Below, in pieces: positions 1-64,000 of a stretch of DNA of 64,000 nucleotides. The notes beneath the pieces were generated by a model. It saw only the letters and a program-made list of their open reading frames with translations. It searched no databases and was not told the origin of the DNA. The DNA is from a virus. Each line of letters begins with the position of its first letter. The first letter of the stretch is position 1. The translations under genes were made by a program, and so were the position numbers. The stretch covers positions 1 through 64,000 of the IMG/VR virus record IMGVR_UViG_3300045747_000276, one strand, 5' to 3'.

Positions 1-13
1 CACAGGTGCTATA

Positions 14-970
14 ATGGGAACTAGACAAGATTTAGCAGACTTTGCACTTAGACAACTTGGCGGCGGTGTCGTTAATGTTGAAATATCAGACGATCAGATT
101 GAAGACAACATTAAATTGGCAGTTCAGTACTACCAAGAATTTCACTTTGATGGGACAGAAAGAGACTATGTTTCTAAGCTGATCAACCCAACAAGAATTA
201 CTGTTGCAGATGTTACCGGATTCAATGTAGGGGATAAAGTTACATCATCTGCTGGTGCAATATCCTATGTGTATGACATCAACGCAACATCAAACATCAT
301 AAGTACCATAAAGAATAGAGGGATTCCATGGGCAGTAACAAACACCATAACCAATGGTACTGTCACACAGACTATCTCTGGTGTTGTTCTTGGTGAGATT
401 GACCTTCAATACTTCACACTTGATGATAGTATTTTCAACGTCATCAACATTATCAATACCAGTTCATTGATGAATAACCAATTTGGTGACTTCATGTTCA
501 ATCCTCAGTATCAATTAATGGCACCGGAAGTATTGAATATGGTTAAGGGTGGGGCCGGCATGGGTGGTATAGGATACTTCTACGGTACAATGAATTATAT
601 CTCCCAATTAGATTTTGTATTGAGAAAAGTCAAGTCATTCAGGTTCAATAGAAGAATGAATAAATGTTTTCTAGATATTGATTGGGCATCAGAAGTTCAT
701 GTTGGTGACTACATTGCTATGGAAGTGTATAGAGCACTAGACCCAGAGTCCTACAATGAAGTATATGATGATATGTGGCTTAAAGCGTACACAACTTCAT
801 TGTTCAAAAGACAGTGGGGAACAAACCTCAAAAAATACAGTGGTATGCAAATGCCTGGCGGTATTACATATGATGGCCAAGGTATTTTCGATGAGTCTAT
901 AAGAGAAATTAGGGAATTGGAACAAAAATTAATTGACCAGGAACCACCACTTTTGATGATGGTAGGATAA
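14..970 (+). CDS. T4 gp13-like neck (head completion) protein
   Basis: A 318-residue protein. The N-terminal pattern (DLADFALRQLGG, then DDQIEDNI and QYYQEFHFDGTE around residues 6-50) matches neck protein gp13 of T4-like cyanophages, which closes the filled head and joins it to the tail; T4 gp13 is of similar length. The start is the first ATG in the window reading into this motif. It is followed after one base by the spanin pair, so structural genes probably continue upstream of the window. No late promoter is visible because the upstream sequence is cut off. It could also be another virion protein sharing this N-terminal fold. Confidence 0.65.
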   Translation: MGTRQDLADFALRQLGGGVVNVEISDDQIEDNIKLAVQYYQEFHFDGTERDYVSKLINPTRITVADVTGFNVGDKVTSSAGAISYVYDINATSNIISTIKNRGIPWAVTNTITNGTVTQTISGVVLGEIDLQYFTLDDSIFNVINIINTSSLMNNQFGDFMFNPQYQLMAPEVLNMVKGGAGMGGIGYFYGTMNYISQLDFVLRKVKSFRFNRRMNKCFLDIDWASEVHVGDYIAMEVYRALDPESYNEVYDDMWLKAYTTSLFKRQWGTNLKKYSGMQMPGGITYDGQGIFDESIREIRELEQKLIDQEPPLLMMVG

Positions 971-971
971 T

Positions 972-1370
972 ATGAACTTCATACTTATGTTTTTAAAAAA
1001 TATGTCATTAACTGGCATGTTACTTAGTGGATCTATTGCGTTAAATGCAGGATCTCTCATTTATATCAAATCATTAAGATCTGACCTAGTAGAAGCTCAT
1101 GACTCAGTTGTATTATATGAGTCAGCTAACAAAGATATGGCCAGCAAGATAGAACTTCAGAATGCTGCGTTAAAAGAAGGTGAAAGTAAGTACAATGCTA
1201 CTCAAACTGCACTCGATAAGGTATCTGGCAAAAATGACGCACTTACATCAGAGTTTTCTAAATTTAGAAAAGAACTAGGTGGTAAACCAGTACCTACAAC
1301 ATGTCCAGAATCAATCAATGATCTTAAGACAGTAGTTCAGCCACTTGCCACAGATTGGAATAAAAAATGA
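972..1370 (+). CDS. i-spanin (Rz-like inner-membrane lysis protein)
   Basis: A 132-residue protein with an N-terminal hydrophobic segment (about residues 5-30) followed by a charged, coiled-coil-like region (about 35-105), the layout of Rz-type i-spanins that sit in the inner membrane and span the periplasm. The next gene overlaps its end by four bases (ATGA) and encodes a small lipoprotein, as expected for the o-spanin partner. Together they would fuse inner and outer membranes at lysis, implying a Gram-negative host. The assignment rests on architecture and context, since spanins diverge strongly in sequence. Confidence 0.7.
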   Translation: MNFILMFLKNMSLTGMLLSGSIALNAGSLIYIKSLRSDLVEAHDSVVLYESANKDMASKIELQNAALKEGESKYNATQTALDKVSGKNDALTSEFSKFRKELGGKPVPTTCPESINDLKTVVQPLATDWNKK

Positions 1371-1639
1371 AATTGATCGCTGCTTTATGCATTCCATTTA
1401 TATTGTCAGCTTGCTGCACTAATCCTCCAGCGAATCCTTGTGCTGATAGGCCCATCTACAAGCCATATAAAATAGAAATGCCCATTAGACCCAAATTGGA
1501 GTCTGCAACCATGAGCGCTTTAACTGATGGGCTAGTTGTAAGGTCAGTTGAAAATGACTTCTCTAAGTTAATAGAATATTCTCAAAAGCTAGAAAACATC
1601 TTGACAACTTTACCTTCTGATATCGCCATTAAGCAATAG
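1367..1639 (+). CDS. o-spanin (Rz1-like outer-membrane lipoprotein)
   Basis: A 90-residue product starting with a short lipoprotein signal (MKLIAALCIPFILSACC). The LSAC lipobox predicts cleavage before Cys16 and lipid anchoring. The mature N terminus is proline-rich (NPPANPC), typical for Rz1 proteins. It overlaps the i-spanin gene by ATGA. Its role would be to meet the i-spanin in the periplasm and disrupt the outer membrane. A small hairpin lies just downstream (1651-1667). Confidence 0.7.
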   Translation: MKLIAALCIPFILSACCTNPPANPCADRPIYKPYKIEMPIRPKLESATMSALTDGLVVRSVENDFSKLIEYSQKLENILTTLPSDIAIKQ

Positions 1640-1650
1640 ATTTGATTTAA

Positions 1651-1667
1651 CAATCACTTCGTGATTG
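1651..1667 (+). terminator. short hairpin after the spanin genes
   Basis: CAATCAC-TTC-GTGATTG forms a perfect 7-bp stem with a three-base loop directly behind the o-spanin stop. No long T run follows immediately, so termination is possible but not certain. Confidence 0.4.
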
Positions 1668-1746
1668 ACTTCGTGACCTTAATCTTCTTTTAATCACATC
1701 TAATACAATATAATTAATTTACATTACACAGCAGCAGAAGCAGTTA

Positions 1747-1800
1747 TGTCAAATGTAAGACATCAGGGAATTAATGTCAAATTTATTTTCATATTTGACA
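1747..1800 (+). promoter_or_regulatory. TGTCAAAT repeats overlapping the primase promoter
   Basis: TGTCAAAT occurs at 1747-1754 and 1775-1782, and in inverted form (ATTTGACA) at 1793-1800, where it overlaps the -35 box. The arrangement looks like an operator with direct and inverted sites. No repressor is identified. Confidence 0.35.
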
Positions 1801-1823
1801 CAAACTCACGTTGTCATTACAAT
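1795..1823 (+). promoter_or_regulatory. sigma70-type early promoter
   Basis: TTGACA (1795-1800), 17-base spacer, TACAAT (1818-1823). It would start transcription just upstream of the primase gene at about 1830. Confidence 0.6.
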
Positions 1824-1856
1824 TGACACAATCCTGAAATATTATGAGTTTAAATT

Positions 1857-2906
1857 ATGCCTTTGTGGTTAGATGCGCAGTATGCAAAATTAATGGGGCA
1901 CCGGTTAGAGGGTTGGCAGGTCAAGTTAGATAGTGGCGGCAAGTTCGCTGCAAACTTCAGGTGCCCCTTATGTGGTGACTCACAAAAAAACAAGTCAAAG
2001 AAACGTGGTAACTTCTTCACGCAAGAGAATGACGTTTATTTTAAGTGTTTCAATTGTATGCCTGACCAGGCATTGCACTTTGGTACATTCTTAAAAGACC
2101 AAGACCATTACTTATATCAGCAGTATGCTGTGGAACGGTATAAGCAGAACACAGATGGTCATACACACACCAAAAAAGATATAGATTGGTCTGTTAAAAT
2201 ACTTAAGGTCGAACCTACCCTTAAATCCCAGGATATCCTTAAAGGAACAACTTGTGTTGAGGATCTGCCTAAAGGTCACCCAGCATTGGATTATGTAATC
2301 AATAGACAGATTCCAGAGCAGTATTGGGCAGAGATATTTTACGCACCTAAATTCATGGCATGGGCATCAACAAACTCTGATAGGTTCAATCTCAAAGAAG
2401 GTGCCAAAGATCATCCTAGGCTTATAATCCCATGGTTTGACACAGATTTCAAAATATTCACATATCAAGCAAGGGCCTTTGGAAAAGAAACTCCAAAATA
2501 CTACACTATAAATGTTGAGACTAAAACTAACAAGTATTTTGGAGAAAATAGGTTAAACCCCAATCGCAGGGTTTATGTGGTTGAAGGTCCAATAGACTCG
2601 TTCTTTTTACCAAATTCTGTGGCGGTGGGATCATCAGCGCTAACATTATTTGATGAAAAAGGCATGGATGTGATATATTGTTATGACAATGAGGCCCGAA
2701 ATAAGGAAATAGTCCATATCATTGAAAAATGTATCCTAGAAGGCAAAAAAACAGTTCTTTACCCAGATAATTACATATACAAGGATATAAATGATGCAGT
2801 TGTTAAAGGTGGTATGTCTCCTAAGGACATCGTTAAGATGTTAGATGAAAATACATACAGTGGTTTGAGAGCGAGAATGAAATTTAATGATTGGAGAAAA
2901 GTATGA
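1857..2906 (+). CDS. DNA primase (T4 gp61-like)
   Basis: A 349-residue primase that makes RNA primers for lagging-strand synthesis with the replicative helicase. An N-terminal zinc-binding region is visible (CPLCGDSQKNKSKKRG near residues 37-52 and FKCFNC near 64-69), followed by a Toprim-like core with VVEGPIDSFF and DIINDA-like motifs toward residues 240-320. It is the first gene of a replication and nucleotide-metabolism run and overlaps the next gene. No clear ribosome binding site precedes the ATG. Confidence 0.85.
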   Translation: MPLWLDAQYAKLMGHRLEGWQVKLDSGGKFAANFRCPLCGDSQKNKSKKRGNFFTQENDVYFKCFNCMPDQALHFGTFLKDQDHYLYQQYAVERYKQNTDGHTHTKKDIDWSVKILKVEPTLKSQDILKGTTCVEDLPKGHPALDYVINRQIPEQYWAEIFYAPKFMAWASTNSDRFNLKEGAKDHPRLIIPWFDTDFKIFTYQARAFGKETPKYYTINVETKTNKYFGENRLNPNRRVYVVEGPIDSFFLPNSVAVGSSALTLFDEKGMDVIYCYDNEARNKEIVHIIEKCILEGKKTVLYPDNYIYKDINDAVVKGGMSPKDIVKMLDENTYSGLRARMKFNDWRKV

Positions 2907-3115
2907 AAACGTATAAGTTTGAAAGTTATGATGAAGATTCAAATGTCAAAACAGTCGTAGAGTTCGATACAGAATCAGATATGTGGTCTGGGTACGAGGG
3001 TCCAATGTATAACTTCTTCAATTTCCTTAAGGGAAGTGGGTTTGTGTTTGATCTGGAAGATAGTATTGGGATTATGCAGGGCAACGGCGATTTCAAAGCT
3101 GCTGCTGAGGGTTAA
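2903..3115 (+). CDS. small acidic protein of unknown function
   Basis: A 70-residue acidic protein (starts MKTYKFESYDEDSNV). The ATG at 2903 overlaps the primase stop and has GGAGA nine bases upstream, better than an in-frame TTG further up. It is not recognised. Its position between primase and ThyX places it in the early metabolic operon. Confidence 0.55.
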   Translation: MKTYKFESYDEDSNVKTVVEFDTESDMWSGYEGPMYNFFNFLKGSGFVFDLEDSIGIMQGNGDFKAAAEG

Positions 3116-3116
3116 T

Positions 3117-3977
3117 ATGAGTGAAGTTAAATTGGTGTCGGTTTCCCACTCAAGAAACATTGAGGGTGTCAAAACTGCAGAGGAATTCATTGCTTATACT
3201 GCAAGGGTGTCGAACCCAACGAATCAGATTAACAATGAAACTGCGCCTAAGCTATTGGCGTATTTAGTCAAACACTCCCATTGGAGTCCGTTTGAGATGG
3301 TTAATGTGTGTATTGAAATTAAGACTACTAGAGATATAGGTCGTCAAATTTTGAGGCACAGGTCATTTTCATTCCAAGAATTCAGTCAGAGATATGCTGA
3401 AGTGAATGATAACTTCGAGTTTCGTGAAGCGCGAATTCAGGATTTAAAGAATAGGCAGAACAGTTTGCCTATTGATAATGATTCTACATTGAGTGGTGTA
3501 TGGGAAGAAATACAGCGAAAGGTTGCTATTCAAGCTAGGGATTCCTACAATAAGGCAATTGAATTGGGTATTGCCAAGGAACAAGCTAGGGCGGTCCTTC
3601 CCGAAGGTATGACAAAGAGCACAATGTATATGTCTGGTACATTGCGGTCATGGATTCACTATTGTCAACTTAGAATGGCGAATGGTACACAATTGGAACA
3701 TCAATTAGTTGCAATTGCGTGTTGGAAAATCATCACAGAGGAATTTCCGTCCCTTAATACTCTCATTGAACACGATACTGAAAAATCTGCAGAACCCGTA
3801 AAAACAGGAGTGCCAGAGCAGATCAACAAATCTGCATTTTTCTCTATGATGGACGAGTGGGCCCAAGCTAACCTACCACCTATTCCTAAAAATTGGAGAG
3901 ATGCAAAGTTACCTGATGAAAAACCACCAGCTAAATGGGATCAGATGGGTGGAGTTCCTGTGAGTAGTGTTCAATGA
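3117..3977 (+). CDS. thyX: flavin-dependent thymidylate synthase ThyX
   Basis: A 286-residue ThyX that makes dTMP from dUMP with FAD and methylenetetrahydrofolate. The family signature RHRSFSFQEFSQRY is at residues 80-93, and the conserved basic, dUMP-binding C-terminal part (QARAVLPEG) is present. The start at 3117 follows the previous stop directly. It works with the neighbouring dUTPase (dUMP supply) and ribonucleotide reductase. Confidence is high. Confidence 0.95.
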   Translation: MSEVKLVSVSHSRNIEGVKTAEEFIAYTARVSNPTNQINNETAPKLLAYLVKHSHWSPFEMVNVCIEIKTTRDIGRQILRHRSFSFQEFSQRYAEVNDNFEFREARIQDLKNRQNSLPIDNDSTLSGVWEEIQRKVAIQARDSYNKAIELGIAKEQARAVLPEGMTKSTMYMSGTLRSWIHYCQLRMANGTQLEHQLVAIACWKIITEEFPSLNTLIEHDTEKSAEPVKTGVPEQINKSAFFSMMDEWAQANLPPIPKNWRDAKLPDEKPPAKWDQMGGVPVSSVQ

Positions 3978-4624
3978 AGATAGAAACCGTTAGTGGGGTA
4001 AAGTTCAATACATTTACACCTGACCCAAATGATGTCAGGTTAGATGATATTGCGTGGGCAACTAGTAGAATGCCCAGATTCGCTGGCCACACTATTCCTA
4101 TGCTACCATATTCTGTTGCACAGCATGCTGTCGCTGTGTCTAACGAACTTCTTCGGATGTTTGATAGTGGTGCATATGATCAATATGGTGAGGAAATGTC
4201 ATCTTTGATTTATGATTACCTTGATATGTATAATTTCGATGCAAAATTGAAATTCAAAATGGCTATGCACGGATTAATGCACGACGCTGCAGAGGCATAT
4301 ATTGGAGACATCCCATCACCGGTGAAACATCTTCCTGGGTTATGTGATGCGATCAAATCCATTGAAGACGGTATTCTTAAAGCTATATATACATCATTCA
4401 AAATAGAATATCCTACAGAAGAAGAGTGGGTGTTCATACATCATGCAGACATGGTCCAGCGCACCATCGAAGCATATAATTTCATGCATAGCAGAGGAAA
4501 AGATTGGGGTGATCTACCTGACGTATCTTTACGGCGACTTCAGGCATTCAACCCACCTATGCCGTCGATCCAGGCATATGATGAGTTTTTAGAAAAGTTT
4601 AGATATTTGAGAGGAAAAATATGA
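3974..4624 (+). CDS. HD-domain phosphohydrolase (YfbR-like nucleotidase)
   Basis: A 216-residue protein with His51, His103-Asp104 (MHDAAEAYIGD) and a later HADMV segment, the metal-binding pattern of HD phosphohydrolases such as the 5'-deoxynucleotidase YfbR. It probably dephosphorylates deoxynucleotides inside the nucleotide-metabolism operon. It overlaps thyX and the dUTPase gene by four bases each. Confidence 0.75.
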   Translation: MKIETVSGVKFNTFTPDPNDVRLDDIAWATSRMPRFAGHTIPMLPYSVAQHAVAVSNELLRMFDSGAYDQYGEEMSSLIYDYLDMYNFDAKLKFKMAMHGLMHDAAEAYIGDIPSPVKHLPGLCDAIKSIEDGILKAIYTSFKIEYPTEEEWVFIHHADMVQRTIEAYNFMHSRGKDWGDLPDVSLRRLQAFNPPMPSIQAYDEFLEKFRYLRGKI

Positions 4625-5172
4625 GTTTAGATGTGAGACAACCAACGACATTTAGGAATGTGCCTATGCAAACAGCGGCGGCACAACAAGAGAACAAGAT
4701 GCCTTCTCCAGAGGAAATGCGAAGCATGATTCCAAAGGCACCAGTCCGTGTCATTAACAAATCCAAACACCCTTTACCACAATATGAAACCAGTGGTGCA
4801 TCTGGTATGGATGTAAAAGCAAATCTGGAAACAGACAAGATGATGATTTCATCAGGTGAAACTGCTTTGGTTCCCACAGGTCTGTTTGTTGAAATTCCAC
4901 CAGGTCTTGAAATTCAAGTTAGACCAAGAAGTGGTATGTCATTGAAGACAAAGATGCGAGTATGCAATAGCCCAGGAACAATCGACTCTTGCTATCGTGG
5001 CGAGGTTAAAGTCATTATGGAGAACACTGGGGTGGAACCGTTTGCAATTAACGACGGTGACCGAATCGCACAATTAGTATTGTGCCCTGTCATTCAAGTT
5101 CAATGGCAAGAGACCGAAACATTGTCTGAAACAGACCGTGGTGTAGGTGGTTTCGGTAGTACTGGCAAATAA
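4621..5172 (+). CDS. dut: dUTP diphosphatase
   Basis: A 183-residue trimeric-type dUTPase with the five family motifs: ASGMDVKA, RPRSGMS, the GTIDSCYRGEVKV uracil-binding hairpin, GDRIAQL, and the C-terminal RGVGGFGSTG arm. An extra N-terminal extension of about 40 residues precedes the core. It converts dUTP to dUMP, feeding ThyX and keeping uracil out of DNA. Confidence 0.95.
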   Translation: MSLDVRQPTTFRNVPMQTAAAQQENKMPSPEEMRSMIPKAPVRVINKSKHPLPQYETSGASGMDVKANLETDKMMISSGETALVPTGLFVEIPPGLEIQVRPRSGMSLKTKMRVCNSPGTIDSCYRGEVKVIMENTGVEPFAINDGDRIAQLVLCPVIQVQWQETETLSETDRGVGGFGSTGK

Positions 5173-5192
5173 TTAAAATAATAAGGAAGAGC

Positions 5193-7736
5193 ATGACACG
5201 TTTTATTGAACCCTTCGCAGAAGAAATCTGGAATCAAACATACAAAGATCATAATGACAAAGACATTAATGACAATCTACGAAGAGTTGCTAAAGCAGTA
5301 GCTTCGGTAGAGACAACTGAGATTGATAAAATCAAATGGGGGCAATTGTTTTATGATTTATTGACGGATTTTAAGGGTACTTGTGGTGGAAGAACATATT
5401 CAAACGCTGGTACAGAATGGAAGGGAACAACGCTATTAAACTGTTTTGTTTCACCTAGATCGACCTCAGACATTGATTCATTAGACGTTATCATTGACGA
5501 TCTGAAAAATCAGGCATTCACTCTAAAATCAGAGGGTGGTTGGGGTCAGAATTTCAGCTGGATCCGTCCTAGAGGTTCATTTATTGCTGGTGTTGGTGTT
5601 GAGACACCAGGTGCAGTAAAGTACATGGAGCTTTACGACAAAGCATCAGAAATCATTACTGCTGGATCAGGTAAAAAGAGCACAAATAAGAAGTCCAAAG
5701 GTAAGATCCGCAAGGGTGCTATGATGGGTGTTCTAGACGTGTGGCATCCAGATATTGTTGAATTTGTTACTGCCAAACAGAGTTCTGGTAGACTGACAAA
5801 GTTTAACATATCAGTTAATTTCACAAATGAATTTATGCAACGGTTGGATAAAATCAATGAGTTGAATCCTATTGATGACGCAGTTGAGATTGCAAAATTA
5901 GATGAATGGGAATTGAAATTTCCTGACACTTCATTTGAAAAGTACAAGAATGAATGGGACGGCAATATAAAGACTTGGGAATCTAATGGGTACCCAATTG
6001 AAAAATATCAAACTATCTCTGTTAAGTGGTTGTGGAATTTGGTTATGGAATCCACATATAACAGAGCAGAACCTGGTGTTCTATTCTTAGATAGAGCCAA
6101 CGAGTTCAATCCATTGTATTATGGTGAAACGATCATAGCAACAAATCCTTGTGGTGAACAAACTCTGGCTCCAGGTGGTGTTTGCTGCCTGGGGTCATTG
6201 AACCTGACACAGTTTATTTCAGCAGATAATGAATTTGATCTTGTTAAGTTGACAAAATACACCAAGATTATGGTTCGGTTCTTAGATAATGTAAATGAAT
6301 ATTCAAATGCACCTCTACCAGAATACATTGATTCTATGCGTAACAAACGTCGTATTGGTATTGGTGTTCTAGGTTGGGGATCTGCATTGTTCATGCTTAA
6401 AACTAGATTCGCATCCCCTGCTGCTGCGGTTTTGCGTGATCAGGTCATGAGCACTATTGCCAAGGCATCATATGAAGCATCTATTGATTTGGCAATAGAA
6501 AAAGGCATGTTTAAATACTGTGACCCATCAAAACATGCAGCAGGCAAATTTGTAAGTTCAATTGGTCTATCTGCAGGTTATATGAAGAAGTTGACGACAA
6601 CAGGAATTCGCAATAGTTCTCTGCTGTCTATCCAACCAACAGGGAACACAGGTATTTTAGCCAATATGGTATCCGGCGGATTAGAACCAATCTTTATGCC
6701 TGAATATGTTAGAACAGTAACAGTGGGCAAAGTGCCAGATGATATGCTATCATTTACACCAAAGTGGTATGAAGGTGCATGGCAAGAAACAGACGTATTT
6801 AAATTCACTAAGGAAGGTGATGAAGAAATTTTGAAAGCTGTTGTAGATGGTACAACATACAAAATTGATAAAAATCGTGGATTGACAAAAGAAGTTGCTT
6901 GTATTGATTATGGTGTTCGTTGGTTAAAAGACAACAATCTATGGGAAGAAAACGCAGCTTGGGCAGCAACAGCCCTTAATGGTCTCACCGCAGAAGATCA
7001 TCTGAATGATTTGATTGGGTTCGCTCGCTGGGTGGATTCGGCAATGTCAAAAACAATCAATGTACCTAATGATTATTCGTTTGAAGATTTTAAAAACATC
7101 TATATGACTGCTTATCATTCAGGTGTGGTAAAAGGTGTTACAACATATAGGTCAGGTACTATGACAGCTGTTTTGTCATCAAAAGAGAGCACCACTAATG
7201 GATATGATGAAGAAGTCATTTTAGACACAGTCAAAATGTCAGACTCAGCAGATGCATCAATGAAGGTTCTTAGGGCAGAAGGTAGGAAATGGTACTTGAC
7301 AGTGGTCTGGAATGAAACTAAGAGCAGGCCACAAGCATTGTTCGTTCATACCAATCATCACGAGAAGACTGTACCAACGCACGATGCCTCTGACAAGATG
7401 ATTCAACTTGCTAGGGACAAAGGAATTCCACAAAAGTTCATTGATGATGTAGAATCCAAAGTGTCGTCTGATACAAATACTACAAAGTTGACACGAATTA
7501 TTTCATTGCTGTTACGGCATGGTGTGTTGATCAAGAATATTGTGGCAGTGCTCGACAGAGTAGATGGTGTATTTGTTGGAACCTTCTTGTTTCAGATCAA
7601 GAAATTCCTAAGCTCTTTTATCAAAGACGGCGAGAAGGTTGAAGGTGAGCTTTGTCGAGAATGTGGATCAGATAAAGTTGTTTTCCGTGAGGGTTGCAAA
7701 ATCTGTGTTTCTTGTGGCTCGAGTAGGTGCGGGTGA
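5193..7736 (+). CDS. nrdJ: class II (adenosylcobalamin) ribonucleotide reductase
   Basis: An 847-residue single-chain reductase that makes deoxynucleotides. LLNCFVSP (Cys84), NPCGEQ (318-323, with Cys320 and Glu322 at the radical site), and a C-terminal cysteine-rich zinc ribbon (CRECGSDK to CGSSRCG) are those of NrdJ. No small subunit gene is adjacent, consistent with class II. This B12-dependent class is common in marine phages and removes the need for oxygen or a tyrosyl radical. The next gene starts within its stop (TGATG). Confidence 0.9.
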   Translation: MTRFIEPFAEEIWNQTYKDHNDKDINDNLRRVAKAVASVETTEIDKIKWGQLFYDLLTDFKGTCGGRTYSNAGTEWKGTTLLNCFVSPRSTSDIDSLDVIIDDLKNQAFTLKSEGGWGQNFSWIRPRGSFIAGVGVETPGAVKYMELYDKASEIITAGSGKKSTNKKSKGKIRKGAMMGVLDVWHPDIVEFVTAKQSSGRLTKFNISVNFTNEFMQRLDKINELNPIDDAVEIAKLDEWELKFPDTSFEKYKNEWDGNIKTWESNGYPIEKYQTISVKWLWNLVMESTYNRAEPGVLFLDRANEFNPLYYGETIIATNPCGEQTLAPGGVCCLGSLNLTQFISADNEFDLVKLTKYTKIMVRFLDNVNEYSNAPLPEYIDSMRNKRRIGIGVLGWGSALFMLKTRFASPAAAVLRDQVMSTIAKASYEASIDLAIEKGMFKYCDPSKHAAGKFVSSIGLSAGYMKKLTTTGIRNSSLLSIQPTGNTGILANMVSGGLEPIFMPEYVRTVTVGKVPDDMLSFTPKWYEGAWQETDVFKFTKEGDEEILKAVVDGTTYKIDKNRGLTKEVACIDYGVRWLKDNNLWEENAAWAATALNGLTAEDHLNDLIGFARWVDSAMSKTINVPNDYSFEDFKNIYMTAYHSGVVKGVTTYRSGTMTAVLSSKESTTNGYDEEVILDTVKMSDSADASMKVLRAEGRKWYLTVVWNETKSRPQALFVHTNHHEKTVPTHDASDKMIQLARDKGIPQKFIDDVESKVSSDTNTTKLTRIISLLLRHGVLIKNIVAVLDRVDGVFVGTFLFQIKKFLSSFIKDGEKVEGELCRECGSDKVVFREGCKICVSCGSSRCG

Positions 7737-7990
7737 TGAGGGATTTAACAATAATCTCTAGCATTCTTGATGAAATAGCATTAGAAAAACCATTGGATTG
7801 GGAATCATACAACTATGAAGGTATGCGCGATGTGGCAATTCAAAGCACATTAGAACAGTATTTTTCATTGATACATAATGTTAAGATGAACGGTGAATTG
7901 CAGGAGATAGCTCTGCTCTCCGTGATGTCTTATTTGGTGTTGGAGAACACCCAATTATGGCTAGAAATAACAAAAATGAAAAAGGGATAG
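7736..7990 (+). CDS. unknown 84-residue protein
   Basis: Starts at the ATG overlapping the reductase stop and predicts an alpha-helical protein (MRDLTIISSILDEIALEK). It is not recognised. Tight coupling suggests co-translation with nrdJ. An upstream in-frame GTG exists but lies inside nrdJ. Confidence 0.5.
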   Translation: MRDLTIISSILDEIALEKPLDWESYNYEGMRDVAIQSTLEQYFSLIHNVKMNGELQEIALLSVMSYLVLENTQLWLEITKMKKG

Positions 7991-7992
7991 CA

Positions 7993-8145
7993 ATGGCAAA
8001 AAAAGAAAAATTCTGTTATGAATGTGACGTACCATTCACAGTGAAAGGCCCTTTGGGGTTTGAAGTCAATTATTGCCCAGCTTGTGGAGAAGAATTGGGT
8101 TCAGGTGAGGACAATGAATTTGAGGATGAAGAGTTAGACGAGTAA
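7993..8145 (+). CDS. small zinc-ribbon protein
   Basis: A 50-residue protein with CYEC and CPACG pairs (a four-cysteine zinc ribbon) and a very acidic tail (EDNEFEDEELDE). The function is unknown; such proteins often contact nucleic acid or larger complexes. Its end faces the convergent endonuclease gene with a 12-base overlap. Confidence 0.55.
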   Translation: MAKKEKFCYECDVPFTVKGPLGFEVNYCPACGEELGSGEDNEFEDEELDE

Positions 8146-8583
8146 TATTGCCTTACGCAAGTTGTCAATATCGTCTTTTTTAACCCATGTTCTATAGACT
8201 TTAGCTCTTATATTTTCATTGAGCCAGTCGTGAGACTCTAGGGCGCCTACAGTGTAGAGCGCCCATTCTTCGCAGTAGGCAAGCGAACCTTTGCTTGTGC
8301 AAAATGTCAAAACTTCTCTGGTGAAGTCCGTTGTCCCGTGGTCCTTAATATATGCTTTGAGGAATGGCGATGATGACCAGTACGTTTTCCAATCCGACTC
8401 TTTCCGTATTTTCTTTTTCTTGCCTGCAACCATCTTGGTTGATGCTGAGGTTAGCAACTTCCTGCCTATGTACTTTTTTCCTGTGGAAACTTGACGTATG
8501 ATGTATATGAACCCTAGTGCGTTCGCTGGGATGTCAGTTGGCAACAGCGGTTTGCCCAAAAATTTCCATTCATTATCAACCAT
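8134..8583 (-). CDS. GIY-YIG-like endonuclease
   Basis: A 149-residue product on the minus strand, against the direction of its neighbours. The GFIYIIRQVSTGKKYIGRKLL segment (about 23-43) matches a GIY-YIG catalytic start, followed by a basic stretch (KKKKIRKESDWKTYW) and a later glutamate (YCEEWAL) in the expected order. This layout fits free-standing phage homing or restriction-type nucleases. Isolated opposite orientation suggests a mobile gene. Confidence 0.65.
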   Translation of the reverse strand: MVDNEWKFLGKPLLPTDIPANALGFIYIIRQVSTGKKYIGRKLLTSASTKMVAGKKKKIRKESDWKTYWSSSPFLKAYIKDHGTTDFTREVLTFCTSKGSLAYCEEWALYTVGALESHDWLNENIRAKVYRTWVKKDDIDNLRKAILLV

Positions 8584-8595
8584 TTAGGTCATCCC

Positions 8596-8624
8596 TTTAC
8601 ATTTAAGTTGCAATGTGCAACAAT
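8596..8624 (+). promoter_or_regulatory. early promoter
   Basis: TTTACA (8596-8601), 17 bases, AACAAT (8619-8624). The bases after the -35 (TTTAAGTTGCAATGTGCAA) match the TTTAAGT extension shared by other early promoters here. It serves the 47-residue gene at 8656. Confidence 0.5.
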
Positions 8625-8655
8625 ATATGTATGTGTTTGAAATTTGAGGTGTTGT

Positions 8656-8799
8656 ATGGTTGCTTGGGATGTGTTTATTGATGGCAAGTTGACAGATACT
8701 GTGTTCTTCTCTTTCGCTTGTGATAAGGAATACTTAATTCGATCTCTGATCATGTTTGACGGACTTCCGGATAATATTGAGGTCAAGATAAAGTATTGA
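8656..8799 (+). CDS. 47-residue protein of unknown function
   Basis: Short open frame (MVAWDVFIDGKLTDTV...) between its own early promoter and the next one, whose -35 overlaps its stop. The upstream GAGG at 8647 is a fair ribosome binding site. It is not recognised. Confidence 0.45.
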   Translation: MVAWDVFIDGKLTDTVFFSFACDKEYLIRSLIMFDGLPDNIEVKIKY

Positions 8800-8824
8800 C
8801 ATAAAAGTAAATATGTGTCACAAT
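8796..8824 (+). promoter_or_regulatory. early promoter
   Basis: TTGACA (8796-8801), 17 bases including AAAAGT, CACAAT (8819-8824), upstream of the phosphoesterase gene at 8847. Confidence 0.5.
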
Positions 8825-8846
8825 CATTAACAATTCAAGGAAATTT

Positions 8847-9602
8847 ATGGAAATTCAGGTATTTAGTGACGTGCATGGCGAGTGTTATCATTCACCCCAC
8901 GTGGTTATGGGTTTATTTAAACCATCTGCTCCTGTTGCGGTAGTTGCTGGTGATATTCACTCTCGTAAGTTTGAAGAACAACTGTCGTTAATAGCGTCAA
9001 AATTCGACAAAGTTATTGCTGTAATGGGTAATCACGAGTGGTATGCAGGGAAATCTGTTGAGTGGCGCCCCAAATTAGAATTACTTCCAGATAATGTTAG
9101 TGTTTTATCCCGTGGTGTATGTGAGTATAAAGACACTGTGTTCATTGGTGCCACATTGTGGACAGATTTCAAATCGAATGACTTCTTTGTTATGAACACG
9201 GCAAAGTCATTTATTAATGATTTTAGACTCATCCGTGCCCATGGTGGGGAAGATCCATTTACACCAAAAATGGCATCTGAGCTGTATATGAAAGACAAGG
9301 CATATATTAAGCTAATGGTTGAGGAATACCGAGGTAAAGGTAAGAAGGTTGTCATTGTAACTCATTTTATGCCATCTTATGAACTAGTTAATCCAAAGTG
9401 GAAAACAACCTCTACGAATGACCTAAATTATTACTTTTCGGCATCGTGCGACGAGTTGATTGAATTTAGTGAAGCAGATGCATGGGTTTGTGGTCATACT
9501 CACGACTCATTTGATGTTATGTTGCATGGTGTCCGTTGTGTATGTAACCCAATGGGATACCCAGGAGAAAACAATTACACCGATAAGGTTATCAAGATAT
9601 GA
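8847..9602 (+). CDS. calcineurin-like metallophosphoesterase
   Basis: A 251-residue enzyme with the ordered two-metal motifs: FSDVHGE, GDIHS, GNHEWY, THFMPS and CGHTHDS. Family members hydrolyse phosphate mono- or diesters, often on nucleic acids or nucleotides; the substrate here is unknown. AAGGAAA precedes the ATG. A second, smaller member of the superfamily is at 54591. Confidence 0.85.
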   Translation: MEIQVFSDVHGECYHSPHVVMGLFKPSAPVAVVAGDIHSRKFEEQLSLIASKFDKVIAVMGNHEWYAGKSVEWRPKLELLPDNVSVLSRGVCEYKDTVFIGATLWTDFKSNDFFVMNTAKSFINDFRLIRAHGGEDPFTPKMASELYMKDKAYIKLMVEEYRGKGKKVVIVTHFMPSYELVNPKWKTTSTNDLNYYFSASCDELIEFSEADAWVCGHTHDSFDVMLHGVRCVCNPMGYPGENNYTDKVIKI

Positions 9603-9659
9603 AAAGAGAGAATGCAGGCAGACAAATTCGGTTTTATATTGTATGAGGGTTATTGGAAA

Positions 9660-10223
9660 ATGAAAGTATTGTTTTTAGATTTTGACGGTCCTTTATTCAG
9701 TGATCGTGTAATTAAATTCGACCCAGACAACATTAAACCATATCCTGGTAATGTTGAAATGTCTGAATGGGTCGGATACTGGAAGATGGATCCGTTGTCA
9801 GTGCATGTTTTAAATAAGATGAGAGACGTTCACCCATTCAAAACGGTGGTGTCGAGTTCTTGGAAACGGTTTGTAAATAAAGAACAGATCGTAGATCTAT
9901 TCAGAGTTAATAACTTAATATTAGACCTGCATGATGATTACAGCACCCCAGATTTATCAAATAGATACGGCCCATATTCCTCGGGATATTCTGGTGACAC
10001 CAGATCAAGGGAAATTGAGGCATGGCTCAGGGATTGTGGTCGTGATGTTGATGACTACTTAATCATTGATGATCCAATGTCTGGGGCATCACTAGACGTC
10101 AATAATCATTCCCTCAATAAGGATAATATCATCATGGTTGATGGTGATGTGGGCCCAAATACAACTGACATCACCAGAATGCGGAGTATCGTATATACAT
10201 GGGCAGGTTTTCAAGGAAAATAA
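9660..10223 (+). CDS. HAD-fold phosphatase, Swiss-army-knife RNA-repair type
   Basis: A 187-residue HAD-superfamily protein. MKVLFLDFDGPLF holds the two catalytic aspartates, VVSSSWK is motif II and YLIIDD motif III. This combination resembles the HAD domain described in composite RNA-repair proteins. The start at 9660 puts the HAD motif at the N terminus and has GGAAA upstream; an in-frame ATG at 9612 would add 16 residues. A role with the phage RNA ligase is possible but not shown. Confidence 0.65.
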   Translation: MKVLFLDFDGPLFSDRVIKFDPDNIKPYPGNVEMSEWVGYWKMDPLSVHVLNKMRDVHPFKTVVSSSWKRFVNKEQIVDLFRVNNLILDLHDDYSTPDLSNRYGPYSSGYSGDTRSREIEAWLRDCGRDVDDYLIIDDPMSGASLDVNNHSLNKDNIIMVDGDVGPNTTDITRMRSIVYTWAGFQGK

Positions 10224-10838
10224 ATGGCAAGATTTAACTATAGTTTCAACATCCCAGACAGTATCTGGAGATTTAGATGGGAAAATATTAAAAATTATTC
10301 TATGTGGATATTCAATCCACATAGATGTTATGTCTGTAATAAAAGACTGCAGATTTCATCAACAGAAGTCGAGTACAACTTCAAAACCAAAAATGGTGAC
10401 AAATCTTACAATGATAGGGTGATGGCACAATGGAGTGTGGAACGCGATTGGAAGTCTATTGATTACCATATTCCACCCGAACATATTTGTGTGGAATGTT
10501 TGGCAGAATGTGTTAAGGATGAAAACGCTGTTCCAAAAAGAGGAATCAGTAAATTCGGAGAGGATGACCTAAAAAACAAGTGTGACTGCTGCGGTAGTAA
10601 GAAGAAATCATACAAGTGGACATCTTTTAAAATTCCAAGTGGCAAAACCGCAGCATTCATCTTAGGGAACTATTGCTCATGGAATAGTGCTCATTACTGT
10701 GCAGAGTGCATTCGGCACGCTATAGTTTTTGGTGACAAGAAGTCTAGTATCTTCACCTATTGGTATGGTAAGAGAGCACACATTCAACAAAATGGTCTTC
10801 CGGTCGTCGACAATAAAGTTAGGTTTCCAGAAAGGTAA
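10224..10838 (+). CDS. cysteine-rich protein of unknown function
   Basis: A 204-residue protein starting directly after the HAD gene. Four cysteine pairs (CYVC near 35, CVEC near 88, CDCC near 120, CAEC near 157) suggest two zinc sites. It is not recognised. Confidence 0.5.
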   Translation: MARFNYSFNIPDSIWRFRWENIKNYSMWIFNPHRCYVCNKRLQISSTEVEYNFKTKNGDKSYNDRVMAQWSVERDWKSIDYHIPPEHICVECLAECVKDENAVPKRGISKFGEDDLKNKCDCCGSKKKSYKWTSFKIPSGKTAAFILGNYCSWNSAHYCAECIRHAIVFGDKKSSIFTYWYGKRAHIQQNGLPVVDNKVRFPER

Positions 10839-10839
10839 T

Positions 10840-11070
10840 ATGAATTATAATCAACTACAAGAGTTCCTAAATAACTCTAATAAAGCATCCGTTGTTCTGG
10901 GGTTAGACATAGCCAAAACAATCTGCCAGAAGTATTTTTTAACAGCGTTTGATGTAGGACCTGACGCCACAAACACAGTAGCAGCAATCACAAAAGATAT
11001 TGCGGATACTATGCAGAAGATTGCTAATGATGATTACGATATTTACGAAAAGGTTAAAAATGACAATTGA
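10840..11070 (+). CDS. unknown 76-residue helical protein
   Basis: Begins MNYNQLQEFLNNSNKASV with AAAGG just upstream; predicted helical. It overlaps the next gene by 11 bases. It is not recognised. Confidence 0.5.
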   Translation: MNYNQLQEFLNNSNKASVVLGLDIAKTICQKYFLTAFDVGPDATNTVAAITKDIADTMQKIANDDYDIYEKVKNDN

Positions 11071-11893
11071 TAAAGAATATTATGACTTGACATTGACTAG
11101 GGATGGAAAGCTCATCCTTGATAAATGGGAATATGATCATGTTGCTAAACATGGTGAGTATATTAAAATTGACCACACCAGCAATCCATATGCAGTATTG
11201 AATAAGACGGTTCAAATTGAACCTGGTTTTACACTCAAACACCTATTTGAAATTGTCAAAGCAGACGCTGACATCTTGAATGTTGTATTGGATGACTGTT
11301 GGGTGGAAGCTTATATTAAACACTATGAATCTGTAAAAGGTGATGCTGTTCCGTGTCAAGGATACTCGCCAGACGGTATCGAATACATGAGGTTGTACTG
11401 GAATGCAGAATTAGATGATTCATATTCTGGTACTTATATCTGGGGAGACAACAAACCAGACTTCGATGGGGTTGGGTGGCTTCTAAAAGAAGATAAACTT
11501 GAAGATACCTTTGTGATGTATAAAAAGGATACTAGAATTAATTGGGGCCTGGATTTTTCACCACTTGTAGGTCTATTAAACCTCTCTATTGTTGCTGATG
11601 AGGAATTTATTATTCGTGATGATATTAAGAATTGGAACCAGGAAGATCCGTCTCTTATGCAACGATTCGAGTGTAAAAAGAAATACACTTTGCGTAATGT
11701 TATCGAGGGTGTATTCTGGGAACTGTCGTTCCACGGTACACCAGAAGATAAGGATACCAATTCTGCAGAAGTTACTCGCAGATATGATGATGCCAAGGAA
11801 TATCTTGCCACAGGAGATATGAGTAAATTTGTCAAAATTGATGATGCATTCATAAAGGGGTTGCGTAATACTATGGAGAAAAATGATGATTGA
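11060..11893 (+). CDS. unknown 277-residue protein
   Basis: Starts MTIDKEYYDLTLTRDGKL; the ATG at 11060 follows AAGG and overlaps the previous gene. Mostly acidic, mixed alpha/beta composition, no motif recognised. It is translationally coupled to both neighbours. Confidence 0.5.
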   Translation: MTIDKEYYDLTLTRDGKLILDKWEYDHVAKHGEYIKIDHTSNPYAVLNKTVQIEPGFTLKHLFEIVKADADILNVVLDDCWVEAYIKHYESVKGDAVPCQGYSPDGIEYMRLYWNAELDDSYSGTYIWGDNKPDFDGVGWLLKEDKLEDTFVMYKKDTRINWGLDFSPLVGLLNLSIVADEEFIIRDDIKNWNQEDPSLMQRFECKKKYTLRNVIEGVFWELSFHGTPEDKDTNSAEVTRRYDDAKEYLATGDMSKFVKIDDAFIKGLRNTMEKNDD

Positions 11894-12128
11894 GAAAGAA
11901 GAATTGCAAAAATTATTGCATGAAAACATTGTATCTGTTACATTTACAAAAATCAATGGAGATAAACGTGTTATGCCTTGCACCCTACAGGCTGATATGA
12001 TCCCATATGAGAGCAAAGCAAAAGAGTCAGGCCGGGTTGTGAATCCTGATGTTTGTTCTGTTTGGGCAACAGATGCCAACGGGTGGAGAGCATTCCGGTG
12101 GGATTCGGTTGAATGTTTTAATGTTTAG
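11883..12128 (+). CDS. DUF2693-like SH3-barrel protein
   Basis: An 81-residue protein matching a small T4-like family: VSVTFTKINGDKRVMPCTL, then a C-terminal VWATDANGWRAFRWDSV. This pattern is that of WYL/Sm-like SH3-barrel proteins (DUF2693) of unknown role, possibly nucleic-acid or ligand binding. GGAGAAAA precedes the start, which overlaps the previous stop. Confidence 0.65.
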   Translation: MMIEKEELQKLLHENIVSVTFTKINGDKRVMPCTLQADMIPYESKAKESGRVVNPDVCSVWATDANGWRAFRWDSVECFNV

Positions 12129-12141
12129 TAAAGGATAGAAA

Positions 12142-12405
12142 ATGGCAAAGACAGTAATTATTCCTAGTAATCCAGCTGATCTGCAAAAGATTAACAAGTG
12201 GATTAAGGACGCATGCGATTGTAAGACACGCATTGCAGCAGAGAACGAAGCAATTAAAGATATTGTTGCTGTCATCAAGGAAGAGTTTAAACTCCCACCT
12301 AAGTTCACAAATAAATTGATAAGGACAAAGTACAAGGACAATTTTGATCAGCAAGAAACAGAGCAAGAAGATTTCGCTGAATTGTACGGGAAAGTCATCA
12401 AGTGA
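12142..12405 (+). CDS. dsbA: DsbA-like double-stranded DNA-binding protein
   Basis: An 87-residue protein aligning by eye with T4 DsbA (89 residues), which binds late promoter regions: the IKDACDCKTRIAAENEAIKDI segment and the C-terminal KDNFDQQETEQEDFAELY correspond to conserved positions. It probably assists late transcription, consistent with the TATAAATA promoters in this window. Confidence 0.75.
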   Translation: MAKTVIIPSNPADLQKINKWIKDACDCKTRIAAENEAIKDIVAVIKEEFKLPPKFTNKLIRTKYKDNFDQQETEQEDFAELYGKVIK

Positions 12406-13535
12406 ATGCCACAAAGCGGGCTAAGGCCCATGCTCACGTAAGGAAAGCTGCTTGGATGAACAACATCCCAGAATTCAATGTGATGGATTATAACATCTCA
12501 TTGATCAAATGGCTTAACTTTTTCAATGTTGAAGTTCCAATGAAGGATAAACAAGCATGGGTTATCAGTTATTGGAAATCACAAGGAAAAGTAACAAAGG
12601 GTCTCGAGAAGTTAACCAACGGATTCAATCAGTGCGCTACTCTCATCAAGTTGAAAGAGCAGGGGTATAGTATTGAATCTAATCACGAAAAGTTCTTAGA
12701 ATCGCATTATCAAACATTATTCAAACGAACTAAGCAACCTGTTTTGGATGAGAATGGTAATGAAGTTGAGGACCCAGACGTTAAGGCAAAATTGGAATCA
12801 GAATCAAAGAAAACTGTTTCTATTCAGGAGAGAACTGATAAATTATTGCATACGCACCTTGCAGAATTCGACGCTGCCATTGATGAACTGTGCACTGCCG
12901 GTACAGAATTTGACACCAAGTCATATCTTTTAACCAATCAAGTTAAATCAGCGATGGCCAAAGATATAGGTGATTATATCAAAATACAGCTTACAGAATG
13001 GGAAACCACCCTTAAAGGAAAAGACCCCCAGCTGAATGAAGGTTATGGGCATTATGATAAAAAGGGATTAAAGCAAGTAATATCATTTTTGTCAGACGCT
13101 ATGAATGAATGTTTTAGGACGTCAATCATATCAAAAACAACAAGAGCGCCGATTAAGAAACGTGAGAAACCTGCAGCGTCACTTGTGTCGAAGATGAAAT
13201 ATCTCAAAGAATTTCCAGATTACAAAATGAGGTCATTGCAGCCAGAAAAATTGATAGGTGCATCCACAGTAATTTTGTTTGACACTAAATTCAGAAAACT
13301 GATACAATATGAATCATTAGAAGGATCAACATTGACAGTCAATGGAGCAACATTAAAGAATTTTGACCCAGAAAAATCCTTTTCAAAGACAGTAAGAAAG
13401 GTTGAAATTCTTGATGGTGTACATAGGATGACAAAAAGACCATTTACTGCCCTTATGAAGGGGATAAATTCTGTAGAGGCTAAAGTCACAGGTAGAGTTA
13501 ATGAAAATCAAATTATTTTGTCAGTGTTTAATTAA
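12402..13535 (+). CDS. unknown 377-residue protein (possible virion or DNA-associated)
   Basis: Begins at GTG overlapping the dsbA stop (GTGA). Lysine-rich, largely helical N-terminal two thirds and a beta-rich C terminus (TLTVNGATLKNFDPEKSFSK). It lies in the dsbA to RNase H segment. It is not recognised. Confidence 0.5.
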   Translation: MNATKRAKAHAHVRKAAWMNNIPEFNVMDYNISLIKWLNFFNVEVPMKDKQAWVISYWKSQGKVTKGLEKLTNGFNQCATLIKLKEQGYSIESNHEKFLESHYQTLFKRTKQPVLDENGNEVEDPDVKAKLESESKKTVSIQERTDKLLHTHLAEFDAAIDELCTAGTEFDTKSYLLTNQVKSAMAKDIGDYIKIQLTEWETTLKGKDPQLNEGYGHYDKKGLKQVISFLSDAMNECFRTSIISKTTRAPIKKREKPAASLVSKMKYLKEFPDYKMRSLQPEKLIGASTVILFDTKFRKLIQYESLEGSTLTVNGATLKNFDPEKSFSKTVRKVEILDGVHRMTKRPFTALMKGINSVEAKVTGRVNENQIILSVFN

Positions 13536-13543
13536 GGGTTAAA

Positions 13544-13768
13544 ATGAAACGATATTATTATGTGTATGTGAGAAGTGTTGATCCAGATACACTGGATCTT
13601 GTTTGGTCAGTTCATGTTTGCCTCCCAGATGCAACAACCAAGACTGATGTATTGGCATGGGCTAAAGATAGGTATGATGGTGAAGCATTTGGGTTTGTAG
13701 ACTGTGGAAATGTATGTCCACCACGCTTTATAGCTGGTGCAATTGAACTAGGAATGAAAGGAAACTGA
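13544..13768 (+). CDS. unknown 74-residue protein
   Basis: Starts MKRYYYVYVRSVDPDTL; a small alpha/beta protein with two cysteines near CGNVC. TTAAGGG lies upstream of the ATG. It is not recognised. Confidence 0.45.
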   Translation: MKRYYYVYVRSVDPDTLDLVWSVHVCLPDATTKTDVLAWAKDRYDGEAFGFVDCGNVCPPRFIAGAIELGMKGN

Positions 13769-13769
13769 T

Positions 13770-14012
13770 ATGAATGATAATGAAGTAACTGATGTAGAGG
13801 TGATTGAAAAGTCCCCAGAGACTCCTGATTTGGGTCGTTTGTTGAATCCAGCAAGGTTTCCTGATGAGAAATTTGAGGATTACAAAGTGCGCCGCAAAAG
13901 TGCAAATAAGGTAGTTAAGAATCATATTCGCAATGGAACTATGTTTCACAACTCTCGGCCTGACCCAGATAAAAAGGGTGTAACATATCGTAAACCAAAG
14001 GTGGTGGCATAA
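13770..14012 (+). CDS. small basic protein
   Basis: 80 residues; acidic N terminus then strongly basic C-terminal half (VRRKSANKVVKNHIRNG). Possibly nucleic-acid binding by charge. Its stop overlaps the next start by one base. Confidence 0.45.
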   Translation: MNDNEVTDVEVIEKSPETPDLGRLLNPARFPDEKFEDYKVRRKSANKVVKNHIRNGTMFHNSRPDPDKKGVTYRKPKVVA

Positions 14013-14317
14013 TGGACGCAGACATCAAAAGGTCATCGGACACGGACAAGGATATGAATTCCCTATTCCCAAAAGCAGAGGAAGTTAAGCGAAAAATTGG
14101 TCGTCCTAAAAAGGAAGACACCTCTACGGTATCCCAGGTAGAAGAAGTTGAAGAATCCATTCCACCTGTTGTTTATAACTCTGACTCTGAGGTGTGGAAG
14201 CAAGCCATGTTTGTTATCATGGAAAACTTCATGGTAAAGTCCCCAGTTGATATTGTTAGGTGCATTCCAGCTGCGGATGAATTTCTTCGTGTGTTTAAGG
14301 AACGTTGGGACGTATAA
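14012..14317 (+). CDS. AT-hook-like small protein
   Basis: 101 residues with KRKIGRPKKE near residues 26-35, an AT-hook-like minor-groove DNA-binding core, then an acidic linker and a helical C terminus. It sits directly upstream of RNase H (TAATG overlap). A second AT-hook protein is at 19905. Confidence 0.5.
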   Translation: MDADIKRSSDTDKDMNSLFPKAEEVKRKIGRPKKEDTSTVSQVEEVEESIPPVVYNSDSEVWKQAMFVIMENFMVKSPVDIVRCIPAADEFLRVFKERWDV

Positions 14318-15222
14318 TGTTAGTTATCGACTTCTCTCAGGTGGTTATATCCAATGCACAAGTTCAATTGGGTAAAGAGTTAAAATCCCCAAAACCTGAG
14401 GTAAAAAACCTAATCAAACACCTGTTCTTTTCACAGTTGCTACGGTACAAGAAAATGTTCCCAAAATCTGGGAGTGTAATCATAGCATGTGATGGTAGAA
14501 AATATTGGCGTAAAGAGTTTTTCCCCTATTACAAGGGGCACAGAAAGCTCATTAATGACTCTGATGGGTTTGATTGGGAATTTCTATACAATTGTATGGA
14601 CGAGCTTAAGGAAGACATCAAGTTAAATTTTCCATACAAGTTAATTCAAGCTGACCGTGCAGAGGCAGATGATATTGTTGCAGTATTGGCAAAATATTCT
14701 CAAACCAACGAATTGATTTCTGACGGTTTGTTTGATGGAGAACCTCAAGAATTTGCCATCATAAGCACAGACAATGACTTTGGCCAGCTACAGAAATATA
14801 AAAATGTTAAGCAGTATGCTCCAATGTTAAAGAAGATGATTAAGAATCCTAAACCATTAGAGTATGTCATTGAGCATATTTGTGAGGGTGATGCCGGTGA
14901 TAATGTGCCTAATATTGTAACTGCTGATCAGTGGGCAATTGACAGAACCAACGGTGTTAAGGTCAGAGCAAAATCATTTATGAAGGAACGACAACACAGT
15001 TTTAATACTCATGGTATTGATGCGTGTTTGAATGACCTAGAACGAGCAAATTGGGTTAGAAATAGGACTCTCGTTGATTTTGATTACATTCCATCCGATG
15101 TAGAGAAATTAATACTCGATACATATAATACAACAGAAGTCAAAGGCAGTAAAACTAAGATTATGAATTATTTGATGGCCAACAGGATGAAGTTGTTAAT
15201 GGAATCGTTGGGTGATTTTTAA
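14317..15222 (+). CDS. rnh: RNase H / 5'-3' exonuclease (T4 Rnh-like)
   Basis: A 301-residue flap-nuclease-family enzyme, close in length to T4 RNase H (305). Visible motifs: MLVIDFSQ at the start, CDGRKYWRKEFFPYYKGHR, RAEADDIVAVLA, TDNDFGQL and EGDAGDNVPNI, which carry the metal-binding acidic residues. It removes RNA primers from lagging-strand fragments. The start is set at the ATG that overlaps the previous stop. Confidence 0.9.
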   Translation: MLVIDFSQVVISNAQVQLGKELKSPKPEVKNLIKHLFFSQLLRYKKMFPKSGSVIIACDGRKYWRKEFFPYYKGHRKLINDSDGFDWEFLYNCMDELKEDIKLNFPYKLIQADRAEADDIVAVLAKYSQTNELISDGLFDGEPQEFAIISTDNDFGQLQKYKNVKQYAPMLKKMIKNPKPLEYVIEHICEGDAGDNVPNIVTADQWAIDRTNGVKVRAKSFMKERQHSFNTHGIDACLNDLERANWVRNRTLVDFDYIPSDVEKLILDTYNTTEVKGSKTKIMNYLMANRMKLLMESLGDF

Positions 15223-15266
15223 TGAATGAATTACATAGTACGATGGTTATTAATGCTGCCATTTTC

Positions 15267-15295
15267 ACACCAAGAGGATGTAGATCTCTTGGTGT
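15267..15295 (+). terminator. 10-bp hairpin after RNase H
   Basis: ACACCAAGAG (15267-15276) and CTCTTGGTGT (15286-15295) form a perfect stem with a nine-base loop. Only TTTA follows, so it may be an attenuator, RNA-stability element or weak terminator. Confidence 0.45.
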
Positions 15296-15333
15296 TTATG
15301 GCATGTAGTGATTATATTTGGAGAAACAATAAC

Positions 15334-15783
15334 ATGGCTGAAAAAGAAGTAACGGTGGCGACAGCCAAACACGCATTTGAGTTTTTCAAACTCATTCAGG
15401 CTGCAGGTACAGAAGAAGACAAAATTGTTCTTATTAAGAAGTGGGGTGCCACGCTGCCATTGAATATGCTACTATCATTGAATTTTGATAGCACATTGGC
15501 ATTAGATTTGCCTGAAGGTATGCCACCCCACAAGAGAGACGAGCAAACTCATTTTGATCTGTTCGCACCATTGGCATCACAATTGGTCAGATTGAAGGCA
15601 TGCCTCAAAACATCAAAGATCAAAAAGATGGATAAAGAGAGAGTGTTTATTCAGGTAATTGAAAACGTGTCACCCGCAGAGGCAGATATTCTTATCGCTT
15701 GCAAGGACAGGGCTTTGACTGAGATGTTCCCAAGTATAACAAAAGAATTAGTTGCCAAAGTATACCCTGGATATTGCAGATGA
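15334..15783 (+). CDS. conserved T4-like phage protein (DUF6433-like)
   Basis: 149 residues from ATG 15334, which has GGAGA nine bases upstream; an in-frame ATG at 15226 would add 36 residues over the hairpin. The pattern LPEGMPPHKR and a conserved C terminus (EADILIACKDRALTEMFPSIT) resemble a family common in T4-like marine phages near RNase H and DsbA. The function is unknown. Confidence 0.55.
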   Translation: MAEKEVTVATAKHAFEFFKLIQAAGTEEDKIVLIKKWGATLPLNMLLSLNFDSTLALDLPEGMPPHKRDEQTHFDLFAPLASQLVRLKACLKTSKIKKMDKERVFIQVIENVSPAEADILIACKDRALTEMFPSITKELVAKVYPGYCR

Positions 15784-16193
15784 AGAAGAGAGATATAGAA
15801 TTGTATATGGACATTGCAGATAGGGTGTCCCAACAATCAAGAGCAGTCCGCGCTAAAGTTGGTGCAGTGTTTGTTGCTGAATCAGGCGTTCTATCTATAG
15901 GGTATAATGGAACTTTGCCTGGGTGTGATAATGAATGTGAGATTCGTGTTGGAACGGAATTGGTTACTAAACCTGATGTATATCATGCTGAGGAAAACAT
16001 ATTCTCTAAGCTGTTGGAAGAGGGTGTATCTGCGAAAGGCGGCTCTGTGTTCTTGACAATGGAACCTTGCCTGCCGTGTTCAAAATTAATACGTGGAGCT
16101 AAAGTTAAGAATGTATATTACAGAGATTCTTATCGCTCCCATGCCGGGGCAGAGTTCTTGTCTGCCAACGGAATTAATGTTGTTCAAGTATAA
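15780..16193 (+). CDS. dCMP deaminase
   Basis: A 137-residue zinc deaminase: HAEEN holds the zinc histidine and catalytic glutamate, and PCLPC the two zinc cysteines. It converts dCMP to dUMP for ThyX. It overlaps the previous gene by ATGA. A cytidine-type specificity is less likely given the neighbouring dNMP genes. Confidence 0.85.
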   Translation: MKKRDIELYMDIADRVSQQSRAVRAKVGAVFVAESGVLSIGYNGTLPGCDNECEIRVGTELVTKPDVYHAEENIFSKLLEEGVSAKGGSVFLTMEPCLPCSKLIRGAKVKNVYYRDSYRSHAGAEFLSANGINVVQV

Positions 16194-16196
16194 ATA
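16189..16196 (+). promoter_or_regulatory. T4-type late promoter
   Basis: TATAAATA 25 bases upstream of the 16221 start, overlapping the end of the deaminase gene. Confidence 0.6.
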
Positions 16197-16220
16197 TTGA
16201 CATAATAACAAAGGATATTA

Positions 16221-16496
16221 ATGCCTACATATGATTACAGGTGTCCCAAGTGTGAATGGAATTGGGAAACAGTCGTTAAGATCAGCGATAGAGATATTCC
16301 ATTATCTGAACCTTGTCCAAATTGTGGCGCCCATGATTCTGTAGTCAGAACGATTTGTGGTGCTCCTATATTTGGAGACCCAGTGAGAATGGGTAGGATT
16401 AAACCTGACAACGGTTTTAAAGAGGTACTACAGAAGATTCACCAAAGAACTCCAGGGAGTCAACTGAACACAACGAGTACAATTAGAAGTTTGTGA
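16221..16496 (+). CDS. FmdB-type zinc-ribbon protein
   Basis: 91 residues: MPTYDYRCPKCEWNWE and CPNCG form the four-cysteine ribbon of the FmdB family, whose members are putative regulators. AAGGA precedes the ATG; a late promoter and a strong terminator bracket the gene, making it a single late unit. A related protein is at 18403. Confidence 0.7.
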   Translation: MPTYDYRCPKCEWNWETVVKISDRDIPLSEPCPNCGAHDSVVRTICGAPIFGDPVRMGRIKPDNGFKEVLQKIHQRTPGSQLNTTSTIRSL

Positions 16497-16518
16497 TTTG
16501 ATATACTATGAAATAGCA

Positions 16519-16549
16519 GGGCATAGCATTATGATGTTATGCCCTTTTT
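16519..16549 (+). terminator. rho-independent terminator
   Basis: GGGCATAGCAT (16519-16529) pairs with ATGTTATGCCC (16534-16544) around a TATG loop, 11 bp with one G-U, followed by TTTTT. Confidence 0.85.
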
Positions 16550-16571
16550 CTTTTCACCAGAAGGAGTTTGC

Positions 16572-17312
16572 ATGGCTAAACTAGCACAAGTAGCAGTTAA
16601 CGAAGATATTCCACAAGTAGTATCTACAAAGAAAATTAGGCAAGATTTATTAAAACGTATCGAACCTAAGACCCCTGCTCAAGTGATGGCATTCAATGCT
16701 TATAGAGATCGCAATCTAGTTATGCTAGGTAGCGCAGGTACAGGTAAAACATTCATAGGTATGTATTTGGCAATGAAGGAAGTACTATCTAGAGAATCAG
16801 GTTATACTAAATTGACAGTGGTTAGAAGCGCTGTGCCTGTTAGAGACCTTGGTTTTATGCCAGGAACCAAAGAAGAAAAAGAAGCAGTGTATGAAATGCC
16901 ATACCATTCAATTTTCAAAGAGATTTTTCATCAGATTCAGGGAAATGGTTTAGTTGAAAAGTTAAAAGACCAGCATCTCTATGAGTTCATTTCTACCTCA
17001 TACATTCGTGGTATCACTATGCACGATACTATAATATTGGTAGATGAATGTGAAAATATGACATACCAAGAGTTGTCTTCTATCATCACCAGAATGGGTG
17101 ACAATTGCAAGATCATGTTCTGCGGTGACTTTAGGCAATCTGACCTGCAGAAGAAAGCAGATAAGGATGGACTAGTCAAATTCTTAGCAATTCTTAGGAA
17201 AATTTACGACTTCTCTTTTGTAGAGTTCAACAGAGAAGACATAGTAAGATCATCAATAGTCAAACAGTTCATTATTGCAGAAGAACAGTATGAAGAAGAA
17301 AATGGAGACTGA
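16572..17312 (+). CDS. phoH: PhoH-family ATPase
   Basis: A 246-residue P-loop ATPase with Walker A GSAGTGKT (53-60), Walker B ILVDE (155-159) and CGDFRQSD sensor region. PhoH-like proteins are common in marine phages; their RNA-related role is unsettled. The start at 16572 has AGAAGGAG upstream; the longer frame runs through the terminator. Confidence 0.85.
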   Translation: MAKLAQVAVNEDIPQVVSTKKIRQDLLKRIEPKTPAQVMAFNAYRDRNLVMLGSAGTGKTFIGMYLAMKEVLSRESGYTKLTVVRSAVPVRDLGFMPGTKEEKEAVYEMPYHSIFKEIFHQIQGNGLVEKLKDQHLYEFISTSYIRGITMHDTIILVDECENMTYQELSSIITRMGDNCKIMFCGDFRQSDLQKKADKDGLVKFLAILRKIYDFSFVEFNREDIVRSSIVKQFIIAEEQYEEENGD

Positions 17313-17314
17313 AA

Positions 17315-17758
17315 ATGACACCATCAAAAAACGTAATTGATATTATAAAGCAAATGGAGGGGTTTAGGAATAAATCCTACCAAGACGTAGTTGGCGTTTG
17401 GACAGTTGGGTACGGGTCAACTAGAATCAACGGTAAGCCAGTGTCGCTGGGTATGACTTGCACAGAGGAAGAAGCTGTGCAATATATTCTTGATGAATTG
17501 TCACCAGTGGCAGAGCGGATAACTAAAATGGTCACGGTTCCACTTACTCAAAACCAATTTGACAGCTTATGTGATTTTGCTTATAATTTAGGGTCAGGTG
17601 CATTGCAAGGCTCTACACTTATGAAGAGGTTGAATTTGAAAGATTATGAAGGGGCGGCAAATGAGTTTGCAAAATGGAATAAAGCAGGAGGCAAGGTCCT
17701 TAATGGACTCGTCAAACGCCGCGAACTTGAACGTAAGTTATTTCTCAGCCAAGAATAA
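17315..17758 (+). CDS. T4-type lysozyme endolysin (GH24)
   Basis: A 147-residue muramidase. Glu15, Asp24 and Thr30 (MEGFRNKSYQDVVGVWT) keep the spacing of the T4 lysozyme triad 11-20-26. It degrades murein at lysis together with the spanins. The absence of a signal peptide implies release through a holin not identified here. Confidence 0.85.
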   Translation: MTPSKNVIDIIKQMEGFRNKSYQDVVGVWTVGYGSTRINGKPVSLGMTCTEEEAVQYILDELSPVAERITKMVTVPLTQNQFDSLCDFAYNLGSGALQGSTLMKRLNLKDYEGAANEFAKWNKAGGKVLNGLVKRRELERKLFLSQE

Positions 17759-18416
17759 ATTTGATTTAGACTTTCTTCCGTTGCTTAAACTCAATAGAGT
17801 GGACGCACCGGAGGGAAGATACTATGTTACACCTGAAGGTAATCATTACACTTCGGTCACTACATTTTTGTCCAAGTCAGATAAATCAAATTATATAGCA
17901 GAGTGGAGAGCCGCTGTAGGGGAAGCTGAAGCTGATAGGGTAAGTAATCGTGCTGCAAATAGAGGAACTCTATTGCATGAGAATGCTGAAACATACCTTA
18001 CAAATAACATAGTTGCTATACCTAAGGTTAGAATGATGGACATTTCTTTAATGAAAGGAATGATACCATCGTTAGACAGGATAAGTAATATAAGGTTGCT
18101 TGAAGCTCAACTATATAGTGATAATTTTAAATTGGCAGGGACTGTTGATTGTGTGGCAGATTTTGATGGAGTCCCCTCAATCATAGATTTTAAAACATCT
18201 AGTAAATTGAAGGGCAAAGAAGAGATAGATAATTATTTTATTCAAACCTCTATATATTCTTGGATGGTGGAAGAGCGGTATGGTATTAAAATACCCCAGA
18301 TAGTTATTTTGATAAGTCAGGAATTTGGAAGTTCACAAATTTTTATTGAGAACAGGAAAAATTGGGTGAGAAGAATGGGTGATTTGATTAGGGGTAGAAA
18401 TAATGCCAATGTATGA
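17703..18416 (+). CDS. PD-(D/E)XK exonuclease
   Basis: 237 residues. LAGTVDCVADFDGVPSIIDFKTSSK holds the D...DxK core of RecB/MGME1-like nucleases, and LHENAETYL an upstream conserved helix. Similar genes occur in T4-like phages. The start used (ATG 17703) lies inside the lysozyme gene with AGGAGG 11 bases upstream, giving a 56-base overlap; no closer start is available. Confidence 0.75.
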   Translation: MDSSNAANLNVSYFSAKNKFDLDFLPLLKLNRVDAPEGRYYVTPEGNHYTSVTTFLSKSDKSNYIAEWRAAVGEAEADRVSNRAANRGTLLHENAETYLTNNIVAIPKVRMMDISLMKGMIPSLDRISNIRLLEAQLYSDNFKLAGTVDCVADFDGVPSIIDFKTSSKLKGKEEIDNYFIQTSIYSWMVEERYGIKIPQIVILISQEFGSSQIFIENRKNWVRRMGDLIRGRNNANV

Positions 18417-18597
18417 TTTTAAATGTATAAATTGTGGTGAGGTTAGGGAAGCAATTGCTAAACGTGATGACATTTTAGTTTGCCACAAGTGTGCTAGTGA
18501 TATGCACAGAGCAGAGGTAAATTTGTCTAACTTTCAGTTGAAAGGATCTGGGTGGTTTAAGGACGGGTATTCTGATAAACGGAATAATAAACGATAA
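18403..18597 (+). CDS. FmdB-type zinc-ribbon protein
   Basis: 64 residues with MPMYDFKCINCGE and CHKCASDMH cysteine pairs and the family-like C-terminal GSGWFKDGY. It overlaps the nuclease gene by 14 bases. A putative regulator of unknown target. Confidence 0.65.
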   Translation: MPMYDFKCINCGEVREAIAKRDDILVCHKCASDMHRAEVNLSNFQLKGSGWFKDGYSDKRNNKR

Positions 18598-18615
18598 TAA
18601 CTATAGGGCCGATGC

Positions 18616-19176
18616 ATGTTAAAATTAATAAACAAAGAAACACTAGGAATGAGAGAGGTTCCCTCATCATTCTTTTTATTGATGGATGAGATTGATAATG
18701 ATAATTGCAAAGAGGCCATTCAGTGGATAATTGAAACGAATTTTGCCGAGGAAAAACCTCAAGTTATGAATTTGCTTGTGTGCAGCCCAGGTGGCGATTT
18801 GTCAGCAGCGTTTGCACTAATTGATGTAATGAGAGGTTCTTCTATCCCAATCAGAACAATAGGATTGGGGCAGATTGCTAGCGCTGGCCTGCTTATATTC
18901 ATTGCTGGCGCAAAGGGTCAACGCATACTTACGGAAAACACATCTATAATGTCTCATCAATGGTCAGGTGGATCCATTGGCAAAGAGCACGAACTGATGG
19001 CAGTCATAAAGGAATTTGATCTTGTGACTAAGAGAATGATTCAGCATTATAAAAAGTGTACAAAGTTGTCCGAAGCTGATGTTCGCAAGTATTTGCTGCC
19101 AAGCCAAGACGTTTGGCTTGAAAGTTCGGAAGCCAAGAAATTTGGGCTATGCGATGAAATAAAATCCCTAAAGTGA
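18616..19176 (+). CDS. ClpP-like serine protease
   Basis: A 186-residue ClpP-fold protein: CSPGGDL oxyanion region, nucleophile Ser89 in GQIASAG, His114 in MSHQW, and a later Asp near 163 (SQDVWLE). It probably acts as a self-compartmentalised protease with a host AAA unfoldase. Maturation of virion proteins is another possibility but no prohead gene is adjacent. Confidence 0.8.
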   Translation: MLKLINKETLGMREVPSSFFLLMDEIDNDNCKEAIQWIIETNFAEEKPQVMNLLVCSPGGDLSAAFALIDVMRGSSIPIRTIGLGQIASAGLLIFIAGAKGQRILTENTSIMSHQWSGGSIGKEHELMAVIKEFDLVTKRMIQHYKKCTKLSEADVRKYLLPSQDVWLESSEAKKFGLCDEIKSLK

Positions 19177-19278
19177 AGAAAAATTCAGTTTAAAAACAAC
19201 CACATACATGGTGCATTTTACAAATAAGTGCACTAAATGTACAATTGGGTATGTAATGACAGAAACGGTGGTTTAACA

Positions 19279-19371
19279 GTGAAATATGATTTAGTTGATG
19301 TTTTGACACCCATTGTTTACATATTGTGTCTTGTGGTTGTTTGTATTGATATTATTTGGAGGTTCGGATGA
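19279..19371 (+). CDS. 30-residue membrane peptide
   Basis: GTG start, one hydrophobic helix (PIVYILCLVVVCIDIIW), and a stop overlapping the next start by ATGA. The ribosome binding site is weak, so this is tentative. Confidence 0.3.
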   Translation: MKYDLVDVLTPIVYILCLVVVCIDIIWRFG

Positions 19372-19775
19372 AAGTTTGTATTAATTCGTGTTACGGTGGC
19401 TTCGGGCTATCGGATGAAGCGATGACATTGTATTGCGAAAAGAAGGGGATTGTGGTGTACCCTGAGCCCGGGGCATACGGCGTCTCATTTTATCTAAAGC
19501 CCGCATCTGAGCGAATGACATCACCAATTTCTTGGGGTAAAATGACGAACTCCCAGCGGTCGGAATATAATGAGTCAAACAAGTCAATTTATTGTAGGGA
19601 CATTGATAGGAACGACCCAGTATTGATAGAGGTTGTTCAAGAATTAGGGTCAAAGAAGGCATCATGCAATTACGCTAATCTAACAATAGTGAATATTCCA
19701 GACGATGTGTTGTGGGAAATTGATGAGTATGATGGGTATGAAAGTGTCGCAGAAAAACACCGTAAATGGGGTTAA
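19368..19775 (+). CDS. conserved phage protein, unknown function
   Basis: 135 residues. The opening CYGGFGLSDEA and the C-terminal IPDDVLWEIDEYDGYE...HRKW are a recurring pattern in phage hypotheticals. TTTGGAGG is a strong ribosome binding site for ATG 19368. The role is unknown. Confidence 0.6.
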   Translation: MKVCINSCYGGFGLSDEAMTLYCEKKGIVVYPEPGAYGVSFYLKPASERMTSPISWGKMTNSQRSEYNESNKSIYCRDIDRNDPVLIEVVQELGSKKASCNYANLTIVNIPDDVLWEIDEYDGYESVAEKHRKWG

Positions 19776-19777
19776 AT

Positions 19778-19912
19778 ATGGATTATCTGATTGGTGCTAT
19801 TTGTATGTGGGTGGTTTTTATACTCATTTTATGGTTGAAAAAGTCTGATTGTAATCATAATTGTAATCAGGGTCGAACTTGTAATTGCAAAAAAGAGAGT
19901 AATAATGTTTAA
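19778..19912 (+). CDS. 44-residue membrane protein with CNQGRTCNC tail
   Basis: One transmembrane helix (LIGAICMWVVFILILWL) followed by a cysteine-rich tail (DCNHNCNQGRTCNC). Small phage membrane proteins with a CNQGRxCxC tail are seen repeatedly; the function is unknown. It overlaps the next gene. Confidence 0.55.
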   Translation: MDYLIGAICMWVVFILILWLKKSDCNHNCNQGRTCNCKKESNNV

Positions 19913-20150
19913 TTCTATCAATTTAGTCGAACTCAATAAACTAGTGACTGGCACACATGTGCACTATGGGAATTATGGCAGGACATTTCAGGTAGATGAA
20001 GACGGTAATGAAATAGATGATAAAGTTACAAAAGAAAAACGCGGTCGTGGTCGACCCAAAAGTTACATTAATGCATGTGAAATGGTTTGGTCACCTATTA
20101 TCAATAAGGTGACGAATTCGTGGGGAAAAATGAGCATGCGTGGGAAATAG
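19905..20150 (+). CDS. AT-hook protein
   Basis: 81 residues with KRGRGRPKSY, a consensus AT hook (RGRP core) for AT-rich minor-groove DNA. It lies just upstream of the RNA ligase. Regulatory role inferred only. Confidence 0.55.
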   Translation: MFNSINLVELNKLVTGTHVHYGNYGRTFQVDEDGNEIDDKVTKEKRGRGRPKSYINACEMVWSPIINKVTNSWGKMSMRGK

Positions 20151-20164
20151 TTGAGGGATATAAT

Positions 20165-21214
20165 ATGAGAAAATTGGCATCTATTAGAAAAATTGCAGAC
20201 ATTCGCCCTATAGAAGGGGCAGATGCAATTGAGTGTGTGGTTATAGACGGCTGGACAGTCGTATCTAAAAAGGGCGAGTTTCAGGTTGGTGAACTGTGTG
20301 TTTATTTTGAAATAGATTCTGTTCTACCTATTCAACCTGCATTTGAATTCCTTAGAAAATCTTGCTATGTTAATAAGGATTGGTTACCTAATGGTGAGGG
20401 GTTTAGGTTGAAAACTATTCGTCTTAGGGGACAATTATCTCAAGGCCTTGTAGTTCCATTGGAGCCAGCTTGCGCTAACATTGAATCACAGCTGTTTGAT
20501 GGGTTAGATGTGACATACCCATTGGGTGTTATTAAATGGGACCCTCCATTGCCAGCTTGCCTACAGGGTCAAGCCGAGGGGCTGTTTCCGTCATTCATTG
20601 CAAAGTCTGATCAAGAAAGAGCGCAGAATTTGACATTGGAAATTGCAGAAGCGTTTGCAAACAAGGAACAATTTGAGGTCACAATAAAGTTAGATGGGTC
20701 ATCTTGCACCGTGTTTCATCGTGATGGTGATACCGGGGTATGTTCTAGGAATTTGCATCTTAAGGACAATGATGAAAATAAAGACAACTCGTTTGTTCGC
20801 ATTGCACATGACACTGGTCTTATCGCTGCATTGAAACAATATGGTAAAAATATTGCTGTTCAGGGTGAGCTAATGGGTCCTGGTATTCAAGGCAATAGAG
20901 AATGCCTGCCAAAAACCCAATTGTTTGTATTTGATATATTTGATATTGATGCACGCAAATTCCTTATGCATAGGGATAGGATGAATGTGTTTGTAGATTT
21001 GCAAGAGTTGGGGTTCAACGGTATGCACACTCCTATATGCACAGATTTAGGGGTGACAAAATTACCGTCCGGTGATGTGAATGATTTGCTAAAATTAGCT
21101 GACGGTAAGTCTCTAATCAACCCAGTCAGGGAAGGCATGGTGTGGAAATCAACATCAAGGAACTTCTCGTTCAAAACGATTTCTAACAAGTTTTTGTTGG
21201 GTGGTGGTGAGTAG
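20165..21214 (+). CDS. RNA ligase (Deinococcus Rnl/DraRnl type)
   Basis: 349 residues. An N-terminal OB-like domain (MRKLASIRKIADIRPIEGAD) precedes the nucleotidyltransferase core, where Lys175 in IKLDGSS is the adenylated residue; CSRNL (motif Ia), QGELMGPG (motif III), FVFDIF (IIIa) and REGMVWKS (IV) follow. This order matches DraRnl-like ligases that seal 3'-OH/5'-P nicks. It would repair cleaved RNA such as tRNA, fitting the large tRNA array. Start chosen at 20165 with GAGGGA upstream. Confidence 0.8.
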   Translation: MRKLASIRKIADIRPIEGADAIECVVIDGWTVVSKKGEFQVGELCVYFEIDSVLPIQPAFEFLRKSCYVNKDWLPNGEGFRLKTIRLRGQLSQGLVVPLEPACANIESQLFDGLDVTYPLGVIKWDPPLPACLQGQAEGLFPSFIAKSDQERAQNLTLEIAEAFANKEQFEVTIKLDGSSCTVFHRDGDTGVCSRNLHLKDNDENKDNSFVRIAHDTGLIAALKQYGKNIAVQGELMGPGIQGNRECLPKTQLFVFDIFDIDARKFLMHRDRMNVFVDLQELGFNGMHTPICTDLGVTKLPSGDVNDLLKLADGKSLINPVREGMVWKSTSRNFSFKTISNKFLLGGGE

Positions 21215-21215
21215 G

Positions 21216-21244
21216 TTGCAATAAAAAAATGCCTGTGTTATCAT
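21216..21244 (+). promoter_or_regulatory. possible early promoter of the NAD cassette
   Basis: TTGCAA, 17 bases, TATCAT. A hairpin (ATGCCTGTG/CATAGGCAT, 21229-21250) overlaps the -10 region and could act as an operator or terminate minus-strand transcripts. Confidence 0.4.
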
Positions 21245-21264
21245 AGGCATATATAATACAACAA

Positions 21265-21276
21265 AGAGATAGACTC
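21265..21276 (+). promoter_or_regulatory. shared NAD-gene leader motif, copy A
   Basis: AGAGATAGACTC in the leader of the adenylyltransferase gene; the same 12 bases recur before nadV (22636), and 11 of them before the C-terminal nadV part (24569). It may be a protein or metabolite-responsive site. Confidence 0.5.
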
Positions 21277-21308
21277 AATGTTGCCAATAATTTTAAAGGA
21301 TATTTAAA

Positions 21309-22337
21309 ATGACAAATTATGACACACTAGTTTTAATAGGGCGCTTTCAGCCCGTACACAATGCACACGCAGAGATAATAGCCAAAGCCATCAATATGGC
21401 CAAACAGGTTATTGTGATCGTGGGATCGGCAAAACAACCCAGAACATATAAGAACCCATGGACTAGCCATGAACGTGTATTGATGCTGAACAATGTGGTT
21501 GATGATATGCTACCAAAGCTACCCACCAAAACAGTTAGGGTAGAAGAAAATGTAGATACTGTCTACAATGACCAATCATGGGCAGCCAGAATACAAGCCA
21601 TAGTATCTAAACACACTATGCCAGGTGATAACATAGGTATCATTGGGCACACTAAAGATGATACTAGTTATTATCTTAGTATGTTCCCCCAGTGGGGATT
21701 TGTTGAGGTGAATCTTATCCAGCCTCTAAATGCAACTAATATTAGGGATTTGTATTTTAGGAAAAACGCTAACATGAATTTCATTCGTGGTGTTGTTCCT
21801 CCAGTAGTAACAAGAATGCTTGAATCCTGGAAAGATACTCCAGATTATAATCAGATAATAAAAGAACGTGAGTTTGTTGATGATTATAAGAAACAGTATT
21901 CATCCTTACCATACGCTCCAGTTTTTGTAACTGTTGATGCTGTGGTTGTTTGTGCAGGACATGTATTGATGGTTAAACGAAGAAGTGAACCTGGTAGAGG
22001 CCTATGGGCAATGCCAGGCGGGTTCTTAAACGCTGCAACGGACAGAATCATTCGTGACGCAATGATAAGGGAACTTAGAGAAGAGACAATGATCAAGGTC
22101 CCAGGGCCTGTCCTTGTGGGAAGTATAACACGGTCAATGGTATTTGATGCTATTGATAGGAGTGCTAGGGGTCGAACAATTACACATTGTTTTAAGATCG
22201 ACCTTCCACCAGGTGAATTGCCTAAAGTTAAAGGATCTGATGATGCAGAAAAGGCACAATGGATTCCTATTGCATCAATAAATTCATCTACTTGCTTCGA
22301 AGATCATTTTGAGATTATAACAACCATGCTAGGATAA
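21309..22337 (+). CDS. nadM: bifunctional NMN adenylyltransferase/Nudix hydrolase
   Basis: 342 residues. The N-terminal half has GRFQPVHNAH (11-20), the nucleotidyltransferase HxGH-like site; the C-terminal half carries a Nudix box (GGFLNAATDR to RELREET, about 237-260). The fusion is known from bacteria and from KVP40-like phages. It converts NMN to NAD+, acting after the nadV product. The AAAGGA ribosome site is within the shared leader. Confidence 0.9.
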   Translation: MTNYDTLVLIGRFQPVHNAHAEIIAKAINMAKQVIVIVGSAKQPRTYKNPWTSHERVLMLNNVVDDMLPKLPTKTVRVEENVDTVYNDQSWAARIQAIVSKHTMPGDNIGIIGHTKDDTSYYLSMFPQWGFVEVNLIQPLNATNIRDLYFRKNANMNFIRGVVPPVVTRMLESWKDTPDYNQIIKEREFVDDYKKQYSSLPYAPVFVTVDAVVVCAGHVLMVKRRSEPGRGLWAMPGGFLNAATDRIIRDAMIRELREETMIKVPGPVLVGSITRSMVFDAIDRSARGRTITHCFKIDLPPGELPKVKGSDDAEKAQWIPIASINSSTCFEDHFEIITTMLG

Positions 22338-22340
22338 ATT

Positions 22341-22586
22341 ATGAAGTATAAAGCAACAATTTTGAGTATATCTGTTCATCCAGATAACGAAAACCCAGTA
22401 TTTGGCGAACGATCAACCCATATTACAGTGGACGATGAAGCTGGAGGGCCCTTCTTGAAACTCATTCAATGTAATGATCAGATTACGTCAGGGGAGATCA
22501 GGGTTGACTTTGGAGAGATGGAAGTTATATATGCTACATCAAAAATATTGAGTTCGCAATTTGACACAAAAGAAAATTCAATGTAA
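22341..22586 (+). CDS. unknown 81-residue protein
   Basis: Beta-rich small protein (MKYKATILSISVHPDNENP...). It follows nadM by three bases and its end overlaps the nadV promoter. It is not recognised. Confidence 0.45.
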   Translation: MKYKATILSISVHPDNENPVFGERSTHITVDDEAGGPFLKLIQCNDQITSGEIRVDFGEMEVIYATSKILSSQFDTKENSM

Positions 22587-22589
22587 AAT
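22561..22589 (+). promoter_or_regulatory. nadV early promoter
   Basis: TTGACA (22561-22566), 17 bases, TAAAAT (22584-22589); predicted leader of about 80 bases. Confidence 0.6.
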
Positions 22590-22628
22590 TAAATTGAGGT
22601 AAAAGTAGGTGTCCTTACAATGACATTA

Positions 22629-22646
22629 AAGTCCTAGAGATAGACT
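22629..22646 (+). promoter_or_regulatory. shared NAD-gene leader motif, copy B
   Basis: AAGTCCTAGAGATAGACT, identical over 18 bases with 24562-24579. The following TTTTAAAGGAGCTTTAAA ribosome-site block is also shared. Confidence 0.6.
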
Positions 22647-22676
22647 CGAGGCATATTAATTTTAAAGGAGCTTTAA

Positions 22677-23378
22677 ATGAAAAATTCAATTATACTTGAC
22701 ACGGATTCCTATAAGGTATCAATGTGGAAACAGTACCCTAAAGGTACCGAATATGTATACTCTTATATCGAATCACGCGGTGGTAAATATGACCGAACAG
22801 AATTCCTCGGTGTGCAGGCACTAGCTAAGTATCTAGCAACACCCATTACACAGGAACAAATTGATTATGCAGATAAAATCTGGACTGCTCACGGAGAACC
22901 GTTCAATAGAGCCGGGTGGCAGTACATCTTGGATGTCTATCAAGGAAAATTACCCCTACGCATCCGCGCGGCTAAAGAGGGACTTATCATCCCAACCAAA
23001 AATGTCCTCTGCACAATCGAAAATACTGATCCAAAATGTTTCTGGCTTACAACTTGGGTTGAAACGGCAGCACTCAGAGCAATTTGGTATCCTACAACTG
23101 TCGGAACTACATCTTGGCACATAAAGCAAGAAATTCTAAACTACTTGGAGATGTCAGGTGATCCTACCCTTATTAGTTTTAAGCTTCACGATTTTGGTGC
23201 CCGGGGTGTTAGTTCTCTCGAATCTGCAGGAATTGGTGGGGCGGCGCACCTGGTTAATTTTATGGGTACGGATACTATGTCTGGTGTTCTTCATATCATT
23301 GATGTATACGGAGGCGATGTGGTGGGGTTCTCGATCCCAGCAAGTGAACATTCAGTTGCATGTAGTTACGGAAAATAA
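22677..23378 (+). CDS. nadV: nicotinamide phosphoribosyltransferase, N-terminal half
   Basis: 233 residues covering the N-terminal half of NadV/NAMPT. DTDSYKVSMWKQYP at the start and HDFGARGVSS are conserved, and it ends at SIPASEHSVACSYGK, exactly where full-length enzymes carry the catalytic His (AEHS) and run on into the C-terminal barrel. The C-terminal half is a separate gene at 24612, beyond a homing endonuclease gene. The two products probably assemble into one enzyme making NMN from nicotinamide and PRPP. Confidence 0.9.
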   Translation: MKNSIILDTDSYKVSMWKQYPKGTEYVYSYIESRGGKYDRTEFLGVQALAKYLATPITQEQIDYADKIWTAHGEPFNRAGWQYILDVYQGKLPLRIRAAKEGLIIPTKNVLCTIENTDPKCFWLTTWVETAALRAIWYPTTVGTTSWHIKQEILNYLEMSGDPTLISFKLHDFGARGVSSLESAGIGGAAHLVNFMGTDTMSGVLHIIDVYGGDVVGFSIPASEHSVACSYGK

Positions 23379-23402
23379 AAACAGTGCTCCGTAGCAGAAA
23401 TC

Positions 23403-23410
23403 GCATAAAT
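23403..23410 (+). promoter_or_regulatory. late-type promoter of the endonuclease gene
   Basis: CATAAATA, one base off TATAAATA, 24 bases before the GIY-YIG start; the same box precedes the endonuclease genes at 43160 and 46069. Confidence 0.5.
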
Positions 23411-23433
23411 ACATTATAGAGGAATACACTATT

Positions 23434-24570
23434 ATGCTTTATACGATTTACAAAATTACGAATAAAATGACAGGTCAGATTTATATTGGGCAACACATTA
23501 CTGATAATTTGAATGACGGTTATATGGGTTCGGGCAGTAGAATCATAAACTCGGTTGCAAAATATGGAAAAGACCAATTTGATAAAGAAATTCTGTTTGT
23601 GTTTGATAATTTTGATGATATGGACCGAAGCGAGGCTGAATTAGTAAATGAAGAATTTATTAAACGACCTGACACATATAATGTAGTATTGGGCGGAACA
23701 GGTTGGTGCAGCAAAGGAACTGTTACTGTAGAAGATTTATTAAATCCAGGCATTTTTATTAGGATACCAACTGACCATTTTGATTCTAAAATCCATAGGT
23801 ATCCAACTTCAGGTTCGGTACAGGTTTACTTAAAAACAACAGGTGAGAAAATCAGAGTTAATATGGAAGAATACAGAACTAATAAATCTCTGTATAATGC
23901 TGTATCAACCGGTAAGGTATCTATTAGAAACATAAAGACAGGAAAAACTTCTTCTATTGTAGTGTCGGAGTTTGATCCAAAAATTCATGAAAAAGTCCTT
24001 GGTGGTATCGTGGCAGTAAAAGAAGGTATTAAACAATACGTATCAAAGGAAGAATTTGTGCATAGTGGGTTGCAGGGTGTGCACAAGGGAAAAATAACCG
24101 CGGTAGATAAAGAAACAGGAGTTAAAAAGCACATAACACAGGCTGAATATTATGCAGATAAAAATAGATATTTACCCAATGGTTCAGGAACCACTTTAGT
24201 GAAAGATAAGTCGACCGGTAAACGGTATAGAATAGCTACTGAGTTAGTCGATAACACGCAGCATGTAGTAGGAACATCTGGGTGGGCTACAGTATACGAC
24301 ATAGCATTAGGTAAATTTTTAAATATCACTAAAGGAACAATAGATAATAGTAAACACAAACGAGCTAGTGATAAGAAGTTTGTTTGCTACAATCCAGATG
24401 GTACAATTAAATTTGAATTTTGGGGCGGAAAGCAAGAATTTTTGGGAAGATATAAATGTCCTGCAAGCGTATGGGAATCTGCAGTAAAAGGAAATACATT
24501 TAAATCAGACAGAGCAGGTAGTAAGGATTTTAATGGGTGTAATTTTGTGCTCATTGATTGGAAGTCCTAG
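23434..24570 (+). CDS. GIY-YIG homing endonuclease inside nadV
   Basis: 378 residues. N-terminal catalytic domain: YTIYKITNKMTGQIYIGQH, a downstream GYMGSG and Glu-containing AELVNEEF. The rest is built of repeated units of about 40 residues with a tg(e/k)k...ey pattern (for example TTGEKIRVNMEEY, ETGVKKHITQAEY), probably DNA-binding modules. It separates the two nadV halves, so it likely cuts intact nadV at this site. Its stop lies within a duplicated nadV leader. Confidence 0.85.
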   Translation: MLYTIYKITNKMTGQIYIGQHITDNLNDGYMGSGSRIINSVAKYGKDQFDKEILFVFDNFDDMDRSEAELVNEEFIKRPDTYNVVLGGTGWCSKGTVTVEDLLNPGIFIRIPTDHFDSKIHRYPTSGSVQVYLKTTGEKIRVNMEEYRTNKSLYNAVSTGKVSIRNIKTGKTSSIVVSEFDPKIHEKVLGGIVAVKEGIKQYVSKEEFVHSGLQGVHKGKITAVDKETGVKKHITQAEYYADKNRYLPNGSGTTLVKDKSTGKRYRIATELVDNTQHVVGTSGWATVYDIALGKFLNITKGTIDNSKHKRASDKKFVCYNPDGTIKFEFWGGKQEFLGRYKCPASVWESAVKGNTFKSDRAGSKDFNGCNFVLIDWKS

Positions 24571-24579
24571 AGATAGACT
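24562..24579 (+). promoter_or_regulatory. shared NAD-gene leader motif, copy C (duplicated nadV leader)
   Basis: Repeats 18 bases of the nadV leader (22629-22646) and the AAAGGAGCTTTAAA ribosome site, giving the C-terminal nadV part its own translation start. The 5' part overlaps the endonuclease stop. Confidence 0.65.
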
Positions 24580-24611
24580 TTAGGCAATTTTATTTTTAAA
24601 GGAGCTTTAAA

Positions 24612-25361
24612 ATGAGTGAAAGACAATATGTGTTAAATATGATAGAACAGTTTGCAAAACCAGGAGCAATTTTTGCCATGGTAGCAGACTCATACAACAT
24701 CTATAATTTTTGTGAGATGTTAGGTGACGATTTAGAGATTAAGGAGAAAATAGATGCACACAGACTTACTGGGGGGTTTACTGTTATCCGCCCTGATTCT
24801 GGCGATCCTGTTGAAGTATTGCCGAAGATGTTCAAGATTCTTGGAGAAAAGTTCGGATTCACTAAAAATGAAAAAGGATACAAAGTCCTTAACAGTGTCA
24901 GAGTTATATGGGGAGATGGCATTGACAGCAGTTCTCTTTCTACTATTCTTCGGACTGTTGTTGATGTTGGAGGCTGGTCTGCTGACAACATAGCATTCGG
25001 TATGGGTGGTGGGCTGTTGCAACAATGCAACCGTGACACCCTTGAGTTTGCTATGAAGGCATCTGCGGTTGGTGTTCGTGAATGGGTTGAAGATGGTGAT
25101 CTTGGTTCTGGATGGAAACTTGTATTCCGCGATGTGTTTAAAGACCCAATTACTGCATCAAACAAAGCATCTAAGAAGGGTAAGGTAAAACTTTGGACTA
25201 ACAACGCCGGCGAATTTTATACAAGTGTAAATGAACCAACAGGATGGACTGATAAGGGGGTATATGGTGGCTGGCAAGATGCTATGGAAACATACTTTTT
25301 AGATGGTGCTGTAATGTTTACACAAACCTTTGAAGAAGTTCGGAACAATACAAGGAGTTAA
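24612..25361 (+). CDS. nadV: nicotinamide phosphoribosyltransferase, C-terminal half
   Basis: 249 residues continuing NadV/NAMPT without apparent loss: ADSYNIYN, IRPDSGDP (PRPP-binding Arg and Asp), GDGIDSSSL and FGMGGGLLQ are all family motifs found after the AEHS histidine. It starts MSERQYVLNMIEQF with a strong AAAGGAG site. With the 233-residue first half, the total of 482 residues matches single-chain NAMPT. The enzyme supplies NMN to the nadM product. Confidence 0.9.
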   Translation: MSERQYVLNMIEQFAKPGAIFAMVADSYNIYNFCEMLGDDLEIKEKIDAHRLTGGFTVIRPDSGDPVEVLPKMFKILGEKFGFTKNEKGYKVLNSVRVIWGDGIDSSSLSTILRTVVDVGGWSADNIAFGMGGGLLQQCNRDTLEFAMKASAVGVREWVEDGDLGSGWKLVFRDVFKDPITASNKASKKGKVKLWTNNAGEFYTSVNEPTGWTDKGVYGGWQDAMETYFLDGAVMFTQTFEEVRNNTRS

Positions 25362-25368
25362 ATAGTAA

Positions 25369-25845
25369 ATGATTGAAGTTAAGGCACCAAATAGATCTGG
25401 GTGGGACGCACCATGTTCTGTATTTCTGGGTGGGTCAATAGAGATGGGAAAAGCATCTGATTGGCAAGATAAATTAAAAAATGATCTTGCTCAATACAAT
25501 GTTGTTCTATTTAATCCAAGGAGAGAATATTGGGATTCGTCAATGGTTCAATCAATATCCAACCCAGAATTTAATGAGCAGGTATCATGGGAATTGGAAC
25601 ACATCGAACTCGCTGATCTAGTGGTGTTTTATTTTGACCCATTGACACAGTCCCCAGTAACATTGATGGAAGTTGGGCTCTGCGCAGGACTTGGCAAGGC
25701 ATCTGATGTTATTGTGTGTTGCCCAGACGGATACTTTCGCAAGGGGAACTTGGAAATTGTGTGCTCTAGGTATGGTATGCCAATTCTAGAAACTTATAAT
25801 TCGCTTGTTGAGACACTACATCAAAGGTTATCATACTACAATTGA
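25369..25845 (+). CDS. nucleoside 2-deoxyribosyltransferase-like protein
   Basis: 158 residues with SVFLGGSIEMG, NPRREYWDS and SPVTLMEVGL, the last carrying the likely catalytic Glu. The pattern fits the nucleoside deoxyribosyltransferase-like family (base exchange or nucleotide N-glycosidase activity). It sits at the end of the NAD cassette, so NMN- or NAD-related hydrolysis is an alternative. Confidence 0.7.
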   Translation: MIEVKAPNRSGWDAPCSVFLGGSIEMGKASDWQDKLKNDLAQYNVVLFNPRREYWDSSMVQSISNPEFNEQVSWELEHIELADLVVFYFDPLTQSPVTLMEVGLCAGLGKASDVIVCCPDGYFRKGNLEIVCSRYGMPILETYNSLVETLHQRLSYYN

Positions 25846-25870
25846 CATTTAAGTCATAAATATGTATAAT
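25842..25870 (+). promoter_or_regulatory. consensus early promoter for a tRNA
   Basis: TTGACA (25842-25847), 17 bases beginning TTTAAGT, TATAAT (25865-25870): a perfect sigma70 consensus, 12 bases ahead of the tRNA. Confidence 0.8.
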
Positions 25871-25881
25871 TGATACATGAA

Positions 25882-25957
25882 GCAACTCTAGCATAATGGT
25901 TATTGCCGAGAACTCATAATTCTTACGATCCGGGTTCGAGTCCCGGGGGTTGCACCA
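25882..25957 (+). tRNA. tRNA with CAU anticodon (Met or Ile2)
   Basis: Acceptor GCAACTC/GGGTTGC, loop CTCATAA, T-arm CCGGG-TTCGAGT-CCCGG, encoded ACCA. A stand-alone gene with its own promoter, away from the main array. Confidence 0.9.
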
Positions 25958-26113
25958 ATTTTTTATTTTTATATTATGAATGTGATAGAGTTAATTACGG
26001 CTCTTGGCAACAAACAGTTGCATTTTTCAAATTCTCGGCAGGTGATGTGCTTAACATCACCTAAGTGGTATCATTGTATCACCAGTCCAGATAAAACAGC
26101 TAAAGGATCTAGA

Positions 26114-26773
26114 ATGAAAATGACAATCATTCCACCTGCCTCATCATTGAATTATGATATTAAGAAGAAGGCATTTAAACTTCGAATAGATTGGATGGGT
26201 AAATTTAAGTCCATCGGTAAATTGTTTCGTGTAACTGCAATAACCTGCATTATTGCAGTTGGCTTACTTGGAGTAAATTCCGATGAAATAAAATCTGCAG
26301 AAATGGACTTACTATTATTGCCTGAAGCAATATTCACTAGGTATATCATAGACAGTAATCCCAAAGTCAATATGAACGACGCTGTGACTATGTCAAATTC
26401 TATATTGAAATGGGCAGATCAATTCAATATTGACCCCAGTTTATTGCTAGCATTATCACAAACAGAGTCTGGTTTTAATAAACACAGCATATCGTCTGTT
26501 GGTGCGGTTGGGTTAACTCAGATTATGGTCAGATATCATGTAGAGAAGATCAAAACAGCAAAAAAGTATCTTCCTACACCTGAACTATTTGACATCAATA
26601 CCAATATCTATTTAGGAGCATGGGTTCTACGTGATTGTTTAACAAAGTTCAAGAGCACAAATAGTGCATTGCTTTGTTATAACGGGTCCAATTCTAATCC
26701 TTCCGGGTACGATAAAGTTGTTCTAAGGTTCAAGAGTAATATCGACGGGTATTTGAAATCAGTAAAGGCATAA
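26114..26773 (+). CDS. lytic transglycosylase-like protein
   Basis: 219 residues from ATG 26114 (AAAGGA upstream); an in-frame ATG at 25976 would add 46. A basic N terminus, one membrane helix (TAITCIIAVGLLGV) and a C-terminal SLT-type domain: LLALSQTESGFN holds the catalytic Glu, then VGAVGLTQIM and a CYNGS motif. It probably cleaves murein from the periplasmic side of the inner membrane, during entry or lysis. Confidence 0.75.
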   Translation: MKMTIIPPASSLNYDIKKKAFKLRIDWMGKFKSIGKLFRVTAITCIIAVGLLGVNSDEIKSAEMDLLLLPEAIFTRYIIDSNPKVNMNDAVTMSNSILKWADQFNIDPSLLLALSQTESGFNKHSISSVGAVGLTQIMVRYHVEKIKTAKKYLPTPELFDINTNIYLGAWVLRDCLTKFKSTNSALLCYNGSNSNPSGYDKVVLRFKSNIDGYLKSVKA

Positions 26774-26775
26774 TT

Positions 26776-27537
26776 ATGGCAAAGATTGGTTATGAGTTTG
26801 AGTTTCTCTGCAATAGAGATAGCTCAGATATTGAAAGAGACATGGAAAAAATATTTGGGCCTAAGAACAAGTTTAGGGTAACCACAGACGGATCCATAAA
26901 GAGAAGTAAAAACACTATTAAACGAAACGGTTGGCATGGTGTGGAGTTAATAACACCACCATTAACTAAATTAAAATCTATCAACACTTTGAATATATTA
27001 CAGTTATATCTAGATAAGATAGGGGCAATAACAAACAACTCAACTGGATTTCATATAAATGTGTCTTCATCGAGTATGAGAAATTTTGACCCTATGACAT
27101 TGATTGGGGTAGTTGACGAGAGTAGAATTGCAAGAACTTTTGGTAGGGAATTAAACCCATACTGTGTCCCATGGGCATTTTATCTCAACTCTCTTGCGAG
27201 AAGCATAAAACGGGATAAGAGTGTCATAAACAAATTTGGTACTTTTATAAAAGAAGTTGATGCAGTTACATATGCTATTTCTGTAGGGGATGCAGATTGT
27301 GGTCATATTCATGCAGATCGCCTTATGAAACGTATGATAGAAAAGTATATGACGACCAATATAAGTAAGTTGCAATTGGGTTACGTAGAATATAGAATGC
27401 TAGGTGGAAAAGATTATCATAAAAAGGGGCTGCAACCCATAGTAGAACATCTTGTCAGTTTGACAAACTATGCAGCCAAAGGGAAAAGCAACAGTATTAA
27501 CAATGATTACTATAGTCAATATAAGGATTTACTATGA
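26776..27537 (+). CDS. amidoligase-like enzyme
   Basis: 253 residues. IGYEFEFLC at the start, VTTDGSI, GVELITPPL and STGFHINVS are the ordered motifs of the amidoligase (carboxylate-amine ligase, glutamine-synthetase-like fold) family seen in phages. It would form amide bonds on a peptide or small molecule; the substrate is unknown. It overlaps the next small gene by ATGA. Confidence 0.6.
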   Translation: MAKIGYEFEFLCNRDSSDIERDMEKIFGPKNKFRVTTDGSIKRSKNTIKRNGWHGVELITPPLTKLKSINTLNILQLYLDKIGAITNNSTGFHINVSSSSMRNFDPMTLIGVVDESRIARTFGRELNPYCVPWAFYLNSLARSIKRDKSVINKFGTFIKEVDAVTYAISVGDADCGHIHADRLMKRMIEKYMTTNISKLQLGYVEYRMLGGKDYHKKGLQPIVEHLVSLTNYAAKGKSNSINNDYYSQYKDLL

Positions 27538-27710
27538 ATAAATTGCCCAGTATTTTGAAATCTAATAAGATTCCCAATTCAATTGAGACAACTCGGTTGA
27601 TTGAAATCAATGAAAAGAAAAGAGTGGCTGCAATAGAACGCCTTGGAGAGAGGTGGTTGTTCCATCCGTCGAATAAAGTTCAACGAAGCAATAGTATGGC
27701 ATTAAATTAA
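27534..27710 (+). CDS. 58-residue basic protein
   Basis: MNKLPSILKSNKIPNS...; basic and helical, coupled to the amidoligase gene by ATGA. Not recognised; a candidate partner of that enzyme by position only. Confidence 0.45.
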   Translation: MNKLPSILKSNKIPNSIETTRLIEINEKKRVAAIERLGERWLFHPSNKVQRSNSMALN

Positions 27711-27711
27711 T

Positions 27712-28137
27712 ATGAAATATCAATATCACAAAGACGGCACTGCACCTCCTGAGGCATGCGACAAAACAATTTTTGTATTCGGCAGTAATCTATCTGGCAT
27801 ACATGGAGCAGGTGCAGCTCGGGCAGCATTTGAAAATTATGGTGCCAAGTGGGGCACTGGTGTGGGGTTTGCAGGACAGTCATACGCAATTCCAACAAAG
27901 GATTTTGGCATTGCCCGAACACTAACTATCGGTGAAATTTCTGATTATGTAATTTATTTTAAGTTGGCAGCAAATAATGTTAGGGGCATGGATGGCAACG
28001 TGTTGAAATATTTTGTAACCAGGATTGGCTGCGGTCTGGCAGGGTACAAAGACGAAGATATTGCCCCATTATTTGCCAATTCCCCAGAAAACTGTAATTT
28101 TCCAGTAACATGGAAACCATTCTTGGAAGTCCTATAA
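27712..28137 (+). CDS. macro-like domain protein (A1S_2505-type)
   Basis: 141 residues: TIFVFGSNLSGIHGAGAARAA, SYAIPTKD and RIGCGLAGYKDEDIAPLF match a phage-associated macro-like family. Macro folds bind ADP-ribose or related nucleotides, so a link with the NAD and NADAR genes is plausible, though unproven. Confidence 0.7.
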   Translation: MKYQYHKDGTAPPEACDKTIFVFGSNLSGIHGAGAARAAFENYGAKWGTGVGFAGQSYAIPTKDFGIARTLTIGEISDYVIYFKLAANNVRGMDGNVLKYFVTRIGCGLAGYKDEDIAPLFANSPENCNFPVTWKPFLEVL

Positions 28138-28140
28138 ATA
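28133..28140 (+). promoter_or_regulatory. T4-type late promoter
   Basis: TATAAATA overlapping the end of the macro-like gene, about 75 bases upstream of folE. Confidence 0.55.
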
Positions 28141-28213
28141 GATTGTCGCAAAGTAATATTGCATTAAATTAAAATATATGTGACAATACATCATCAATCG
28201 AAAAGGAGCATAA

Positions 28214-28888
28214 ATGTTTGACGTTAAGAAAACCGACCCTGCATTGGGACAATTAGTAGAAGATAACCTTAATCGTCTTGGTCTACAAACACCAACGAAA
28301 AGAACTGCATTACTGGCAGGTGAAGATTATAAAATATCTCAGATTCAAAAATCATTCTCGGATATTATGACCGTTATGGGTTTAGATTTATCAGACGACT
28401 CTCTAGAGGATACACCCAAAAGGGTTGCCAAGATGTTTGTCAATGAGACAATGTGGGGCCTCAAACCTGAGAATTTCCCAAAAATCACAACCATCGAAAA
28501 CAAGATGAAGTACGATGAGATGCTAATCGAAAAAGACATCTCAGTTATGTCAAATTGTGAGCATCATTTTGTCACCATTGAGGGTCGTGCCCACATAGCA
28601 TACATTCCGAAAAATAGGGTAATCGGATTGTCAAAAATCAACCGAGTTGTTGAATATTTTAGTCGTCGTCCTCAAGTTCAGGAACGATTGACATCACAGA
28701 TTTTTGAAACATTGAAATTTATTCTGGATACTGATGATGTTGCAGTAGTAGTTGACGCTAAGCATTATTGTGTTATTAGTCGCGGTATTCAAGATGAGAA
28801 TAGTCATACCATCACAAGTGCCGTGGGTGGAAAGTTTAGAACAGAACCTGATGTCCGTAAAGAGTTCTTAGCATTAGTAAGAGTATGA
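28214..28888 (+). CDS. folE: GTP cyclohydrolase I
   Basis: 224 residues with zinc ligands Cys115 and His118 in NCEHHF and Cys186 in KHYCV, and the VIGLSKINR substrate region. It makes dihydroneopterin triphosphate, the first step to 7-deazaguanines. With the DpdA, QueC and QueD-like genes it indicates DNA base modification rather than folate synthesis. AAAAGGAG precedes the start. Confidence 0.9.
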   Translation: MFDVKKTDPALGQLVEDNLNRLGLQTPTKRTALLAGEDYKISQIQKSFSDIMTVMGLDLSDDSLEDTPKRVAKMFVNETMWGLKPENFPKITTIENKMKYDEMLIEKDISVMSNCEHHFVTIEGRAHIAYIPKNRVIGLSKINRVVEYFSRRPQVQERLTSQIFETLKFILDTDDVAVVVDAKHYCVISRGIQDENSHTITSAVGGKFRTEPDVRKEFLALVRV

Positions 28889-29004
28889 AGTATCTAAAGT
28901 TTATATTATTGACAATTGCTGCTATACCCTATATTTTTATATGGTGTATATTTCATCCTAAACTCGTATGGTTTCAATGTAAGAAAGATTACAAATGGCT
29001 TTAA
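28885..29004 (+). CDS. 39-residue membrane peptide
   Basis: ATG overlaps the folE stop; a hydrophobic helix (FILLTIAAIPYIFIWCIF) then a short basic tail. It overlaps the next gene by ten bases. Tentative. Confidence 0.4.
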   Translation: MKYLKFILLTIAAIPYIFIWCIFHPKLVWFQCKKDYKWL

Positions 29005-29534
29005 GTAAACATGCCCACATTATGATAGACACTGAGACACTGAGCCAGCATAAAAATGCTGTTATTGTGTCAATAGGTGCATGTAAGTTCTCCTTTGAAA
29101 AGGGGATCTTCGATGAATTTTATATCAACATTGATGCCAAAGATTCAAAGAAACACGGACTCCACATTGATCAGAGCACAATTGATTGGTGGATGAAGCA
29201 GGATAAGGCAGCTCGCAATGCGTGGATGGTTGATCCTCAACCATTGAAATTTGCAATGGGAGAATTGACAAATTGGATTGGTGACGCGAATCATAACTTT
29301 TGGGCACACGGTGCATCATTCGACTATCCTATCCTAGAGAGTTCATGGGAAGCGGTCGGAATGAAACCTCAGTGGAAATATTGGAATCTAAATGATTCTA
29401 GAACCATTATGAACATTGCTGGTATAAACAATAAGACTCTTAGGAGTAATGATGATACTGTTTACCACAATGCATTGGAAGATTCCAAAGCACAAACAAA
29501 GGTTTTGATTGAGTTATTGAAGGATATAATGTAA
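28995..29534 (+). CDS. DEDDh 3'-5' exonuclease (DexA/Rv2179c-like)
   Basis: 179 residues. HIMIDTET (Asp, Glu), WAHGASFDYPIL (Asp) and YHNALEDSKAQ (His, Asp) give the DEDDh set; STIDWWMKQ resembles T4 DexA. It degrades DNA or RNA from the 3' end. It sits between folE and dpdA with overlapping ends. Confidence 0.8.
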   Translation: MALSKHAHIMIDTETLSQHKNAVIVSIGACKFSFEKGIFDEFYINIDAKDSKKHGLHIDQSTIDWWMKQDKAARNAWMVDPQPLKFAMGELTNWIGDANHNFWAHGASFDYPILESSWEAVGMKPQWKYWNLNDSRTIMNIAGINNKTLRSNDDTVYHNALEDSKAQTKVLIELLKDIM

Positions 29535-30745
29535 TGAGTGAACATATTAAAACGCGCTTTCTATTGGCGCTTAGTGGTGGAAGTTTGACGGCAATTAAGA
29601 AGTATGTTTCTGGTAATTGGGAACAGCGCAATCTATCAAAGTCGTTTAAGTTTTATAACAAAGACGCAGATTCTTATTTCTATCACCCAGATTTGCTGTT
29701 CAGTGCATTCCATATGAAACCTATTCTTAAGGGTCGTACAATCTGGGATGTGTTAGAAATCAACAGGAATGAAAAACGAATGATTTTCATCGACTCTGGT
29801 GGTTACTCTATTGCTACAGGTGCAGTGTCTCGAGACAAGTGGACAGACCAGATGGCATTTGACTTATCTGTCGCCAATGGTAATTTGTTCCCCATTCTAG
29901 ATATTCCTGTTACACCCAATGCAGACTTTGATGAGCACCTAAAGATCAGCAAAAACAGTGCACAATTTTACAAGGCAAACAAACCAGGCAACGGTGAGAT
30001 GATTTTGAATGTTGCACACGGTAGACACATTGAAGAAGTTAAGAGGTGGGTTGATTCTATCAGTGAAGTAGAGTTGGATGGTTGGGCTCTAGGTTCAAGT
30101 CACAGAGGAAATCCAAAGGAAATCTTGAAGGGCATGTTCTACATGCTAACATCAGGTGTTCTTGACAAAGCAAAAGCATTCCACGTCTTCGGTGTATCGT
30201 CAGCATCAATGATCATTTATTTTGCAGCAGTTAAGCATGCTATTCGCCGAAACAAGTTGAAGTATAATTTTGATCTTACATTTGATAGTTCATATCCAAT
30301 GAGGACATTCGCATTTGGTCACTTCTTTGCATTCCGCAAGTTTGATGGGTTTGTGAATGTGACCATGACTAACACTGTTGATTGGTCACAATTAAAGGAT
30401 GATGATTTTGCAGATGGGTTCTTTTGTAATTGCCCAGTTTGTTCAAACATCAAGTCTTTCCCATCATTGATGAAGGATGAGAAGTCAGATGAGCGAGGTA
30501 TGTGGGGTTCGTTGCATAATTTGCATGAAATGCTAATGTATAAACGGCAGATTGAGGCTCTGGTAGAAATGTGTATGGATGTAGATGGTCTTGTTGGGAA
30601 CATTTTCCCTGCAACGATTGCTAGGAACATACTGGTTATCCAAGAGGCATTCAACGACATTCCTAATGGTGAGGCAATCATCAATCGTAAATTTGAATAC
30701 AAAGACATTGATGCAGGCAACTCATTGGAAGGATTCTTCGGATGA
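29534..30745 (+). CDS. dpdA: DpdA-like DNA 7-deazaguanine transglycosylase
   Basis: 403 residues related to tRNA-guanine transglycosylase: FIDSGGY with Asp87 (first catalytic Asp), ALGSSHRG, HVFGVSSASM, FDSSYPMRTFAFG with Asp251 at the position of the TGT nucleophile, and CNCPVC for zinc. The context with folE and an amidotransferase-QueC fusion points to the phage DNA form that swaps guanine for a 7-deazaguanine in DNA. It likely protects phage DNA from restriction. Confidence 0.85.
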   Translation: MSEHIKTRFLLALSGGSLTAIKKYVSGNWEQRNLSKSFKFYNKDADSYFYHPDLLFSAFHMKPILKGRTIWDVLEINRNEKRMIFIDSGGYSIATGAVSRDKWTDQMAFDLSVANGNLFPILDIPVTPNADFDEHLKISKNSAQFYKANKPGNGEMILNVAHGRHIEEVKRWVDSISEVELDGWALGSSHRGNPKEILKGMFYMLTSGVLDKAKAFHVFGVSSASMIIYFAAVKHAIRRNKLKYNFDLTFDSSYPMRTFAFGHFFAFRKFDGFVNVTMTNTVDWSQLKDDDFADGFFCNCPVCSNIKSFPSLMKDEKSDERGMWGSLHNLHEMLMYKRQIEALVEMCMDVDGLVGNIFPATIARNILVIQEAFNDIPNGEAIINRKFEYKDIDAGNSLEGFFG

Positions 30746-30996
30746 ACCGAAACCCATATTTGTCCTATTACACAGACAAAATTAAGAGTCTACGGAGTGA
30801 AATCAATTTGCTCCGTAGAACAGAACGAGCATTCGTAAAGGAAATGAGGAAAGCTTGTTCTCACTCTGGTCATTTGAAACGTCTACCTGTAATGAGTAAA
30901 TTACCTATGTTTGCTGCACAGGGCTCAGATCCATTCACAGCGACGGTTAAGTATAAAGTTGTGTGTCAGGATTGTGGAAAGGTTATTCAGAAATGA
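30742..30996 (+). CDS. coiled-coil zinc-finger protein 1
   Basis: 84 residues: a helical N-terminal half, then CSHSGH and a final VCQDCGK, together a possible four-ligand zinc site. It is a paralogue of the next gene (shared VCQDCGK end). ATGA overlap with dpdA. Confidence 0.5.
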   Translation: MNRNPYLSYYTDKIKSLRSEINLLRRTERAFVKEMRKACSHSGHLKRLPVMSKLPMFAAQGSDPFTATVKYKVVCQDCGKVIQK

Positions 30997-31271
30997 AAAT
31001 ACGAAATGCAGTAAAAAGACTTGAAGATAAAATAACTAAACTATATAATGACATTAAGGACATTAGGGAAACCTGTCCCCATGAACATTTGCAAGGCAAA
31101 TTCGGTGCAAACACGGGGAATTGGTGTAGTAGTGATGATTCCTATTGGGTAGACTTTGTGTGTCAGGATTGTGGAAAACGCTGGACAGAAGATCAAATGG
31201 AGATTGGGTACGGCGTGACCAAAGATGGTTTTAAATTTACTAGAGTTAAGGAGTTCGTTGTGACTTCTTGA
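30993..31271 (+). CDS. coiled-coil zinc-finger protein 2
   Basis: 92 residues; helix, CPHEH, then FVCQDCGKRWTED. Similar order and motif to the preceding gene, so a tandem duplication. Its 3' end overlaps the convergent endonuclease gene by 26 bases. Confidence 0.5.
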   Translation: MKIRNAVKRLEDKITKLYNDIKDIRETCPHEHLQGKFGANTGNWCSSDDSYWVDFVCQDCGKRWTEDQMEIGYGVTKDGFKFTRVKEFVVTS

Positions 31272-31941
31272 TGTAATATGAAGTCTTCGGTTTACCTATC
31301 GACCTGGTGTGTAATTTAATATTGCCAGCATTGAATAGTTTATTACAATGCTGGCACTCATACATGTTCTTTGTGGCAAATGTTTTCCTTGTTTCCGCAT
31401 CATGCACCTTTCCTTTGTTTATCATAACAACTTCCCCAGAAATATAAATAGGATCTGATTTGTTTATACGAAATATATTACCCAATTTATCCTTAACTGT
31501 TACTGAATTGTGCCCTGGATCTGGTACTCTCCCTGGTAACCTACCCTTTATAAAGGTATCGGGTATTGGTAATCCCTTTGGTATTCTACGTTCTATAGAC
31601 CCGTTGTTACAATAGTAGTTGCCGTTTCTTTTATAACTCTCATAGTTAGGATAATGATCAATCATGTTAATCCACTTTTCTTCATTCTTGGCGTTCAATC
31701 GTTTTAGCACCATGGACTCCCATTTCATTGCTACAGACGCACCCTCGAATATTTTTCGTATTTGTATTATATCTGGTTCCCCATAAGTATTACGAAAATC
31801 TTTTACATATCTAGAACTAGTGAAGTATACTTTCCATAGGTCTTGATGTGGTGTTGTTTTGTTTGCTGTTCGGACACCATAGTACCATCTATTGTGTTTG
31901 GTCCAACCAATTAGGTAGGTGTAAGGTTGAAATTTTGACAT
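31246..31941 (-). CDS. GIY-YIG-like homing endonuclease
   Basis: 231 residues on the minus strand between the dpdA and queC operon parts. YTYLIGWTKHNRWYYGVRTA is a GIY-YIG-like start, followed by DLWKVYFTSSRYVKDF and a WESMVLKRL region with a likely catalytic Glu; a C-terminal CQHCNKLF...H zinc finger would bind DNA. It has its own late promoter (31976-31983) and ribosome site. Probably a mobile gene. Confidence 0.7.
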   Translation of the reverse strand: MSKFQPYTYLIGWTKHNRWYYGVRTANKTTPHQDLWKVYFTSSRYVKDFRNTYGEPDIIQIRKIFEGASVAMKWESMVLKRLNAKNEEKWINMIDHYPNYESYKRNGNYYCNNGSIERRIPKGLPIPDTFIKGRLPGRVPDPGHNSVTVKDKLGNIFRINKSDPIYISGEVVMINKGKVHDAETRKTFATKNMYECQHCNKLFNAGNIKLHTRSIGKPKTSYYIKKSQRTP

Positions 31942-31975
31942 AAAATAAGATTTCCTTTATCATCAATGTATGTAT

Positions 31976-31983
31976 TATTTATA
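31976..31983 (-). promoter_or_regulatory. late promoter of the minus-strand endonuclease
   Basis: TATAAATA on the minus strand, 35 bases before the endonuclease start codon. Confidence 0.6.
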
Positions 31984-31996
31984 AGGAGAACATATC

Positions 31997-33442
31997 GTGT
32001 GTGGAATAGGTGGTGTATTAAATTTTGGGTCAAATACGTTTGAGGATTATAATGGTTTTCTCAATCAGTTGACACAACGCGGTAGGGACTCTTTAGGTAT
32101 TATGGTATATGACGACCAGGGTCGGGTGTCTACTACTAAGTACCTAGATCAAAAGAGCATAGGAAGTTACTTCCCATTGAACGACATCGTTAAGTTGATG
32201 ATGGTTAATGTTAGAGCGGTGCCCACATCATTCTCAGAGGGTAATGTTAAGATGGAAGATGGTTACCTTCAACCTTATGTTATTCGTGGTGAAGCGTCAC
32301 CCAAGCAACATCGTGCCATAATTCACAATGGCACAATAGCTAATGATGACACTCTAAACAAGACATTCGATTACCTAATCAATGACGACAATGGTGCAGT
32401 GTATTTTGATAGACGGCAAGTTCCTATTGATTCAACTGTATTTTTGAATTATTCCTCTAAGACCCTATGTGATGCTATTCGTGATCAAGAGATAGTCGGT
32501 TCATTTAGTGGGGCTCTGTGGGATGAACCTGAAGCCACAGTAGTGTTGTTTAAAAATTATATGCCATTACATATTATGATTGACTACACTGCCCGGCGTG
32601 TGTGGTGGTCTAATGTAAAAGAAGCACTATATGAGGTGGGTGGGAACGAAGTTGCATATTTTGATGTCCCTGCATATACATCTATTTTTATCCCGTATCA
32701 CCGGACTTTTGATGAAGTTGTGCATATCATCAAACAAGGTATGCGAAAGGGTGGTAACCTCTATGGGAAACAAAAAGCGGAAAAGGCATTAGTTGTTTGC
32801 TCTTCCGGATTGGATTCAACTACAGTTGCAGCTCTCGCTGTAAAGAAATACGGCAAAGACAATGTGACATTGTTGCATTATAACTATGGATGTAAGGCAG
32901 AATCACGGGAACAATTCCGAATTGTTCAAATTGCAGAACGATTAGGTTGTTCCTATAAGATAGTTGACATTAGCACAGTTTTTGCAGGAATGAAGTCCCC
33001 TATTCTAGGTACAAATGGCGACATTAGCAAAGGTGATGCAGGGGTAGAATATGCAAAGGAATGGGTACCAGCACGTAATTTGATTATGATGTCTGTAGCG
33101 TTGGGTGTTGCAGAAGATGGTGGGTTCTCTACAATCCAATTGGGTGCCAACTTGACAGAACAAGCATCATTCCCAGACAACTCATTGGATTTCACAGAGA
33201 AGTTGAATGTATTGAGCGCGTATGCCGTGCAGAATAATGTACGAATCCGGGTTGAAGCACCTCTTGTGAATCTGATGAAACAAGAGATCGTGAAGATTGG
33301 TATTGAAGTGAACACACCTTACGAGTTAACATGGTCTTGCTATCACAATGGAGAAACCCACTGTGGTGAGTGTGCTCCATGCCAGATGAGGAAGCAAGCA
33401 TTTGAAATGAACGGGTTAGTTGACCCGGTGATGAAAGGTTAA
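31997..33442 (+). CDS. queC: amidotransferase-QueC fusion (7-deazaguanine synthesis)
   Basis: 481 residues. The GTG start places a nucleophile Cys2 (MCGIGGV) of a class II glutamine amidotransferase domain; from about residue 265 a PP-loop ATPase with CSSGLDSTT and a C-terminal cysteine set (WSCYHNGETHCGECAPC) is QueC. Such Gat-QueC fusions are known from phages that make archaeosine-type DNA bases, the amidotransferase supplying nitrogen. AAGGAGAA precedes the start. Confidence 0.88.
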   Translation: MCGIGGVLNFGSNTFEDYNGFLNQLTQRGRDSLGIMVYDDQGRVSTTKYLDQKSIGSYFPLNDIVKLMMVNVRAVPTSFSEGNVKMEDGYLQPYVIRGEASPKQHRAIIHNGTIANDDTLNKTFDYLINDDNGAVYFDRRQVPIDSTVFLNYSSKTLCDAIRDQEIVGSFSGALWDEPEATVVLFKNYMPLHIMIDYTARRVWWSNVKEALYEVGGNEVAYFDVPAYTSIFIPYHRTFDEVVHIIKQGMRKGGNLYGKQKAEKALVVCSSGLDSTTVAALAVKKYGKDNVTLLHYNYGCKAESREQFRIVQIAERLGCSYKIVDISTVFAGMKSPILGTNGDISKGDAGVEYAKEWVPARNLIMMSVALGVAEDGGFSTIQLGANLTEQASFPDNSLDFTEKLNVLSAYAVQNNVRIRVEAPLVNLMKQEIVKIGIEVNTPYELTWSCYHNGETHCGECAPCQMRKQAFEMNGLVDPVMKG

Positions 33443-33443
33443 T

Positions 33444-33731
33444 ATGGAAAATCAACATAGAAAAATTAACGGATACCGTGAGTTGAGCCAGGTCGAAATT
33501 GATCTGATGAATGAAGTCAAGCAAAAAGGTGTGGAATTAGAGCATTTGATAAAACGGATTCATAAACACATTAATGACCAGGCATTGATTGCTTTCAAGG
33601 AACCAGATGATGTAGAAGCTCGAAGGATACAGTCTGCGGCACCATCAAAGTGGCTAAGAGAGGGGACAACCCAATTACAATTGGGCCTCATGGAGTTGAC
33701 CAGGTCGATTGCACAACCAACATTCTTCTAA
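33444..33731 (+). CDS. acb2: Acb2-like cyclic-nucleotide sponge (T4 Vs.4 family)
   Basis: 95 residues. NGYRELSQVEIDLMNEVKQKG opens a helical hairpin and KWLREGTTQLQLGLMELTRSIAQPTFF closes it, matching the Acb2 pattern. Known members form hexamers that trap cyclic di- and trinucleotides, blocking CBASS and some Thoeris signals. It follows queC by one base. The identification is by eye but the C-terminal motif is distinctive. Confidence 0.8.
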   Translation: MENQHRKINGYRELSQVEIDLMNEVKQKGVELEHLIKRIHKHINDQALIAFKEPDDVEARRIQSAAPSKWLREGTTQLQLGLMELTRSIAQPTFF

Positions 33732-33764
33732 TTTGCATAAAAACAACACATTCTCAAAATAAAT

Positions 33765-33793
33765 TTGACAGTTAAGATTCAAAATGCTATAAT
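33765..33793 (+). promoter_or_regulatory. consensus early promoter
   Basis: TTGACA, 17 bases starting GTTAAG, TATAAT, driving the NADAR gene through a leader of about 85 bases. Confidence 0.75.
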
Positions 33794-33851
33794 AGAATTT
33801 GTCAAGTGTTTATTTTGGGTTTAAGAAAGAAGATAGGGTTGTGCGAAGCAC

Positions 33852-33866
33852 CAGCACGAAGTGCTG
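33852..33866 (+). promoter_or_regulatory. leader hairpin of the NADAR gene
   Basis: CAGCAC-GAA-GTGCTG, a perfect 6-bp hairpin with a GNA-like loop in the leader 18 bases before the start codon; it may tune translation. Confidence 0.4.
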
Positions 33867-33883
33867 TCATTGATAGGTTATTA

Positions 33884-34345
33884 ATGTTTTATGATTCTAA
33901 TGGTGGAAGACATTCGACAGTAAATGAAGTCGGTGTTTATGGGTTCTTTGGTGATTATAGATTTTTGTCTAATTTTGAGATTTGTCAATTCAAGTTAGAT
34001 GGCCTTTCGTGGTCATCTTCTGAATCAGCATATATGGCATGTAAGGTAGATAATTGGTATTTAAAAGAAGAAATATCTAAAATGACACCTAATGAGGCAA
34101 AGAAGGTCGGCAGATCAATTAAATTGATACCTGATTGGGATCTTTTAAAAGTATATCACATGACCAGAATTCTATTTGCTAAATTTAAACAAAATCAATT
34201 TCTAGCAGACAAGCTATCTAGAACAGGTAATCTTTATCTTGAAGAGACCAATGATTGGAATGATAAGTTTTGGGGTAGAGATACATTCGGCGATGGCCAT
34301 AACATGTTGGGTAGTTGTTTAATGATAGTAAGGGATAATATCTGA
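33884..34345 (+). CDS. NADAR (YbiA-like) N-glycosidase
   Basis: 153 residues from ATG 33884; an upstream GTG at 33806 is only about six bases from the predicted transcript start. FFGDYRFLSNFE, SSESAYMACK, EAKKVGRSI, WDLLKVYHM, AKFKQN and a final FWG...GHNMLGSCLMIVR are NADAR motifs. Family members process ADP-ribosylated guanine or riboflavin intermediates, and phage members can reverse DarT-type DNA ADP-ribosylation. An anti-defence role is inferred. Confidence 0.8.
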   Translation: MFYDSNGGRHSTVNEVGVYGFFGDYRFLSNFEICQFKLDGLSWSSSESAYMACKVDNWYLKEEISKMTPNEAKKVGRSIKLIPDWDLLKVYHMTRILFAKFKQNQFLADKLSRTGNLYLEETNDWNDKFWGRDTFGDGHNMLGSCLMIVRDNI

Positions 34346-35208
34346 TGCATATTTGTATTATTGGAATAGCTGGAGTAGGTAAAGCACATGCGCTTGCAGC
34401 TGCAAAGTTTCTTGATGGGCAGAAATCTGGAACAGGTATAATCACGCTGGTTGATTATCAAGATAAGCTCAATAATAATTTGGGCCCATTGCAAGAAGTG
34501 TGGACGAATTCTTGGGGCCCTATTAGTGATTCATATTGTATATGTGACACAAGAGAAGATCAATTTATCACAGTAAATAGGGTTGCTCTTGAAAATATGA
34601 CGGATATTAATTCTATTGGTGCAGACCTCTATATTATATCTACTCCAAATGAATATCACGAGATTTACCTACATTCTATTAAATCTGGTAAAATCTTATG
34701 TGAAAAACCATTAGTTGCACACAATCAGATTCCTGAATGGGGTGTGCTCGATACAGTGCACCTTGGGATTGAGTGGTTATTCCACCCAGATGTTGAAAAA
34801 GTGAGGAGAGTAAAATCTATTTCCTTTGTACATGGTTTCCCACCAGACGCTGCATTTTGGGACACTACCCATGAAGTGTTTGATTTGGGTAGTCATGTTA
34901 TCTCTATCTATCAGTATTTGTCTGGCATAGATATGGTGTATTTTAAGTCTATATCTAGGTCTGGTAGGGTCGTCACATGCATAACTGATGATGGAACCGA
35001 ATTACAATTTGGTTACAAAAAGGGAGTTACCACAGACTCTATTATTATAAATGGTGATCTTGTGTTAGAGTGGATTCCATTTGAATCTGGCGATCTATTC
35101 TACAAACAAATAGAATATATTATGTCGAATAAACCTTCACTATTGAATACATCCCAAATCTATATTGGGCACAGTACATTGCAACACATCAGAAAGGCTA
35201 TAGTATGA
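34345..35208 (+). CDS. Gfo/Idh/MocA-type oxidoreductase
   Basis: 287 residues. ICIIGIAGVGKAHA is the NAD(P)-binding turn, STPNEYHEIYL and CEKPL the conserved catalytic region, and DLGSHVISIYQYL the C-terminal signature. Probably acts on a nucleotide sugar. Coupled to the glycosyltransferase that follows, suggesting a sugar-modification pair. Confidence 0.75.
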   Translation: MHICIIGIAGVGKAHALAAAKFLDGQKSGTGIITLVDYQDKLNNNLGPLQEVWTNSWGPISDSYCICDTREDQFITVNRVALENMTDINSIGADLYIISTPNEYHEIYLHSIKSGKILCEKPLVAHNQIPEWGVLDTVHLGIEWLFHPDVEKVRRVKSISFVHGFPPDAAFWDTTHEVFDLGSHVISIYQYLSGIDMVYFKSISRSGRVVTCITDDGTELQFGYKKGVTTDSIIINGDLVLEWIPFESGDLFYKQIEYIMSNKPSLLNTSQIYIGHSTLQHIRKAIV

Positions 35209-36191
35209 CAATATGGATAGTTGGAAGTCTCAATTATCACAATGAGACAATTGTAGGGCCTATCATTGATAAGTTTAAGGAAAAGCATCTACAGTATAAT
35301 TGGTTTAAGCCAGATAATGGGGACGGTGCTAACGTACACATCTCAGAATTCACAAATCAAACTATAAAGTATTGGATGAATTTTAATGCTCTGGGACATA
35401 GATTGCAGAAAAATGATATTGTATTAGTTCTAGATTTTTGGAATCCCACAATTTTTGATCTCAAGTTTTATTCTACTCGTAATAATCTCAATATCAAATT
35501 CTTTACCATACATCATGGATCTAGTCATCTTCCAGGAGATTTTGCATCACAACCTGGGTATGAGTGGGCATATAAATTTGAACAGGCATGGACAGGTTGT
35601 TATGAAAAGATATTCTTTGGTTCATATAATGCATTAGATCAGTTCGACGAATTGGAACCCGGGCAAGGAGTAGTGAGTTATCTCCCAATCAAATACATTG
35701 AGGACATAAAGAAAGATTTGGATTTGTCTACTGTAGTCAGAGATCCTAAATCAGTAGTTATGCCATTAAGGTTAGACGACGATAAGGGGGTTTATGATTT
35801 TTATAAGATTGTCAAGAACAATCCAGGTTATAATTTCCACGCGTCATTATTCCACGCTGCAGCAACAAAACTAGATGCACCAAACATCGTATACCATGAC
35901 GCAATGGACAGACCTACCATGTTTGCATTGATGGCATCATGCGAGTATGTAGTGAGTTGTGCCAAGCAAGAGACGTTTGGGTACGCTGTTCTTGAAGCAG
36001 TGTCGATGGGGTGTAAGCCAATTTTACAAAACTCCACAGATAATTGTTACAGTGAGATGTATGAAGATTCAAGTTTATTCATCTACCCAGAATTGGTGAA
36101 GATTGAAGACTATGAAAATAGTGCAGGCCTGATACCTAGTGTATTGAAAACACCTGCAGAAGAGATTATTGTTCGGGGGATGCTATTTTGA
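35205..36191 (+). CDS. GT-B glycosyltransferase
   Basis: 328 residues with the family 4-like donor-site motif ETFGYAVLEAVSMGCKPIL near 260-280 and a hydrophobic N-terminal Rossmann start (MTIWIVGSL). May decorate virion protein, DNA or host surface glycan; the acceptor is not evident. Confidence 0.75.
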   Translation: MTIWIVGSLNYHNETIVGPIIDKFKEKHLQYNWFKPDNGDGANVHISEFTNQTIKYWMNFNALGHRLQKNDIVLVLDFWNPTIFDLKFYSTRNNLNIKFFTIHHGSSHLPGDFASQPGYEWAYKFEQAWTGCYEKIFFGSYNALDQFDELEPGQGVVSYLPIKYIEDIKKDLDLSTVVRDPKSVVMPLRLDDDKGVYDFYKIVKNNPGYNFHASLFHAAATKLDAPNIVYHDAMDRPTMFALMASCEYVVSCAKQETFGYAVLEAVSMGCKPILQNSTDNCYSEMYEDSSLFIYPELVKIEDYENSAGLIPSVLKTPAEEIIVRGMLF

Positions 36192-36478
36192 AACCAGAAG
36201 AAATAGAGACATTGATAATTCTTGCTGAAGAATGTTCTGAGGTGGCGCAGGCATGCACCAAAGTTCTTCGTTTCGGTTTTGATGATTATGATAGTAGAGA
36301 CCCTGATCGTGTTCCAAATTATAAGAAGTTGGAGACAGAGATCGGTGATGTTATTGCTATGGTAAAATTCGCTATAGACATGAATGTTGGTATAACACAA
36401 GATGGCATAGAAAAGGCATTTAATGCCAAATTGGAAAAATTGAAAAAATACTCGAGCTATTTGTATGACAAGAGTTAA
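36188..36478 (+). CDS. MazG-like nucleotide pyrophosphohydrolase
   Basis: 96 residues starting at TTG (GGGGA upstream, overlap TTGA). AEECSEVAQACTKVLRFG and EIGDVIAMVKF give the ExxE...ExxD metal-binding set. It may hydrolyse dNTPs or alarmones. Confidence 0.75.
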   Translation: MKPEEIETLIILAEECSEVAQACTKVLRFGFDDYDSRDPDRVPNYKKLETEIGDVIAMVKFAIDMNVGITQDGIEKAFNAKLEKLKKYSSYLYDKS

Positions 36479-36893
36479 TTTGGTTGATGTTAGTGTTTTG
36501 TCTGATCAGCATCTAATTGCTGAACGGTTAGAATTAACATGGGTATTCAAGAGTGCTATTAAATCATTACATAGTAAAAATGGGTTGAGCACATATCCTG
36601 AATTTGTATTGGGTACTGGCCATGTTTCGTTCTTTCACGATAAGCTCCAATATATAAAGAACAGGTTTTATGAAATAACAGACGAGATGATAAATCGAGG
36701 TATGTCACCGAAGATGCCGTATCCTGATGATTCAGAAGTTCCTAAATATATGATGAATGATTACATACCTACAGACAAGGCGCTTAAGGTCATAAAGTTG
36801 AGAATCTATGAGCGTCTGAATATGAAAATACCATGGTATAAGTATAGGGGCAAGGGAATCACACAAACGTGGGTAGATGAGGTGTATAAATGA
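36465..36893 (+). CDS. denV: pyrimidine-dimer DNA glycosylase (T4 endonuclease V)
   Basis: 142 residues colinear with T4 DenV: MTRVNL, DQH at 14-16, Glu23 as the catalytic acid after Thr2 as nucleophile, FVLGTGHVSFFHDKL, DYIP, and WYKYRGKGI at the end. It excises UV-induced thymine dimers and nicks the strand. Confidence 0.92.
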   Translation: MTRVNLVDVSVLSDQHLIAERLELTWVFKSAIKSLHSKNGLSTYPEFVLGTGHVSFFHDKLQYIKNRFYEITDEMINRGMSPKMPYPDDSEVPKYMMNDYIPTDKALKVIKLRIYERLNMKIPWYKYRGKGITQTWVDEVYK

Positions 36894-37465
36894 TGAAGGA
36901 TTTATTGGATATAATTGATAGTAAGAGTACTGTCTCTGATACAAGAGCAACGCAGTACAGTAAAGACATGTATGAATATGGAGCGATCCATTGTCACTCT
37001 TGCGGCAGAGATATGCCAGCAAATGGGTCAAGTCATGAAGTTATAGAGGTAGCGACAGGACGATCAAGTGGATCTACCACATATTCAGGTTCTGTTGGTA
37101 TGTCCATATTCAATACATCAGGTAAAAAGAGGACTTACGGTAGAGTCGGAAAAACATACAACACGGGTAGGACATATTATAAAAATGTGTCAGTTGATAT
37201 TTGTGCATGGTGTAAGGAAAAAGAGAATGTGGGATCTGAATTTTGGATGTTAATTGGGTCACTGGTATTTCTTTTGGGGTCTGGATGGCTATGGTGGGAT
37301 GCATTGCAACTTGCTGAATTTTTGATGGGTCCTGTCGCTAAGAAATTCTTTCCGTGGTCGCCATTAATTATGATTTCTGGTATAGCATTAATGAAGTTTG
37401 GCGATTATGCTGATTCATTGACAATCAAGGGTATTAACGAAAAATGGAAAAATTATTATGCATAA
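36890..37465 (+). CDS. membrane protein with zinc-knuckle head
   Basis: 191 residues. An N-terminal soluble part with CHSCG and CAWCKEK pairs around a Ser/Gly/Thr-rich loop, then two hydrophobic helices (about 117-140 and 155-172). Probably an inner-membrane protein with a cytoplasmic zinc domain. The function is unknown. Confidence 0.55.
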   Translation: MMKDLLDIIDSKSTVSDTRATQYSKDMYEYGAIHCHSCGRDMPANGSSHEVIEVATGRSSGSTTYSGSVGMSIFNTSGKKRTYGRVGKTYNTGRTYYKNVSVDICAWCKEKENVGSEFWMLIGSLVFLLGSGWLWWDALQLAEFLMGPVAKKFFPWSPLIMISGIALMKFGDYADSLTIKGINEKWKNYYA

Positions 37466-38783
37466 GTTTTTAAGGAAATTTTCACTGCCGCATAGAGAAT
37501 TTTCTCTTAGTAAACATGCATCTATCACTGATGCGGCAGCGGCAGCAACATATAACGCAGTCAAGAACTCGTCCCAACAATTTAGGGACGAAATTTCAGA
37601 CATCTATTTTGGTCATTCATACAGGTACTATTACAATGGTAACTTGACTAGATTCGGTGAGGTTATGGGTGTTGAAGCCTCAGACTCCCAAATCTTACAT
37701 CTGTTCAAAATTCAGGACGAATTCAATATTCCAATCTCACTTACTCTAAACACATTAGAGACTCATATGGAGATTATGCATGATAAGACTATTCGAGAAG
37801 GTCTTATTTCATACATCAAGAATTTTTATGATCATGGTCTTAGAATTTGTACTATAAGTAGTAGACACCTTATGACGTCTGGGATTCTGCAAGAACATTT
37901 TCCAGATATGGAGTGGAAAAACACTGTTAATCATATGGTTAGAACAGCGCAGGAAGTCGCAGATTATGCTGCTCTAGGGTACACTACAATTCAACTTGAT
38001 AGATCTCTGAATAGAAATTTTGATGAGATTAAAAAATGCAAAATCGTAGCTGATAGGAAAGGTGTGAAGACATCATTACTTGTCAGTGAGGGTTGTTTAC
38101 CGTCTTGCCCATTCAAAGATGAGCATGATATGGTGCAATACCAAGCACAAAACACTGTTAATTATTGGTTAATGTATGGGGACTTGTCCTGCAATAGGTG
38201 GAGATTGTCCGGTGAACCAATGCCCAGGACAGGCACTGACCTAAATGCAGTTACTGCAGAACAATTAGATTTGCTGTTAGAGAATGTTGATATTTTGAAA
38301 TTCTCGGGACGATTGGGTGCGCCTGTTCAAAATGATTCGATGTTAGATTGTTATCATTGGCGAATCAAACCTTCGGCAATGGCAGGAGGAAAACCAGAAG
38401 AGATCCCAGTAAAGATGGATTCATTTCAGTCAATCTATGATAAGGGGTTTGAACCTTATAATTTGTGGATTGCTAGTGCAACAATAGAGAAAAATTTTGC
38501 TGATAAAATAAATGCAGTTGACACAGCATCATTCAAAAACAATATTAAGAATTCAATGTTTTACCGATGGAACACACCTAAGGGTCGTGCATTGTCAAAG
38601 GTGTTAACAAATTGTCAAAATCAATGCTATGATTGCCATGCGTGTGAAAAGGTGTTCGGTCAACCTAATATGGACACGCTTTTGGAATTGAAAAAACCAA
38701 ATACAAATAAGTATTATGAGGAAGTCGAAAAAAATGGACAAGAATTAGAGAAGCGTGTTATTATGTTAAAGAATTCAATTTAA
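37458..38783 (+). CDS. U32/UbiU-like Fe-S TIM-barrel protein
   Basis: 441 residues. SEGCLPSCPFKDEHD, a later LSCNRWR and LKFSGRLG resemble the core of peptidase-U32/UbiU-like proteins, which bind 4Fe-4S clusters, and the C terminus has a dense cysteine group (NCQNQCYDCHACEKVFG). It lies directly upstream of the QueD-like gene, so a role in the 7-deazaguanine pathway is possible. No QueE is visible and this Fe-S enzyme might substitute; that is speculative. Confidence 0.5.
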   Translation: MHKFLRKFSLPHREFSLSKHASITDAAAAATYNAVKNSSQQFRDEISDIYFGHSYRYYYNGNLTRFGEVMGVEASDSQILHLFKIQDEFNIPISLTLNTLETHMEIMHDKTIREGLISYIKNFYDHGLRICTISSRHLMTSGILQEHFPDMEWKNTVNHMVRTAQEVADYAALGYTTIQLDRSLNRNFDEIKKCKIVADRKGVKTSLLVSEGCLPSCPFKDEHDMVQYQAQNTVNYWLMYGDLSCNRWRLSGEPMPRTGTDLNAVTAEQLDLLLENVDILKFSGRLGAPVQNDSMLDCYHWRIKPSAMAGGKPEEIPVKMDSFQSIYDKGFEPYNLWIASATIEKNFADKINAVDTASFKNNIKNSMFYRWNTPKGRALSKVLTNCQNQCYDCHACEKVFGQPNMDTLLELKKPNTNKYYEEVEKNGQELEKRVIMLKNSI

Positions 38784-38795
38784 GGAGAACGGTTA

Positions 38796-39659
38796 ATGCA
38801 AAGCACGATGTTTTTATCAAACCTTACAGTGGTTGATCACGCGTACGTAAATCAATATGGTGATATTGTTGGTGGGTCTTTCAACCCATCATTTGTGGTA
38901 GAAGGTGAAGTAGATGAGAAAGAGCAGGTTGTTATCGACTTTTCTACATGCAAGAAGGATATTAAATCTATCATTGATAGTAAGGAAATCGGTCTAGACC
39001 ACAAATTGTGGATTGGCAATTTTTCAAATTGTTCTGTAGAAGCCACAGCAAATAATGCATCTTATATCATCACAACTCCACAGTGGGTGATTGAAGCACC
39101 AGAGAATGCTGTTAGGTTCGTTGATGAGACATATTATGATGTTGATTCTATTGGTATGGCTATGCAGTCATTTGTTACAAGAGAGTTGCAGAAAAAATAT
39201 CCTACTGTTAATGTTAAAGTTTACAATAATGTAGATGCTCACGGTCTCCCATTTCTAAAAGATAAATCATACTTCAGATATAGTCACGGTCTAAAGAATA
39301 GTACATCTTGGGGCTGTCAGAACATTGCTCACGGTCATTTGAGTTACATATCAATTGTAGGTGAAGATGAAATTGGAGCAAAGGCTCTGTCGCAGAAGAT
39401 CGCTGCAGAGTTAGATGGTATTATGTTTGTGTGGACAGAAAATGAAACACAAACAGGATTGGGGTACACAACTGAACGTGGAGAATTTAAATTAACAGTA
39501 AGAGGTAACCCTAAAATTCAATATTGTACCACTGAAACGACAATTGAGAATTTGGTTGAGATGATTAGTGTTATGTATGCGAAAGATCTAAAATCGATCT
39601 ACGCTGAGCAAATTTATGTGTCAGAAGGTTTAAGCAAAGGAGCGGTATTTTATGTCTAA
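38796..39659 (+). CDS. QueD-like 6-carboxytetrahydropterin synthase
   Basis: 287 residues, more than twice the usual QueD length. The core motifs are present: VIDFSTCKKDIKS, GLDHKLWI, AHGHLSYIS (paired histidines for zinc) and TTETTIENLVEM, ending in EGLSKGAVFYV. It would convert dihydroneopterin triphosphate from FolE. The order and spacing suggest a duplicated or extended form. AAGGAG precedes the ATG. Confidence 0.65.
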   Translation: MQSTMFLSNLTVVDHAYVNQYGDIVGGSFNPSFVVEGEVDEKEQVVIDFSTCKKDIKSIIDSKEIGLDHKLWIGNFSNCSVEATANNASYIITTPQWVIEAPENAVRFVDETYYDVDSIGMAMQSFVTRELQKKYPTVNVKVYNNVDAHGLPFLKDKSYFRYSHGLKNSTSWGCQNIAHGHLSYISIVGEDEIGAKALSQKIAAELDGIMFVWTENETQTGLGYTTERGEFKLTVRGNPKIQYCTTETTIENLVEMISVMYAKDLKSIYAEQIYVSEGLSKGAVFYV

Positions 39660-39945
39660 TATTTGGGTTTTGAAATTGATTACAGGTGAGGAGATTGTTA
39701 CTCGTGGGGCATTCCACAAAGAGACCGACAATTGGATTTGTGAGCGTCCATATATCTTCCAGGTTGTCCCAGATTATCAGGGAGGTAATCATCGTGCTGC
39801 CCTCGGACCGTATTTTATGACGGATCGTAACGCAGATTGTGATTTTAAGGATTCTCATGTTGTTTCATTTATTGAGGCACCACAAGAGATGAAAACTCAG
39901 TACATCAGACAGACTACTGGGATTGAAATTGCTGGTGTTGTTTAA
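39652..39945 (+). CDS. Sm-like phage protein
   Basis: 97 residues: WVLKLITGEEIVTRG, ICERPYIFQVVP and PYFM...HVVSFIEAP match a small Sm-fold protein family common in T4-like marine phages. RNA binding is likely from the fold, but no function is known. Confidence 0.65.
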   Translation: MSNIWVLKLITGEEIVTRGAFHKETDNWICERPYIFQVVPDYQGGNHRAALGPYFMTDRNADCDFKDSHVVSFIEAPQEMKTQYIRQTTGIEIAGVV

Positions 39946-39947
39946 AA

Positions 39948-39972
39948 ACAACAAGTGAATAATAATTGTTGT
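39948..39972 (+). terminator. weak hairpin terminator
   Basis: ACAACAA/TTGTTGT, 7-bp stem with an 11-base loop, just after the Sm-like gene; the tail is AT-rich. Confidence 0.4.
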
Positions 39973-40046
39973 AAATAAATCAAATAACACTTATTATTGA
40001 TACATTGCAATTGAGCAATAGATATATAATTTTCATAAGGATACAT

Positions 40047-40595
40047 ATGAGTAAGATTACAAAATTGGCAGCTATTGTTGCTGTAATGGTGAGCAGCGTG
40101 GCAATGGCAGGTGAATTTGCCACAGTTGAATTTCAGGGAGCCAAGACATACGGTAATGCAGTTCAGTCTGATACTGGTTCATTAGTAGTGGGGACACAGC
40201 GAGGCCCAGTTACTCTTGATGTCAAGTTGCAAACAGAACGTCAACGTGATGCTGGCACTAATGCTAATGATGTTCAATTCCGAGTAACTGCACCTGTAGG
40301 TCCTGTTTGGGTTCGTGTGGGCCTAGGTAAGCAAGTCGATGGCGGTCTTGGTGATAACACATATTACACATACGCTGCAGGTGTTGATTATTCAATTTAT
40401 AAGAATATCGTTTTAAACGCATCGGCAGAACGCCAAAAGGCATTCGATGGGGCGAAACCAACATTTGAAACATACCGATTCGGTGCAACTTATGCATTGA
40501 CTGCAGTTGATTATGTAGGTGCAGCTTGGGTCATCAATCGTGGTGATGTAGATGCTCATGCAGTCGGCGTAAATTACACGCGAAAGTTTAATTAA
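40047..40595 (+). CDS. secreted outer-membrane beta-barrel-like protein
   Basis: 182 residues. A clear signal peptide (MSKITKLAAIVAVMVSSVAMA, cleavage before GEF) and alternating hydrophobic strands with glycine and aromatic residues through to a C-terminal GVNYTRKFN, as in small outer-membrane barrels. AAGG sits ten bases ahead. Expressed in the host it could alter the surface, for example to block superinfection; this is inference. Confidence 0.65.
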   Translation: MSKITKLAAIVAVMVSSVAMAGEFATVEFQGAKTYGNAVQSDTGSLVVGTQRGPVTLDVKLQTERQRDAGTNANDVQFRVTAPVGPVWVRVGLGKQVDGGLGDNTYYTYAAGVDYSIYKNIVLNASAERQKAFDGAKPTFETYRFGATYALTAVDYVGAAWVINRGDVDAHAVGVNYTRKFN

Positions 40596-40601
40596 AATTG
40601 T

Positions 40602-40623
40602 GGCATCCATCGCGGTGCCATTC
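40602..40623 (+). terminator. hairpin after the barrel protein gene
   Basis: TGGCATCC pairs with GGTGCCA (one bulge) around ATCGC; followed by TTCTTAGTT. A plausible weak terminator. Confidence 0.4.
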
Positions 40624-40636
40624 TTAGTTCATTATT

Positions 40637-40824
40637 AGGAAAAGTTCAGCAAACATACACTTTACGTAAATACTAATACTAATGTATGGAGATTCTCGAA
40701 GGAGATGACAGATCGGAAAGACGGTATGCCGATAGGAAAGACTATTGCTAATTGATAAAAGTAGTCAATGACTCTGTGACAAAGACACAGTAATAGTGGT
40801 AATCCACAATACTTTTCCTGTTAA
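40637..40824 (+). ncRNA. structured RNA with TTCAGCAA/GTTAA element, copy 1
   Basis: AGGAAAAGT (40637-40645) pairs with ACTTTTCCT (40811-40819), with TCAGCAAAC right after the 5' strand and GTTAAAA right after the 3' strand. Inside lie several perfect hairpins: CATAC/GTATG, ATCGG/CCGAT, GACTA/TAGTC, CTGTG/CACAG and GTGG/CCAC. No open frame. First member of a recurring element. Confidence 0.65.
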
Positions 40825-41069
40825 AATTTTGGATAATTTCAGCAATTATTAAACGACAAATGCTGTTGACGGTGCCTTGTTTGGGGTGATGTGTAGTTAT
40901 GTTAGAAATAACACACCAATGGAACAGATATGCGATGTAACAGAAAACACATCGGGTGAAGAGACCTTACATCTTATAGCTCATAAGCGAAAGTTATGAT
41001 ATTGCGTGGAGGGTTTCAGGTAACACGCGTGAATAAATTGAAACAAGACCTCAGATATCCAGTTAATCG
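40825..41069 (+). ncRNA. hairpin-rich noncoding RNA between element copies
   Basis: No gene. Perfect or near-perfect stems in order: CAGCA/TGCTG, GTGT-GTTAT/ATAAC-ACAC, CGATGT/ACATCG, CTTAT/ATAAG, and a nested GAGG-GTTTC/GAAAC-CCTC. The AAATG(C)TGTTGA...TTTGGGGTGAT stretch at about 40859-40903 resembles 43902-43953. Probably one large structured transcript with copies 1 and 2. Confidence 0.55.
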
Positions 41070-41210
41070 AATAGTAGGATAGATTCAGCAACTAATTAAA
41101 AGTACTAAGACGGCATATCGAAGCGGACTGATAATCTCCGTGGATATATGCCAAACAAGTTTTTGACAGTCACTTGTAAAATAAACTACCAAAGCTATCC
41201 TGATACTATT
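41070..41210 (+). ncRNA. structured RNA element, copy 2
   Basis: AATAGTAGGATAG pairs with CTATCCTGATACTATT (three-base bulge), followed on the inside by TTCAGCAAC. Inner arms: GGCATAT/ATATGCC holding CGGA/TCCG, and ACAAGT/ACTTGT. Confidence 0.6.
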
Positions 41211-41219
41211 TAAATACAA

Positions 41220-41252
41220 CAGACTTTAATTTACGCTCTTAGTCTGTGAGCG
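41220..41252 (+). promoter_or_regulatory. overlapping stems (pseudoknot or switch) in the leader of the 41272 gene
   Basis: CAGACT (41220-41225)/AGTCTG (41241-41246) and CGCTC (41234-41238)/GAGCG (41248-41252) interleave. The one-base connector makes a classical pseudoknot strained, so they may be alternative hairpins. 20 bases before the start codon. Confidence 0.5.
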
Positions 41253-41271
41253 GTAATAAGTAGGAGACGAC

Positions 41272-42033
41272 ATGATGTATAATCAAAAATTTATAGCGAC
41301 AGTTAAAACAGACGGTAAAGTTCTTAGGGAGTTTAAGGACACAATTTACATACCGTACGGCAGCGAATATTCTGTATACCTAATGAACATGAATAGTGTT
41401 CGAGCAAAAGTCAAGGTATCAATTGATGGTGAGGATGTACTAAATGGTGATGATTTAGTAATTGCACCAAACACTTCAATTGAACTAGAGCGGTTTATGG
41501 AGACTATGGACAAAGGTCACAAGTTCAAATTCATTGAACGATCATCTGAAATAGAATCGCACAGGGGTCTCAGGGCAGAAGATGGTTTGTTGAGGGTAGA
41601 ATATACCTTTGAGAAAGTATCCGCTCCAATTGTTAATAATTACCCACCCTTTAATTACCCACCAGGTGTTCGCGCATTCGGTGTCAATGATTGGGGTAAA
41701 CCGGTGCTTATGGCACAAACATACGATAGTTATTCACCTAGCAATAGTAGTTTGTTTGTATCTGCTTCTGCAAAATCTTTCAGTTCATCAAGTGTGGGTA
41801 TAACTACTAAAGGTAGTATTTCAACTCAGCAATTTCAGAAAGTTTCAGATTTTACAACCGATGGCGTGTCTCATGTTATGGTACTACACCTTCAAGGTGA
41901 AAATCAAGGTAAACCGGTAGTCACCCCAATTGATGTTAAGAGGGTACAGAAGTGTGATTGTTGCGGCAAGGTAAATCCAGTCTCAGCAAAGTTCTGCAAT
42001 TCGTGTGGAACATCATTAGAAGTGTTAGTGTAA
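41272..42033 (+). CDS. unknown protein with C-terminal zinc ribbon
   Basis: 253 residues. Beta-rich N-terminal two thirds (YGSEYSVYLMNMNS), a Ser-rich linker around 150-180, then CDCCGKVNPVSAKFCNSCGTS, a four-cysteine ribbon. GTAGGAGACGAC precedes the ATG. Not recognised; the fold suggests a virion or multimeric protein. Confidence 0.55.
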   Translation: MMYNQKFIATVKTDGKVLREFKDTIYIPYGSEYSVYLMNMNSVRAKVKVSIDGEDVLNGDDLVIAPNTSIELERFMETMDKGHKFKFIERSSEIESHRGLRAEDGLLRVEYTFEKVSAPIVNNYPPFNYPPGVRAFGVNDWGKPVLMAQTYDSYSPSNSSLFVSASAKSFSSSSVGITTKGSISTQQFQKVSDFTTDGVSHVMVLHLQGENQGKPVVTPIDVKRVQKCDCCGKVNPVSAKFCNSCGTSLEVLV

Positions 42034-42122
42034 ATATTTTTAAAATATTTTGATATTTTTCAGAATTTTGAATATTTCAGGCATATATATTATATAGAAA
42101 ACAAATTCCAACAGGAAACCAA

Positions 42123-42245
42123 ATGACAAGACTTTTATGTAACATGCAAAAAACAACCCAGGGTGCAACACGCCCTGAGTGGCATGCTGCAGTACCATTT
42201 TATGGTAATGATTCTATTAGTGGGTTGGGGAGTGGGTCTTGTTGA
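42123..42245 (+). CDS. possible 40-residue peptide
   Basis: MTRLLCNMQKTTQGATRPEW... preceded by CAGGAAACC. The stretch also folds (CAGGG/CCCTG), so it may instead be part of an RNA. Low confidence. Confidence 0.35.
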   Translation: MTRLLCNMQKTTQGATRPEWHAAVPFYGNDSISGLGSGSC

Positions 42246-42269
42246 AGGTGTAAAAAGAAGAAGAAAGAA

Positions 42270-42305
42270 CAAGACCCAACAAGTAGCAATATTTGTTGGG
42301 TTTTG
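42270..42305 (+). terminator. 13-bp hairpin terminator
   Basis: CAAGACCCAACAA pairs with TTGTTGGGTTTTG (one G-U) around a ten-base loop; it ends the transcript before the tRNA array. Confidence 0.65.
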
Positions 42306-42411
42306 TCATTTTAGTGGTTCAAATCAATGGGTTATGAAAGTGCTTGCAATTTAAGTTGAAGTCTGTCATAATTGATTTTGTTGTGTTGATTGAAGATGTA
42401 AAAATCATCGG

Positions 42412-42440
42412 TTGACATTAAAGATTTTGTATTATACAAT
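42412..42440 (+). promoter_or_regulatory. early promoter of the tRNA array
   Basis: TTGACA (42412-42417), 17 bases (TTAAAG...), TACAAT (42435-42440). First promoter upstream of tRNA-Tyr. Confidence 0.65.
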
Positions 42441-42725
42441 AAGGTTTGAATAAAAGGTTTATATTATGTTTCAGCGAAATATGGGTTTGTAGGAAACAAG
42501 AGCCCGACAAGAAGTTTCCCCTTATGAGACGCCTCCGGTTTCATATTGAAAGAAGTTAATCACACCGTCAGGTGAATGGTAAAATTGTTTGACAAACAAC
42601 AGTGAGGTGTGGGGATGCAACGAGAGCTGGAAACCACAAGAAAAAGATCAATAGTCGTCCTGATATTCAGAAATGAATATCGTGATGCTCAAAAAGCATT
42701 ATCCGGAAAAGCCATCACCAGGATG
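42441..42725 (+). ncRNA. hairpin-rich RNA at the head of the tRNA array
   Basis: No credible gene. Paired segments: AATATG/CATATT enclosing GGGTTTGT/ACAA..GCCC; CACACC/GGTGTG enclosing TTGTTTG/CAAACAA; GATATTC/GAATATC; ATGCT/AGCAT; CATC/GATG. A TTTCAGCGAA stretch recalls the TTCAGCAA motif of the neighbouring elements. Confidence 0.5.
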
Positions 42726-42744
42726 GATTAAAGGAGGATTTAAA

Positions 42745-42909
42745 ATGAGCCTTGATGCAATGTCAGGGCACATTTTGAAGTGTTTTATTTCATTGCTGAA
42801 ATTTGATCAGTTAGACAGGGTGCATCAAATAACCTATGTCGTGAATGATAGAATATTTCAAAATGTAAATTGGACGTGTAGGAAAATTGGTAACCCCAGA
42901 AGACTGTAA
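42745..42909 (+). CDS. questionable 54-residue frame overlapping tRNA-Tyr
   Basis: MSLDAMSGHILKCF... behind a strong AAAGGAGG site, but its last 13 codons lie in the tRNA. Possibly a gene remnant truncated by the tRNA block. Confidence 0.25.
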   Translation: MSLDAMSGHILKCFISLLKFDQLDRVHQITYVVNDRIFQNVNWTCRKIGNPRRL

Positions 42910-42957
42910 ATCTTCCGCCTCACGGCATTGTTGGTTCGACCCCAACCGCGTCCACCA
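42872..42957 (+). tRNA. tRNA-Tyr (GUA)
   Basis: Acceptor GGACGTG/CGCGTCC, anticodon arm GAAGA-CTGTAAA-TCTTC, long variable arm, encoded ACCA. Confidence 0.92.
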
Positions 42958-42963
42958 AACAAT

Positions 42964-43038
42964 GTCGCATTAGACTTCTAGTGAGGTCATCAGCCTTTCA
43001 CGCTGACCAGACGGGGGCAGAACCCGTATGCGACTCCA
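42964..43038 (+). tRNA. tRNA-Glu (UUC)
   Basis: Acceptor GTCGCAT/ATGCGAC, arm TCAGC-CTTTCAC-GCTGA, encoded TCCA. Confidence 0.88.
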
Positions 43039-43049
43039 GACAAATTAAT

Positions 43050-43118
43050 GGGCTTACCGAATGGGTCGGGAAAGACACTTGCAATGTCATGCTTGCGGAT
43101 CGTTACCGCATAGGTCCA
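43050..43118 (+). tRNA. tRNA-Ala (UGC)-like, no encoded CCA
   Basis: Acceptor GGGCTTA/TAGGTCC, D-arm CCGA/TCGG, loop CTTGCAA, T-arm TGCGG-ATCGTTA-CCGCA with a non-canonical T-loop. The 3' end reads ACAC rather than ACCA, next to the inserted endonuclease remnant. Confidence 0.65.
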
Positions 43119-43134
43119 CACAGAGTGAATTTTG

Positions 43135-43142
43135 CATAAATA
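43135..43142 (+). promoter_or_regulatory. late-type promoter of endonuclease remnant
   Basis: CATAAATA 18 bases before the start codon at 43160. Confidence 0.45.
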
Positions 43143-43159
43143 CATGTAAGGAGGACAAG

Positions 43160-43742
43160 ATGTTCTATTATTTGTATGAGATAACCAATAAGGTTAATGA
43201 CAAAATTTACGTAGGGGTGCATAAGACATCAGATTTGAATGATGGTTTATATGGGCTCTGGAAAGATAATTCAGCATGCAATTGCAAAGCATGGTGTACT
43301 GAATTTTTCTAAAGTCATACTAGAGCATTTTGATACATCAGATGCTATGTATGCAAGAGAAGCAGAATTGGTGAATGCCGAATTCTTAGAAAGAGATGAC
43401 GTGTATAACCTCCGTAGAGGAGGACATGGCGGGTTTGATTACATTAACAAATATTGTGGTAATCAGGGTATCCGGATGAATTCACACATGTCTAATGAGA
43501 CCAGACGCAAGGGTGCATTTAAAATGATTGAAATATGTAAACGTGACGGATTGGGTGTTTACTCAGATTCCAGAATAAACATATTTAAAGATAAATCATT
43601 CCAAGATGAAATGACAAATAGGGCCAGAATTCATAATATGGGTTCTAAATGGGTCACTAATGGTATAGAGAATAGAAAAATAAAGAAAGATGTTTTGATA
43701 CCTGATGGGTGGAAATTAGGTAGAGTCATTAAGCCGCTGTAG
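43160..43742 (+). pseudogene. GIY-YIG homing endonuclease, frameshifted
   Basis: MFYYLYEITNKVNDKIYVGVHK begins a GIY-YIG protein, but the frame breaks at the TTT run 43246-43248 (GGTTTATATGGG where the relatives at 23434 and 46069 read GGTTATATGGG, Gly-Tyr-Met-Gly). The rest (MGSGKIIQHAIAKHG...) continues in another frame to 43742. One extra T explains it. AAGGAGG precedes the ATG. The last ten bases are the start of tRNA-Asp. Confidence 0.8.
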
Positions 43743-43807
43743 TCCTCGGGGAGGGCAGTTGATTGTCTATCAATATCAGGTGGGTTCGAGTCCCATCAGC
43801 GGCGCCA
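43733..43807 (+). tRNA. tRNA-Asp (GUC), copy 1
   Basis: Acceptor GCCGCTG/CAGCGGC, arm GTTGA-TTGTCTA-TCAAT, T-loop TTCGAGT, encoded GCCA. Its 5' end overlaps the endonuclease remnant. Confidence 0.9.
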
Positions 43808-43812
43808 ATATT

Positions 43813-43895
43813 AGGATGAATTCAGCAACCAATTAAAATCTGTCTGTGGTTTTCGATTTTCCACTTAAATAAAAAGTAGGTATTCATCCTGTTAA
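43813..43895 (+). ncRNA. structured RNA element, copy 3
   Basis: AGGATGAAT (43813-43821)/ATTCATCCT (43882-43890), TCAGCAACC after the first strand, GTTAA after the second, and an inner GTGG/CCAC hairpin. Confidence 0.65.
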
Positions 43896-44020
43896 AATCA
43901 ATCGGAGTAATTGACCGAAAAGTAAATGTTGATCATCTTGGCTATTTGGGTGATCCATGCAGTGTTACACAGCTATGAAAAGACGGGGTAAGAATCCTCA
44001 CGTAAAGTATGCAGAAATAT
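43896..44020 (+). ncRNA. RNA downstream of copy 3
   Basis: TCGG/CCGA and GATCATC/GGTGATC hairpins, then an unassigned stretch. It resembles the sequence after copy 1 (AAATG...GGGTGAT). Confidence 0.45.
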
Positions 44021-44099
44021 TGACCGTAAGTCGACAAGGTGTTAGGCGCCTCGCTGTTAACGAGGAATAAGTTAGGTTCGATTCCTAAACGGTCAGCCA
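44021..44099 (+). tRNA. tRNA-Asn (GUU), copy 1
   Basis: Acceptor TGACCGT/ACGGTCA, arm CCTCG-CTGTTAA-CGAGG, T-arm TTAGG-TTCGATT-CCTAA, encoded GCCA. Confidence 0.88.
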
Positions 44100-44104
44100 A
44101 TTAT

Positions 44105-44198
44105 TTCCCAGTTTACCTCACATCGCGCGAGAGGCAATGGAGTCACATATTTTATATGTGTGCGGACAACATGAGTTCAATTCTCATCTGGGAAGCCA
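44105..44198 (+). tRNA. tRNA-Lys (UUU)-like, enlarged
   Basis: Acceptor TTCCCAG/CTGGGAA, arm CACAT-ATTTTAT-ATGTG, T-arm ATGAG-TTCAATT-CTCAT, encoded GCCA. About ten extra bases in the D region make it atypical, so the identity is tentative. Confidence 0.5.
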
Positions 44199-44199
44199 A

Positions 44200-44251
44200 T
44201 TTTGTAGTTACAAGGTTATCTGCACCACAATGTTAAGCAGATCTACAAATT
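44200..44251 (+). ncRNA. two-tier hairpin
   Basis: TTTGTAG/CTACAAA encloses ATCTGC/GCAGAT; a compact unassigned structure between tRNA-Lys and tRNA-Ile. Confidence 0.4.
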
Positions 44252-44280
44252 ATAGTGTATTATAGTCAATTATAGTATAT
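44251..44280 (+). repeat. three tandem decamers TATAGTNNAT
   Basis: TATAGTGTAT, TATAGTCAAT, TATAGTATAT follow one another exactly, one helical turn apart. Could be protein-binding iterons. Confidence 0.7.
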
Positions 44281-44293
44281 TTTAATTTGTATT

Positions 44294-44367
44294 GCCCGGT
44301 TAATTAAAAAGTATAATATTCGCCTGATAAGCGAAATTCAGAGGAGCGTTACCTCTACTGGGTACCA
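44294..44367 (+). tRNA. tRNA-Ile (GAU) with altered T-loop
   Basis: Acceptor GCCCGGT/ACTGGGT, arm TTCGC-CTGATAA-GCGAA, T-arm AGAGG-AGCGTTA-CCTCT, D-loop AAAAAGTA lacking GG, encoded ACCA. Confidence 0.8.
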
Positions 44368-44375
44368 ACGATAAT

Positions 44376-44450
44376 ATCCCCATAGTTCAATGTATAGAAT
44401 AGAAGTTTCCTAAACTTTAGGTCAGGGTTAGATTCCCTGTGGGGGTTCCA
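44376..44450 (+). tRNA. tRNA-Arg (CCU)
   Basis: Acceptor ATCCCCA/TGGGGGT, arm GAAGT-TTCCTAA-ACTTT, T-loop TTAGATT, encoded TCCA. Confidence 0.85.
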
Positions 44451-44455
44451 AATAA

Positions 44456-44515
44456 AGAATGCGTTCAGCAAACAAAAAAATTCAACTTTTAATTGAAAAA
44501 TAAGCATTCTGTTAA
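44456..44515 (+). ncRNA. structured RNA element, copy 4 (compact)
   Basis: AGAATGC (44456-44462)/GCATTCT (44504-44510), GTTCAGCAAAC after the first strand, GTTAA after the second, inner TTCAA/TTGAA hairpin. Confidence 0.65.
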
Positions 44516-44519
44516 TTTT

Positions 44520-44593
44520 CTCGGTGTGGTGAAATGGTATCACTCTTGGTTTGGGACCAAGGAGCGAAGGTTCGATTCCTTCTACCGAGACCA
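44520..44593 (+). tRNA. tRNA-Pro (UGG)
   Basis: Acceptor CTCGGTG/TACCGAG, arm CTTGG-TTTGGGA-CCAAG, T-loop TTCGATT, encoded ACCA. Confidence 0.92.
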
Positions 44594-44596
44594 GTT

Positions 44597-44634
44597 ATGG
44601 ACGAAAGACGCGAAAGCGGTTTAGTATGTCCACC
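44597..44634 (+). ncRNA. 38-base hairpin RNA ending in CCA
   Basis: TGGAC/GTCCA stem enclosing CGC-GAAA-GCG and ending CCACCA. A minimal tRNA-acceptor-like structure. Confidence 0.45.
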
Positions 44635-44721
44635 AAGTTTTGTAGTTTGATCGGTCAGATCATGTTAAAGGCGATGCGCATCTTAATGATAATATGTGCA
44701 GCCTACTACAGGTTGATTATT
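44635..44721 (+). ncRNA. branched RNA segment
   Basis: TGTAGT/ACTACA closes a region with TGATC/GATCA and GATG/CATC hairpins; no gene seen. Confidence 0.35.
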
Positions 44722-44791
44722 GCGGGGATTCAGGGTATCGGCAAGTCTCATAAGCTCGGCCTAGGTGTTTCGAGTACACCCTCCGCTTCCA
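44722..44791 (+). tRNA. tRNA with CAU anticodon (Met or Ile2), irregular
   Basis: Six acceptor pairs GCGGGG/CTCCGC, loop CTCATAA, T-arm GGTGT-TTCGAGT-ACACC, ends TTCCA with one extra base. Confidence 0.65.
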
Positions 44792-44796
44792 ATAAT

Positions 44797-44870
44797 AGTG
44801 CATTAGGCTAAAAGAAAACCATGTGTCTCATAAGCACAATTCGATGGAGCGTTACCATCATGCACTACCA
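44797..44870 (+). tRNA. tRNA with CAU anticodon, altered T-loop
   Basis: Acceptor AGTGCAT/ATGCACT, arm TGTGT-CTCATAA-GCACA, T-arm GATGG-AGCGTTA-CCATC, D-loop AAAAGAA, encoded ACCA. Confidence 0.78.
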
Positions 44871-44876
44871 AACAAT

Positions 44877-44963
44877 GCGAGTTGTGGTGGAACGGTATAC
44901 ACTCCAGACTTAAAATCTGGCGCCCGTAAGGGATTGAGGGTTCAAGTCCCTCCACTCGTACCA
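44877..44963 (+). tRNA. tRNA-Leu (UAA)
   Basis: Arm CCAGA-CTTAAAA-TCTGG, long variable arm, T-arm GAGGG-TTCAAGT-CCCTC, encoded ACCA. The only leucine tRNA here with the usual long arm. Confidence 0.9.
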
Positions 44964-44969
44964 AATTGT

Positions 44970-45046
44970 GCACCGTTCGTATAACGGCTTATTATACATG
45001 GCTCTTAACCATGGAGATCTGGGTTCAAATCCCAGGCGGTGCACCA
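44970..45046 (+). tRNA. tRNA-Lys (CUU)
   Basis: Acceptor GCACCGT/GCGGTGC, arm CATGG-CTCTTAA-CCATG, T-loop TTCAAAT, encoded ACCA. Confidence 0.92.
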
Positions 45047-45052
45047 AACAAT

Positions 45053-45127
45053 GGCTCGATCATATAATGGTCATTATCGCGGATTGTCTATCCGTAGATC
45101 GCAGTTCGATTCTGCGTCGGGTCGCCA
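45053..45127 (+). tRNA. tRNA-Asp (GUC), copy 2
   Basis: Acceptor GGCTCGA/TCGGGTC, arm GCGGA-TTGTCTA-TCCGT, T-loop TTCGATT, encoded GCCA. Confidence 0.92.
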
Positions 45128-45134
45128 ATATTAT

Positions 45135-45210
45135 TCTTCGATAGCTCAGTTGGTAGAGCCTTTGACTGTTAATCAAAATGTCCGTGGTTCGAGCCCACGT
45201 CGAGGAGCCA
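45135..45210 (+). tRNA. tRNA-Asn (GUU), copy 2
   Basis: Acceptor TCTTCGA/TCGAGGA, arm TTTGA-CTGTTAA-TCAAA, T-loop TTCGAGC, encoded GCCA. Confidence 0.93.
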
Positions 45211-45236
45211 GAATAACAATAAAAGCAAGAAATTAT

Positions 45237-45310
45237 GCGGGTATGGTATATGGTTTGTGCCCTAGCCTTCCAAGCTATAGAATCCGGTTAGAGTCCGGAT
45301 ACCCGCTCCA
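45237..45310 (+). tRNA. tRNA-Gly (UCC)
   Basis: Acceptor GCGGGTA/TACCCGC, loop CTTCCAA, T-arm TCCGG-TTAGAGT-CCGGA, encoded TCCA. Confidence 0.9.
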
Positions 45311-45316
45311 AACAAT

Positions 45317-45391
45317 GCATCCAGAGCCAGTCAGCACAGGCACTCGTCTGCAAAACGAGGTAATAGAGGGCAGCACTCTATGGGTGTTCCA
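45317..45391 (+). tRNA. tRNA-Cys (GCA) with altered T-loop
   Basis: Acceptor GCATCCA/TGGGTGT, arm CTCGT-CTGCAAA-ACGAG, T-arm TAGAG-GGCAGCA-CTCTA, encoded TCCA. Confidence 0.82.
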
Positions 45392-45405
45392 GATAGGTAA
45401 ATGAT

Positions 45406-45669
45406 ATGACAAAGGATGAACATCTGGGTATCATAAATTCATCGTATCCCAGAATTTACAAAGCATTGGCGCTTTTCTGGGGTGAACGAGAGTTTATCCC
45501 TTATGTTGAAAAGTTACTATCAGATACAAGAGACGGTGATAGGGCAGGGTTCCCATCAAATATCGCTGACTCTTTTGTAGAATTGCAGAATATGCACAAT
45601 AAAGAATTCCCACAATTTGAAACCCAGTGGGGCAATGTGTGGTTAAAAACACATTTTGGAAAAGTATAA
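45406..45669 (+). CDS. unknown 87-residue protein inside the tRNA array
   Basis: MTKDEHLGIINSSYPRIYKALALFWGERE...; helical, with many charged and aromatic residues. It fills the gap between tRNA-Cys and tRNA-Phe exactly, its stop touching the tRNA. Weak ribosome site (AGGTAA). Not recognised. Confidence 0.6.
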   Translation: MTKDEHLGIINSSYPRIYKALALFWGEREFIPYVEKLLSDTRDGDRAGFPSNIADSFVELQNMHNKEFPQFETQWGNVWLKTHFGKV

Positions 45670-45745
45670 GCAACTTTAGCTGATGTGGTCATAGCGGTGT
45701 CTTGAAGCGGCATTGAAGTAGGTTCGATTCCTACAGGTTGCACCA
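45670..45745 (+). tRNA. tRNA-Phe (GAA)
   Basis: Acceptor GCAACTT/AGGTTGC, arm GTGTC-TTGAAGC-GGCAT, T-arm GTAGG-TTCGATT-CCTAC, encoded ACCA. Confidence 0.85.
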
Positions 45746-45750
45746 AATAT

Positions 45751-45836
45751 AGGTCGGTGGTGAAATGGTAGCCACACTACGCTTTGAACGTAGCGCCTTA
45801 AGTGGCATGGAGGTTCAAGTCCTTCCCGGCCTGCCA
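45751..45836 (+). tRNA. tRNA-Gln (UUG) by anticodon, class II body
   Basis: Acceptor AGGTCGG/CCGGCCT, arm CTACG-CTTTGAA-CGTAG, a long variable arm (GCC/GGC) and D-arm of Ser/Leu type, discriminator G, encoded CCA. A long arm is unexpected for glutamine. Confidence 0.8.
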
Positions 45837-45842
45837 AATAAT

Positions 45843-45916
45843 ATCTCTCTGGTGTAATGGCAGCACCGCGGTCTCCAAAACCGTCAGTCAAGGTTCGAGT
45901 CCTTGGGGGGATGCCA
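45843..45916 (+). tRNA. tRNA-Trp (CCA)
   Basis: Acceptor ATCTCTC/GGGGGAT, arm GCGGT-CTCCAAA-ACCGT, T-loop TTCGAGT, encoded GCCA. Confidence 0.92.
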
Positions 45917-45923
45917 GTGATAA

Positions 45924-46000
45924 GCGGATGTGACGCAATTGGTAGACGTACTGGTCTTAGAAACCAGGTCCTGAGAGTTCGAGTCTCTCCATCCGCACCA
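45924..46000 (+). tRNA. tRNA-Leu (UAG) without long variable arm
   Basis: Acceptor GCGGATG/CATCCGC, arm CTGGT-CTTAGAA-ACCAG, five-base variable region, T-loop TTCGAGT, encoded ACCA. Confidence 0.9.
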
Positions 46001-46004
46001 ATAT

Positions 46005-46043
46005 GGAGTTTGTGATGTAATGGTAGCATCAGGGTCTTAATTT
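46005..46043 (+). pseudogene. tRNA 5' fragment interrupted by endonuclease gene
   Basis: GGAGTTT acceptor strand, D-arm GATG/CATC and an anticodon 5' strand AGGGT lead into CTTAATT, after which the endonuclease promoter begins. No matching 3' half was found. Confidence 0.65.
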
Positions 46044-46051
46044 CATAAATA
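46044..46051 (+). promoter_or_regulatory. late-type promoter of endonuclease gene
   Basis: CATAAATA 18 bases before the start at 46069. Confidence 0.5.
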
Positions 46052-46068
46052 ACATATAGGAGACGAAT

Positions 46069-46737
46069 ATGTTATATTACTTATATGAAATTAGGAATAA
46101 TATCAATGGCAAAATTTACATTGGTGTTCATAAGTCTAATGATATAGATGATGGTTATATGGGATCGGGTGCTCTCATCCAATTAGCTATAAAGAAGTAT
46201 GGGATTGAAAATTTTACCAAGACTATATTAGAATATTTTGATGATTCCAAATCAATGTTCTTAAAGGAATATGAGATTGTCGATATTGAGTTTGTATCTC
46301 GCAGAGATACATATAATTTGGCGATTGGAGGATGTGGTGGATCTATGTTACAAAACAGAAGATCATTTTCAGGAAAGCATTCTGATCAATCGAGGAAAAA
46401 AATTTCAGATAGCAGTAAAGGAAGAATAGTTGCAGATGCAGCAAAAATAAATATGTCTAGGCATCATTGGGTAAAGTTGGACCCAGTTGCTCAGAAGGAA
46501 CACTCCATATATGCTGCCAGAAAATCTGTTGAATCTAGGAAGATGAATAACAATATCTCATACAACAAGGTTTCGTGTTCATTGTTGGAACGAAATAAAG
46601 AAAATAGAGATTGTGGTATTCCTCATCACAATAGTGGGATTCCAAAGAAAAAGATTGAATGTCCCATATGTAATAAGATGGTGGCTATTAACACTGCCAA
46701 CAGATGGCACTTTGATAACTGTAAAATGAGAACTTAG
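46069..46737 (+). CDS. GIY-YIG homing endonuclease in the tRNA array
   Basis: 222 residues. LYYLYEIRNNINGKIYIGVHK, GYMGSGALIQLAIKKYG and YEIVDIEFV (Glu) define the GIY-YIG domain; the C terminus has CPICNKM...H...C, a zinc finger for DNA. ATAGGAGACG precedes the start. It sits between a truncated tRNA and tRNA-His, so it probably homed into a tRNA gene. Confidence 0.85.
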   Translation: MLYYLYEIRNNINGKIYIGVHKSNDIDDGYMGSGALIQLAIKKYGIENFTKTILEYFDDSKSMFLKEYEIVDIEFVSRRDTYNLAIGGCGGSMLQNRRSFSGKHSDQSRKKISDSSKGRIVADAAKINMSRHHWVKLDPVAQKEHSIYAARKSVESRKMNNNISYNKVSCSLLERNKENRDCGIPHHNSGIPKKKIECPICNKMVAINTANRWHFDNCKMRT

Positions 46738-46741
46738 AGGT

Positions 46742-46814
46742 GTGGCCTTATCATAAAAGTAATGACCTAGGCTGTGAACTTAGTTAAGAGGGGGCGGTAC
46801 CCTCAGGTCACCCC
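46742..46814 (+). tRNA. tRNA-His (GUG) with altered T-loop
   Basis: Acceptor GTGGCCT/AGGTCAC, discriminator C as expected for His, arm CTAGG-CTGTGAA-CTTAG, T-arm GAGGG-GGCGGTA-CCCTC, D-loop AAAAGTA. The end is CCT instead of CCA. Confidence 0.75.
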
Positions 46815-46834
46815 TGTAAGTTTTCATTCTCCCC

Positions 46835-46912
46835 AATTGATTATCAGACATATATTGTGTGTCGGTCTCCGATAAACTTTAATTAGAGATGATATATGTC
46901 TGATAATCAATT
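46835..46912 (+). ncRNA. 21-bp hairpin with 36-base loop
   Basis: 46835-46855 and 46892-46912 are perfectly complementary (from AATTGATTATC inward to ATATAT). The loop contains TCGG/CCGA. Possibly an RNase III substrate or a small RNA. Confidence 0.65.
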
Positions 46913-46914
46913 TT

Positions 46915-46989
46915 ATCCCACTAGTGAAATGAATATCACGGAACCCTGCGAAGGTTTAGATCCAGGTTTAATTCCTGGGTGGGGTACCA
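46915..46989 (+). tRNA. tRNA-Arg (GCG)
   Basis: Acceptor ATCCCAC/GTGGGGT, arm GAACC-CTGCGAA-GGTTT, T-loop TTTAATT, encoded ACCA. Confidence 0.85.
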
Positions 46990-46996
46990 AATTAAT

Positions 46997-47072
46997 GCCT
47001 GATTGGTGAAACGGATAATCATCATTGTCTTCGAAACAATAGTTGCGGGTTCGATTCCTGCATTAGGCTCCA
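46997..47072 (+). tRNA. tRNA-Arg (UCG)
   Basis: Acceptor GCCTGAT/ATTAGGC, arm ATTGT-CTTCGAA-ACAAT, T-loop TTCGATT, encoded TCCA. Confidence 0.92.
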
Positions 47073-47077
47073 GATAT

Positions 47078-47154
47078 GCTGTGTTAGTATAATGGTTTTA
47101 GTACAATGGTTTTGTAGTCCATAGACGAGGGTTCGACTCCTTCACACAGCACCA
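47078..47154 (+). tRNA. tRNA-Thr (UGU), copy 1
   Basis: Acceptor GCTGTGT/ACACAGC, loop TTTGTAG, T-arm GAGGG-TTCGACT-CCTTC, encoded ACCA. One T-T pair in the anticodon stem, as in copy 2. Confidence 0.85.
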
Positions 47155-47159
47155 GATTA

Positions 47160-47233
47160 GCTCTTTTAGTTCAGAAGTAGAATAGTGCTTTGGTAAAGCA
47201 CAGATGGTGGAGCATTACCATCAAGGAGCACCA
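47160..47233 (+). tRNA. tRNA-Thr (GGU) with altered T-loop
   Basis: Acceptor GCTCTTT/AAGGAGC, arm GTGCT-TTGGTAA-AGCAC, T-arm GGTGG-AGCATTA-CCATC, D-loop AGAAGTA, encoded ACCA. Confidence 0.82.
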
Positions 47234-47239
47234 AACAAT

Positions 47240-47314
47240 GCCTTGTTAACTCAGCGGTAGAGTGTCTCCCTTACAAGGAGAAGGTCGGCGGTTCGATCCC
47301 GTCACAAGGTACCA
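47240..47314 (+). tRNA. tRNA-Val (UAC)
   Basis: Acceptor GCCTTGT/ACAAGGT, arm TCTCC-CTTACAA-GGAGA, T-loop TTCGATC, encoded ACCA. Confidence 0.92.
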
Positions 47315-47320
47315 GATTAT

Positions 47321-47385
47321 GGGAAAGTTCCGAAAGGACGCAGCCTGATAGGTTGATGACAGCAAACAAAAATTCTTTCCCGCCA
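47321..47385 (+). ncRNA. 65-base tRNA-like RNA ending GCCA
   Basis: GGGAAAG/CTTTCCC seven-bp acceptor-like stem, then GCCA. Inside: TCC-GAAA-GGA and AGCC/GGTT hairpins but no T-arm. Not a normal tRNA. Confidence 0.5.
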
Positions 47386-47432
47386 ATTACATCCTCTCCC
47401 ATCCTGATTTTTTGTAAGCAGGAAATTGATTG

Positions 47433-47523
47433 GATTTTATAGTTTAATGGTAGAACAGCGGATTTATATCCCGTATGCAACAGATAATTGGTTAGTCCAG
47501 GTTCGAGTCCTGGTGGGGTACCA
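47433..47523 (+). tRNA. tRNA-like, anticodon position reads UAU (Ile)
   Basis: D-arm GTT/AAC, loop TTTATAT, long variable region, T-arm CCAGG-TTCGAGT-CCTGG, encoded ACCA. The acceptor stem is weak (many G-U pairs), so identity is uncertain. Confidence 0.5.
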
Positions 47524-47529
47524 AATTAA

Positions 47530-47616
47530 GGATGGTTGTCAGAGTGGTAATGAAGCAGTTTGCTAAACTGTCGGTTAGAAATAGCCTCATAGGTTCGATC
47601 CCTATACCATCCGCCA
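47530..47616 (+). tRNA. tRNA-Ser (GCU)
   Basis: Acceptor GGATGGT/ACCATCC, arm GCAGT-TTGCTAA-ACTGT, long variable arm, T-loop TTCGATC, encoded GCCA. Confidence 0.92.
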
Positions 47617-47623
47617 CAAATTA

Positions 47624-47698
47624 GCGCCGTTCGTTCAACGGATAGGACAAGACTCTTCTAAAGTCTATATGGGGGTTCGATTCCCTCACGGCGCACCA
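47624..47698 (+). tRNA. tRNA-Arg (UCU)
   Basis: Acceptor GCGCCGT/ACGGCGC, arm AGACT-CTTCTAA-AGTCT, T-arm GGGGG-TTCGATT-CCCTC, encoded ACCA. Confidence 0.93.
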
Positions 47699-47742
47699 AT
47701 ATTGTTTAATTACAATTAAGTTCAGTTAAGTCGATATTGGGT

Positions 47743-47846
47743 ATCATTTTAAAGGGTACTCGCAGGTAATGGCAAGCAGGTAGGTCATCCAGTTAACTCT
47801 GGTGCTGTAGTCAAAGGTTCGACTCCTTTGTGTCCTTCAAAATGAT
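47743..47846 (+). ncRNA. tRNA-like RNA 1, extended acceptor helix, no CCA
   Basis: AAGGGTA/TGTCCTT acceptor-like stem prolonged by ATCATTTT/AAAATGAT (8 bp), a CCAG/CTGG arm and a canonical T-arm (CAAAGG-TTCGACT-CCTTTG). No proper anticodon loop, no CCA. Confidence 0.6.
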
Positions 47847-47847
47847 T

Positions 47848-47943
47848 TTTGTGAAAGTAAGGGGCGGTACCGTTGTGTGCCGAAAGACGGAGTCAGTTCA
47901 GTCGCAAGCCGTGTAAAATCTTCCATTCCTCAGAACTCACAAA
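47848..47943 (+). ncRNA. RNA closed by TTTGTGA/TCACAAA
   Basis: Seven-bp clamp around GGC/GCC and CCG/CGG hairpins; no gene. Confidence 0.4.
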
Positions 47944-48017
47944 TCATTCACTATGCCGATAGTAGAGACTATCCACCGGGACGGGCGAGAAGCGACCCCA
48001 CCAATTTTGATGCCTAA
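47944..48017 (+). ncRNA. hairpin segment ending CCCCACCA
   Basis: GATAGT-AGAG-ACTATC hairpin, then a GC-rich stretch ending in CCCCACCA at 48002. Possibly another CCA-ended RNA; not resolved. Confidence 0.3.
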
Positions 48018-48077
48018 GTGTATGTAACTGCCAGGGCACAGGGTCAGCGAAGAAATTCACCGACGGGGAGCATACAC
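48018..48077 (+). ncRNA. 60-base RNA closed by GTGTATG/CATACAC
   Basis: Perfect 7-bp clamp with an inner TGCC/GGCA hairpin. Confidence 0.45.
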
Positions 48078-48148
48078 ATCATTTTAAAGTATATTTTGCA
48101 ACCGTTTCGCACTGCTTTCGGTCAATGTTCAATATACTTTAAAATGAT
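48078..48148 (+). ncRNA. 18-bp hairpin with 35-base loop
   Basis: ATCATTTTAAAGTATATT (48078-48095) and AATATACTTTAAAATGAT (48131-48148) are perfectly complementary. Same design as the hairpin at 46835. Confidence 0.65.
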
Positions 48149-48225
48149 TATCACAGTTGTTATGTAAGCCATTCACGGGGCTGCTGAAGAGATATTGGAA
48201 CTCGGAATTCCAGATACTAACGACA

Positions 48226-48308
48226 GGTTATTGCAAACATTGTTGCAACAGTGTAGCGTGGTCGCAGCGGATACTATCCGCTTTCAGGTCCGATTCCTGG
48301 CGATAACC
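48226..48308 (+). ncRNA. tRNA-like RNA 2, no CCA
   Basis: GGTTATTGC/GCGATAACC nine-bp stem (one G-U), CATTGT/ACAGTG and GCGGA-TACTA-TCCGC arms, T-like arm CAGG-TCCGATT-CCTG. Cloverleaf-like without an anticodon loop. The stretch 48149-48225 before it holds no gene that I can see. Confidence 0.6.
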
Positions 48309-48314
48309 GTGATT

Positions 48315-48428
48315 ATCATTTTTAAATCTATTGTGTGTTGAGTATATGAGTATCTTGGGAACCGTCGAACGAACACTCTATTTCATGTCGTTAGACTGCG
48401 GCCGCAGCACAGTAGGTTTAAAAATGAT
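48315..48428 (+). ncRNA. 21-bp stem RNA with 72-base loop
   Basis: 48315-48335 pairs with 48408-48428 over 21 bp (two G-U); the outer part is ATCATTTTTAAA/TTTAAAAATGAT. The loop contains a CTGCGG/CCGCAG palindrome. Confidence 0.65.
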
Positions 48429-48501
48429 ATTCCAATTGAAGTACCAATAAATATAATGAAGAAATTGCCTATAATGGCGCTTTTATATTTACGGAGAAAA
48501 C

Positions 48502-49149
48502 GTGATTACTTTTATAAAGAAATTAATTGGGAAAAATGGAGTTAAATGCGACAACGATTTTTCCGAAGATACTCGTGGGGTGACTATCATAGATGAATTG
48601 GAATCTAGTGATGAAAGAATGGAATTAGATGCACGAAAAAAATGGAGATTGTCTATGGCTAAATCTGCCATGAGGGACGTTTTCTATAGATTTGGTGTCG
48701 GCGGTGATAGGTATAAGTTTAAAATATTGCCAATTGATGAAAGAAATCACAACTTTGTGATTCTTGTTGATATAGTAAAGCATTTTGAACTGGATGAGTT
48801 GACCACATCATCAAAACTTATAGAGATGGAAAAGGCCCTTAAGAAAGAATCATATTATAATTATGGTGTAAATGTGCATGGGTTGTATTGGGGAGCAATT
48901 GACGGCGTTAGTATAGTTTCGCCAGCTAATATCGATTACCATATTAACATACCTAGGGAAGAAGCCGATTTAGCAGACACATCCTTATGGGTAACAGGTG
49001 ATTGTCCTCAAACAGAGGACTTTTTTGATAATGTATCACTTGAGGATAAATTAGCATTTCAAAATGCTATTAAAAACGGTGATGCTTCTCTCCCTCCGAT
49101 AAAAAATCGTGGGAAGATTTATAATACAGATTTGGCACCATTTGAATAG
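48502..49149 (+). CDS. unknown 215-residue protein
   Basis: GTG start behind ACGGAGAAAA. Basic N terminus (MITFIKKLIGKNGVK), acidic middle, and a C-terminal NVSLEDKLAFQNAIKNGD. Two TATAAT-like boxes lie upstream (48452, 48470) without good -35 boxes. Not recognised. Confidence 0.55.
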   Translation: MITFIKKLIGKNGVKCDNDFSEDTRGVTIIDELESSDERMELDARKKWRLSMAKSAMRDVFYRFGVGGDRYKFKILPIDERNHNFVILVDIVKHFELDELTTSSKLIEMEKALKKESYYNYGVNVHGLYWGAIDGVSIVSPANIDYHINIPREEADLADTSLWVTGDCPQTEDFFDNVSLEDKLAFQNAIKNGDASLPPIKNRGKIYNTDLAPFE

Positions 49150-49158
49150 GAATTTAAT

Positions 49159-49341
49159 ATGAATACAAAATCTACACCAAAGAGTTGTTCTTGTACTCAA
49201 TGCACAAGAGGCAAACATACAAAAAGTGGAAGACAGCTTATGCGTCTTGATGAACGTGCATTTAGACACAGTCAAAAGCAAAAGATTAAGAAGAGTTCGG
49301 GTGACTACGAGATAGCACCCATTGGAAATTATTACGATTAG
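49159..49341 (+). CDS. 60-residue basic cysteine protein
   Basis: SCSCTQCTRGKHTKSGRQ then RAFRHSQKQKIKKS; basic with a C-x-C-x2-C group. Probably nucleic-acid binding. The pattern recurs in phage hypotheticals. It precedes another small basic gene. Confidence 0.55.
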   Translation: MNTKSTPKSCSCTQCTRGKHTKSGRQLMRLDERAFRHSQKQKIKKSSGDYEIAPIGNYYD

Positions 49342-49349
49342 GAGAAAAT

Positions 49350-49472
49350 ATGAAACCGAGAAATTATTTGGTGCCTTTGGCACTGAAACGAAAGGCGGGA
49401 TTGCATTGTAAAACCAACAAAGCAACTCGCCGTAAAGAAAATGCAGAAATGGTAAAAATTATGGAATCGTAG
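49350..49472 (+). CDS. 40-residue basic protein
   Basis: MKPRNYLVPLALKRKAGLH...; AGGAGAA upstream. Its last three codons and stop lie inside tRNA-Lys (49463). Small and basic. Confidence 0.5.
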   Translation: MKPRNYLVPLALKRKAGLHCKTNKATRRKENAEMVKIMES

Positions 49473-49538
49473 TGAAACGGTTATCACAGCAGACTTTTAA
49501 TCTGCCAGTTCTGGGTTCGAATCCCAGCGGTTCCACCA
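49463..49538 (+). tRNA. tRNA-Lys (UUU)
   Basis: Acceptor GGAATCG/CGGTTCC, arm GCAGA-CTTTTAA-TCTGC, T-loop TTCGAAT, encoded ACCA; overlaps the preceding gene end. Confidence 0.93.
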
Positions 49539-49586
49539 TTATTTAAATGTATTGATTGTAGTGTATTTAAACAATGGAGTATAATA

Positions 49587-49748
49587 ATGCCAAAGATCAT
49601 CATAGTAGACAACCAAGAAGAACACAATAAAATTTTGTTTGAATTGGGTTTATTGGATGATGAGGAAGATTGGGATTTATACCAGAAACAAGAAAAGATA
49701 TTTGATGATATAGATGAAGAATCCTATATAAAGTATACGCGGATGTGA
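49587..49748 (+). CDS. 53-residue acidic protein
   Basis: MPKIIIVDNQEEHNKILFELG... with GGAG upstream; its end overlaps the start of tRNA-Leu, as if truncated by tRNA insertion. Not recognised. Confidence 0.5.
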   Translation: MPKIIIVDNQEEHNKILFELGLLDDEEDWDLYQKQEKIFDDIDEESYIKYTRM

Positions 49749-49815
49749 CGCAATTGGTAGACGTGTTTGATTCAAAATCAAAATTCTGAGAGTTCGAGTC
49801 TCTCCATCCGCACCA
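49739..49815 (+). tRNA. tRNA-Leu (CAA) without long variable arm
   Basis: Same body as the UAG tRNA at 45924 (GCGGATG/CATCCGC), arm TTTGA-TTCAAAA-TCAAA, short variable region, encoded ACCA. Confidence 0.9.
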
Positions 49816-49970
49816 CAATTTGAGATAGACGATGAGATTGAGTCCCTTATATTCTAGTGCCCTATTCTTGAGCATGACACACCAGTAGAATTGTATAAGG
49901 TTGTATAAACTCTCTCATTCGAGACAACCCAGCGAGTCCTTAAGAAAGATAGTTGGTCGCTCAAACCCTT

Positions 49971-50079
49971 TTTGTATTCAATCGCTACAGTGGAACACCG
50001 ATAGCCCCAACAAGTCTCGAGTACGGTAAGGCAGGCCATGAAGGAGGGCGGTTCATGGGTTCAAGTCCCGGAATACAAA
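49971..50079 (+). ncRNA. tRNA-like RNA 3, no CCA
   Basis: TTTGTATTC/GAATACAAA nine-bp stem, GCTA/TAGC arm, CCATGAA/TTCATGG arm and a T-arm (TGGG-TTCAAGT-CCCG) beside the acceptor. 49816-49970 before it contains an AGCGA/TCGCT pair but no gene. Confidence 0.5.
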
Positions 50080-50089
50080 TTTATTTGAA

Positions 50090-50435
50090 TGGTAGTAAAC
50101 TGATCGTAAGAAACGATTGCAACACGGGAGTGCAACTCTCCTCACCTCCACCATAAGAACTCTGAATCTTGCAGCAATGCATGATCAGGTTTGGTACTCC
50201 AGATCCCTCTTGCACGGTAACACCGATAACAAAGACAGATGCACCGAGAGTTCTTTTGATGGGGGTGCCTTAGGATCGACTGCGAAAGAAGTACAATGCA
50301 TTGGCTACTCGTCACAGATAGACGTAAAAAGTAAAACGCAATTAAATGCAAACGACGAAAGATTCGCTTTAGCCGCATAGGCCTAGCGTAAGGAGTTCGA
50401 TGGGTTGTCCTTATAACAGACTCAACCCATCATAA
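50090..50435 (+). ncRNA. ssrA: circularly permuted (two-piece) tmRNA
   Basis: The acceptor piece comes first: T-arm GGGAG-TGCAACT-CTCCT (50126-50142), then CACCTCC-A-CCA (50143-50153). An intervening loop is closed by AAGAACTCT/AGAGTTCTT (50155-50163/50247-50255). The coding piece starts GGGGGTG (50261), which pairs with CACCTCC; it has the tmRNA D-region (GGATCGAC) and a resume frame GCA at 50348 giving ANDERFALAA then TAG (50378). A hairpin GATGGGTTG/CAACCCATC ends it. It would rescue stalled ribosomes. 5' and 3' limits are approximate. Confidence 0.9.
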
Positions 50436-50551
50436 TTGAGTGCGAATCGAAATTGATCCTAACCATGTCGCTCTACCTGCTAAGGGATAAACAATGCTGG
50501 AAACCTTTGACTGTGGTGGTCATTGCACACACCAGTGCAGGGCACTCAATT
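50434..50551 (+). ncRNA. RNA closed by AATTGAGTGC/GCACTCAATT
   Basis: Perfect 10-bp clamp downstream of the tmRNA enclosing TGGTG/CACCA and smaller hairpins; could be the tail of the tmRNA precursor or a separate RNA. Confidence 0.45.
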
Positions 50552-50561
50552 ATTGCAGAAT

Positions 50562-50590
50562 TTGACATCAAAGAATTTGTCATATATAAT
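50562..50590 (+). promoter_or_regulatory. consensus early promoter
   Basis: TTGACA, 17 bases (TCAAAG...), TATAAT, serving 50627. Confidence 0.75.
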
Positions 50591-50626
50591 TCATACATCA
50601 ATTAAATAAACCAAAGGATGTTTGAT

Positions 50627-50803
50627 ATGGCAGCAGTAAATATGAAGGAATGGCATGTGGTAGTTCTTGAGGGTTGCAAGCGCTTGTTTGACAAGGTTTA
50701 TTACAAGGTAGAAGAAGCCCGTGCAGCAGAGAAAGAAAAACGTGTCGAGTATGCTGACCGCATGGCAGCAGGTGAAGTTCGTGTTGTTCGTGAATGGTAT
50801 TAA
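50627..50803 (+). CDS. 58-residue helical protein
   Basis: MAAVNMKEWHVVVLEGCKRL..., charged helix with EEARAAEKEKRVEYADR. ATG 50627 has AAAGG eight bases upstream; an ATG at 50618 overlaps that site. Not recognised. Confidence 0.5.
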   Translation: MAAVNMKEWHVVVLEGCKRLFDKVYYKVEEARAAEKEKRVEYADRMAAGEVRVVREWY

Positions 50804-50818
50804 TTTAAAGGATATATA

Positions 50819-50998
50819 ATGGCTAAGTTGACAGGTCCCAATTTCAATTTGAGTAAGACTACCAAGCGTTTGATGGCTACTATTGCCAATGATGACGCTC
50901 GGCACACATTCAAGCATTGCATGATCGGTGCTCAATATGCTGCAAGCATAGTGCCTAAGTCGAAGAAGGAAAAGGACGTAGTTACAGGTTTATTGTAA
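50819..50998 (+). CDS. 59-residue basic protein
   Basis: MAKLTGPNFNLSKTTKRL...VPKSKKEKDVV; AAAGGATA upstream. Not recognised; followed directly by tRNA-Thr. Confidence 0.5.
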   Translation: MAKLTGPNFNLSKTTKRLMATIANDDARHTFKHCMIGAQYAASIVPKSKKEKDVVTGLL

Positions 50999-51004
50999 GA
51001 TTTC

Positions 51005-51078
51005 GCCCCATTAGTACAGAGGTAGTACAACGGTTTTGTAGTCCGTAGACGGCAGTTCGATTCTGTCATGGGGCACCA
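51005..51078 (+). tRNA. tRNA-Thr (UGU), copy 2
   Basis: Acceptor GCCCCAT/ATGGGGC, loop TTTGTAG, T-loop TTCGATT, encoded ACCA. Confidence 0.9.
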
Positions 51079-51083
51079 GATTT

Positions 51084-51157
51084 GCGTGGTTAGTTAAATG
51101 GTAGAACCAGGCGTTGCCAACGCTTAAACAGGAGTTCGATTCTCCTACCCCGCACCA
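51084..51157 (+). tRNA. tRNA-Gly (GCC)
   Basis: Acceptor GCGTGGT/ACCCCGC with one mismatch, arm AGGCG-TTGCCAA-CGCTT, T-loop TTCGATT, encoded ACCA. Confidence 0.87.
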
Positions 51158-51165
51158 AAATTTAT

Positions 51166-51239
51166 ATCGGTATCGTCTAAGAGTAGGATGGTTGCCCCTC
51201 AAGCAGCAGATCGGATTGCAATTATCCGTACCGATTCCA
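51166..51239 (+). tRNA. tRNA-Glu (CUC)
   Basis: Acceptor ATCGGTA/TACCGAT, arm GTTGC-CCCTCAA-GCAGC (C at position 33), T-loop TGCAATT, encoded TCCA. Confidence 0.75.
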
Positions 51240-51244
51240 GTTAC

Positions 51245-51332
51245 GGGGTGTGGAAACCTTGGAGGTTAAGCGGCTTTGAATACCGTTCCACTGTTAATAG
51301 CGGTGATGGTTCGACTCCATCATACCCCGCCA
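51245..51332 (+). tRNA. tRNA-Ser (UGA)
   Basis: Acceptor GGGGTGT/ATACCCC, loop TTTGAAT, long variable arm, T-arm GATGG-TTCGACT-CCATC, encoded GCCA. Confidence 0.82.
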
Positions 51333-51337
51333 TTTAT

Positions 51338-51427
51338 AGCGAGTTGCCAGAGAGGCCTATTGGCGCATCTTGGAAAGATGATGGCTCCGCAAGGGGCACG
51401 GGAGTTCGAATCTCCCACTCGCTGCCA
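51338..51427 (+). tRNA. tRNA-Ser (GGA)
   Basis: Acceptor AGCGAGT/ACTCGCT, loop TTGGAAA, long variable arm, T-loop TTCGAAT, encoded GCCA. Confidence 0.9.
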
Positions 51428-51433
51428 AATAAT

Positions 51434-51522
51434 GGAAGATTATTGATGCAGGTGCATCACATTGCCTCGAAAACAATTGGGGTCCTAAAGGGCCTGGGGT
51501 TCGATACCTCAATCTTCCTCCA
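51434..51522 (+). tRNA. tRNA-Ser (CGA)
   Basis: Acceptor GGAAGAT/ATCTTCC, loop CTCGAAA, long variable arm, T-loop TTCGATA, encoded TCCA. Ends one base before a late promoter. Confidence 0.88.
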
Positions 51523-51530
51523 TATAAATA
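51523..51530 (+). promoter_or_regulatory. T4-type late promoter
   Basis: TATAAATA directly after tRNA-Ser, 21 bases before the 51552 start. Confidence 0.7.
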
Positions 51531-51551
51531 TTCTTTTTATCAGAGAATATT

Positions 51552-52103
51552 ATGCAAAGTTTCAAAGATTTCTTGTCAGAACATATATTGTCTATAGGAT
51601 TCAATCCAGATCACGAAAAGTATCGTGAGACGCATAGATCAGAAATGCACAATCTTATTAAAAATGCTTATAAAGAAATAGGCGGTTATGCTGGCCTAGG
51701 TCACGGATCTAAAGAAGAATCTGATACAATTCATAATGATATTAGTAAGCTAAATATCAAAGCAGTCAAGAGAGATGGCAAAATATCATCAATGAATATG
51801 TATAAAGACCAACACGGTCGCAAGTCAGTGGCATCAGCTACCGACACTAGTACACAAGGCAAAAAAGATTTCATCAAAACAAAAGATGAAGATAATAAGC
51901 AGAAGCGGGCGTGGGGTGAAGTTTCTGGCGCTGTTGAACATTTACAAAAGAAGTTGGGAGTTCCTAGTATACCGTCTAGTAGGACTAAGGAATTGATTGA
52001 TAAAGATGTCAATAAGCATGATGATGGCTATCATTATGACCGGAAAATTGGTGCTGAGCACCACACCAAAGTCATGATGGGTCACCCCAAGGTTGTCAAA
52101 TAA
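51552..52103 (+). CDS. late protein, possible internal virion protein
   Basis: 183 residues under a late promoter. The N terminus MQSFKDFLSEH resembles the head-targeting leader of T4-like internal proteins, with FLSE|H close to a prohead-protease site. The rest is basic and hydrophilic (SKEESDTIHNDI, GRKSVASATD, KQKRAWGEVSGA). Not otherwise recognised; virion role inferred. Confidence 0.5.
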   Translation: MQSFKDFLSEHILSIGFNPDHEKYRETHRSEMHNLIKNAYKEIGGYAGLGHGSKEESDTIHNDISKLNIKAVKRDGKISSMNMYKDQHGRKSVASATDTSTQGKKDFIKTKDEDNKQKRAWGEVSGAVEHLQKKLGVPSIPSSRTKELIDKDVNKHDDGYHYDRKIGAEHHTKVMMGHPKVVK

Positions 52104-52127
52104 GTTTAACTGTGATACAATAAAAAT

Positions 52128-52646
52128 ATGAAAACAGTAGTAGTTTATTTCCATGGGTATGCCAGTTCCCCAAATTCTGACAAAGTAGATAGGTTGCGTT
52201 CTGCTGGATTTGATGTATATTCATTTCCAATTGATGTTAACCCAGATATTTCATTACCAGCATTGAGGGACAGTATTGATCAAATGCTGGTGGGTTATAA
52301 TGATTATGACACAAGGGTGGTGTTTGTCGGAACCTCATTGGGTGCGTGGTATGCGTCAGTTATGGGGGTTGAATATGATGTATTCTCAATACTAATTAAC
52401 CCATCATTCGCTCCTAACCCATCATTACTAAAATATGATGTTCCTAAAGATATTGTTGAAAAATATTTTAGAATGGAAGTCATAACAGGTGCAAAGTATT
52501 TCATCGGATTAGAAGATGAAGTTTTAAAATTCGACAAAGTGATGTTATCACATTTAGATACAACTTATGTCGAAAATGCAGGTCACAGATTCAATGGCCC
52601 AGAATTCGATTTAGTTATAGAATATATTAAAGGTCTTGTTAAGTAA
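52128..52646 (+). CDS. YqiA-like alpha/beta hydrolase
   Basis: 172 residues: YFHGYASSPNSDK, nucleophile Ser in GTSLGAWYAS, and a C-terminal GHRFNG histidine match UPF0227/YqiA esterases. Substrate unknown. Its last 14 bases are the beginning of tRNA-Val. Confidence 0.75.
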   Translation: MKTVVVYFHGYASSPNSDKVDRLRSAGFDVYSFPIDVNPDISLPALRDSIDQMLVGYNDYDTRVVFVGTSLGAWYASVMGVEYDVFSILINPSFAPNPSLLKYDVPKDIVEKYFRMEVITGAKYFIGLEDEVLKFDKVMLSHLDTTYVENAGHRFNGPEFDLVIEYIKGLVK

Positions 52647-52706
52647 AAAGAATACTACGACTTTGACATAGTCGAATCAGAGGAGCGTTACCTCTACAAG
52701 ATACCA
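52633..52706 (+). tRNA. tRNA-Val (GAC) with altered T-loop
   Basis: Acceptor GTCTTGT/ACAAGAT, arm CGACT-TTGACAT-AGTCG, T-arm AGAGG-AGCGTTA-CCTCT, D-loop AAAAAGAA, encoded ACCA. The 5' strand is also coding sequence. Confidence 0.78.
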
Positions 52707-52731
52707 ACAATTGCCAAGAGCAACTCAATAA

Positions 52732-52805
52732 GCTGTGTTCGTATAGTGGGATTACACAACCCTCGTAACGTTGATACGCTGGTTCGATCCCAGCACGCAG
52801 CTCCA
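52732..52805 (+). tRNA. tRNA-Thr (CGU)
   Basis: Acceptor GCTGTGT/ACGCAGC, loop CTCGTAA, T-arm GCTGG-TTCGATC-CCAGC, encoded TCCA. Confidence 0.87.
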
Positions 52806-52809
52806 CAAT

Positions 52810-52838
52810 TTTACAAATAAGTTTCAATCGTGCATAAT
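52810..52838 (+). promoter_or_regulatory. early promoter
   Basis: TTTACA, 17 bases (AATAAGT...), CATAAT, only seven bases before the ATG at 52845. Confidence 0.55.
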
Positions 52839-52844
52839 TGATTT

Positions 52845-53405
52845 ATGAACATGACAGAACATTTATTGAGTAGATGGTTTGACCAAACCAAATATCCCAA
52901 TGCAACATTACATGAAAACCAATTGACATTACCACTTTACAATATGAGTGGCAAGTTTGTGGGTTACCAAACTTATAACCCGACATTACCAAAATTACAT
53001 GTTGACGATCCCAGATTAGCTAGGTATTTTACATGGGTAACTAAACCTTGCGGCAGTAAAAACGCTGAAGTTGCTGTGTGGGGTTTAGAAACAGTTAACT
53101 GGTATGATAAAGTTTTATTTTTGACTGAAGGTGTGTTTGATGCATGTAGATTACATTGGCATGGCTTCCCTGCTGTTGCAGTATTGAGTAATAACCCAGT
53201 GCACCTTAGGAGTTGGCTAAAAGCGTTACCCAGTAAAAAGGTTGCTTGCGTGCAAGGTGATGCAGCAGGAATGAAGTTGGCCAAATTTGGTGACTATCAG
53301 GTGTTCCTTCCTGCAGGCAAAGATGTGGGTGATTTGACAGAAAGCGAACTCGAACAATGCTTTGCCAGGTTCCTTGACAACAAAGTCCCTATGGTGCATA
53401 ATTGA
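52845..53405 (+). CDS. Toprim-domain protein
   Basis: 186 residues. LFLTEGVFDACRLHWHGFPAVAVLSNN and a VACVQGDAAGMKLA stretch form a Toprim fold as in primases and related nucleases; GKDVGDLTESE may supply the final acidic residues. No ribosome site precedes the ATG and the promoter is very close, so translation may be leaderless. Confidence 0.65.
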   Translation: MNMTEHLLSRWFDQTKYPNATLHENQLTLPLYNMSGKFVGYQTYNPTLPKLHVDDPRLARYFTWVTKPCGSKNAEVAVWGLETVNWYDKVLFLTEGVFDACRLHWHGFPAVAVLSNNPVHLRSWLKALPSKKVACVQGDAAGMKLAKFGDYQVFLPAGKDVGDLTESELEQCFARFLDNKVPMVHN

Positions 53406-53426
53406 TTCATATTTTGAAAGTTTAAC

Positions 53427-53591
53427 ATGATTGATATTGATGATTTGCAAGGTAGCAGCGAATACGCTGAATACATTATGGAACATGCTGCAGGGGATAG
53501 AATCATCTGCAATGGTGATACATTAGTTATTGCTATGGAAGACGGATATTTGTTTGATGATTTTCTAGATTCAATAGGAGTAGTTCAATAA
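53427..53591 (+). CDS. 54-residue acidic protein
   Basis: MIDIDDLQGSSEYAEYIMEH...; its stop overlaps the next start by TAATG. Not recognised. Confidence 0.5.
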   Translation: MIDIDDLQGSSEYAEYIMEHAAGDRIICNGDTLVIAMEDGYLFDDFLDSIGVVQ

Positions 53592-54046
53592 TGAAAGTAC
53601 TGTATATCATTCGGGGATTGCCAGGTTCTGGTAAATCTACCCTTGCTAAAAATATGAGGCAAGATGGATTTTATGGACTCCCAAAATATTTCGAGGCAGA
53701 TATGTTTTTCACTGGCCCCGATGGAGCATATAAATTTGACGCATCGAAGTTATCGGAAGCCCATCAAAAATGCAAATTATGTACTGAGGCAGAGATGCTT
53801 CTGGGTAAGAATGTTACGGTATCAAATACATTCACTAAGTACTGGGAAATGGCAGTATATTTTGAAATGGCGACCAGATACGGATATGCAATAAAAATTA
53901 TCCACTGTAAGAAGCGATATAATAATATCCATGGGGTATCAAACGAAATTATTGATATGATGGAATTGAGGATGGAATCAGATAATTTTATTGCAGAACA
54001 GTGTGCGAATAAAGGTTTAACTGTTGAAATTTCAGAAATAATTTAA
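53591..54046 (+). CDS. P-loop kinase (AAA_33/polynucleotide-kinase-like)
   Basis: 151 residues: IIRGLPGSGKSTLAKN (Walker A, 7-19), FEADMFF, and VTVSNTFTKYWEM. The layout fits small NTP-dependent kinases related to polynucleotide kinase and 2'-phosphotransferase-like repair enzymes. May work with the RNA ligase. Confidence 0.7.
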   Translation: MKVLYIIRGLPGSGKSTLAKNMRQDGFYGLPKYFEADMFFTGPDGAYKFDASKLSEAHQKCKLCTEAEMLLGKNVTVSNTFTKYWEMAVYFEMATRYGYAIKIIHCKKRYNNIHGVSNEIIDMMELRMESDNFIAEQCANKGLTVEISEII

Positions 54047-54058
54047 ATAGGAGTTTAT

Positions 54059-54136
54059 ATGTTCACTTTGATGTTTTGCCTGGTGCTCATACTTTTGCTT
54101 GCAGCTCGCGATAATAATAACTGGCCGTTCCCATGA
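54059..54136 (+). CDS. 25-residue membrane peptide
   Basis: MFTLMFCLVLILLLAARDNNNW..., one hydrophobic helix; TAGGAG upstream; ATGA overlap with the next gene. Confidence 0.4.
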   Translation: MFTLMFCLVLILLLAARDNNNWPFP

Positions 54137-54306
54137 AAATGAACAATATGGTTAGTGTGCTAATGCACCGCGAAGATATGACCTATGATGAGGTCGCATC
54201 ATGGATTAAATCTGCGACTGATGATATGACAGATCCTGAGGAACTACTTCTTGATGAATTTGGGCTCGAACCAGATTACATCTGGGATCTGCTAGAATTT
54301 GTGTGA
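54133..54306 (+). CDS. 57-residue acidic protein
   Basis: MKMNNMVSVLMHREDMTYDEV...; acidic and helical; its stop abuts the next -35 box. Not recognised. Confidence 0.45.
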   Translation: MKMNNMVSVLMHREDMTYDEVASWIKSATDDMTDPEELLLDEFGLEPDYIWDLLEFV

Positions 54307-54335
54307 TTGACATTTAAGTTCCCATCACTCATAAT
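54307..54335 (+). promoter_or_regulatory. early promoter
   Basis: TTGACA followed by TTTAAGT in a 17-base spacer, CATAAT; closest match to the shared extended consensus with 59479. Confidence 0.7.
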
Positions 54336-54360
54336 TGAAATATGATGAAGGATGCATTAA

Positions 54361-54594
54361 ATGAAATTGTTTTTAGAAACAACGGTTTGGGATAACAACA
54401 TCCCAAACCACACTTACATATTAGAAGACGACAAATCTCGTATGCATGGGTATATTCAAATGGGGCACAAAGAACCGTTTATGTTTAAAAAACCTATAGG
54501 GTTCAGTGCAAGTAAGAGAACATTTAAAATGCTTGGTGAATATACAGATGTGGTTCCCAGGAAGCCATGGCCATTTGCAAAGGTAACAGAATGA
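54361..54594 (+). CDS. unknown 77-residue protein
   Basis: MKLFLETTVWDNNIPNHTYIL...; beta-rich, C-terminal PRKPWPFAKVTE. Overlaps the next gene by ATGA. Not recognised. Confidence 0.5.
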   Translation: MKLFLETTVWDNNIPNHTYILEDDKSRMHGYIQMGHKEPFMFKKPIGFSASKRTFKMLGEYTDVVPRKPWPFAKVTE

Positions 54595-55133
54595 GTAAAA
54601 TATTTTTCACAAGCGACACGCATTTTTTCCACAGGAACATTTTGAAGTTTTGCCCTAACACTAGGCGAGGTTCCAACGAAATAGATATGACTAATCATAT
54701 AGTGCATGATTGGAATTCTAAGGTATCAGCAAACGATTTGGTTTATCATCTTGGCGACGTATCTTTTGGTGATGAGGAAAAGACTAAATCTGTATTGTGG
54801 AGGCTTAACGGAAAAATCATCCTAGTTAAGGGAAATCACGACAAAGTTGTAACTAATGGTGATTGTTCGGCTAGATTCGAGTCTATTACAGACTATGCCA
54901 GAATTTCTATTGACGGGCATGAAGTTATGATGTTTCACTTCCCTATTTGGGAATGGGATAAAATGCACCGAGGGTCTTTTCACCTATATGGCCATGTACA
55001 CGGTAATAGTTCTGTGCCTGGTAGGGCAATGGATGTTGGTGTTGATATGAGACCAGGCGTCGATATGTCACCATGGTCATGGGATGAGATTAAGAAAAAA
55101 ATATCACCTATTGAAATTCGGAGTCATCACTAG
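54591..55133 (+). CDS. calcineurin-like metallophosphoesterase (small)
   Basis: 180 residues: FFTSDTHFFHRNI, LGDVSFG, VKGNHDK, FHFPIWEW and YGHVHGN in order. This short form resembles phage and bacterial phosphodiesterases. Substrate unknown. Start taken at the ATG overlapping the previous stop. Confidence 0.82.
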   Translation: MSKIFFTSDTHFFHRNILKFCPNTRRGSNEIDMTNHIVHDWNSKVSANDLVYHLGDVSFGDEEKTKSVLWRLNGKIILVKGNHDKVVTNGDCSARFESITDYARISIDGHEVMMFHFPIWEWDKMHRGSFHLYGHVHGNSSVPGRAMDVGVDMRPGVDMSPWSWDEIKKKISPIEIRSHH

Positions 55134-55153
55134 GGTTAAATATAAAGAGGGTT

Positions 55154-55175
55154 ACACTGACCCATTAATCAGTGT
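55154..55175 (+). terminator. 7-bp hairpin terminator candidate
   Basis: ACACTGA/TCAGTGT with an eight-base loop, followed by TTAAA. Confidence 0.4.
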
Positions 55176-55205
55176 TTAAATAGGAGTAGGAAGTTGAGGT
55201 AGATT

Positions 55206-55775
55206 ATGACAGCAATTTTAGCATTAGATATTTCAGGACAACCGGTTAAGTGGATAAACGTCGAAGAGGCAGTTCACTATTACGCAACAGACAAAGTAAT
55301 TTTTGAATTGGGTGATGTAGTAGCGACTTTGCGCGGTGGGCACAATAACCAAGGAATTCAATCTAAGATTTCGACTAAATCTATCATTGCAGTTTCTGGT
55401 GGAGGTTCCAAAAATAATAAGCAAGATGCCACTCTAAGCAAGAATGATTATCTATTCAGACGAGACCGGTGTGTATGTGCATACTGTGGCGAAACATTCA
55501 GAGAGTTTGAATTGACTCGTGAACACATTACACCAAAGGCACAAGGTGGAAAAGACACATGGATGAACCTAGTTACTGCTTGCGGTCCTTGTAATCACCA
55601 CAAGGCAAATAGGACACCAGAGCAAGCAGGCATGGAATTGATTTACGTTCCTTACATACCATCAAGGTGGGAGGGATTTATTTTGGCAAACAGGAAGATT
55701 CTTGTTGATCAAATGGAATATCTTACATCTAAGCTTCCAAAACATAGCCGGTGGCACCCAAACTATATTTGTTAA
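55206..55775 (+). CDS. HNH endonuclease
   Basis: 189 residues. CAYCGETF, LTREHITPKAQGGKDTWMNLVTACGPCNHHKANRTP is the zinc-anchored HNH core (His in REHI, Asn in NLV, His in NHHK). May be a homing or packaging-related nuclease. It lies upstream of the radical SAM gene, same strand. Confidence 0.85.
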   Translation: MTAILALDISGQPVKWINVEEAVHYYATDKVIFELGDVVATLRGGHNNQGIQSKISTKSIIAVSGGGSKNNKQDATLSKNDYLFRRDRCVCAYCGETFREFELTREHITPKAQGGKDTWMNLVTACGPCNHHKANRTPEQAGMELIYVPYIPSRWEGFILANRKILVDQMEYLTSKLPKHSRWHPNYIC

Positions 55776-55788
55776 CATTTAAATTATT

Positions 55789-56946
55789 ATGAAAATTGTT
55801 CGATATCCAGTAACCAATACAAAACGTCTGTTTAGTGATGACTACAATTATCACTTTAATCAGAAAACAGGTGCATTCGCCAGATGGGGTGCAACACTAG
55901 AAGATGATCCTAAGGTAGGAAAACTGGAAATTTTCGACCTTGAGGTATCAGAAGAATGCAATGGTATTCCTGATGTTGGGTCTAGTATTGCCGTTCCCTG
56001 TAAACATTGTTACAAGAGCAATACTAAATCTGGTCGAAATATGTCCTTTGAAACATTTAAGAACATTTTCGATAAATTGCCTGAATCCCTAACCCAGATA
56101 GCATTTGGTATTGGTGATATGGACGCAAACCCAGACTTAGTTAAAATGTTTGATTACTGCAGGGTCAATAAACACAATCCGGGTGTAGTTCCGAATTTAA
56201 CTATTAATGGGTGGGGATTGACTGACGAATGGGCAGATATACTGGCAGAAAAATGTGGTGCCGCTGCAGTTAGCAGGTATGATAATAAGGATGTGTGTTA
56301 TGATGCAGTTAAGAAGTTGACTGACCGTGGCATGGCGCAGGTTAACATTCACGCTGTGATTGCTAATGAGAATGTAGAACAATGCTATGAATTAATAAAT
56401 GATGCAATTTCTGACCCTCGTCTAAGTAAGATGAAAGCTATTGTTTTCCTCACGCTTAAACCAAAAGGCAAACGCAATACATGGACAACAATTAAAGATG
56501 TCACTGTTTATCGCAACTTGGTTTCTTATGCCATGGATAGAGACATTGGAATTGGGTTTGATTCTTGTAGTGCACCAACATTCCTTGCAGCGATGAAGGA
56601 TCATCCGAGGTTTGATTTATTTAGTCAGTTGAGCGAATCGTGTGAATCCGATCGCTTCAGTGGTTATGCTAATGTGGACGGAATATGGAGTCATTGTTCA
56701 TTCACTGAGGGTCTTCCAAATTGGGGGACAGTTGACCTTAAAACGATAACAGATTTTGATAAAGAAGTTTGGAATGCACCCGAGGTAAAACGATTTCGTG
56801 AATGCCTTACCTGCCAAGATAACTCTCATATTGGGGATGAAGTATATTTGTGCCCAGTATATGATTTGTACTCAGAAGAAGTGGGTAGAGCAAAAAGTGC
56901 AGTTGTTAAATCTGACCGACGGGTCATTGAAATTATGAGTGCTTAA
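55789..56946 (+). CDS. radical SAM protein
   Basis: 385 residues. Cys-x13-Cys-x2-Cys at about residues 57-74 (ECNGI...PCKHCYK) is a variant of the radical SAM cluster site, with FGIGDMDANPDL as the SAM-binding turn; C-terminal cysteines (FDSCSAP, CLTC, YLCP) suggest a second cluster region. The gene precedes a cysteine-rich protein and three paralogues with a shared N-terminal motif, so peptide modification is a possibility. Confidence 0.75.
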   Translation: MKIVRYPVTNTKRLFSDDYNYHFNQKTGAFARWGATLEDDPKVGKLEIFDLEVSEECNGIPDVGSSIAVPCKHCYKSNTKSGRNMSFETFKNIFDKLPESLTQIAFGIGDMDANPDLVKMFDYCRVNKHNPGVVPNLTINGWGLTDEWADILAEKCGAAAVSRYDNKDVCYDAVKKLTDRGMAQVNIHAVIANENVEQCYELINDAISDPRLSKMKAIVFLTLKPKGKRNTWTTIKDVTVYRNLVSYAMDRDIGIGFDSCSAPTFLAAMKDHPRFDLFSQLSESCESDRFSGYANVDGIWSHCSFTEGLPNWGTVDLKTITDFDKEVWNAPEVKRFRECLTCQDNSHIGDEVYLCPVYDLYSEEVGRAKSAVVKSDRRVIEIMSA

Positions 56947-57197
56947 TGGAAAAATGTTTTGATGGTTGGGCCCGAGACAATGGAAATATTTCAGGTAGGT
57001 GTTGCTGCAACTGTAAATATCAGAGGCCTATTGTGGGGCACCCATGGAATAAAAGAATGGGTAGTCCCATACAGGGCCCAATGGATATAGTTATAGGGTT
57101 TGGGTGCAACATACCAGATGCACCCAATACAGTTTTTTTTGAATTTAAGCACGGAATGTGTGAAAACCATGATTGGGATAGAGATGAAGAAAAATAG
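56946..57197 (+). CDS. cysteine-rich 83-residue protein
   Basis: MEKCFDGWARDNGNISGRCCCNCKYQRP...; six cysteines, one group CCCNC. TAATG coupling to the radical SAM gene. Not recognised. Confidence 0.5.
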   Translation: MEKCFDGWARDNGNISGRCCCNCKYQRPIVGHPWNKRMGSPIQGPMDIVIGFGCNIPDAPNTVFFEFKHGMCENHDWDRDEEK

Positions 57198-57438
57198 CGA
57201 ATTTAATGTTTTTAGAAAGTTGTTTGCTGTCGCAACTGACAATTGTTCTATAGAGGGTGTGAATAGTGCTTATTCGTGGGAAGATGAATATGCTAAGCTC
57301 ATAGCAAAAGAAATAATCACTAGGATCGAAGATTCCGCTGTGGGTGATTATGGTGCAGGTGAATGGGACAGGGGGTATGATACAGGATTAGCGCAAGCCA
57401 CTGCAGTCATACGTCTTATGATCAAGGAAATGCTATGA
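57184..57438 (+). CDS. unknown 84-residue protein
   Basis: MKKNSEFNVFRKLFAVATDN...YDTGLAQATAVIRLMIKEML; helical. Overlaps both neighbours. Not recognised. Confidence 0.5.
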   Translation: MKKNSEFNVFRKLFAVATDNCSIEGVNSAYSWEDEYAKLIAKEIITRIEDSAVGDYGAGEWDRGYDTGLAQATAVIRLMIKEML

Positions 57439-57710
57439 AATTGAGGATGGGGTTTGTTTCAAACTCATCTAGCAGCTCTTTTATTGTTGCTAAGGCATAT
57501 CTTAAGCCATGGCAGATTGATGCACTCATCGAGGTGTGCAAAGAGTCTATGGGCCCCTGGGACGATTCTTGGGGTGTAGAAGTTGATGATTACAATGTAA
57601 GGGGATTTACTTATATGAATAATAATCGTGATGAAGAAGGTGGTCTGGAATCTTGGATGATTAAAAACAAGTTTCCTATGAAAGCAATTGTTTGGGAGAA
57701 TGATGAATGA
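57435..57710 (+). CDS. GFVSNSSSSSF paralogue 1
   Basis: 91 residues. Opens MKLRMGFVSNSSSSSFIVAK, a motif shared with the next two genes; the rest is acidic and unrelated (DDSWGVEVDDYNVRG). The same N-terminal signature occurs in scattered phage and bacterial hypotheticals, role unknown. Coupled by ATGA. Confidence 0.6.
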   Translation: MKLRMGFVSNSSSSSFIVAKAYLKPWQIDALIEVCKESMGPWDDSWGVEVDDYNVRGFTYMNNNRDEEGGLESWMIKNKFPMKAIVWENDE

Positions 57711-58012
57711 AGATTAGACAAGGTTTTGTATCGAACAGTTCAAGTTCGTCTTTTGTGTGTTGTATCTCTGGTGTGTCATTTGAAGGGTATGACGGAGAAT
57801 ATGATTGTACCTACGCTCAGTGTGCGGCAGGACATGAATTTGAAGCAGATGACTTTCCAGAAGTATTGGCATATTTGAAAGAAGATGGTGATAACTACGA
57901 AGTTCCTAAGGACATCTGCCCTGTATGTAATGGTAAGGCTAAGACTCTTATCGTAACTAGGTTGAAAAAGGAACTGAAACATTTGGGTATTGATATTGGG
58001 GATTTGGTATGA
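57707..58012 (+). CDS. GFVSNSSSSSF paralogue 2, zinc-ribbon body
   Basis: 101 residues. Opens MKIRQGFVSNSSSSSFVCCI; the body has CTYAQC and CPVCNG, a likely zinc site, so the common N terminus is attached to different bodies. ATGA overlaps on both sides. Confidence 0.6.
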   Translation: MKIRQGFVSNSSSSSFVCCISGVSFEGYDGEYDCTYAQCAAGHEFEADDFPEVLAYLKEDGDNYEVPKDICPVCNGKAKTLIVTRLKKELKHLGIDIGDLV

Positions 58013-58494
58013 AAGTTAGATCTGGGTTTGTTAGTAACAGTAGTTCAAGTTCATTTATAATCGCAGTTCCTGCTGATATGAATCTTGGGTTTGATGAGTT
58101 GCACAATGCAGTTTTTGGTAGTGATAAAATTCAATACTTTGGTCCTGAATACCCAGGGATGTCCCGCGTCTCTGTGGATTCTTGTCAGATCATTAGTAGT
58201 ATGTTGAATAGAATCAAGAAGGTTGATGATTTGTCTGATTTGATTGAAGCAGCATACGATCAACCCAACATGGACGATTACAGAATGGAAGACGGAAAGT
58301 ACGACTGGGATGCATATGATGAAGTTCGCAAAGTAGAAAATAGTAAAGAGGCAGCAAAGTTATCATCTAAGTTTCCAAAACATGATTTCTACAGCGTAGA
58401 ATATAGTGATAATGATGGAGAATTTGAATGTGAGGTTGAGCATGGCGCCGCACTAAGGTACCAGGAGAATATTGTAAGAGTGAGTCACCATTAA
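58009..58494 (+). CDS. GFVSNSSSSSF paralogue 3
   Basis: 161 residues. Opens MKVRSGFVSNSSSSSFIIAV; an acidic body with DNDGEFECEVEHGAAL. Third member of the tandem set. Function unknown. Confidence 0.6.
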   Translation: MKVRSGFVSNSSSSSFIIAVPADMNLGFDELHNAVFGSDKIQYFGPEYPGMSRVSVDSCQIISSMLNRIKKVDDLSDLIEAAYDQPNMDDYRMEDGKYDWDAYDEVRKVENSKEAAKLSSKFPKHDFYSVEYSDNDGEFECEVEHGAALRYQENIVRVSHH

Positions 58495-58502
58495 GGAACT
58501 AA

Positions 58503-59165
58503 ATGAAATTAGCTATAGCATCCATTTTATTAACTGCATCATTGAGTGCAGTTTCAGGCAATTGTGATAAATTTTACCCAGGTGGTAAAGAGTTTATTGT
58601 GCCATCCACAGTAGAATTATGTAACTCTTTCTACGTCACCAGGTTTGATAATACACATAACAGAAATGTAATGTCTATTGACCTAGTTAAAGCATCCCGA
58701 CCCAGGGTCCAGCGTGAAGATAATTTCAGGGCTGATTCTAGGGTGACTAGACCAGCGAACCCGAGCGATTATACCCGATCTGGGTATGACAAAGGGCACA
58801 TGGTTCCTGCAGCAGATGCGAATACTCCTCAAGATATGAGTGATACGTTTTTATTGACTAATATGACGCCACAGGTACCGTCATTAAATAGGGGAGCATG
58901 GCGTGAACTTGAGGAATCAATTAGGAATAATGCATGGACAACTCGTAGGGACACGTACGTTATAACCGGTGCACTTTACAAGTCCATCATCACCGCTACA
59001 ATTGGCAAAAACAAAGTTCCGGTTCCTACTGGGTATTACAAGATTGTATATTTGCCATTAGGTGTAAAGGCATATTATGCTGATAATACACCAACAGGTA
59101 CAGTTAAACCAGTGCCAGTCAGTGAAATAGAAAATAAATCAGGATTGGTTTTCCCTAAATTATGA
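58503..59165 (+). CDS. secreted DNA/RNA non-specific endonuclease (NucA-type)
   Basis: 220 residues. A signal peptide (MKLAIASILLTASLSAVSG) then a beta-beta-alpha-metal nuclease with DKGHMVPAAD (catalytic His99) and FLLTNMTPQ. It would act in the periplasm or outside, degrading DNA such as that of competing phages or the lysed host. Unusual cargo for a phage. Confidence 0.82.
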   Translation: MKLAIASILLTASLSAVSGNCDKFYPGGKEFIVPSTVELCNSFYVTRFDNTHNRNVMSIDLVKASRPRVQREDNFRADSRVTRPANPSDYTRSGYDKGHMVPAADANTPQDMSDTFLLTNMTPQVPSLNRGAWRELEESIRNNAWTTRRDTYVITGALYKSIITATIGKNKVPVPTGYYKIVYLPLGVKAYYADNTPTGTVKPVPVSEIENKSGLVFPKL

Positions 59166-59482
59166 TTAAGCCACATGAGGTATTCACAAACTCCTTTGTT
59201 ATTCTACTGGAATCTATGGGGTTTGTGTTTGATAGAAAAATAAAGAGAAACCTTAAGGATGAACAGTTGTGCTTGTCCTACGATAGTAAAATCAACCCCA
59301 TAAACATAATTGACGAGTCCCTAGTCAAAATGGGGATAAAGTCAGACAGGTCAGCGATTGACACATATTCGGGTCAATGGTTGATCTGGGGAAAGAAGCC
59401 AAGCGGGCTGTGGCTCATCATCATAGACACCCAAAAACGCACTTTGACGTTATTTTTCAGTGTTGTTCCGTTGCACTATTGA
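59162..59482 (+). CDS. unknown 106-residue protein
   Basis: MIKPHEVFTNSFVILLESMGFVFD...; ends with a hydrophobic beta stretch (LWLIIIDTQKRTLTLFFSVV). ATGA overlap with the nuclease gene. Not recognised. Confidence 0.45.
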   Translation: MIKPHEVFTNSFVILLESMGFVFDRKIKRNLKDEQLCLSYDSKINPINIIDESLVKMGIKSDRSAIDTYSGQWLIWGKKPSGLWLIIIDTQKRTLTLFFSVVPLHY

Positions 59483-59507
59483 CATTTAAGTTTAGATGCA
59501 TCATAAT
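59479..59507 (+). promoter_or_regulatory. early promoter
   Basis: TTGACA, TTTAAGT at the start of the 17-base spacer, CATAAT. Confidence 0.7.
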
Positions 59508-59549
59508 TCATTCATGTGTTTGAAACAATCAATTTGGAGAATGTAATTT

Positions 59550-59762
59550 ATGATACGACAGATCGCCCCAAATATCCGGATTTCATATCAAGGAGATCCC
59601 AGGATTGTTGCTTACGATGTTTGTGTAGAGAAGTTGGATTCTGACGAATGGACAATGGTGCGTGGGTTCAATAGCATGTCTGATGACTATGCTTGCATAA
59701 ATGCAAATGAATTCGCATACGCCATGATTGAACGCGACCGGTTGACGGTTAAGTTGCATTAG
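59550..59762 (+). CDS. unknown 70-residue protein
   Basis: MIRQIAPNIRISYQGDPRIVAYD...; GGAG upstream. Its end overlaps the next promoter. Not recognised. Confidence 0.5.
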   Translation: MIRQIAPNIRISYQGDPRIVAYDVCVEKLDSDEWTMVRGFNSMSDDYACINANEFAYAMIERDRLTVKLH

Positions 59763-59770
59763 TGTATAAT
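59742..59770 (+). promoter_or_regulatory. early promoter
   Basis: TTGACG, 17 bases (GTTAAGT...), TATAAT. Confidence 0.6.
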
Positions 59771-59811
59771 TAATTCAATTATGAAATTTAACAAGTTTGA
59801 TCAATCAACGG

Positions 59812-59840
59812 TTGACAAATAAGGCAAATAAAATCATAAT
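59812..59840 (+). promoter_or_regulatory. early promoter
   Basis: TTGACA, 17 bases, CATAAT; second of two promoters before 59885. Confidence 0.6.
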
Positions 59841-59884
59841 TGTTTTATTGATGTTTTTGAAACAACCCTTAAAGGAAATTTATT

Positions 59885-60214
59885 ATGACAGTTATCAACA
59901 CCCAAATCAAGCGCAAACAAGAACTCGTTGCAGCATTGCAAGCAGAGATTCGTGGGTTGCGTGAACAGCGCAACATTGTTTGGAATGGCAAAATTGATGC
60001 CAACAAGGCCAAAAAGGCCGAGCGTGAACAAAAGGCAGCTCTCCGAGCACAAACAAAAGCAGTTAAAGATGAAACAAAAGCGATCAAGGCAGCATCTCTT
60101 GCAAAAGCCAAAGCAGATCGTGTAATGAAACTTGAACTTAAACTTGCATCATTGAAAGCAAAGCGCGAACCAATGACAAAAGAAGACCTCCGTAAATCCG
60201 GCGGCATGGTTTAA
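59885..60214 (+). CDS. lysine/alanine-rich coiled-coil protein
   Basis: 109 residues, very basic and almost fully helical (QKAALRAQTKAVKDETKAIKA). Histone-like composition suggests nucleic-acid binding. AAAGGAAA upstream and two promoters point to strong early expression. Confidence 0.55.
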   Translation: MTVINTQIKRKQELVAALQAEIRGLREQRNIVWNGKIDANKAKKAEREQKAALRAQTKAVKDETKAIKAASLAKAKADRVMKLELKLASLKAKREPMTKEDLRKSGGMV

Positions 60215-60220
60215 TTTGCA

Positions 60221-60249
60221 GGGAGTGTTGACAATAAATCGACACTCCC
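60221..60249 (+). terminator. terminator overlapping the next promoter
   Basis: GGGAGTGT/ACACTCCC, 8-bp stem; the loop and right arm contain the spacer of the promoter at 60228. Confidence 0.65.
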
Positions 60250-60256
60250 TTACAAT
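60228..60256 (+). promoter_or_regulatory. early promoter of the Ro-like gene
   Basis: TTGACA (60228-60233), 17 bases, TACAAT (60251-60256); leader of about 85 bases. Confidence 0.6.
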
Positions 60257-60281
60257 AATCAAACATTGAAAAATGTAATTT

Positions 60282-60337
60282 AGTTTGGGTTCAGCAACCT
60301 ATATCAATCATACTGAAACCAAAGTCCAAACTGTTAA
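60282..60337 (+). promoter_or_regulatory. leader RNA element, copy 5 (Ro-like gene)
   Basis: AGTTTGG (60282-60288)/CCAAACT (60326-60332), GTTCAGCAACC after the first strand, GTTAAAAGGA after the second, which contains the ribosome binding site. Same element as in the tRNA-array RNAs. Confidence 0.65.
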
Positions 60338-60348
60338 AAGGAATTTAA

Positions 60349-61752
60349 ATGAACGCATTTGTTAACGCTATCGGTACTCCAAATAAGACTGTAACTACCA
60401 ATGGAATGGTAGCATTCGATAAGACAGGCTCCAAGTTGGTAGATATGTTCTTCAACATTGGTGCAGCTCGCAACAACCCAAATATTGTTCCTCAATTCAT
60501 GCAAGCATTTGCAGAGGACAAACTGTTGGCCACAAAGATGTTATTCTGGGCCCGTGATGTTCGAGGTGGAGCAGGTGAACGTAAGGTTTTCCGTGATATT
60601 TTGTCAAAGCTGGCAGTAACTAACCCAGATTTAGTGAAGAAGAATTTGCCGCTTGTGGCAAAGTATGGTCGTTGGGATGACCTCCTTATCCTTAAGGGTG
60701 ATGTATTGCAATCTGCATATCGCCTAATTGGTACTGCCATTAAATCAGGCAATGGTCTGTGCGGTAAGTGGATGCCCCGCAAGGGCCCAGAGGCTGCAGC
60801 ACTTCGGTCAGCACTTGGGATGTCACCAAAACAATACAGAAAGACCCTTGTCGGTTTAACGTCGGTTGTTGAGACCCAAATGTGTGCTAAGACATGGGAT
60901 AACATTGAGTTCGGTCATGTGCCTTCAATTGCAGCAGCACGGTATCAAAAAGCATTCGCAAAGAACGCTGAGGTGAAGTATAAAGAATATCGAGACGCTC
61001 TAGTTACTGGTGAAGCAAAGATCAACGCATCTAGCATTTTCCCTCACGATGTTATCAAGAGCCTGCAGTCGGGTCTGGTAGATGTTGCAACAGCACAATG
61101 GAATGCATTACCTAATTATCTAGGTGACCAAAAGGTGTTGGCACTGGTTGACGTGTCAGGTTCTATGTCCTGCCCAGCAGGAAAGAATAGTAACACAACA
61201 TGTCTAGATGTGTCATTGTCCCTTGGTTTGTATGTGTCGGACAAATTGACTGGTGCTTTCAAGGATACATTCTTGACATTTAGTGCATCACCACAATTGT
61301 TGACCCTTAAAGGTTCTATTGCAGAAAAGTTAGGACAATTGGAGTCATCTGATGATTGGGAAATGAATACTAATATTGAATTGGCGTTTGATGCAATTCT
61401 TAAGACGGCAGTAAAGGCAAATGCTCCCCAAGAGGATATGCCAGATGTTCTGTTGATTATGTCAGATATGCAATTTGATCAATGTGCAGATTGGGGCGAC
61501 ACCATGCAAACTATGATGCAACGCAAGTATGAAAATGCGGGGTATAAGGTGCCTACAATTGTGTTCTGGAATCTCAATGGTTCACACGGAAATGTGCCTG
61601 GCACATCCGTTGATAAGGGAGTTATGATGGTTTCTGGGTTCTCCCCAGCAATCCTTAAGGCAGTTCTTGCCTGTGATCTGACCAATGTCACACCATACAG
61701 TATGATGTTGGAGGTCCTAAACGGTGATCGTTACGCAAACGTAACCGTATAA
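60349..61752 (+). CDS. Ro60/TROVE-related vWA protein (DUF2828-like)
   Basis: 467 residues. An N-terminal helical-repeat region with RDVRGGAGERKVFRDIL and LVAKYGRWDDLL, then a von Willebrand A domain whose MIDAS is DVSGSMS and TNIE, with LLIMSDMQFD. This matches DUF2828-like proteins related to Ro60, which binds misfolded RNA and Y RNAs. The leader carries an RNA element also found in the tRNA region. RNA binding is inferred from the family. Confidence 0.7.
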   Translation: MNAFVNAIGTPNKTVTTNGMVAFDKTGSKLVDMFFNIGAARNNPNIVPQFMQAFAEDKLLATKMLFWARDVRGGAGERKVFRDILSKLAVTNPDLVKKNLPLVAKYGRWDDLLILKGDVLQSAYRLIGTAIKSGNGLCGKWMPRKGPEAAALRSALGMSPKQYRKTLVGLTSVVETQMCAKTWDNIEFGHVPSIAAARYQKAFAKNAEVKYKEYRDALVTGEAKINASSIFPHDVIKSLQSGLVDVATAQWNALPNYLGDQKVLALVDVSGSMSCPAGKNSNTTCLDVSLSLGLYVSDKLTGAFKDTFLTFSASPQLLTLKGSIAEKLGQLESSDDWEMNTNIELAFDAILKTAVKANAPQEDMPDVLLIMSDMQFDQCADWGDTMQTMMQRKYENAGYKVPTIVFWNLNGSHGNVPGTSVDKGVMMVSGFSPAILKAVLACDLTNVTPYSMMLEVLNGDRYANVTV

Positions 61753-61758
61753 TAATAA

Positions 61759-61779
61759 GGGGTGGTGCAATGCCACCCC
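61759..61779 (+). terminator. terminator after the Ro-like gene
   Basis: GGGGTGG/CCACCCC seven-bp stem with TGCAATG loop, then AATTTAATT. Confidence 0.6.
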
Positions 61780-61829
61780 AATTTAATTCATATTGTGTTT
61801 AGAAAATTTTTAACAAAACTTAGCGAAAA

Positions 61830-62111
61830 ATGCCTGCAATTAACCTCCACACCAAGTTCGGATATAAAACATACTGCGAAGTAGAGAATAAATTTCTTGA
61901 TGCCAAATATAGTGACACATTAGACGCATATAAGGGAGTTCTTTTTAAAGAACGAGATAAAGCAGAGCGTGATGTTCTACATTTCCTCAATGATGAAAAA
62001 TTGACAAAAAAGTATAAAATGGATGATAATGACAAAGAGGGGTGGGTTCTCTGGAAAGAAATGTCAGAGAAGTATTCAGTATTAAATTATTTTTATAATC
62101 GTAGGAGTTAA
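61830..62111 (+). CDS. unknown 93-residue charged protein
   Basis: MPAINLHTKFGYKTYCEVENKF...; highly charged helical. No strong ribosome site. Not recognised. Confidence 0.5.
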   Translation: MPAINLHTKFGYKTYCEVENKFLDAKYSDTLDAYKGVLFKERDKAERDVLHFLNDEKLTKKYKMDDNDKEGWVLWKEMSEKYSVLNYFYNRRS

Positions 62112-62112
62112 A

Positions 62113-62460
62113 ATGTTTTTCAAGTCATTTAAGAAGGAAGACGAGAAACCTAGAGATGGAGAAGTGGAATCAGCATTAATGACCACAATCGAATCTCTTG
62201 AAAATGATATAAGTGCACTAAAACATACAATTGCCAAATTAAAGTGCAATGATGATTGTGAATTTGTATTTGATTGGGAATCTGCTGGTGCATTCTCAAT
62301 CGAAAGAAGTCGGGACGGAGTAACAACCATAGGTTATACTAGGAATGTTGATTCTAAAACTTCCCCAGGTGAATGGGCACTATATTGTAATATAACAACA
62401 CACAATAAGTTGGCAGAATCATTCCGAGAGTGGCTCCGAGTTAAAGGGACTGCAGAATGA
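62113..62460 (+). CDS. unknown 115-residue protein
   Basis: Helical coil at the start (ALMTTIESLENDISALKH), then a beta-rich part ending WLRVKGTAE. AGGAGT upstream. Not recognised. Confidence 0.5.
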   Translation: MFFKSFKKEDEKPRDGEVESALMTTIESLENDISALKHTIAKLKCNDDCEFVFDWESAGAFSIERSRDGVTTIGYTRNVDSKTSPGEWALYCNITTHNKLAESFREWLRVKGTAE

Positions 62461-62693
62461 CTGATACAGAACAACCTAGGTTTCTAGACGCCACAACATT
62501 CCAACTCGGGGTGGAGGCGCTAACACGAGAAAAACGAATTGACCACCTGGATGCAGTAATTATGTTCTGCAAAGAAAATGATCTAGAACCAGATGAGATT
62601 AAGAAGTTATTGACATCAAATCTCAAAGATAAAATTAAGATGGCTGCTATTGACGGCGGCTATATGAAAAGAGAAGCAACACTTCCAATTTAG
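62457..62693 (+). CDS. unknown 78-residue protein
   Basis: ATGA-coupled. LDAVIMFCKENDLEPDEIKKLLTSNLKDKI resembles the short helical segment of T4 RegB/clamp-loader-like small proteins (late sigma co-factor gp33-type helices) only loosely; not assigned. Confidence 0.45.
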   Translation: MTDTEQPRFLDATTFQLGVEALTREKRIDHLDAVIMFCKENDLEPDEIKKLLTSNLKDKIKMAAIDGGYMKREATLPI

Positions 62694-62695
62694 AC

Positions 62696-62878
62696 ATGGC
62701 ACATTATTTTTATATATTATCGTGGGTTTTTGCTGCGCTGAGCACAATTTCTGTCGTTAGCACAATTATGTGGTTTTTGAGTCTTGCACCATTCCAGCAA
62801 CATCATGCTAGAATTTCAATTATTCCGTTTATTATCGCTATCGTTTGTTGGCCGTATGTGTTAGTTGGACCTAAATAG
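62696..62878 (+). CDS. 60-residue membrane protein
   Basis: Two hydrophobic helices (FYILSWVFAALSTISVVSTIM and IIPFIIAIVCWPYVLV). Inner membrane likely; function unknown. Confidence 0.5.
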   Translation: MAHYFYILSWVFAALSTISVVSTIMWFLSLAPFQQHHARISIIPFIIAIVCWPYVLVGPK

Positions 62879-62889
62879 GAAATATTATC

Positions 62890-63504
62890 ATGACTGGGTT
62901 TGAATTTTTTAAGATTTACACCCCATTAAAATTACATTTTACGCAAGAGTCGTATGATGGATTCAAATATAAATGGCAAACTAGGGCTATATCTAATGAT
63001 GGGTTTTGTGCTAGGAAAGATCGGTTTCTATTTGAAAAATGGGGAAAACAACATAAAAATAGCATATCCGCTGGGCAATTGGTTATTAGCAATTTCATAT
63101 ATAACAGTGCGAATTGGTTATATGATGATATGCAAGACGCGCAAGATGTTTATACCAAATGGAAGTCCGTAAGAGAGTCTATAACAAAAACATTCGAAGA
63201 TGATTTAAATGAACTCAATGCACACAAACTACTATGGGATCAATGCATTTCCAGAACCCCAAAGGGAAATGCTGCTCCACTTCTCCAATTATATTTGGCT
63301 AAACGGATACACCCAGAGTCAGTGGTTATATCCGATAACATCAATTCTTTTATTGATAGGTGGGCAAATGAATACAACCTAGATCCACTTATAAAAGACG
63401 AGATGGTCAAATTAAAAAAGTATGTCCCTTTTGTCAAGTTCGATAGGGATAAAGTGCAAGAAAAATTTACTAGTTTATTTAGAGAAGAAAATGAAAAAAA
63501 TTGA
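62890..63504 (+). CDS. unknown 204-residue protein
   Basis: MTGFEFFKIYTPLKLHFTQESYDGFKYKWQTRA...; basic, helical. The opening FKIYTPLKLHFT and FLFEKWGK resemble a phage family of DNA-metabolism proteins of unknown function. TAGGAAA upstream. Confidence 0.5.
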   Translation: MTGFEFFKIYTPLKLHFTQESYDGFKYKWQTRAISNDGFCARKDRFLFEKWGKQHKNSISAGQLVISNFIYNSANWLYDDMQDAQDVYTKWKSVRESITKTFEDDLNELNAHKLLWDQCISRTPKGNAAPLLQLYLAKRIHPESVVISDNINSFIDRWANEYNLDPLIKDEMVKLKKYVPFVKFDRDKVQEKFTSLFREENEKN

Positions 63505-63688
63505 GGCAGGTATTGAGGGAAGTTTGGAGAAGATTAAAAAGGTTGTAGTTGAGAAAAAACGCAATCCTTGGGAGTTTGAAGAACCAATCTTTAAAGACCC
63601 CACTAAACGAAACCATACTAAATTCATCGACGACTGTGGGTTTGAAGACGAAGATGAGATGCAAAACTACAAGTATTTAATAAAATGA
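63491..63688 (+). CDS. unknown 65-residue protein
   Basis: MKKIEAGIEGSLEKIKKVVV...; basic then acidic. Start overlaps the previous gene; AGAAG upstream. Not recognised. Confidence 0.5.
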   Translation: MKKIEAGIEGSLEKIKKVVVEKKRNPWEFEEPIFKDPTKRNHTKFIDDCGFEDEDEMQNYKYLIK

Positions 63689-63816
63689 CAAATACACAAT
63701 TACTATTGCTGGCAGGTACTGTTTACATCGCCCCTCATGTACCCAAACACATAGGGTTAGTAGTGGGAAGTATTGTAATGATAGTAGCATTCCTGCACGG
63801 AAACGCATTTATTTAG
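63685..63816 (+). CDS. 43-residue membrane protein
   Basis: MTNTQLLLLAGTVYIAPHVPKHIGLVVGSIVMIVAFLHG...; two short hydrophobic stretches. ATGA overlap with the previous gene. Confidence 0.45.
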   Translation: MTNTQLLLLAGTVYIAPHVPKHIGLVVGSIVMIVAFLHGNAFI

Positions 63817-63817
63817 G

Positions 63818-63825
63818 TATAAATA
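63818..63825 (+). promoter_or_regulatory. T4-type late promoter
   Basis: TATAAATA just after the membrane peptide gene. Confidence 0.55.
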
Positions 63826-63830
63826 AAAAC

Positions 63831-63860
63831 TTGATATTAATTCGCTATGTGTTATACAAT
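63831..63860 (+). promoter_or_regulatory. early promoter
   Basis: TTGATA, 18 bases, TACAAT, adjacent to the late box; the last gene of the window may be read in both phases. Confidence 0.45.
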
Positions 63861-63917
63861 GTAAATCGTGTCAAATAAAACACAATCAAATGTAATCTTA
63901 AATTAAGGAACAATCAA

Positions 63918-64000
63918 ATGGCTACAAAAAATTCAAAGGCATTCGCCAACATTCTCGGTGCAGTTCAGAAAATGAAACAAGGCACTGTTGCACAAGATCC
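63918..64000 (+). CDS. partial gene cut by the window end
   Basis: MATKNSKAFANILGAVQKMKQG..., preceded by AAGGAA. Only 27 codons visible; not identified. Confidence 0.5.
   Translation, partial: MATKNSKAFANILGAVQKMKQGTVAQD

Follow-up and report, generated by a model that had tools for sequence, protein, structure and literature searches.

A tRNA array in an IMG/VR virus record raised the question of whether a phage encodes a tmRNA in circularly permuted gene order and, if so, where the gene came from and what it does. The window analysed here (64,000 nucleotides) is almost all of the 64,160-base record. ARAGORN found 29 tRNA genes in it, 28 of them at 42.8-52.8 kb, around the tmRNA. Rfam identified two more tRNA genes (44294-44364 and 44797-44867) that ARAGORN missed, which brings the array to about 30 tRNAs. 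The tmRNA has tRNA genes and ORFs of phage type on either side. Neighbouring gene families include an RNA ligase, an exonuclease, a primase-like protein and a homing endonuclease, and RNR and queuosine-pathway genes are also present.

The permuted tmRNA gene and its two predicted pieces

The initial annotation had called for a covariance search. When the whole window was scanned with Rfam, RF04321 (tmRNA_permuted) matched at 50091-50380 with 91.7 bits (E 2.2e-16), about twice the gathering cut-off of 47 bits and the top RNA match of the whole window. The score was lower than those of the six relatives scored (114-151 bits). RF01850 (beta_tmRNA) aligned over its full model length (50071-50432) with 74.5 bits, short of the 84 bits that this family requires; the window tmRNA is thus beta-like without being filed as a beta_tmRNA member. 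ARAGORN, run on the window, did not call a permuted tmRNA gene. The window copy belongs to RF04321 by its score, the order of the pieces with CCA upstream, the acceptor pairing, the G3.U70 wobble, the tag with its stop, and P2. Given these two model matches, the spacer clamp and the post-tag hairpin, the segment from 50091 to about 50431 is very probably a phage-encoded ssrA in circularly permuted order. This upholds the two-piece reading of the initial annotation, whose refuting outcome, covariance models without a hit, did not occur, and the resume frame, acceptor strands, T-arm and clamp each lay where it had placed them.

All elements of the gene are on the plus strand. In DNA order the 3' part of the tRNA comes first, followed by a 107-nt spacer and then the 5' acceptor strand. 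The acceptor piece (50091-50153, from the RF04321 match and the sequence; the beta_tmRNA match begins at 50071) comprises the 5' strands of P2, the T-arm, the 3' acceptor strand and an encoded CCA. The T-arm (50126-50142) has five pairs, with the stem GGGAG/CTCCT and the variant loop UGCAACU; this loop adjoining CRCCUCCACCA was present in at least 119 viral stretches, many of which are permuted tmRNAs. The 3' acceptor strand (50143-50153) consists of CACCUCC (50143-50149), A73 and CCA (ACCA, 50150-50153). It pairs at 7 of 7 positions with the complementary 5' acceptor strand GGGGGUG (50261-50267), including a G3.U70 wobble (G50263.U50147), the identity element by which AlaRS recognizes alanine acceptors. 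A predicted RNase P site precedes 50261.

The coding piece (50261-50431) carries the 5' acceptor strand, a D-like loop, the 3' strands of P2, the tag and the post-tag hairpin. P2 joins the two pieces through an outer helix of 5 bp (50091-50095/50305-50309) and an inner helix of 5 bp (50117-50121/50281-50285), both located by inspection; a large internal loop interrupts it and three pairs are non-canonical in the model alignment. P2 is followed by a small hairpin, CGUC/GACG (50310-50324), which is modelled in both RF04321 and RF01850. The tag ANDERFALAA, within the RF04321 match, is read from the resume codon GCA at 50348 to the stop TAG at 50380. Downstream, a post-tag hairpin (50399-50431) is formed by GATGGGTTG (50399-50407) and CAACCCATC (50423-50431), and GUAAGGA (50388-50394) can pair with UCCUUAU (50408-50414) in its loop, giving a pseudoknot that spans 50388-50431. 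Relatives keep the layout of hairpin and pseudoknot, and their stem sequences differ. Because this conserved hairpin closes at 50431, the coding piece likely ends at about that position; the gene end of 50435 in the initial annotation was nearly right.

The spacer helix and reading frames within spacers

The intervening sequence (50154-50260, 107 nt) is not filled by an ORF, and we predict that it is removed during maturation. Its clamp arms are AAGAACTCT (50155-50163) and AGAGTTCTT (50247-50255), and the leader UGAU (50257-50260) stands immediately ahead of the 5' acceptor strand. The earlier description of a loop clamped by these arms was confirmed by the relatives, in which the helix covaries in a single register. 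In the window itself, a nine-pair clamp near the observed register arose in only 0.04% of shuffled spacers. In a set of 70 distinct spacers from phages, the partner of position k is position -(5+k), in one fixed register. Pairing at spacer positions k = 1 to 7 was 94-100%, a single position could show as many as six standard pair types, and mean pairing in this register was 81% compared to 35-49% in other registers. UGAU was the 4-nt leader ahead of the 5' G in 60 of the 70 spacers.

The same helix, in the same register, is often seen in permuted precursors of bacteria when the spacer is 24-55 nt long. For this reason we rejected the view that the clamp is a phage-only feature; it is conserved in permuted pre-tmRNA generally, with a longer form in phages. 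Several Rhodocyclaceae copies have a spacer of only 4 nt and no clamp. The literature searched did not mention the clamp, which the older work of Sharkady and Williams (2004) may describe.

In related IMG/VR phage contigs, mutually unrelated ORFs fill the long spacers, with starts immediately downstream of TAAGGA. This Shine-Dalgarno sequence is the 5' arm of the clamp, adjoining CCA (AAAAGGA in L044). Many of these ORFs ended at the leader UGA (L099, with 123 aa, L566, L543, L034, the L009/L056/L506 group and L111), and others ran on into the 5' part of the tmRNA (L476, L515, L487, L510 and L044). C-termini such as KVSL or KSL are common to the leader-ending ORFs because the 3' arm of the clamp encodes them. 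An ORF in the window's own spacer was considered and rejected, as only six codons precede the leader UGA.

Shuffled spacers yielded such an ORF with a probability of 0 to 0.04 each for the spacers tested. Over the whole frame of the L476/L515 pair, nine codons differed synonymously and six non-synonymously; one of the six (AGC/AAG) was in the spacer and five were in the tmRNA overlap. Spacers open throughout in the frame of the leader UGA numbered 18, compared to 13.3 expected, which is not clearly above chance overall, and only long open spacers carry weight as ORF evidence. No family was recognized at a meaningful level for the spacer ORF proteins, and the two that were searched in the phage collection gave no match. 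The reading frames suggest that these spacer ORFs are small nested genes, with predicted translation. We propose tentatively, as a possibility that we would not yet favor, that such permuted tmRNAs are an old, largely phage-borne population whose conserved clamped spacer can also carry a small protein gene, that maturation of the tmRNA would compete with translation of that gene, and that the window copy would be an ORF-less member.

Relatives, origin and comparison with known systems

Relatives were sought with a degenerate pattern for the tag. The ANDERFALAA pattern was found in at least 119 viral and at least 120 bacterial stretches. The 80 bacterial matches listed were betaproteobacterial wherever the title was informative, with one exception titled Pantoea. 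A structural rule (T-arm, CCA, 7 of 7 acceptor pairs and the tag downstream) gave 105 distinct permuted copies, the window's included, in loci other than those fetched as bacterial permuted ones; the set includes a few bacterial contigs (L144, L155 and L222). About 100 further distinct copies were retrieved, nearly all in phage contigs. ARAGORN independently called 100 of the 105 as permuted tmRNA, and the window copy was among the five that it missed. A crude test of end pairing assigned most bacterial loci with the ANDERFALAA tag to the one-piece type. Around a Rhodocyclaceae genome, sampling of its family gave permuted copies in 40 of 101 genomes, and sampling of its order in 17 of 300 at the cut-off.

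The window copy had a best identity of 62% to any fetched homologue, bacterial or phage. DNA searches of the phage collection gave no match for window positions 50041-50640 or 20001-44000, nor for the coding piece of one relative. A search for related loci through the neighbouring primase-like protein found none.

Trees of 73 and 92 rows were built, with clade constraint tests. The window row was a long branch (0.56-0.85) and fell in a 52-row group with beta-type rows (support 89/85); a grouping with alphaproteobacterial rows was not rejected (p-AU 0.44). In the free tree, bacterial copies were nested among phage copies. A phage-only clade was not rejected (p-AU 0.34 and 0.28), and therefore the nesting supports no claim on the direction of transfer. 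Judged by its sequence, the window copy looks betaproteobacterial in its tag and covariance model. Capture from an alphaproteobacterial, betaproteobacterial or cyanobacterial host, as the initial annotation had proposed, was not demonstrated, given the long branch, phage and bacterial copies that do not separate and constraint tests that do not decide.

The high novelty first attached to a permuted tmRNA in a phage did not hold, since a phage two-piece tmRNA was reported in 2022 and many more copies were retrieved here. That report described phage Melnitz and counted 53 cases, most of them marine or aquatic, in 18,146 phage genomes (PMC9004378). The tmRNA database contains 79 unique phage sequences when every form is counted (PMC11915505), and huge phages have been reported with tmRNA and SmpB (PMC7162821). 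The window gene is a diverged new example of the already known phage two-piece tmRNA. Like Melnitz and the other marine phages, it is a permuted ssrA in a tailed-phage genome from which two pieces are inferred (PMC9004378). The Melnitz tmRNA differs in being alphaproteobacteria/SAR11-like, with a glutamine riboswitch nearby (PMC9004378), whereas the tag and post-tag hairpin of the window copy are of the betaproteobacterial type and its surroundings are an array of about 30 tRNA genes.

With the betaproteobacterial two-piece tmRNA (RF01850, e.g., Rhodocyclaceae) the window copy shares gene order, the ANDERFALAA tag, the post-tag hairpin and a full-length model match. It differs in scoring 74.5 bits against the cut-off of 84 and in its spacer of 107 nt; spacers in the examined Rhodocyclaceae copies measure about 4-48 nt. 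The ssrA genes of mycobacteriophage Bxz1 and Bacillus phage G, which we take to encode one-piece tmRNAs in standard gene order, are unlike the window copy in that respect. What they share with it is that ssrA is phage-borne; both phages are listed with ssrA in PMC4131195.

The locus adds a diverged copy, missed by a standard gene finder, to the few phage two-piece tmRNAs described. Together with the approximately 100 relatives it indicates that permuted ssrA is common in environmental phages and that a strongly conserved helix adjoins the processing sites. The alignment of relatives provides a basis for testing spacer removal and phage use of trans-translation.

Proposed function, alternative explanations and neighbouring genes

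Charging via G3.U70, use of SmpB, resumption on a tag and proteolysis via an ALAA end are established features of trans-translation. By analogy, the tmRNA would be transcribed within the phage tRNA array, and its spacer would fold as the clamp helix, which covariation in relatives demonstrates, stacked on the acceptor stem. Host RNase P would then cleave before G50261 and 3'-end RNases would trim back as far as CCA50153. The acceptor stem and P2 would keep the two resulting pieces, acceptor and coding, together. In known two-piece tmRNA, tRNA-processing enzymes cut the precursor into two pieces that stay paired (PMC11915505, PMC3978253). Host alanyl-tRNA synthetase would charge the product through G3.U70. 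With host SmpB and EF-Tu, the tmRNA would enter ribosomes stalled on broken mRNA, translation would switch to GCA50348 and append ANDERFALAA, and the ALAA end would mark the product for ClpXP-type proteases. SmpB was not found in the 64 kb record, which is a fragment, and function would therefore need the host protein. The benefit to the phage, on which we can only speculate, might be that ribosomes are kept free while host mRNA is degraded during infection. The phage need for ribosome rescue suggested by the initial annotation is likewise no more than an inference.

The lower covariance score, the long branch and the ARAGORN miss would also be expected of a decaying, non-functional permuted pseudogene copied from a host or another phage. 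We consider this very unlikely because random decay should have broken some of the features that are all intact: the acceptor stem, G3.U70, CCA, the tag frame and its stop, the clamp, the leader, the hairpin and the pseudoknot. The mRNA-like part is complete: its tag is a canonical degron with ALAA at the end, and the post-tag structure is conserved. This likewise makes it very unlikely that the phage RNA acts as a decoy instead of tagging, whether by titrating host SmpB or by altering the activity of host tmRNA, a role that has been proposed for the DS6A RNA, which lacks a tag. There is precedent for a decoy in that a DS6A-like RNA with a tRNA domain only inhibits E. coli tmRNA (PMC11915505; PMC4131195).

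A fragment of a host chromosomal ssrA, misassembled into the contig or recently transferred, would explain a tag identical to that of many betaproteobacteria. The best identity of 62% among the fetched bacterial and phage copies reveals no recent source, however, phage-type tRNA genes and ORFs lie on both flanks, and host copies with ANDERFALAA are mostly one-piece by the crude test. A host fragment is thus extremely improbable, and a functional phage-encoded permuted ssrA is the reading that we prefer.

Two segments with inverted repeats border the gene. Just upstream (49971-50079) is a tRNA-like remnant with a 9-bp terminal inverted repeat (TTTGTATTC/GAATACAAA), a D-arm-like ATCG...CGAT, a T-arm-like GGGTTCAAGTCCC and about 40 nt in place of the anticodon loop; Rfam gave no tRNA match to it, and it did not fold stably (z +1.1). 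Directly 3' of the tmRNA, an inverted repeat of 12 bp without mismatch (ATAATTGAGTGC/GCACTCAATTAT) encloses a stretch of 122 nt (50432-50553); this segment lacks a T-loop motif and matched nothing in Rfam (fold z -1.75).

The RNR gene (5193-7736) was closest, in the phage collection, to those of uncultured huge phages, with full-length identities of 43% (642 kb phage) and 41% (735 kb phage). Those with the closest RNR (LR756502 and LR756501) had no permuted tmRNA at the RF04321 model. The contig may represent only part of a far larger genome. Elsewhere in the window are TGT-like (29534-30745), QueC-domain (31997-33442), PTPS (QueD-like; 38796-39659) and radical-SAM (55789-56946) proteins, and the QueC-domain protein has end-to-end similarity to phage glutamine-amidotransferase/QueC genes. 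Together these four proteins likely constitute a 7-deazaguanine pathway, which phages use for DNA modification.
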